A stretch of 20,906 nucleotides of DNA from a virus, in IMG/VR virus record IMGVR_UViG_3300023435_001287, positions 1 to 20,906 of that record. One strand, 5' to 3'. A program made the translations under genes and the position numbers. The notes under the pieces were generated by a model. It was given only the letters and a program-made list of their open reading frames with translations. It had not been told where the DNA came from and ran no database searches. This document shows, piece after piece, positions 1-20,906 of the stretch (its first letter is position 1; each line of letters starts with the position of its first letter).

Positions 1-197
1 CATCCAATTCCCTCATTATATCCACTTGCACCGCCTCTCATGTGTTGATTAACCTGAAAAGTATCTATAGTCATTTTGGATAAATCAATACTTTTGTTTG
101 GTATTTCCTGATTTACAGAAGCTAACGGAAGATCCTCCGTTATTACAGATATTGGTTTAACATTGTTTTTATAGCCAAGATCGGCAATACTAGGCAT
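1..197 (-). CDS. Partial unknown protein (N-terminal 65 residues), tail-module position
   Basis: An ATG at 195-197 opens a frame that runs off the left edge without a stop, giving 65 residues that begin MPSIADLGYKNN and reach RGGASGYNEGIGW. It starts 3 bases after the TAA stop (201-203) of the beta-propeller-like gene, so the two are probably co-transcribed and this is likely another tail or virion gene. No signal peptide, membrane segment or motif I recognise is present. The Gly-rich GGASGYNEGIG near the cut could be a linker. The function cannot be named from this fragment. Confidence 0.7.
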   Translation of the reverse strand, partial: MPSIADLGYKNNVKPISVITEDLPLASVNQEIPNKSIDLSKMTIDTFQVNQHMRGGASGYNEGIG

Positions 198-200
198 AAC

Positions 201-1649
201 TTATAAAATTTTAGAAGCTTTTTGTACATCCATTTCAATACCATAGAAACTCCAATATGGTAATGAGCTTTTTTCAGAACCAGCTATTTGTAAAATAACC
301 CCATTCTTAACATTTACTTCAAATTGATTAATGAATTTAGTTAGCATACCAATAGGTAGAAATTCAGAAGCTGCCCTTGAGTTTGTATCAATCACTCTAG
401 CAAATAATTTCAACCCCTGTGCTCTTTCTGAATAAGCTCTCAATTCCTGCATATCCTTTTCAAAAGTCAAATCATTAATAATAATAGGAGCTAATTCAAA
501 ATAAGAAGCAATATCATGGCCATCATCTGCCGAAACAAGAGCTGCATCAGTATATTTGGCTTTATTCATAACTTCACCATCAGCACAACCCATATATAAC
601 CTTTCTCTTCCTGAATCTAATTTTTTTGCAAATATAGTAATATCATCATAAAGCTCTCTCCACCTCCAACCTTGTGTAGCAAAATTATATGTCAATTTAC
701 AATTAGTATAAGTTATACCATCAACTGTAACAGTACCAACATATAAATTGTATTCTTCATCAACAACTTCAGCAAAAAATGAAGATGGTGTACCATTTCT
801 AATAAAATCAATTATTTTCCCACCAATAGGCATTGGTTGCCCACCTGTGGTAAGCCAAACATTAGTTTGGTTACAAAAGACCATGAATTGACCATTATTT
901 TTAATAGTACGATGATAAGCCCCCTCATCCCAAACTTGCTTAAATGAGCTTCCATCGTACATGTAAGCCTTCTGATCAGTAAAGACCATTAACCTTTCCC
1001 AATTAACACAACCACCTGTTATTTCCTCACCATAGCCAACATTAATAGCTGATGGTGTCCATGTTACTGTTCCACCAACTGGTATTTCTGAATAATAAGC
1101 TGAATATGGATATAAAGTAGCTCCTATTTTACAATTTAAAACATAAAGTCTATCGTGATATTTTACTACATATTTACCCTGTGGCATATTTGTAACATTC
1201 GTTACAGTTGAAAATGTTGTACCAGTTAAAGATCCAACTGGTAAAAATACCTTATCCGTTGCATCATAACCAACAGCAAAAGCATATCCAATAAAATTTT
1301 CAAATTCCACCTTACAATCCTCATATCCATCCCAAGCATTTGTTAGAACAATATCAGTCCACGTTCCTGCATTATTGTATTTTAAGGTTAAATTAGTTCC
1401 TGCAGTATTATTAATAGTGGCTAATGTCTTTTGTGTACCTCCGGCTGGCCTCCAATCAAAAAGACCTGTTTCCCCTTTACCTGCCTCAAGAGTATCTCCA
1501 ACCTGGCTGTACCCCACATCTTTCAGCATTGCCCCTAATTTGTGCGAAACATTAGCACCAGATAATACAAAACAACTATTTGGTTCAGCTATAAATGGTG
1601 AAACATTTGTGTTTCCCCCTGCCAAGAAATTTAGACGTTGTAATATCAT
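201..1649 (-). CDS. Beta-propeller-like tail protein (P22 gp10-type stabilisation/tail hub candidate)
   Basis: This is a 482-residue soluble protein, rich in Gly, Thr, Tyr and Trp, with recurring short beta-strand patterns such as YVVKYHDRLYVLN, CVNWERLMVFTDQKAYMYDG and RERLYMGCADGEV. Such R-x-x-V-F/Y-x-D-G patterns are typical of blade strands in phage propeller-type tail proteins. The length is close to the tail-stabilisation protein of P22 (about 470 residues), and the order after a neck/adaptor candidate fits. I infer a structural role at the portal-tail junction or tail hub; I cannot show homology here. Its ATG overlaps the stop of the upstream gene as ATGA (1646-1649), indicating translational coupling. 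No signal peptide or membrane segment is seen. Confidence 0.5.
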   Translation of the reverse strand: MILQRLNFLAGGNTNVSPFIAEPNSCFVLSGANVSHKLGAMLKDVGYSQVGDTLEAGKGETGLFDWRPAGGTQKTLATINNTAGTNLTLKYNNAGTWTDIVLTNAWDGYEDCKVEFENFIGYAFAVGYDATDKVFLPVGSLTGTTFSTVTNVTNMPQGKYVVKYHDRLYVLNCKIGATLYPYSAYYSEIPVGGTVTWTPSAINVGYGEEITGGCVNWERLMVFTDQKAYMYDGSSFKQVWDEGAYHRTIKNNGQFMVFCNQTNVWLTTGGQPMPIGGKIIDFIRNGTPSSFFAEVVDEEYNLYVGTVTVDGITYTNCKLTYNFATQGWRWRELYDDITIFAKKLDSGRERLYMGCADGEVMNKAKYTDAALVSADDGHDIASYFELAPIIINDLTFEKDMQELRAYSERAQGLKLFARVIDTNSRAASEFLPIGMLTKFINQFEVNVKNGVILQIAGSEKSSLPYWSFYGIEMDVQKASKIL

Positions 1650-3058
1650 ACTGCATAGTTTTTATAAGTTTTTTTAGCTTTTGGTAAAACATCCCTAAAT
1701 TGAGAATTTTGGAATACCATCTTTTCAAATTGGTTCATCAATAATAAAGATTCCTCTGTGTTTCCTCTCCTTTGTTCAATTCTTGAAGCTATGTAATATT
1801 GGAAAACATTGTAAAAAGGAATGGTGATAGAATCAGAAACTTCCGTTAAAGCTGTTAATGTTTTGTAATACTTTATTTTAATAGCATAATCTTCATAATC
1901 ATCAGAAGGCGGTTGATTTAAAATTAAATAATCTTCAAATACTGTCCACTTTGTAGGCTTTGTAGGAGCAGCATTTTGCCATACAGGAGCATCAACTAAA
2001 TGCTGTGCGGTTATTGAACCTGTACCTGAAGCAGGTATTCCTGTAAATGTTGTAGTTCCAGTTTTTCCTGTATAAGTAATTATCTCGCTACCAAGATAAA
2101 GATTACCTGTATCTGAATATTCTACATTAGAATCAACCACAAGCGTAATATCGGCAATTTCAGCTTGAGTTGCCACTTCAGTATAAGGCCTATAGGCTAA
2201 TTCTGCATCCATTTCAACCGGATTAATCTTATCCATAGCTTTCAGATCCCCTAACCTTACACTTGTAACTGATTTTGCAGCAGTATATTTAAAATTCAAA
2301 GATGATATATCATACCTATTTTGATTTTCATCAATTGATAAAGAAGTAATATCTTCTGTGAGTTCATGCCCCCAATCAATTGGTGTTTCCTTACCTGTGC
2401 GTGGCTTATGATAAACAAATTGAGAAATAGCTAATTGGCAATCCTGAGCATATCTAGTACACATTTTAAGAGTTATCTTAGTATCAATATCAATTCCAAC
2501 AATATCTAAAGCTTGTTGGATTACACCAAATACAGTTGCAGAACCCAAACCAGCAGCCAAAATATAATCACTAACAGCACCCTCTGTAGTTCCATCATAA
2601 TAAGTAGCATAATAATAAGCATAAGCCGTATCAGTAGTTATTAAACTATATTCTGTATATTGTTTATTCCATTCAATATCAAGTGTCTTAATTACTGTTC
2701 CAGTTCCACCATCCGTAGCTGCACCATAAATCTTAATTTGTTTTTCGTAAATTTTTGTAACAGGATCATTTAATACATGTGGAAATTTCAATGTATTGGT
2801 TATAGTCATTGAAGTTCCACGAGCAACAGCACCATTTACATCTATTGCTTCTGTTTGGTTATCTCCTATCGCCCCCAATATCATAAAATCATCATCTGCA
2901 AATCCATTATTATCTAAAACAGTTAAAGTAACTCCAGCTGCAGCAATACCATTAGCCATAATGGTATTTGGATTTTTATCAATATCAGGATGTTTAATCC
3001 TGATTTTTGATGAAGTTATATTGATTATCGATGCTTTTTGTAAAGATTTTGCTGACAT
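1646..3058 (-). CDS. Neck/tail-adaptor-like structural protein
   Basis: This 470-residue protein has an N-terminal half rich in Gly, Thr and Val that reads as beta-structure. Its C-terminal region is helical and resembles head-tail connector proteins: around residues 410-450 it reads ITIPFYNVFQYYIASRIEQR followed by an acidic helix, a pattern I associate with phage adaptor/neck proteins. A strand-rich insert (about residues 310-360, with TGTTTFTGIPASGTGSI) looks like a surface domain. It follows two small membrane-protein genes and overlaps the next gene by 4 bases. The leader before ATG is A/T-rich with no Shine-Dalgarno. The connector assignment rests on pattern and position; a general tail protein is the alternative. 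Confidence 0.45.
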   Translation of the reverse strand: MSAKSLQKASIINITSSKIRIKHPDIDKNPNTIMANGIAAAGVTLTVLDNNGFADDDFMILGAIGDNQTEAIDVNGAVARGTSMTITNTLKFPHVLNDPVTKIYEKQIKIYGAATDGGTGTVIKTLDIEWNKQYTEYSLITTDTAYAYYYATYYDGTTEGAVSDYILAAGLGSATVFGVIQQALDIVGIDIDTKITLKMCTRYAQDCQLAISQFVYHKPRTGKETPIDWGHELTEDITSLSIDENQNRYDISSLNFKYTAAKSVTSVRLGDLKAMDKINPVEMDAELAYRPYTEVATQAEIADITLVVDSNVEYSDTGNLYLGSEIITYTGKTGTTTFTGIPASGTGSITAQHLVDAPVWQNAAPTKPTKWTVFEDYLILNQPPSDDYEDYAIKIKYYKTLTALTEVSDSITIPFYNVFQYYIASRIEQRRGNTEESLLLMNQFEKMVFQNSQFRDVLPKAKKTYKNYAV

Positions 3059-3063
3059 ATTAA

Positions 3064-3252
3064 TTAATTAAATAATGCTTGCACTTTAGGAATTAAGCCT
3101 AATAATTGATTACCTGCCCATCCTACACACCCCAACATTCCTATTGCGATAACCCTTTCCACCCATTTATTAGCTTTTTTTTCAAGGGTTGTTTTTATCC
3201 ATTTTATGTCAGTATGCATTTCTCCTATTATTGTGTCTGAAGATTTTGACAT
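3064..3252 (-). CDS. Small membrane protein, XhlA-like holin accessory candidate
   Basis: This 62-residue protein has an amphipathic N-terminal helix (MHTDIKWIKTTLEKK, about residues 12-26) followed by one hydrophobic segment at about residues 33-54 (ERVIAIGMLGCVGWAGNQLL). An N-terminal coiled-coil-prone helix with a D-x-K-W-I-K pattern before a single C-terminal membrane helix is the architecture of haemolysin XhlA-type proteins, which assist holins in host lysis. It lies 2 bases after another small membrane-protein gene, and the pair would make a plausible lysis unit. No endolysin is visible nearby. The fold class is inferred; a membrane-attached virion protein is possible. Confidence 0.45.
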   Translation of the reverse strand: MSKSSDTIIGEMHTDIKWIKTTLEKKANKWVERVIAIGMLGCVGWAGNQLLGLIPKVQALFN

Positions 3253-3254
3253 AT

Positions 3255-3461
3255 TTATTTTGTATTAAGCTTTTTAGTAATACGAGAAATTATTAAACCA
3301 GCAGCAATAGTCTGCCAAGCTTCAGGATTCCATGCAGTTAAAGTTTGGATTACTATATCACAACCAGCAGCTATAAACTGTGCAAATGTATACCAATATA
3401 AAGCTTTCATATCTTTGCCTGTAAAAAATCCCCACACTAAATTTCTAATTTTTTTGAACAT
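3255..3461 (-). CDS. Small membrane protein, holin candidate
   Basis: This 68-residue protein begins with a basic amphipathic stretch (MFKKIRNLVWGFFTGK), then has a hydrophobic segment at about residues 20-42 (ALYWYTFAQFIAAGCDIVIQ) and a second, shorter one at about 49-61 (WQTIAAGLIISRI), ending in the charged tail TKKLNTK. Size, two possible membrane helices and a basic C terminus are usual for small phage holins, which open the inner membrane at lysis. It is immediately upstream of the XhlA-like gene. The leader is A/T-rich (AATTTAACAATTTTATG). No sequence motif proves holin activity, so the call rests on topology and context. Confidence 0.4.
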   Translation of the reverse strand: MFKKIRNLVWGFFTGKDMKALYWYTFAQFIAAGCDIVIQTLTAWNPEAWQTIAAGLIISRITKKLNTK

Positions 3462-3480
3462 AAAATTGTTAAATTAAGAA

Positions 3481-5004
3481 TTAAAACATTAAGAACATAT
3501 TTCCAGAATCCGAAACTTCACTATAAGTTACATCTAATGTTGGTTCATTTGAGCCATTGTCAGCATAATTACCATACACATAATCAACACCGTTAGATGA
3601 CCATGTTGGTTCTGTATTAGTAGTATCATGACTTATTCTTATACCAAATTTTGATATATCTTCCATATCTATATTTGCAATACCACTTTCATTTAAAGCC
3701 CATGTATTAAGTCCAGCATCATCAAATGTTGCAATTGAAATAGAGGGTGCAAGTATGGTTGTTCCAAAATCCTGATAGTCATAATCCGGGGTATTGATAT
3801 TTGTGTCTGATGCTGGATTACTTGTAACTAAATCTACATTACCACTATAATCATTATTCTTAAATGTTCCTGTTAATTTAAAATCAGAACTATCTACTTC
3901 GTAGCCTGCCCCTATTGATGAAGTGTCGAACAAGAATATACCCCTTTCAATTCTTTGCCACTTATCAGAAACATTTACAGCTTGAACTCTTGCAAAATAG
4001 GTGGTTGCAGTTGCTTTTTGCGAATCTGTCCCAGCCTTAGTTCTCATGTCTGCCCAATCTTCACCAGTTGGTACCACATATCTTAGTACGCTACCATCAA
4101 TACATGTAGTTTCAGGGTTAGCATCAGGATTGAAACTGGTACTATCATCTGTATAAACAGGATAAACAGTTTCTTCATTAAAATAACTAATTGGAATATT
4201 TTTAGTCAGAGTATAATCATTCCCCTGTTTCTTAATATCAACCTCAATAGATGTTCTGTTATTGTAATCACTCCACATGTAAAAGTTTCTCAATCCAATA
4301 CCACGCTTACTTGTATTAGTAAGATTGTCGCTTCTCATTGAAATAACCTTATTTGTTTTTAAATCGCCTTTCTGATTCCATGTCTTTCCGTTATTACGGA
4401 TTTTTATTTTATCAGAAAAATCTAAATCAAAAGTTATCTGTAAGTCCTCACTAGGGGCTTCATTAAAACGTACCAAACGAGTTAAACGAGTACCTCTAGC
4501 TTTATGAACTACAAATATTAAATCTCCAAAATTATAAGCACCTTCATATACTACATAAGTAGTTTCTCCCCATCCTAAATCTCCTGTTTCTATTTTTCCA
4601 ATCACTTCATTCACACCCTCTGCGGTAGTAAGCATTGTTAATGGCTCATCCTTAATTTTCTTTTTATCCCAAATATCATAACGATTATTTGAATTAAATG
4701 TAGCTGTACCAGTTGAAAGTTTTGGAACTTTAGCAATAAATGGAGCTTCACTCATTTCAAAATGAGTTCCAACATCTTCAAAATGCTCATTAATCGGTTG
4801 CCAACTATCATCCTTTTCCATATAATTAACCCATTTCCCTTTTATAGAAGCTGATATTGTACCATCTCCATTATCATAATGATCAGCATTGTAATAGCGT
4901 TTTACGATTGGCCTAGTTTCAGCTCCATTTCCATTTAATATAATAGGAGCAGCCATAGCTGTACCAACCAATAATCCTACAATTAAAGTTAAAAGTTTTT
5001 TCAT
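3481..5004 (-). CDS. Secreted DNRLRE-like surface/tail protein with signal peptide
   Basis: From the ATG at 5002-5004 this is a 507-residue protein. It has a typical Sec signal peptide: positive start MKKLL, hydrophobic core TLIVGLLVG, and an AMA cleavage site before APIILNGNG. The mature part is beta-rich. Near its middle is a block with CIDGSVLRYVVPTGEDW and, later, IERGIFLFDTSSIGAGYEV, which resembles DNRLRE-type beta-sandwich domains in which a DxSS follows a strand; these occur in cell-surface adhesive proteins. An ATG 12 bases earlier (5016) is in frame but lies inside the preceding gene; I prefer 5004 because it directly follows that gene's stop (5006-5008) and gives a clean signal peptide. 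A signal peptide is unexpected for a cytoplasmically assembled virion protein. Confidence 0.6.
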   Translation of the reverse strand: MKKLLTLIVGLLVGTAMAAPIILNGNGAETRPIVKRYYNADHYDNGDGTISASIKGKWVNYMEKDDSWQPINEHFEDVGTHFEMSEAPFIAKVPKLSTGTATFNSNNRYDIWDKKKIKDEPLTMLTTAEGVNEVIGKIETGDLGWGETTYVVYEGAYNFGDLIFVVHKARGTRLTRLVRFNEAPSEDLQITFDLDFSDKIKIRNNGKTWNQKGDLKTNKVISMRSDNLTNTSKRGIGLRNFYMWSDYNNRTSIEVDIKKQGNDYTLTKNIPISYFNEETVYPVYTDDSTSFNPDANPETTCIDGSVLRYVVPTGEDWADMRTKAGTDSQKATATTYFARVQAVNVSDKWQRIERGIFLFDTSSIGAGYEVDSSDFKLTGTFKNNDYSGNVDLVTSNPASDTNINTPDYDYQDFGTTILAPSISIATFDDAGLNTWALNESGIANIDMEDISKFGIRISHDTTNTEPTWSSNGVDYVYGNYADNGSNEPTLDVTYSEVSDSGNMFLMF

Positions 5005-5005
5005 A

Positions 5006-7381
5006 TTAAGTTTCATTTGCTACAGCAACACATCCCCATTTAGAGGTAACTGTATTATAAATAAATCCTACTGTTAATATTTTATCTGCCACAGTAATTA
5101 TTGGTAAAGCTACCCCAGCATCTTCAAAATCACCCCCCCAAGTAATTGCATAACCACCAGCATCATTATCATCTCTAATTCTAAAAGTAAGTTTTTGGAA
5201 GTTAGTGGGAGTACCAGTTACATTCACATCAGTAATAGCTTCTGTCTGAGCTGTTATTGTTACTGCATCGTAATCATCTGAATCAATATCAGGTGTTGCA
5301 TCAGAAGCAAATGTTTTTACTCTTGAAGTTATACGCTTATTTGTAAATGTGTTTGTACTTGTATATGTAGGAATACTTGCACCAGCTAGTGTTGAAGCAC
5401 CAGTACCACCTTGAGCAATTGGTACATCTGTAAATCCTGCTCCTAAAGAGCCTGATGTTAAAGCTCCTACTGTCGTTAAAGCGGAAGTAGTAGAAGTTGC
5501 ATCTAAAATTGCATTACCTCCTATTGTTACAGTAGAACTCAAATCTGCTGTAACTGTATTAGCTGAGGTAATTGTTAAAATATCTACATAAGCTGTTCCA
5601 TCGACATCATAACCTCTTAACTTAAGAGTATCTGTTGCGGTTAAACCAGCACTTAATGTTTGAAACCATGTATCTTTCCATCTTACATCACCAGTACCTA
5701 AATCATCTGTTATATCTGTATCTGAAACTAATGAGGTATTTATAGCTACACTTCCTGCTGTTAAATTAGAAAGTACAGCATTAGCACCTCCATCAGCGGC
5801 CGCCCAACTTAATACACCATTACCTGCTGCATCAGTTAGAACTTCACCAGCCCCAGCAATCGCTAGAGGTAAGGTCATAGTATAACTACCTGATGTAGCA
5901 CCACTTTGTAAGGTTACTGTATTTGCATTAGTTGAATTTTGGTAAACAAGCTGTCCTGTTGCTGAACTCGCTGTACCTAAAGTTGTAACACCAGCACCCA
6001 AAGTACCAGTAGTTATTAGATTATCATTATCAAAACTTATATCACCACCACCTGCTTTAATTACTAGATCGCCATCGCCATTAGCAATGGTTTCAAGTGT
6101 AACTACATTAGTAGTAGTTGAAACTGAAAGATAATCATTAGTATCAGCACTTGGCATTAAATGCAAAGCACCTTCATTATTTACTATTTGTGCTTCACCT
6201 GCATCAAGTTTATTGAAAGCAAGATATTTATCATCTCCATCAATTAAATATAATATTGGAGCATTACCTGCCCCAGCATCTAAACTTACATTACCAGTTG
6301 CACTAAGAGTAGTAAATGAACCATCCGCAGGTGTTGTACCTCCAATAGTACCATCGAATGTACCAGCGTTTATATCGGCTGTAGTGGCTACTAATGAGGC
6401 AAGAGTACCAACACTTGTAAGTGAAGATGCTAATACACCAGCAGCTAAAGTACCTCCTGATAAATCTCCAGCAGCATTAAGTGTAACATCAGCATCAGGA
6501 AAGGTAACAGTTCTATCAGCAGTAGGATCAGTAACAGAAAATGTAGTTTGGTAATCGTTATCCGTAGCTCCCTCAAAACTAATTGATGAACCAAGATATT
6601 GTTTTAACCAAGGTATTGCCTCTGTTCCCAAATCATCAGTTAAAGCGGTATCTGATACTAATGACTCACTTATGGCAACACTCACTAAATTATCCAGTGC
6701 TTTTGTAGCAGATAGCGGATCAGCCTCAGTAACATTTAATGTTCCTGTTGTAATCGATAAAGCTGTACCTTCTAAATCTGTAACTGCTGTAGCATCCATT
6801 GCCACAATACCATCAGCATCCTGAAATGTGATAGTTTTATCAGATACTGTCGGATCAGTTACAGTTAAAGTTGTTTGGAAATCATTATCAGTAGCACCCT
6901 CAAAACTAATATCAGATGCAATATAAATCTTTCTTCCAAATAATGCTTCACTTCCCCAATCAATAGCATTTGCTACACCAGGTAAAAGTGATGTATTTAT
7001 AGCAACAGCAGCAAGATTATCCAAAGCTGTTGTTGCACCACCACCACCTAATCCTAATTGCCAATCCGTACCTGCATCATCAGTAAAATACGGAATATTA
7101 GGAGTTGCTGTATCTACCCAAAACTGACCTTGACCAGTAATATCAGCACTTGCTTCAGCCTGTTCGTTAAGATAAATTACAGCACCATTGTCAAGATTCT
7201 TTTCATTAAAATCAATATCAACAGAGTCAGTAGGTAGGATTTCTGTGCTATCATCACTAAACATCCATATTCCTACCATATTATCTCCTCCATCTACCAT
7301 ATTTTGTGCATATACAGATATGCTAAAACTTAAAGAGAATATAAGTAAACTAAGGAATAGTTTTTTAAAAAAATTCTTCAT
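5006..7381 (-). CDS. Long repeat-containing tail fibre-like protein with signal peptide
   Basis: This 791-residue protein begins with a lysine-rich start and hydrophobic core (MKNFFKKLFLSLLIFSL) and a VYA-Q cleavage-like site near residue 25, a Sec signal peptide. It is then Ala/Thr/Gly/Asp-rich with low charge, like trimeric fibres. A unit recurs about three times: LDNLAAVAINTSL (about 120), LDNLVSVAISESL (about 227) and LSNLTAGSVAINTSL (about 535); the first two are followed by ISFEGATDND and a V-T-D-P-T strand block. The C terminus (FTNKRITSRV ... TPTNFQKLTFRI ... GFIYNTVTSKWGCVAVA) matches a domain I recall at the end of many phage tail-fibre and structural proteins. It probably binds a host receptor. 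The next gene starts 1 base after its stop. Confidence 0.65.
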   Translation of the reverse strand: MKNFFKKLFLSLLIFSLSFSISVYAQNMVDGGDNMVGIWMFSDDSTEILPTDSVDIDFNEKNLDNGAVIYLNEQAEASADITGQGQFWVDTATPNIPYFTDDAGTDWQLGLGGGGATTALDNLAAVAINTSLLPGVANAIDWGSEALFGRKIYIASDISFEGATDNDFQTTLTVTDPTVSDKTITFQDADGIVAMDATAVTDLEGTALSITTGTLNVTEADPLSATKALDNLVSVAISESLVSDTALTDDLGTEAIPWLKQYLGSSISFEGATDNDYQTTFSVTDPTADRTVTFPDADVTLNAAGDLSGGTLAAGVLASSLTSVGTLASLVATTADINAGTFDGTIGGTTPADGSFTTLSATGNVSLDAGAGNAPILYLIDGDDKYLAFNKLDAGEAQIVNNEGALHLMPSADTNDYLSVSTTTNVVTLETIANGDGDLVIKAGGGDISFDNDNLITTGTLGAGVTTLGTASSATGQLVYQNSTNANTVTLQSGATSGSYTMTLPLAIAGAGEVLTDAAGNGVLSWAAADGGANAVLSNLTAGSVAINTSLVSDTDITDDLGTGDVRWKDTWFQTLSAGLTATDTLKLRGYDVDGTAYVDILTITSANTVTADLSSTVTIGGNAILDATSTTSALTTVGALTSGSLGAGFTDVPIAQGGTGASTLAGASIPTYTSTNTFTNKRITSRVKTFASDATPDIDSDDYDAVTITAQTEAITDVNVTGTPTNFQKLTFRIRDDNDAGGYAITWGGDFEDAGVALPIITVADKILTVGFIYNTVTSKWGCVAVANET

Positions 7382-7399
7382 TTTATAAAGGGGTTAAAA

Positions 7400-7843
7400 T
7401 TAATCAGATAATGTAACTCTCAAAGATAAAGTACCAAAGTTAGCAGCTCCACTCTCTCTAGCAGAAATTTTTATTTGATCTCCAATAACATTTGCATCAT
7501 CAAAAGCAAAATCATAAGCAACCCCACCAGTAGAAGTTTTATCACCAGGTAGAATAAAGGCCACCCCTGTATCATTATCCTCATAAACCTTTGATTCAGT
7601 TGTTGAATTGGATTGTACTGTTCTTTTATAAAAAGTAGTGCCCTCATCATTGCTTACTTCAATAAGCACCTCAACATATCTATCAGTTTGCCCTGTTTCA
7701 GGGGTGTAAATCGCATCTATGTGCAAATGAGGTAAATATTTACATAATAATGTTTTAGTATTGCCAGTATATGCAGCAGTTAATGTAGCTGGTGCAGTAG
7801 CAGTACCTATAGCATCGTATGGAAATTGATCTTTATCAGACAT
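7400..7843 (-). CDS. Small beta-rich structural protein
   Basis: This is a 147-residue soluble protein made mostly of predicted strands, for example RYVEVLIEVSNDEGTTFYKRTV and a C-terminal FGTLSLRVTLSD. It lies between the Glu/Lys/Ala-rich gene and the tail fibre, 18 bases before the fibre start. The alternation of hydrophobic residues, the DEGTTFY turn and the acidic composition suggest a compact beta-sandwich such as a capsid-associated or fibre-attachment domain. I do not recognise a named family. The leader before ATG is A/T-rich (TAAATTATG). A strong hairpin (7879-7909) lies upstream in the 79-bp gap. Confidence 0.6.
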   Translation of the reverse strand: MSDKDQFPYDAIGTATAPATLTAAYTGNTKTLLCKYLPHLHIDAIYTPETGQTDRYVEVLIEVSNDEGTTFYKRTVQSNSTTESKVYEDNDTGVAFILPGDKTSTGGVAYDFAFDDANVIGDQIKISARESGAANFGTLSLRVTLSD

Positions 7844-7878
7844 AATTTAGTAAATTAAGAAGTAAATTGTTTTAATTA

Positions 7879-7909
7879 CTTACAGAGAGGCTTTCGCCCC
7901 CCATGTAAG
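7879..7909 (-). other. Strong GNRA-tetraloop hairpin after the Glu/Lys/Ala-rich gene
   Basis: On the minus strand CTTACA pairs with TGTAAG (6 bp); after one bulged T, GGGGGGC pairs with GCCTCTC (7 bp, two G-U) capped by GAAA. Directly upstream, and sharing bases with it, TAAGAAAT/ATTTCTTA (7906-7925) makes an 8-bp hairpin that starts at the stop codon. No U-run follows, so it is not a classical terminator. The GC-rich stem is conspicuous in an AT-rich genome and suggests an mRNA-level element between two structural genes. Confidence 0.55.
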
Positions 7910-7922
7910 AAATCAATATTTC

Positions 7923-8339
7923 TTATTTTTTTGCTTCTTTAACAGGAGTAGCAGGAGGAGGTGGTACTTCCTTTGCTTTTGCCTCAGCCTCTTCTTCTTT
8001 AGCATGCGTTTCAGCTGCTACTTTAGCATCAGCTTCTAATTTTTCAGCATCAGCTTTAGCCTCTTCCTCTTCTTTGGCTTTAGCCTCAGCCTCAGCTTTC
8101 TCCTTTTTAATATTAGCTAATCTTTTCTTTTCTTCCTTTTCAGCTTCTTTTATAGCCTCTTTTTCTTCTTTAGTTTCTTCTTTAATAGCTTGTAAAACAA
8201 TACCAGGTTTATGATAAGTTTCCATTCCGGTATCAACCAAAACACGATAAGTACCATCTGCACCTAATTGGATGGTTTCATTACCAGCCAAAGGGTATTC
8301 TTCACGATCACCCTTTGAGTTAATATAAAAATATTTCAT
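7923..8339 (-). CDS. Glu/Lys/Ala-rich coiled-coil protein
   Basis: Starting at the ATG 8337-8339 this is a 138-residue protein. Residues 1-50 (MKYFYINSKGDREEYPLAGN ... YRVLVDTGMETYHKPG) look like a small folded beta domain. Residues 55-130 are a run of Glu, Lys and Ala with heptad-like spacing, a long highly charged single helix or coiled coil. It ends VPPPPATPVKEAKK. In-frame GTG at 8373-8375 would add 12 residues but lies inside the preceding small gene, so I reject it. The stop is preceded by A AAA AAA in the phase of a slippery heptamer, followed by two hairpins (see findings). Function unknown; a structural spacer or virion-associated linker is possible. Confidence 0.6.
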   Translation of the reverse strand: MKYFYINSKGDREEYPLAGNETIQLGADGTYRVLVDTGMETYHKPGIVLQAIKEETKEEKEAIKEAEKEEKKRLANIKKEKAEAEAKAKEEEEAKADAEKLEADAKVAAETHAKEEEAEAKAKEVPPPPATPVKEAKK

Positions 8340-8358
8340 TAAAATAAAAGTTAAAAAA

Positions 8359-8523
8359 TTAAAGTTTTTCTCCACGTTTGGCTTTATCGATAATATTTTG
8401 CATATTTCTATAAACCGGTGGATTCACCCTTTGAGGTCGAGGTTGCGATCTCTTGTAGGCATTTTCTTCTGCCCTATCAAGAACTCTTCTCTCGTTTGTT
8501 GTGAATTTACTTACATGAACCAT
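8359..8523 (-). CDS. Small basic protein, 54 residues, unknown
   Basis: ATG at 8521-8523 opens a 54-codon frame ending in TAA at 8359-8361. It begins MVHVSKFTTNERRVLDRAEE and ends NIIDKAKRGEKL. It starts 11 bases after the stop of the beta-helix gene, has the same A/T leader style (CAATTAGATTATG) as its neighbours, and ends 19 bases before the next ATG, so it fills exactly the space between two genes. The protein is basic, predicted helical, with a Pro/Arg-rich middle (SQPRPQRVNPP). No family recognised. The tight packing and lack of stops make it likely real. Confidence 0.6.
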   Translation of the reverse strand: MVHVSKFTTNERRVLDRAEENAYKRSQPRPQRVNPPVYRNMQNIIDKAKRGEKL

Positions 8524-8534
8524 AATCTAATTGA

Positions 8535-9521
8535 TTAAGCAGCAATTACCATAATTTCACCAACTTTTCCTGCTGTTGGAGAAGTAGCATCACCATAAAT
8601 TAGTGCTGCCGCTTCAGCAAATGCAGTAGCGAAAGCAGAAGAGCTATGCTGAAAGTAAAGATAACCAGCAGTAGCACTAGAAGTTACAGCCTCAGCCATA
8701 GTTCCAGCAGTAGTAGCACCATCACCCTTATTTGCTGATAGCAAGAAACAATCTTTGAATTTGAGCCATCCAATTACACCAGCAGCTTCATCTACCTTAA
8801 TACAAGAAGCATCTGTTTCGGTTGAAAATTGGATAATATCTAAATCTTCAAAAATTGAATATCTAGCAGTAGATCCAGCATGAGTATGAATATTAAAAGG
8901 AGCTTGATTAGCTTCATCATGCTTTACTGTAGAACCACCAATTTGAGAACTCTTATAATGGCAAGTATCACCTGCAAATTTTAGAGCACAATGCTCTGCT
9001 GTTGTAAGGTTACTATAAATATCAAGATTACAATGCTCCATAAAAGTACCTTCACCAGTATCAATAAATCCATTAATCTGAGCAGCGTTTGTACCTTGCT
9101 GTGCAATTTTTAAGTTTCTATAAGTATTACGAGTACCTGTATTTAAAATAGCAGCAATACTAGCGGCAACATCTGTTGCAGGAGTAAAAATCTTAGAACC
9201 TTGTGAGTTCTTACGACCTCCACCATCCATTCCAATAAAATGTTTTCTATGTCCATCAACAGTTAGCATAGCTTGGCTATGTGTACTATTAGCATCAATA
9301 AGACAAACATCATCATTGTTGCTTTCCATAGCTGTATTAACACCGGAAAGACTTGTATAAAATCGAGGTTGACCATCTACCGGAGTAAATGTTTCTTGTA
9401 ACCTCTGATAATTTTCCTCATCTGTATCAGATGAGTTCATTTTAATAAAAACTCTACCAAAAGTGGGTACAGCTTGTGCAACCATATTCAGTAAAGCTTG
9501 TTGATAAGCTTTATTATTCAT
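8535..9521 (-). CDS. Capsid-associated beta-helix-like protein
   Basis: The 328-residue protein from the ATG at 9519-9521 has a parallel beta-helix character. Repeated strand-turn patterns such as CNLDIYSNLTTAEHCALKF, CHYKSSQIGGSTVKH and YSIFEDLDIIQF carry regularly spaced hydrophobic residues, as in pectate-lyase-like folds. A likely fibre, decoration or head-surface protein placed directly after the capsid gene. The reading frame stays open for 24 further codons upstream, exactly to the capsid TAA (9594-9596), and the last 16 of them (DFEVGGGADKYKLINS) look coding. An ATG at 9569-9571 is one base out of frame with it. The true N terminus is therefore uncertain: ATG 9521, a frameshifted ATG, or capsid read-through. 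Catalytic residues are not evident. Confidence 0.55.
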   Translation of the reverse strand: MNNKAYQQALLNMVAQAVPTFGRVFIKMNSSDTDEENYQRLQETFTPVDGQPRFYTSLSGVNTAMESNNDDVCLIDANSTHSQAMLTVDGHRKHFIGMDGGGRKNSQGSKIFTPATDVAASIAAILNTGTRNTYRNLKIAQQGTNAAQINGFIDTGEGTFMEHCNLDIYSNLTTAEHCALKFAGDTCHYKSSQIGGSTVKHDEANQAPFNIHTHAGSTARYSIFEDLDIIQFSTETDASCIKVDEAAGVIGWLKFKDCFLLSANKGDGATTAGTMAEAVTSSATAGYLYFQHSSSAFATAFAEAAALIYGDATSPTAGKVGEIMVIAA

Positions 9522-9593
9522 AGAATTAATAAGTTTGTATTTATCTGCCCCACCACCGACCTCAAAATCATAGGCTGATAATTGAATTAAAAT

Positions 9594-10613
9594 TTAAGCA
9601 CCATTTCCTGTTGACATTGTAATTCCACGATGATCAGTAACACAAATACCCCATGAACCACGAGTGCCCATAGTTTTATCATCATTATTAATATCAATAT
9701 CTTGTGCTACACCATGAGCCGCTTCCCAAATCCCACAATGGAATGTACAATATTCCATTCCACGACCAGCAGCCATCCAAAACCAACGATACTGTTTTGT
9801 GGTGTCATAAGCACCCTGAGCATCAGTATCAAGTTTTATAAGAACAACATGGCGGAATTCTCCTTTATGTGTATTAACTACACCAGAATTATCTTGTGTT
9901 GGATCTGTTGTAGATCGTTTAAGAATAGAAACAGCATCAATAGTAGTTGCCTCATTAGCAGTTACTATTGTATTCCAGTTCATTGTAACCGGAATACCAA
10001 ACTCATCAAGGGATGCAGCTTTAGCAACATTTTTAGCAACCTCAAAAGATCCTTTAGAAAAACGAGGATTAGCAGTAATAACATTAGTAACAGTTGTAGC
10101 AGATCCATTAAGAGTGTGAGTTCCATAAATAACAGCAAGAGTATCACCTCCAATAGTAGTATCTACAGTTTCACCATCCATATCTGTATAAGATGTTGCA
10201 GTAGCATAAGTGAAACGATGAGTAAGATCTAAAGCCATTCTGTTAGGAATGTATTTAGATAAAGCTGTCAAATCATCAATTACCTTTGGAGTATTTGAGA
10301 AATTAGAAGCTATATAAGAAACAGCAGAATTTTTACCAAAACGATACATATACATAGTTTTGGATTTACCTTGCACACTCTGATTAAGTCGAGCATCAGC
10401 ACTTTCATCCATGCGGTTAGCATAAGAATCAGAACCATAAGAAGTGAAAGTTCTTTGAGTACCTGTACCTTTTGGAATAGTATCAACAGTATACAAAGAT
10501 TTTACTTCATTCAAGCCATCATCGGCTTTATATTGATCTGCTACAACTCTTTTAGTAGTGTCTGCAAGTTCTGTAAACGTCATTTGGTTTACAGTAGTAG
10601 TTACAGTAGCCAT
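9594..10613 (-). CDS. Probable major capsid protein (HK97-fold candidate)
   Basis: This 339-residue protein follows a small decoration candidate, and lies in the expected position downstream of terminase, portal and scaffold genes. The N-terminal 90 residues are polar (FTELADTTKRVVADQYKADD ... TSYGSDSYANRMDESADARL), then helical (FSNTPKVIDDLTALSKYIPN, a spine-helix-like stretch around 107-130), then strand-rich with DMDGETVDTTIGGDTLAVIYG. The C-terminal part ends with GTRGSWGICVTDHRGITMS, in keeping with coat proteins that close with a P-domain strand. No protease or membrane features. The leader holds an 11-bp tandem repeat (10625-10648) and no Shine-Dalgarno. Identification is by length, order and composition; the adjacent 138-residue protein is too small to be the coat. 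Confidence 0.65.
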   Translation of the reverse strand: MATVTTTVNQMTFTELADTTKRVVADQYKADDGLNEVKSLYTVDTIPKGTGTQRTFTSYGSDSYANRMDESADARLNQSVQGKSKTMYMYRFGKNSAVSYIASNFSNTPKVIDDLTALSKYIPNRMALDLTHRFTYATATSYTDMDGETVDTTIGGDTLAVIYGTHTLNGSATTVTNVITANPRFSKGSFEVAKNVAKAASLDEFGIPVTMNWNTIVTANEATTIDAVSILKRSTTDPTQDNSGVVNTHKGEFRHVVLIKLDTDAQGAYDTTKQYRWFWMAAGRGMEYCTFHCGIWEAAHGVAQDIDINNDDKTMGTRGSWGICVTDHRGITMSTGNGA

Positions 10614-10624
10614 AATAAAAATTT

Positions 10625-10648
10625 TTAAAGAGTAAAATTAAAGAGTAA
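10625..10648 (-). repeat. 11-bp tandem direct repeat in capsid leader
   Basis: TTACTCTTTAA (minus-strand reading) occurs twice, at 10638-10648 and 10625-10635, with a 13-bp period. The pair sits 12 bases upstream of the capsid ATG, in the 51-bp gap after the decoration gene. Its position in the untranslated leader of what should be the most highly translated gene suggests a translation or mRNA-stability element; chance in an AT-rich leader cannot be excluded. Confidence 0.6.
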
Positions 10649-10664
10649 CGGAAAGAATAACTGA

Positions 10665-11081
10665 TTAAGCATCTACACCAATCTCATAATTAAATACGAA
10701 AATACCTTTAGTGGTACTTAAGAATTTAATAAGTTTAACTGGTGAATAAGTAGAAGCATTAGCATTAACAGTTGTTGAAGATGTAAGATCAAAACATTGA
10801 CCTTCATCAGTTTTTGCAATAGTACCTGTACCTACATCCATGATCATACCTGCATTTGGTTCTCGTGGTACGAGATATTTTAAAGAAGTAGTAGCAGTTG
10901 CCCCTACAGCTTTAGCATCCTGACAAATACCATCCATTCGCCTGTTGGTAGTTGTACCAGGAACTGTGTTAGTACCATCATTGTATACTAACTCGCCTTG
11001 ATCATAAGCAGTAGTAGTTTTTGAAGAAAATTTCTCAGTTTTCCATTGCTTAGAATTGGCTGGTAAAACAAAATTAGCCAT
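10665..11081 (-). CDS. Small head decoration/cement protein candidate
   Basis: This 138-residue, Thr/Ala/Gly-rich, strand-rich protein begins MANFVLPANSKQWKTEKF and contains DQGELVYNDGTNTVPG and MDGICQDAKAVGATATT. A small beta-rich protein with G-x-L-V/x-G-I-x-Q-D-A blocks just upstream of the capsid gene resembles cement proteins of the DUF2190 or lambda gpD type, which bind the expanded shell. I infer that role from size, composition and position. It sits 51 bases before the capsid ATG. Its own 140-bp upstream gap carries a promoter-like sequence and two hairpins, so it may head a separate capsid transcript. Confidence 0.45.
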   Translation of the reverse strand: MANFVLPANSKQWKTEKFSSKTTTAYDQGELVYNDGTNTVPGTTTNRRMDGICQDAKAVGATATTSLKYLVPREPNAGMIMDVGTGTIAKTDEGQCFDLTSSTTVNANASTYSPVKLIKFLSTTKGIFVFNYEIGVDA

Positions 11082-11112
11082 AATAATTAAAAATTAAGTA
11101 AATAAAAAAAAG

Positions 11113-11132
11113 ACATGGGTGCGAATCCATAT
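11113..11132 (-). terminator. Hairpin plus U8, terminator- or attenuator-like
   Basis: On the minus strand ATATGG and CCATGT form a 6-bp stem (one G-U pair) around the 8-base loop ATTCGCAC, followed by one C and eight T (11111 down to 11104). This is the form of an intrinsic terminator, though the stem is short. It lies 31 bases upstream of the decoration-gene ATG, so it would act either as the end of the upstream transcript or as an attenuator in the capsid leader. An 18-residue frame (ATG at 11130) runs through it and overlaps the decoration-gene start. Confidence 0.4.
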
Positions 11133-11190
11133 ACGCAAAAACCTCCGAAAAGATTAATTCCCGTAACGTGGGATCTCCGAATGTATTTTT

Positions 11191-11221
11191 AAAATAACAC
11201 ACTACTAATTAATGTGTCAAA
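11191..11221 (-). promoter_or_regulatory. Candidate capsid-operon promoter with dyad in the spacer
   Basis: On the minus strand TTTGACA (11221-11215) is followed after 17 bases by TTATTT (11197-11192). TTGACA is a perfect sigma70 -35 box with a weak -10. Read in the Bacteroidota scheme, TTTG followed 21 bases on by TATTTT matches only the TAnnTT part of TAnnTTTG. The spacer contains a 21-bp imperfect dyad (ACACA ... TGTGT, 11197-11217), a possible operator. It sits directly after the stop of the 51-residue gene and before the capsid module. No experiment supports it; AT-rich DNA yields such matches by chance. Confidence 0.35.
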
Positions 11222-11377
11222 TTATTTTTTTCCAGGAGGACTAAACAATCGCCACTTCTTAGTTTTCAAATTATAAATACAAATACAATCTTTAACACCA
11301 TTTACTTCAAAATCTCCTAATTCCAAGATATACGCATTACCCCTTACTGTAGCTTTTACATTACAAGTTTTTGCCAT
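11222..11377 (-). CDS. Small 51-residue protein, unknown
   Basis: ATG at 11375-11377 begins a 51-codon frame ending in TAA at 11222-11224. The protein starts MAKTCNVKATVRGNAYILEL and ends KKWRLFSPPGKK. It has alternating strand-like segments (NAYILELGDFEV, DCICIYNLKTKKW) and reads as a compact beta domain. Three Cys residues lie in TCN and DCIC. The start is 2 bases before the stop of the upstream 249-residue gene and follows the A/T leader AATAATTATG. Function unknown. Length and spacing fit a real small structural or regulatory gene. Confidence 0.6.
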   Translation of the reverse strand: MAKTCNVKATVRGNAYILELGDFEVNGVKDCICIYNLKTKKWRLFSPPGKK

Positions 11378-11379
11378 AA

Positions 11380-12129
11380 TTATTTTTCATCATATTTCTT
11401 TAAACAGAATGTCCTAAAGTCAGCGTTCCAGGAACAGGCATTGGTTTTATCCACAACCTCATCAACAAATTCTTTATCAATCTTATTATGAAGAAGTTGG
11501 CAATATTCCTCAGCCAACTCCCTTAAAATGATTTTCCCTTTCCTTTTCTTCCCAAGCCACGCATTAAATCCCTGTCCACTTTTAATGATATTATCGAGTT
11601 CAGCCATTGTAAATCTTGATTGCTCTTTGCCAAAAGTCAATAATTCAGCATCATCCCAATTCTTTAGCATTGCAAATTCAACCTTTTGGAAATACATATT
11701 GAAATAATGCTTGAGTAAATTATGTACAAACATTAAAAGTTGGCCATCAATATATTGATCAAGCCATTCATCATCTTCTTCAAAAAGTGAACCATCCAAT
11801 ATTTCAGGCAAAATTGACAAAGCTATTGATTCAATCTTATTATTATTTTCATCACTAGAAGCCTTAATTGTGGATTTTTCCAGTAATTCTTTTGATTTTT
11901 TGAGGAATAAAGCTTTTAATCCAGCCTTAAGTAATGGATCTTTAAATTCCAATTTTTCAAAAGCTTGTTCTGTAATTAATCTAATCCTGGTAGTAACATT
12001 GGATGTTTCCATTGTTCTTATGTTCTCAATAAGACAATTTCTCAACAAAGGTGTTACCCTATCAGTTATAAGATCCAAATGCTTTTCATTGTTGATAGTT
12101 GCAATTTCTTTTTCTTTTTGATCAGGCAT
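11380..12129 (-). CDS. Unknown helical protein, 249 residues
   Basis: This soluble, mostly helical, acidic protein begins MPDQKEKEIATINNEKH and ends FRTFCLKKYDEK. It contains amphipathic helices such as TRIRLITEQAFEKLEFKD and LRELAEEYCQLLHNKI, and an acidic patch LFEEDDEWLDQYIDG near residue 115-130. No nucleotide-binding, metal-binding or DNA-binding motif stands out. Its ATG overlaps the end of the preceding gene by 8 bases (ATGCCTGA), so translation is probably coupled. Position between scaffold and capsid genes suggests a head-assembly role; phages also place morons here. I do not recognise a family. Confidence 0.6.
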   Translation of the reverse strand: MPDQKEKEIATINNEKHLDLITDRVTPLLRNCLIENIRTMETSNVTTRIRLITEQAFEKLEFKDPLLKAGLKALFLKKSKELLEKSTIKASSDENNNKIESIALSILPEILDGSLFEEDDEWLDQYIDGQLLMFVHNLLKHYFNMYFQKVEFAMLKNWDDAELLTFGKEQSRFTMAELDNIIKSGQGFNAWLGKKRKGKIILRELAEEYCQLLHNKIDKEFVDEVVDKTNACSWNADFRTFCLKKYDEK

Positions 12130-12400
12130 AATTATTGTTTGTTATTTTATATTTAACTGCTTTACATAAGACATCTATAAGTTTTTTTCGTATTGTTTTC
12201 TTTTCTTTTGTTTTATTTACACCAGCCCATAATGGATCTGTAATTGGAACTATGTGGGATAAGTACCAATGATCTTTATGATTACCAATAGCAATTAAAT
12301 CATCTCCTAAGAACTCTATAAAATCTCCAATCGTATTACCTCCTTTGTAACCCAATGCTAAAAGTTCATCAAGCTGTTGTTGTGTACATTCTTTCTTCAT
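12122..12400 (-). CDS. Unknown small protein, 92 residues
   Basis: This small protein begins MKKECTQQQLDELLALGYKG, a helix that could be a short protein-binding or helix-turn-helix-like element, followed by TIGDFIEFLGDDLIAIGNHK and a basic C terminus (TIRKKLIDVLCKAVKYKI). It overlaps the upstream gene by one base (TAATG) and the downstream gene by eight, so all three are a translationally coupled set. No membrane segment. No named family recognised. Confidence 0.6.
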   Translation of the reverse strand: MKKECTQQQLDELLALGYKGGNTIGDFIEFLGDDLIAIGNHKDHWYLSHIVPITDPLWAGVNKTKEKKTIRKKLIDVLCKAVKYKITNNNYA

Positions 12401-13140
12401 TAAATATTTACTACTCTAGGTGGTAAAACTAAAACTTGCCCATTTCTACGCTTGATAGTGATAATTGGTATTAAAAACCTTTCCCTAAGTGGTATCATCA
12501 CATTAGTAACTTCCCCAGCCATTCTTGTATTGATACCACCCTCTTTAACAGTCTTAACCTTATGTACCATACCTCTATCCATTTTCATTTTCTTACGTTC
12601 TTCTTTCACTATAATAACTTCTTCTCTTAATGTAAATATCTTAATAAGATCCCCAATAGGAAATTCAAAATTATGAGTTTTTTCATTCTCAAAAGTAATA
12701 GTAGCTCTTATAATATCAACATTATGAAGTTTTGTAATTGGATCTTGATCATGTCTAATAGTCTTTAAATCAGTAACAACACCCAAAGGAGAATCAGCAT
12801 CTTTTTGCCAAAGAGCAACCTTACAAGTATAAGTTCTTGGCTTAGCAGCTTTTTCTTCTACTGGCTCTAAATCCCTTTCAAAAATGTTTTGTGGCCTTTG
12901 ACCACTCATAATCTGTTGTAACTGATCTTCTGTAAGCTTATAAGTCTTTTCCTTACCATCATCCTCAGTCATTCCAGTATCAGTATTAACAACTTCAGTA
13001 GCTTCTTTAGCAGGTTCAACAGTCTTAAATTCACTAATCTTAACCCTTAATTCATCCGCATCCCAAGCAGGAAGAGGCTCATTGTTTTCAGGATGTCTAC
13101 CTTTATATTCTTTTCTTAAATTGTCTATTTCGTTATCCAT
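12400..13140 (-). CDS. Unknown protein, 246 residues, acidic N-terminal half and basic beta-rich C-terminal half
   Basis: The first half (residues 1-105) is acidic and probably extended or helical (YKLTEDQLQQIMSGQRPQN, then ERDLEPVEEK). The second half is strand-rich and basic, with TYTCKVALWQKDADSPLGVV, ATITFENEKTHNFEFPIGDL, a Lys-rich run KEERKKMKMDRGMVHKVKTV, and IPIITIKRRNGQVLVLPPRV at the end. The layout resembles a two-part head-completion or scaffold-interaction protein, but this is inference. It starts 36 bases after the scaffold-like gene's stop and is coupled to the next gene through TAATG. Confidence 0.6.
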   Translation of the reverse strand: MDNEIDNLRKEYKGRHPENNEPLPAWDADELRVKISEFKTVEPAKEATEVVNTDTGMTEDDGKEKTYKLTEDQLQQIMSGQRPQNIFERDLEPVEEKAAKPRTYTCKVALWQKDADSPLGVVTDLKTIRHDQDPITKLHNVDIIRATITFENEKTHNFEFPIGDLIKIFTLREEVIIVKEERKKMKMDRGMVHKVKTVKEGGINTRMAGEVTNVMIPLRERFLIPIITIKRRNGQVLVLPPRVVNI

Positions 13141-13176
13141 AATATAGTTTTATTAAATATTAAATTAAAATGATTA

Positions 13177-13812
13177 TTATTTTTTCTCTTCCTCTTTCTT
13201 TTCTTTAGGGTACAGATGAGGGAAATTCTCTTGTAGCATAGACTTACCCTTTTCTGTATTAGTGTACCTTTCCTTATCTTTTTTCTCTAAAACAGGAGTA
13301 TTAGGAACAAATTGGTTCAAAGCATTAACAGGAGGAACAACACCCTTAATATACCTGTAAGCCTCATTCATCCTGGTAATAACATCTTCTTGTGATTTTG
13401 GCTCACCTCCAAACTCTAATGATTTCTCATAAGCTTTTTCCAACTCTTTTCCAAGCTCTTCATCACCAGCAGATAAGGCAGTAATAGCCTTTGCCTTTAA
13501 GCCATCCTGTTCATCCTTCTTACCACTATTTATTTGAGTTTCAAGTTCTGATATTTTAGTAACAGCAGCCTTTTCAACCTCAGTCATTTTTTCAGTTAGC
13601 TTGGCTTTTTCTTCCTCACTAGCTTTTTCAAACTTACGAAAATTAAAATCTTTGCTTTCTAAACCTGAAAATTTAATTTTAAGTTCATCATGTTCAGTTT
13701 GCAAAGTTTCTAGTTTCTCATTACCTTTTAAGAGTTCAGGTAATTTTGCCAACTCTTCAGGGGTAGCATCTATTTCAATTTCATTACCCTCTTCATCAAT
13801 ATATGTAGCCAT
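13177..13812 (-). CDS. Scaffold-like protein
   Basis: This 211-residue, strongly charged protein (Glu/Lys-rich) begins MATYIDEEGNEIEIDATPEE and has a long coiled coil at about residues 30-105 (NEKLETLQTEHDELKIKF, KASEEEKAKLTEKMTEVEKA). A Pro-containing linker follows (KGVVPPVNALNQFVPNTPV) and then a basic C-terminal segment ending KEKKEEEKK. This is the typical composition of phage scaffolding proteins, which fill the procapsid and bind coat through a charged C terminus. It lies downstream of the portal; five genes separate it from the capsid gene, which is unusual, so I treat the call as probable rather than sure. Confidence 0.55.
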   Translation of the reverse strand: MATYIDEEGNEIEIDATPEELAKLPELLKGNEKLETLQTEHDELKIKFSGLESKDFNFRKFEKASEEEKAKLTEKMTEVEKAAVTKISELETQINSGKKDEQDGLKAKAITALSAGDEELGKELEKAYEKSLEFGGEPKSQEDVITRMNEAYRYIKGVVPPVNALNQFVPNTPVLEKKDKERYTNTEKGKSMLQENFPHLYPKEKKEEEKK

Positions 13813-13850
13813 AATATTTTTGTGTTAATTTATAAATAAAATACAAGTTC

Positions 13851-13871
13851 CAGCCCTTATTTTGAGGGCTG
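13851..13871. terminator. 7-bp GC-rich hairpin between genes
   Basis: CAGCCCT and AGGGCTG form a perfect 7-bp stem around a 7-base loop in the 75-bp gap before the scaffold-like gene. Read on the plus strand it is followed by a T-rich run (AGTTTGTTTTTTATT); on the minus strand, the direction of transcription, the downstream T-run is broken. It may be an mRNA processing or stability element, or a weak bidirectional terminator separating the portal-side transcript from the scaffold/capsid side. Confidence 0.4.
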
Positions 13872-13887
13872 AGTTTGTTTTTTATTG

Positions 13888-14142
13888 TTAAGATTGTTTT
13901 TTCCTTTTAAATAATGACTTTATCCAATTCCACACTTTTCTGTACCAACCACTTATCTTATTAAATACAGGATAATTAATTACTGGATGATCATATATTG
14001 TGAGAGGAAAGCCAAATCTATATTTTCTTGTAAATCCTCCATGACCATCCGGCACATTAATAAGTTGATTCCACCAATGCATTAATCGTAAATGTGCTCT
14101 TGGTATCTTTGGTTTGATTGTTGGATCAGGTGTCATTAACAT
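13888..14142 (-). CDS. Small basic protein, 84 residues, unknown
   Basis: It begins MLMTPDPTIKPKIPRAHLRL and ends with an aromatic/basic amphipathic tail (KISGWYRKVWNWIKSLFKRK), which could be a membrane-surface or nucleic-acid-binding helix. Pro- and Trp-rich throughout. It starts 6 bases after the stop of the upstream 87-residue gene; an internal Met at residue 3 is an alternative start. The upstream bases hold a perfect dyad AACATTGAATGTT spanning the start. No family recognised. Confidence 0.5.
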   Translation of the reverse strand: MLMTPDPTIKPKIPRAHLRLMHWWNQLINVPDGHGGFTRKYRFGFPLTIYDHPVINYPVFNKISGWYRKVWNWIKSLFKRKKQS

Positions 14143-14148
14143 TCAATG

Positions 14149-14412
14149 TTATGTAAGTTTTGTTATAGATGCCACACCATTATCTTCAATAATAATTTTA
14201 TAAACATCATTCTTTTTAGATGAGTCATATTCACCCTTCTTATTAGTATCTAAAGTTTGTAATGAATGATGAGTTGGTACTACCACACAATCATTGTCAT
14301 CAACCACACCAGCATATTCTTTACCATCCTGAGTCTTTTCTTCTTTTATTTTATTTTGGTACTTAAATATCTGCTTAGGATTATCACTTGTGATGTAAAT
14401 AATGTTTTTCAT
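14149..14412 (-). CDS. Small protein, 87 residues, unknown
   Basis: It begins MKNIIYITSDNPKQIFKYQN, then a polar stretch KIKEEKTQDGKEYAGVVDDN, then DCVVVPTHHSLQTLD, ending VYKIIIEDNGVASITKLT. The strand patterns at both ends (IIYIT, YKIIIE) suggest a small beta or alpha/beta fold. It starts 2 bases after the preceding gene's stop and has an A/T-rich leader. No recognised motif. Confidence 0.5.
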   Translation of the reverse strand: MKNIIYITSDNPKQIFKYQNKIKEEKTQDGKEYAGVVDDNDCVVVPTHHSLQTLDTNKKGEYDSSKKNDVYKIIIEDNGVASITKLT

Positions 14413-14414
14413 AA

Positions 14415-14810
14415 TTAAATATGTGCATGTGGATCAGTCTGTTGATTACTCGCTTGTGGTTCTTTTTTGGCAAAGAATTTGATTTCATCAACCAATTCCT
14501 CAAGCCCCTTTAATTTAAAGCTAACCCCAAGCATAATCAGTCCGGCCTTTTTTCCAGCCTCTTCAACTGAATTAGCAGTTTCAATTATATTGTGGCATTT
14601 CTGTATACCCTCTTCCTTTATCTGATTGGCCTTAGAAGTGATCAATCTACTCAGAACATCATCACCAACATAATTCTGAATAGTCAGTTTAATATTGTTC
14701 AGTTCCTCGCCCTTGATCTTTCTGATATTATCGCTTAAATACAAAAACCCCTCCTTTGATTTAGGAGCAGATTTTTTAAAAAGACTTTTGATGTATGTTT
14801 TAATTTTCAC
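14415..14810 (-). CDS. Small helical protein, 131 residues, unknown
   Basis: It starts with a basic helix (MKIKTYIKSLFKKSAPKSKE) followed by mixed helices (LSRLITSKANQIKEEGIQKC, SVEEAGKKAGLIMLGVSFKL) and a polar tail QQTDPHAHI. The middle hydrophobic run AGLIMLGVSF is too short to be certain as a membrane span. It opens a group of three small genes after the portal and follows an 82-bp gap containing the 11-bp palindrome CGTAAGTTACG (14821-14831). Function unknown; a portal-associated or packaging accessory protein is a position-based guess only. Confidence 0.55.
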   Translation of the reverse strand: MKIKTYIKSLFKKSAPKSKEGFLYLSDNIRKIKGEELNNIKLTIQNYVGDDVLSRLITSKANQIKEEGIQKCHNIIETANSVEEAGKKAGLIMLGVSFKLKGLEELVDEIKFFAKKEPQASNQQTDPHAHI

Positions 14811-14892
14811 GAAACTTTAACGTAAGTTACGAAACGATAACAATCAAGATATAACTTATTATTTTACAAAACGCAAATCAATCAACTTGACA

Positions 14893-16854
14893 CTAAGCCC
14901 CTACCATTGTATTAACACTTGGTTGTGCTTGAGCTTTAGGTTGAAGTTGTTGACCAGCACCAGGCATTGGAGCACCACCAGGCATTTGTGGCATACCTTG
15001 AGGCATTGGAACTTGTTCCTGAATTATATCATCAGGATCTTCATCATTTAGTATTGCCATTCTTCTCATAATATCTTCACCTTTCAATTGAACACCCAAA
15101 GCCTGACTAAGAGCCATTTCATTCTTAACGAATTCAGAGAATTGTGCGATCCTCAATGCAGAATCAGATTTAGGAGTTGGATTAACAGTCATTTTCCAAG
15201 AATATTTTAATGCCTGTCTGAATATAACAGGATTTACAAAATCCTTTTGTATTCTCATCCCTTTAATCTTTGACAATATTCTACTATCAGCTTGAGCCTG
15301 CTGTTCCATAGGCAAATCTTTTGTAAATTCAATTATACGTTTGCCATCACCATCATCCAAAGTAGTATCAACTGTAATTGTTTTGTACTCATCTTTCATT
15401 TGGGTAATACCATTCTTCAGTTTCTCCGGTAATGTCCATGTATTTATAATATTGTATAAACGTAACAAGGTACGCTGTTTAACAAAGCCAGATAATCCCC
15501 TTACAGCCATAGCCATATTCTTTATTGATTGTCTTTGTTCTATATTAATCTCACCCAATGTACGACCTTTCTGCCCCTCTTGCCCCTCAAAAGATGGTGA
15601 TACTGATTTCTTATCAATCATTTTTGCAAGGAATTGCGACATATTAAACTCAGATGAAGTTACACCTTGAGAATCAATCAAAGGTGTTATCTTGTCAGCA
15701 TCGATACCATCCCATATTGTACCAGGATTAAAAATATCATCACCCAACTCTTCACCTGTATTATTGGTAATTGGTGGATTATATGATTGACGAGTTTTGA
15801 TTATCATGGATCTCAAAAACTCATCAAACAATTTTTCATCTGTAATGTTTTTTGATGGAACTGATCGAGAGTAAGCCCAATTGCCTATGATCTCATAATC
15901 ACCTTTAGCAACAGGATAAACACTAACACCCAAAATAGCAGAAAGAGGAATTGTGGAATATCTGCTACCTACTTTCTTAACAGGAAACATCATCACACCA
16001 TTCAACAACTTCATATAATTGTTTCCCCACTTATCATAAAAATTGATTTCTTCTACAAAAAGTGAATCAAATTTTATCAATACCCAATTGTTAAACTTCT
16101 TACTATCAGTATCATCACCCTCAGTTGTAAACTGTTCTTGGTTTTGTGGTACATTCTCCCACCTTGACCATTCACCATACATTGCCTTTGCCTCTTCTTT
16201 AGGGATAAGCTCACGAGTAAAAATAAAAGGCTGTTTTTGTATATGTGGTTCTTTGATGTTTCCAAGATATACATTCAACCCAATTAATACTTTAGTATCG
16301 CAGTATCTATGATACTTTTCCATTCCCTCAGTCCATTTCACTTTATCAGCCTCTTTTAAATTCAATTCAGTAATAGTCTTATCAGGAATAACAAACTCTT
16401 TTGTATACTCTCTTGTATAAACTGTACCTTGCCCACAAAACTCATCAATAATACCAGCTTCCTTTTCATCGTAAGTTGGCTCTTCCAATTCATTTGATTT
16501 TTTGATAAGATCCTCTGCCAATGTACCAGCCTGATCAACCAATCCACCCTTTTCATCATAAGCATCAATATTTGCTTCAAGGTTCAAATTCAATAAGGAT
16601 GAAACTATTGAGTTGGTTTTCTCCATCACAGTACCAGATGTTATCCTCACCTCATTATCATTTTGCTTTGGTTCTTTATATCCATTACGAACTTTAGCAT
16701 TTTCCACCCACCATTCAGAATAACTCATACCATTAAATTCATCATGAGGTTGCTCACGCTGATTTTTAGCATTAGTCATTTGCTTCATAAGCAATGATCT
16801 ATACTCTTCCTCTATCGGAGTATACTTAGCTTGTGTGTATTCTTTTGTTTCCAT
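14893..16854 (-). CDS. Portal protein
   Basis: This 653-residue protein directly follows the large terminase and has the size of a podovirus/P22-class portal (the dodecameric ring through which DNA enters and leaves the head). The N-terminal part has helices and RITSGTVMEKTNSIVSSLLN (about residues 71-90), a usual portal feature in which a helix precedes the wing. Around residue 425 is EGQKGRTLGEINIEQRQSIK, matching the recurring [K/R]T-x-x-E-I portal motif before the long clip/stem helices. The C terminus is Pro/Gln/Gly/Met-rich (PMPQGMPQMPGGAPMPG), a flexible tail common in such portals. Leader is A/T-only (TTTTTTTATG). No signal peptide. Confidence 0.75.
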   Translation of the reverse strand: METKEYTQAKYTPIEEEYRSLLMKQMTNAKNQREQPHDEFNGMSYSEWWVENAKVRNGYKEPKQNDNEVRITSGTVMEKTNSIVSSLLNLNLEANIDAYDEKGGLVDQAGTLAEDLIKKSNELEEPTYDEKEAGIIDEFCGQGTVYTREYTKEFVIPDKTITELNLKEADKVKWTEGMEKYHRYCDTKVLIGLNVYLGNIKEPHIQKQPFIFTRELIPKEEAKAMYGEWSRWENVPQNQEQFTTEGDDTDSKKFNNWVLIKFDSLFVEEINFYDKWGNNYMKLLNGVMMFPVKKVGSRYSTIPLSAILGVSVYPVAKGDYEIIGNWAYSRSVPSKNITDEKLFDEFLRSMIIKTRQSYNPPITNNTGEELGDDIFNPGTIWDGIDADKITPLIDSQGVTSSEFNMSQFLAKMIDKKSVSPSFEGQEGQKGRTLGEINIEQRQSIKNMAMAVRGLSGFVKQRTLLRLYNIINTWTLPEKLKNGITQMKDEYKTITVDTTLDDGDGKRIIEFTKDLPMEQQAQADSRILSKIKGMRIQKDFVNPVIFRQALKYSWKMTVNPTPKSDSALRIAQFSEFVKNEMALSQALGVQLKGEDIMRRMAILNDEDPDDIIQEQVPMPQGMPQMPGGAPMPGAGQQLQPKAQAQPSVNTMVGA

Positions 16855-16940
16855 AAAAAAAGACGTTAAATTACAAGATTAACGATACTTGCGACACGAA
16901 TGTAATTTGACAATACTAAATACTTTGGGAAAAAGCAAAT

Positions 16941-19523
16941 TTAAATATGAGCAAACTTATTAAATGATGTATTCTTTTTACGTCTAATAATAGGTGTCCA
17001 CTTATATTCCTCAATCAATAAGCGATGTAGATCCTCAATAAAGTGATCGTCTTTGTCCTTTGGTTGCCCCTTAGATGTCCTCTCATCAGCAGTTTTACCT
17101 TTGTACTCATCCCAAACATAACCTTGCAACTCCTTAATCAATCCGGTACATGACCTGAAGATATACAATTCAGGAGCACTAATCATCTGGCCATCACGAT
17201 ATTCATATTTGAAAGCATTATCAGTTCTCCTAATACACTCATGCAACTTTTTAGAGCCAGGCCTAAAGTCTAGCTTTTGTTTCTTTAGCCTTTCACCAAA
17301 GCTTACCTCAGTTGTTCTATCATCCTCATTAAAACCCGATGGATCAATAAGCCTATCAATTAGCCTAATACCAACCTCAATACGTTGTATCTCTGCCTTG
17401 AGTTCAGCATCCGTACCCTTATAAAACAATTCAGCAATGATGAACTTTCTGCCCTTATTATCAATGGCCATCCATAGCAAAGCATCCGGTACTCTTGGAT
17501 GAGTATCAAGTGCCATTGCCACAACATAATCATCTTTATTAATATCGAATGGATCTATCAAATGGATCTTAGGCTCGAAGCCCTTATGTACCAGACCTAA
17601 GAGGTGGCCGAACTTACCACCAACTCTTGATTCAATCTCATTTTCATCATATTGAGAGATCATTTTATCAATGTTTACCCTTTCTAATATTCCTCTTGTA
17701 CCCTCAACATCTTCACAATTATCCCATACAGTAGCATTTACATATTCAACCATTTTGCCATCCCTCTTATCGTAAATATCATCCTTTATCCAGGCTGAAT
17801 ATGACAATGGAGTGAAGCCCCAAATCACAATCATCCCACGTCTACCACGAGCAATACAGGCCTTGTAGATAGCTTTTGGTATTGGCTCATCAAACAATAT
17901 AAAGCCAAGATCTGTACTCTCAAACTCTTTAGCATCCTGTTCTGTAGTCATTATATCGAACTCAAAGCCAGTATCAGTAGTCCATCGGCTTTCGTATTGC
18001 TTACCCTCTTTCCTTGTATCATATTTAACATTGTACCTGTTGGATGGAAACCATTTTTTGAGTTCCGGCACAATCTTCATCTTGATTGTAGTTGGATCTG
18101 ATACAATTCTACCCACCTTGAGATAAGGAAAGTCATTAAATAATGGATAATCAAAGAATGATTCAGGTGGCACACCCCATTTCTCTTTCCATCTGCTCCG
18201 GTTAAGATCATGCTTAGGAGCACCAAAACAAATAGCATTTAGGATGTTGACCATAGCACATGAATTGCCGGTAGAAATGAAATCATGAGTAATAAAACAA
18301 TGTTTAGGATGGTCAACTTCTAACCCCATACATTCAAACTCACCAACATATTCAATATTCTCTACAAAACGATTAGAATAGTCCACAGGTTTTTTTGAAA
18401 TCTTTTGCTTCCTTTTTAATGATAATGGTAATTCGTAATCAAACTTCCAATATACTCTGTAAAATGTTTTTTCTTTACCATTGGTAAAATTAGTTATTAT
18501 GTTTCTTTCTTTTAAATTCGCTATTCCACCCAAGCCCCTAACTAGAAATACAAAATCATTTGCAAGTCTTTTACTCTTACTTAAATATTCTTTATAAGTT
18601 CCATCAGTATCTATTAAGCCTGATAATATCTGCTTTCTGTCTTCTATTGAAGCAGTTTTATACATGTGAGGTACAAACTTATCGCCTGAGCCTAAACCAT
18701 ATACTCCAAGCTCTTTTAACGATTCTTTCAATCTATTCACCTGCCCAGTAGCCTTTAATGATGGCTCAGTAATACTAAAACTATTACTACCATCTTTTGA
18801 TTTATTCATTTTCATTCCCATTTGCTTTACTATTTTACCAATTCTAATTGGCACTTCTTTATCAAAACTAGTAAATGACAGCCCATGCCCTTCTCTAATA
18901 CAACCATCACCTAATAACACACCTAAAAGATATGGATCAATAGGTAAATGAGAATTATTATCAAATTCAATTTGTTTCGGTTGTAAAAATTTTAATTTTC
19001 CACCAACATTATTTATCTTTCTATCTATAATCTCATCTAATCTTCGTTTTTTTATAGCTGACTTTCTTCCACTTCTCATTCTCATTGGAAAACTATGATT
19101 CCCAGAAGCCTCAACAAATGTACCATCTTTAAAATTAACACGATAAACTTCTTTTTTGCCAGAATCCCAAATGTCAATAACCTTTGATGGTTTTGCTAAT
19201 CCACTTTCATAATCATGTCCTAATATCATATCACCAGCAACTATTTCATCCATTCTTTTATAATAACCATCAGCCATTAAAACAGGAGCATCTTTCTTAA
19301 GGCATTTACCAACCCCATTAGCAGCCACAAACATATTAACAAATGCCTTGTTCTCTCCAACTTGCTTAATAAACTCTTCTGTTTTCACATTGGGCACAAA
19401 TGTTTCAGCCATATTTTCTACCTGCCTTTTATCCAACTCATCCTTAATAGCCAAAAATTCCTGCACATCTTCACGAGGTAGTTTTTTTAATTTTGCTTTT
19501 ATTTGTTCATCTACTGTTGGCAT
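16941..19523 (-). CDS. terL: Terminase large subunit, intein-containing
   Basis: The 860-residue precursor contains a 347-residue intein (residues 74-420); the spliced product would be 513 residues, normal for TerL, the motor that pumps DNA through the portal and cuts it. After removal of the intein the Walker A motif is AANGVGKS (67-73 plus Ser421). Walker B is GFILFDE with D545-E546. The C-terminal nuclease domain shows VVAMALDTHPRVPD (D673), then LIDPSGFNEDD (D727), then KDKDDHFIEDLHRLL, the expected D...D...D/H arrangement of an RNase H-like nuclease. The start at 19521-19523 (ATG) follows a candidate 25-residue peptide by 3 bases. Without splicing the ATPase would be inactive. Confidence 0.9.
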   Translation of the reverse strand: MPTVDEQIKAKLKKLPREDVQEFLAIKDELDKRQVENMAETFVPNVKTEEFIKQVGENKAFVNMFVAANGVGKCLKKDAPVLMADGYYKRMDEIVAGDMILGHDYESGLAKPSKVIDIWDSGKKEVYRVNFKDGTFVEASGNHSFPMRMRSGRKSAIKKRRLDEIIDRKINNVGGKLKFLQPKQIEFDNNSHLPIDPYLLGVLLGDGCIREGHGLSFTSFDKEVPIRIGKIVKQMGMKMNKSKDGSNSFSITEPSLKATGQVNRLKESLKELGVYGLGSGDKFVPHMYKTASIEDRKQILSGLIDTDGTYKEYLSKSKRLANDFVFLVRGLGGIANLKERNIITNFTNGKEKTFYRVYWKFDYELPLSLKRKQKISKKPVDYSNRFVENIEYVGEFECMGLEVDHPKHCFITHDFISTGNSCAMVNILNAICFGAPKHDLNRSRWKEKWGVPPESFFDYPLFNDFPYLKVGRIVSDPTTIKMKIVPELKKWFPSNRYNVKYDTRKEGKQYESRWTTDTGFEFDIMTTEQDAKEFESTDLGFILFDEPIPKAIYKACIARGRRGMIVIWGFTPLSYSAWIKDDIYDKRDGKMVEYVNATVWDNCEDVEGTRGILERVNIDKMISQYDENEIESRVGGKFGHLLGLVHKGFEPKIHLIDPFDINKDDYVVAMALDTHPRVPDALLWMAIDNKGRKFIIAELFYKGTDAELKAEIQRIEVGIRLIDRLIDPSGFNEDDRTTEVSFGERLKKQKLDFRPGSKKLHECIRRTDNAFKYEYRDGQMISAPELYIFRSCTGLIKELQGYVWDEYKGKTADERTSKGQPKDKDDHFIEDLHRLLIEEYKWTPIIRRKKNTSFNKFAHI
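18264..19304 (-). other. LAGLIDADG-containing intein inside TerL Walker A
   Basis: Coding sequence for residues 74-420 of the TerL precursor. It begins with Cys74 and shows a class 1 intein block A (CLKKDAPVLMADGYYKRMDE followed by IVAGD), a block B-like EASGNHSF (S-x-x-H, usually T-x-x-H), two LAGLIDADG helices (LLGVLLGDG about 199-207 and ILSGLIDTDG about 299-308) and a block F/G end EVDHPKHCFITHDFISTGN before Ser421 as the +1 nucleophile. Both LAGLIDADG acids are kept, so the homing endonuclease may be active. The penultimate residue is Gly rather than the usual His. Inserted exactly between Lys73 and Ser421 of the P-loop. Sampled lines of this segment look more AT-rich than several TerL lines. 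Confidence 0.9.
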
Positions 19524-19526
19524 AGG

Positions 19527-19604
19527 TTAAAACTTTTTCCATTTACAACCAAAAACAATTGCAAGTATAGCAACACATTGGAGTAAATCTATAAATAATT
19601 GCAT
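19527..19604 (-). CDS. Candidate 25-residue membrane peptide
   Basis: ATG at 19602-19604 opens a 25-codon frame ending TAA at 19527-19529: MQLFIDLLQCVAILAIVFGC then KWKKF. The hydrophobic core (LLQCVAILAIVFG) with a basic end would form a single membrane helix. It fits the gap between terS (14 bases) and terL (3 bases) and has the A/T leader AAAATTATTATG, like the neighbouring genes. Short length makes it uncertain; it could be only spacer that happens to read open. Confidence 0.4.
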   Translation of the reverse strand: MQLFIDLLQCVAILAIVFGCKWKKF

Positions 19605-19618
19605 AATAATTTTGTTTA

Positions 19619-20008
19619 TTATTTCCCAAGCACCTTACTCATTATCTCTGCAGCCCTCTCTTTCAATTCTTCATCCGATAAATCCTTGAGTTTTAATTCA
19701 CCCTCAACATCATGCTCAATTCGATCACCCCAATCCCTTTTGGTTTCTTTGTGGTGAGTTAAGAGCCACTTGGCCGTAGCTGTGTCCTCTTTGCCACCAC
19801 CCAATACTTTCTTCTTGGCATCCCACAATGGCTGTTGGCTTAACCTCTCAGCCTCTTTAGTATTATCTCCATGCCCAAACCATTCCATGATCTTCATGTA
19901 GTCTAATCCGGTTTCAAAACAAATGTCCTGAGCTGTGCTTGCTCCTACAGCAAGTGCCTCTCTGATATCTTCATCTTCTTCTGGTGTGTATGGTGGCTTG
20001 TCTTCCAT
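19619..20008 (-). CDS. terS: Terminase small subunit
   Basis: From ATG 20006-20008 this gives a 129-residue protein beginning MEDKPPYTPEEDEDIREALA. Residues about 15-50 (REALAVGASTAQDICFETGL, then DYMKIMEWF) have the helix-turn-helix-like organisation of small terminases, which bind packaging-start DNA and hand it to TerL. The middle and C-terminal parts contain TATAKWLLTHHKETKRDWGD, a pattern seen in many TerS proteins (x-A-x-W/Y-L ... W-x-D/R). The C-terminal acidic helix LSDEELKERAAEIMSKVLGK could contact TerL. An in-frame GTG at 20021-20023 would add five residues; I prefer the ATG because it follows the A/T leader. It is directly before terL and next to the repeat-rich noncoding region. 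Confidence 0.8.
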   Translation of the reverse strand: MEDKPPYTPEEDEDIREALAVGASTAQDICFETGLDYMKIMEWFGHGDNTKEAERLSQQPLWDAKKKVLGGGKEDTATAKWLLTHHKETKRDWGDRIEHDVEGELKLKDLSDEELKERAAEIMSKVLGK

Positions 20009-20115
20009 ATTTTTAAAATACACCTTTAAGGGGAAAAGTCAAATGAGGTTGGTGAGGCTGAAAAAATCAAGGAGGAAATTTGTTGAACACATTTTTTATG
20101 TCAACCCCCCTCAAA

Positions 20116-20617
20116 GGGGTAAAGTTGAAAAAAATCAGCCCCATTGTTATTACATATATTTACTACTATTATGATACCTATAAGATAGAGAGATAACTTT
20201 AACACTTTACCCCCTAGTATAAAAAAAAGAGCTTATCTACTACAAAATCGTAGGGGTAAAGTTTGGGGGTAGAGTTTGAAATTAAAACGTCAACTTTACC
20301 CCTTTGTATATTTGTACAACAATTTTCCAACACGAATTCATATCTGACCTTAGCCAAATGAGAAAAATTTGACTTTTTTGGCACTTATGTTTAATTATGA
20401 CACATTTTAAATTTATGTATTAAGAGAAACCAAGTCTTTAAGCCACCAACTTTCTTGACTTGGTAAATTTCTATTATATTATATCCCTCCAATATCACCA
20501 GTTTTCTATCACATTATGTCAAGATTATGATATAATATGTGGTGTTATATACAGAAAAGGCCTCTAGGGGGTAAAGTTGGTGCTAAAGTTGAGCTCTTTT
20601 TTTCCAAACTTTACCCC
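20116..20617. repeat. Seven-copy bidirectional motif GGGGTAAAGTT
   Basis: Copies on the plus strand: 20116-20126, 20253-20263, 20266-20276 (GGGGTAGAGTT, one change) and 20568-20578. On the minus strand: 20204-20213 (AGT, not AGTT), 20292-20302 and 20607-20617. An extra half-copy CTAAAGTTG lies at 20583-20591. The extended copies at 20112-20128 and 20290-20306 are perfect 17-bp reverse complements. I saw no further full copy in the rest of the window. The clustering, variable spacing and mixed orientation are typical of protein-binding arrays, not of a mobile element. Confidence 0.85.
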
Positions 20618-20618
20618 C
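20567..20618. repeat. Long inverted repeat, 14-bp arms
   Basis: GGGGGTAAAGTTGG (20567-20580) is the reverse complement, apart from a one-base bulge, of CCAAACTTTACCCCC (20604-20618). The 23-base loop carries a third half motif (CTAAAGTT) and the palindrome GAGCTC. In DNA it could extrude as a cruciform; in RNA it would be the strongest hairpin of this region. It is made of two opposed copies of the repeated 11-bp motif. Confidence 0.7.
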
Positions 20619-20698
20619 AGACTATTTTTTTACTGATATGTTATAGTATACAAAAATACCACTAATCACAAGAGGGTTAAAATACTTTCTTCTTGATT

Positions 20699-20706
20699 TA
20701 TTTTTG
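20699..20706 (+). promoter_or_regulatory. Bacteroidota-type -7 box (TATTTTTG)
   Basis: TATTTTTG matches the TAnnTTTG -7 consensus of Bacteroidota exactly. Nineteen bases upstream is TTA (20677-20679) where TTG would be expected, so the -33 element is imperfect. A transcript would begin near 20713 on the plus strand and pass through the nested inverted repeats (20741-20852) towards the ATG at 20893. A second exact match (TATATTTG, 20307-20314) lacks a TTG at the right distance but directly follows one repeat copy. Chance matches are expected in AT-rich DNA. Confidence 0.3.
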
Positions 20707-20740
20707 GATCTGTGTTAGTATTCTTCACGCAAACAAATTT

Positions 20741-20852
20741 AGCTCCGACACCAACTATGTTCAAACCTCAACCACCATCGTTTTTATTATCTTTGAAACA
20801 CCCAATCACTACGTTGAGGTTCTTTTGTCGGAGCTGTTTTGGTTGGGTGTTT
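20741..20852. repeat. Nested and interleaved inverted repeats (three arm pairs)
   Basis: Pair A: AGCTCCGACA (20741-20750) with TGTCGGAGCT (20826-20835), perfect 10 bp. Pair B, nested inside A: AACCTCAAC (20764-20772) with GTTGAGGTT (20813-20821), perfect 9 bp. Pair C: AAACACCCAATCA (20796-20808, in the loop of B) with TGGTTGGGTGTTT (20840-20852, outside A'), 13 bp with one G-T. C crosses A and B, so both cannot form fully at once; the region can switch between an A/B stem-loop and a C hairpin that ends in a T-run (20850-20854). Compatible with a regulatory RNA leader, an antitermination switch or a DNA recognition site. Confidence 0.75.
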
Positions 20853-20906
20853 TTAGGGTAGTAACAATATAACTAAATAACCCCAATATAATATGAAAGA
20901 GAAAGA

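Follow-up and report, generated by a model that had tools for sequence, protein, structure and literature searches.

Gene organization of the locus

The window, by which we mean the whole stretch of DNA analyzed here, is an entire IMG/VR record of 20,906 bp from an uncultured phage. An array of short repeats lies in a gap upstream of its late genes, with the following surroundings.

16941 to 19523, minus strand: terL, with an intein in the Walker A motif (PHROG match, and an intein model below its curated cut-off)
19619 to 20023, minus strand: putative terS (small terminase), the first late gene (phrog_1482, E 1.8e-4; directly before TerL)
20024 to 20890: gap of 867 bp without a convincing gene, which holds the array (only ORFs of less than 80 aa, some overlapping terS)

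The gene downstream of the array is plausibly terS, as a sequence-only reading of this DNA had assumed; its PHROG match is weak, and TerL is directly next to it. A structure model of its product is of low confidence (mean pLDDT 58) and has three N-terminal helices. The TerL intein is placed, by eye, between the GVGK and the S of the Walker A motif. The TerL of a distant locus (L004) apparently carries an intein at the same site, and the TerL inteins of two relatives (G003 and G006) lie at other sites.

A second contig, IMGVR_UViG_3300025669_000099 (G001; 38,105 bp), differs from the window at 18 of 20,897 aligned positions (99.9% identical), none of them in the gap, and the two sequences diverge after window position 20897. 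Twelve of the 18 differences cluster within 76 bp (1269 to 1344) of one late-strand gene (201 to 1649), where seven are consecutive (1338 to 1344) and three residues are changed. In addition, about 430 bp of the window, at 13908 to 14335, are missing from strain G002 (L012).

In G001 the late genes extend from terS to about 29.5 kb, and from 38.1 kb the early genes run in the opposite direction, such that the gap upstream of terS is where both arms would be expected to start. The early genes include a helicase piece, an exonuclease, SSB, a resolvase-like gene and HNH pieces, and another encodes, by our reading, an Erf-like protein. The last 99 bp of G001 hold the first 33 codons of a gene directed away from terS, which has no match in the phage collection. 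The opposite strand is open there too, for 29 codons to a stop, so the gap might instead follow a gene that runs with terS. Nevertheless, the gene directions make it likely that divergent transcription units flank the gap. Known regulator and initiator families were matched by none of the 17 early-strand ORFs of the incomplete G001 genome in a PHROG search covering all ORFs of at least 70 aa in L007 9577-18104, and several of these ORFs have no match of any kind.

An 11-bp word is repeated in both orientations

The word GGGGTAAAGTT occurs seven times at 20116-20617, five copies being exact and two having one mismatch, in the order + - + + - + -, and the spacings from start to start are 87, 50, 13, 26, 276 and 39. 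More degenerate copies accompany these sites.

20030 to 20040, plus strand: degenerate copy GGGGAAAAGTC, immediately upstream of the terS frame, of uncertain membership (two mismatches)
20116 to 20126, plus strand: exact copy of GGGGTAAAGTT, site C+ (word search and shuffle statistics)
20195 to 20205, minus strand: degenerate copy GTGTTAAAGTT, overlapping C- (two mismatches)
20203 to 20213, minus strand: one-mismatch copy GGGGTAAAGTG, site C- (word search)
20253 to 20263, plus strand: exact copy, site B+, first arm of block B (word and inverted-repeat search)
20266 to 20276, plus strand: one-mismatch copy GGGGTAGAGTT, within block B (word search)
20292 to 20302, minus strand: exact copy, site B-, second arm of block B (word and inverted-repeat search)
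20568 to 20578, plus strand: exact copy, site A+, first arm of block A (word and inverted-repeat search)
20580 to 20590, plus strand: degenerate copy GTGCTAAAGTT, within block A (two mismatches)
20607 to 20617, minus strand: exact copy, site A-, second arm of block A (word and inverted-repeat search)

The clustering of this word is beyond what dinucleotide composition yields. Specifically, in 1000 dinucleotide shuffles of 20024-20890, with words of fewer than three letters excluded, the commonest 11-mer occurs one to three times per shuffle versus the five copies observed. The corresponding 10-mer and 9-mer each occur six times in the gap, versus at most three and at most four in the shuffles. 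When up to two mismatches are allowed, the whole window has 11 matches against a shuffle mean of 6.2, and 5 of 100 shuffles reach 11. This count is unremarkable, and thus the significance of the array rests on its exact copies.

Outside the gap, the window holds a single two-mismatch match, at 7391. In the longer contig, all seven matches with at most one mismatch lie at 375-876, where the array is unchanged, and the rest of the 38.1 kb contains no further copy at this threshold; GGGGTAAAGTT read backwards, as a control, gives one match. The repeated sites are therefore confined to the putative control region of this 38,105-bp contig, and within the sequence at hand the array is real and confined to the gap. 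Both copies of the array come from phages that are 99.9% identical and so do not constitute independent conservation. The seven-copy motif, its order of orientations, its absence elsewhere and the A/T hexamers beside two of its copies had all been described in the sequence-only reading, and each of these descriptions holds.

Two blocks of the same layout enclose a slightly A+T-richer center

The sites farther from terS form two larger units on either side of a central segment.

20253 to 20302: block B, 50-bp unit with a plus copy, a one-mismatch plus copy at 13 bp and a minus copy at 39 bp (word and inverted-repeat search)
20568 to 20617: block A, 50-bp unit with a plus copy, a two-mismatch plus copy at 12 bp and a minus copy at 39 bp (word and inverted-repeat search)
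20303 to 20567: 265-bp center between blocks B and A, about 71% A+T compared to 66% for the window (composition count)
20455 to 20482 and 20508 to 20536, plus strand: promoter-like sequences in the center
20369 to 20398, plus strand: weaker promoter-like sequence in the center
20423 to 20394, minus strand: promoter-like sequence in the center

Blocks A and B are identical in layout and have the same orientation on the DNA, and sites C+ (20116) and C- (20203) lie closer to terS than either block. As had also been suggested, the copies are in part paired as long inverted repeats. Perfect pairs of 17 nt (20112-20128 with 20290-20306), 14 nt (20253-20266 with 20604-20617) and again 14 nt (20204-20217 with 20564-20577) are present, and thus inverted pairs of 14 to 17 nt also link distant copies. 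Two of the three minus copies come two bases after TATACW, a spacing compatible with a site at a possible transcription start toward terS. Over 19900-20906, six promoter-like sites are found, which is no excess over chance (4.0 in shuffles, sd 1.9). We also considered a promoter for a phage RNA polymerase and rejected it, as the sequences after the copies, compared by eye, have no common second element at a fixed distance.

Block B and its flanks fold as a hairpin (z -3.1 and -3.8 for the two strands), as does block A (z -4.4 and -3.2), and this folding follows from the inverted arms. Sites such as nut and put act as leader RNA elements in transcripts. By analogy, blocks A and B might serve as leader hairpins, and both indeed have outer stems of 12 to 14 bp with the z values given above. 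We find this reading improbable. The stems are explained by the inverted arms, the C sites form no such hairpin (z -1.6 and -0.3), and because both blocks have one orientation on the DNA, divergent transcripts would carry them with opposite polarity. No Rfam match in the window reaches the gathering score; the two sub-threshold matches in the gap (E 0.3 and 0.58, the latter to mir-2943 in block A) were taken as chance. Furthermore, the gap is identical in the two contigs and offers no sequence variation against which pairing could be judged.

Two other repeats lie near the array. At 20741-20852 on the plus strand, just before a putative early gene, three inverted repeats of 9 to 10 bp interlock, with pairs AGCTCCGACA/TGTCGGAGCT and AACCTCAAC/GTTGAGGTT and a crossing pair AAACACCCAA/TTGGGTGTTT that is followed by T's. 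This segment has folding z scores of -3.6 (plus strand) and -3.1 (minus strand), its first two pairs alone are matched by 1 of 2000 shuffles, and it has no Rfam match; it may be a pseudoknot-like leader or attenuator. Separately, a 15-bp exact direct repeat, AATACTTTCTTCTTG, occurs at 19803-19817 inside terS and at 20681-20695 beyond the array.

Repeats in the corresponding gaps of related phages

A scan with the major capsid protein yielded 11 loci, two from the same species (G001 and G002) and nine at 32-46% identity. The window TerL has no match among these nine at E 1e-3. ORFs upstream were listed for seven of the loci and for G010. The TerL candidates of seven relatives all match phrog_2 or phrog_38, and the window TerL matches other families. 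In the search of related phages that the sequence-only reading had recommended, the array is present in G001 and absent from all ten related records, which have no exact copy, and four of which have a single one-mismatch match. This absence decides nothing, because the readable relatives use other TerL families and another record, G002 of the same species, stops short of terS. The DNA before TerL in two further distant loci from a TerL scan (L004 and L005) likewise has no such array.

One relative does have a closely comparable arrangement. In G006, 240 bp separate an O-like gene from the late operon. This gap includes CTAGCGAGTT three times without mismatch and in mixed orientation, with 31 nt between the arms of one pair, and also an inverted repeat of 24 nt whose arms are 30 nt apart. 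None of 2000 shuffles of this gap reaches three copies of a 10-mer, and no other CTAGCGAGTT is found at up to one mismatch elsewhere in the 28.7-kb contig. The terS of G006 (phrog_51, E 5e-12) is the fourth gene of the late operon, and the iterons of this phage are separate from the gap array, being inside the O-like gene. In this one relative, therefore, the mixed-orientation array belongs to the gap between early and late genes rather than to terS or to iterons. This suggests that arrays may follow the early/late gap while differing completely between relatives that have portal and capsid genes in common.

The gaps examined in G004, G005 and G007 contain no multi-copy motif; G005 has one 12-nt inverted repeat and G004 a two-copy tandem. 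Two-copy repeats and a palindrome are all that the gap of G010 presents, with no multi-copy array. A search for clustered, repeated 9-mers in the relatives revealed words repeated four times within one gene of G003 and within one of G010, as well as two iteron-like arrays inside O-like initiator genes.

L024 6370-6530 (G004): in-gene iterons, O-like initiator gene (repeated 9-mer search)
L026 7486-7645 (G006): in-gene iterons, O-like initiator gene (repeated 9-mer search)

An HTH gene of G003 (L023 16316-16735, minus strand), which has weak terS and DNA-binding matches, contains GATGTTGCA four times in a stretch of about 80 bp.

The array compared to known packaging sites

The copies have been proposed to be sites recognized by TerS within a cos or pac element, near which TerL would make its first cut. 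The array does lie directly upstream of terS, from 20030 to 20617, and the absence of the motif from relatives with other terminases is what covariation of motif and TerS would predict. The three N-terminal helices of the low-confidence TerS model might also be counted in its favor. As in the R sequences of lambda cosB, where R2 points the other way from R3 and R1, a short word recurs near terS in mixed orientation (PMC4669245). However, the cos of lambda-like phages spans about 200 bp and includes three R sequences (PMC4669245), whereas at least seven sites are spread here over about 500 bp, more than twice that length, and a cut site and TerS binding are hypothetical for the present array.

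The pac regions of SPP1 and SF6 provide a second comparison, in that repeats cover the promoter region and the start of terS. The SPP1 boxes, though, are three sets of direct repeats, unlike the single word in both orientations seen here. Moreover, the SPP1/SF6 repeats at the terS promoter are not recognized by the DNA-binding domain of TerS (PMC4737164), and thus repeats beside terS are not proof of a packaging site. The comparable array of G006 does not adjoin terS, and the window and G001 contigs both cross the whole array unbroken, which speaks mildly against cohesive ends inside it. We therefore consider TerS recognition sites unlikely, and repeats beside terS should be called packaging sites only on the strength of binding or end-mapping data.

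The array compared to replication origins

The copies could instead be iterons for a phage initiator, with the slightly A+T-richer stretch between the blocks acting as an unwinding element, a reading that we regard as doubtful although it ranks above TerS recognition. By synteny, the initiator genes of G004, G005 and G006 lie near the same boundary, and the gap before the late genes of G011 holds three direct repeats of AGTGGATAA, DnaA-box-like with one mismatch (L028 3204-3245), which would fit an origin. The initiator of the phage itself was not found in 38.1 kb and so is possibly encoded in the missing part, perhaps beside the array. Like the in-gene iterons of G004 and G006, the array consists of a short word in many copies clustered at one locus. 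In contrast to the array, those iterons all repeat in one direction, at intervals of mostly 18-24 bp interrupted by one or two wider gaps, and they lie inside the initiator gene, with G006 having its own gap array in addition. The mixed orientation and irregular spacing of the copies differ from the regular direct repeats of an iteron origin, the A+T content of the center is little above that of the window, and the gap has no DnaA box at fewer than two mismatches.

The identity of the word initially appeared to favor an origin. In scans of IMG/VR, its 9-bp core, GGGGTAAAG, is present in two to six copies in O-like or DnaD-like initiator genes of unrelated viruses (e.g. L035, L041, L044, L046, L054 and L060). 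However, direct repeats of the reversed word, used as a control, likewise fall in initiator genes; the real word does so in at least 7 of 45 ORFs and the control in at least 4 of 72. These counts are lower bounds because they include only members of phrog_270, the family matched by most. They were made after dropping stretches with no closed ORF of at least 100 aa over the match (38 of 97 for the motif, 23 of 110 for the control) and ORFs longer than 600 aa (14 and 15, respectively). L046, an initiator by PHROG scan, was left out because the locus ends within its frame, and L062, taken by eye for an initiator, has no PHROG match. The control covered direct repeats only; a scan for inverted pairs placed 6 of 20 stretches over initiator ORFs, five of the six having been scanned against PHROGs and the sixth, L045, showing the same ORF as L044. 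By this comparison the core word is not special, its identity is not used as evidence, and the case for an origin on that basis was dropped. More generally, repeated short words may be iterons.

Candidate operators at the early/late control region

We tentatively favor, at a probability somewhat short of even, an array of operators for one sequence-specific DNA-binding protein that acts between the early genes and the late operon led by terS. This explanation ranks ahead of an origin, which is followed by TerS sites and then by RNA elements. Several findings support it: the motif occurs only in this gap within 38.1 kb, the known early and late genes run in opposite directions, blocks A and B are alike in their internal layout, and G006 has its comparable array in the early/late gap away from terS. 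Against operators count the lack of a promoter excess over shuffles, the absence of a regulator family among the 17 early-strand ORFs of an incomplete genome, and the fact that G006 alone among the relatives has a closely comparable array. Of the three options raised by the sequence-only reading, divergent operators are thus the best supported, iterons are possible, and TerS or cos sites gained no specific support.

The binding, the protein and the regulatory effect we infer as follows. A protein encoded by the phage would bind the additional sites close to terS as well as the inverted pairs of A and B. The two blocks might be bridged by a loop, such that the protein grips both sides of the 265-bp center, and binding would set the balance between early and late transcription. 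A familiar precedent is the OL/OR system of lambda, in which several sites for one protein, each a 17-bp palindrome, occupy a control region between oppositely transcribed arms and participate in looping. The present array resembles it in having multiple sites between probably opposed arms and a possible two-block loop, and differs in that an asymmetric 11-bp word forms inverted pairs 39 bp apart and the regulator is putative.

In a variant to which we give very little credence, a single array would be both the early/late switch and the packaging start. TerS or a partner protein would bind the A and B pairs, shut off early transcription and mark the DNA for packaging; if true, late expression and packaging would be coupled at one site. 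As candidate operators, the array is a familiar type of element, unusually arranged, from phages about which little is known, and it provides a precise, testable candidate control hub for uncultured phages of this group.

Occurrences of the word in other sequences

A comparison of the gap to phages and plasmids returned only chance pieces of 27-31 bp (E 0.2-0.9), and hence no host or mobile repeat. A scan of the genome collection for the paired word gave four matches with one pair each and no array, and on inspection these were rejected as unrelated hairpins or chance. Among the literature matches listed for the core word GGGGTAAAG, the one paper on phages has it in a table of CRISPR spacers. 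In separate literature searches, the titles and abstract openings listed mention nothing on such an array. Near-identical stretches of two other loci (L119 14300-14700 and L112 7250-7636) contain a non-coding array in which eight to nine copies of GGGGTAAAG are mixed with AGCGCTTGAG-like repeats, and the array in L119 is about 2.6 kb away from where a TerL gene starts.
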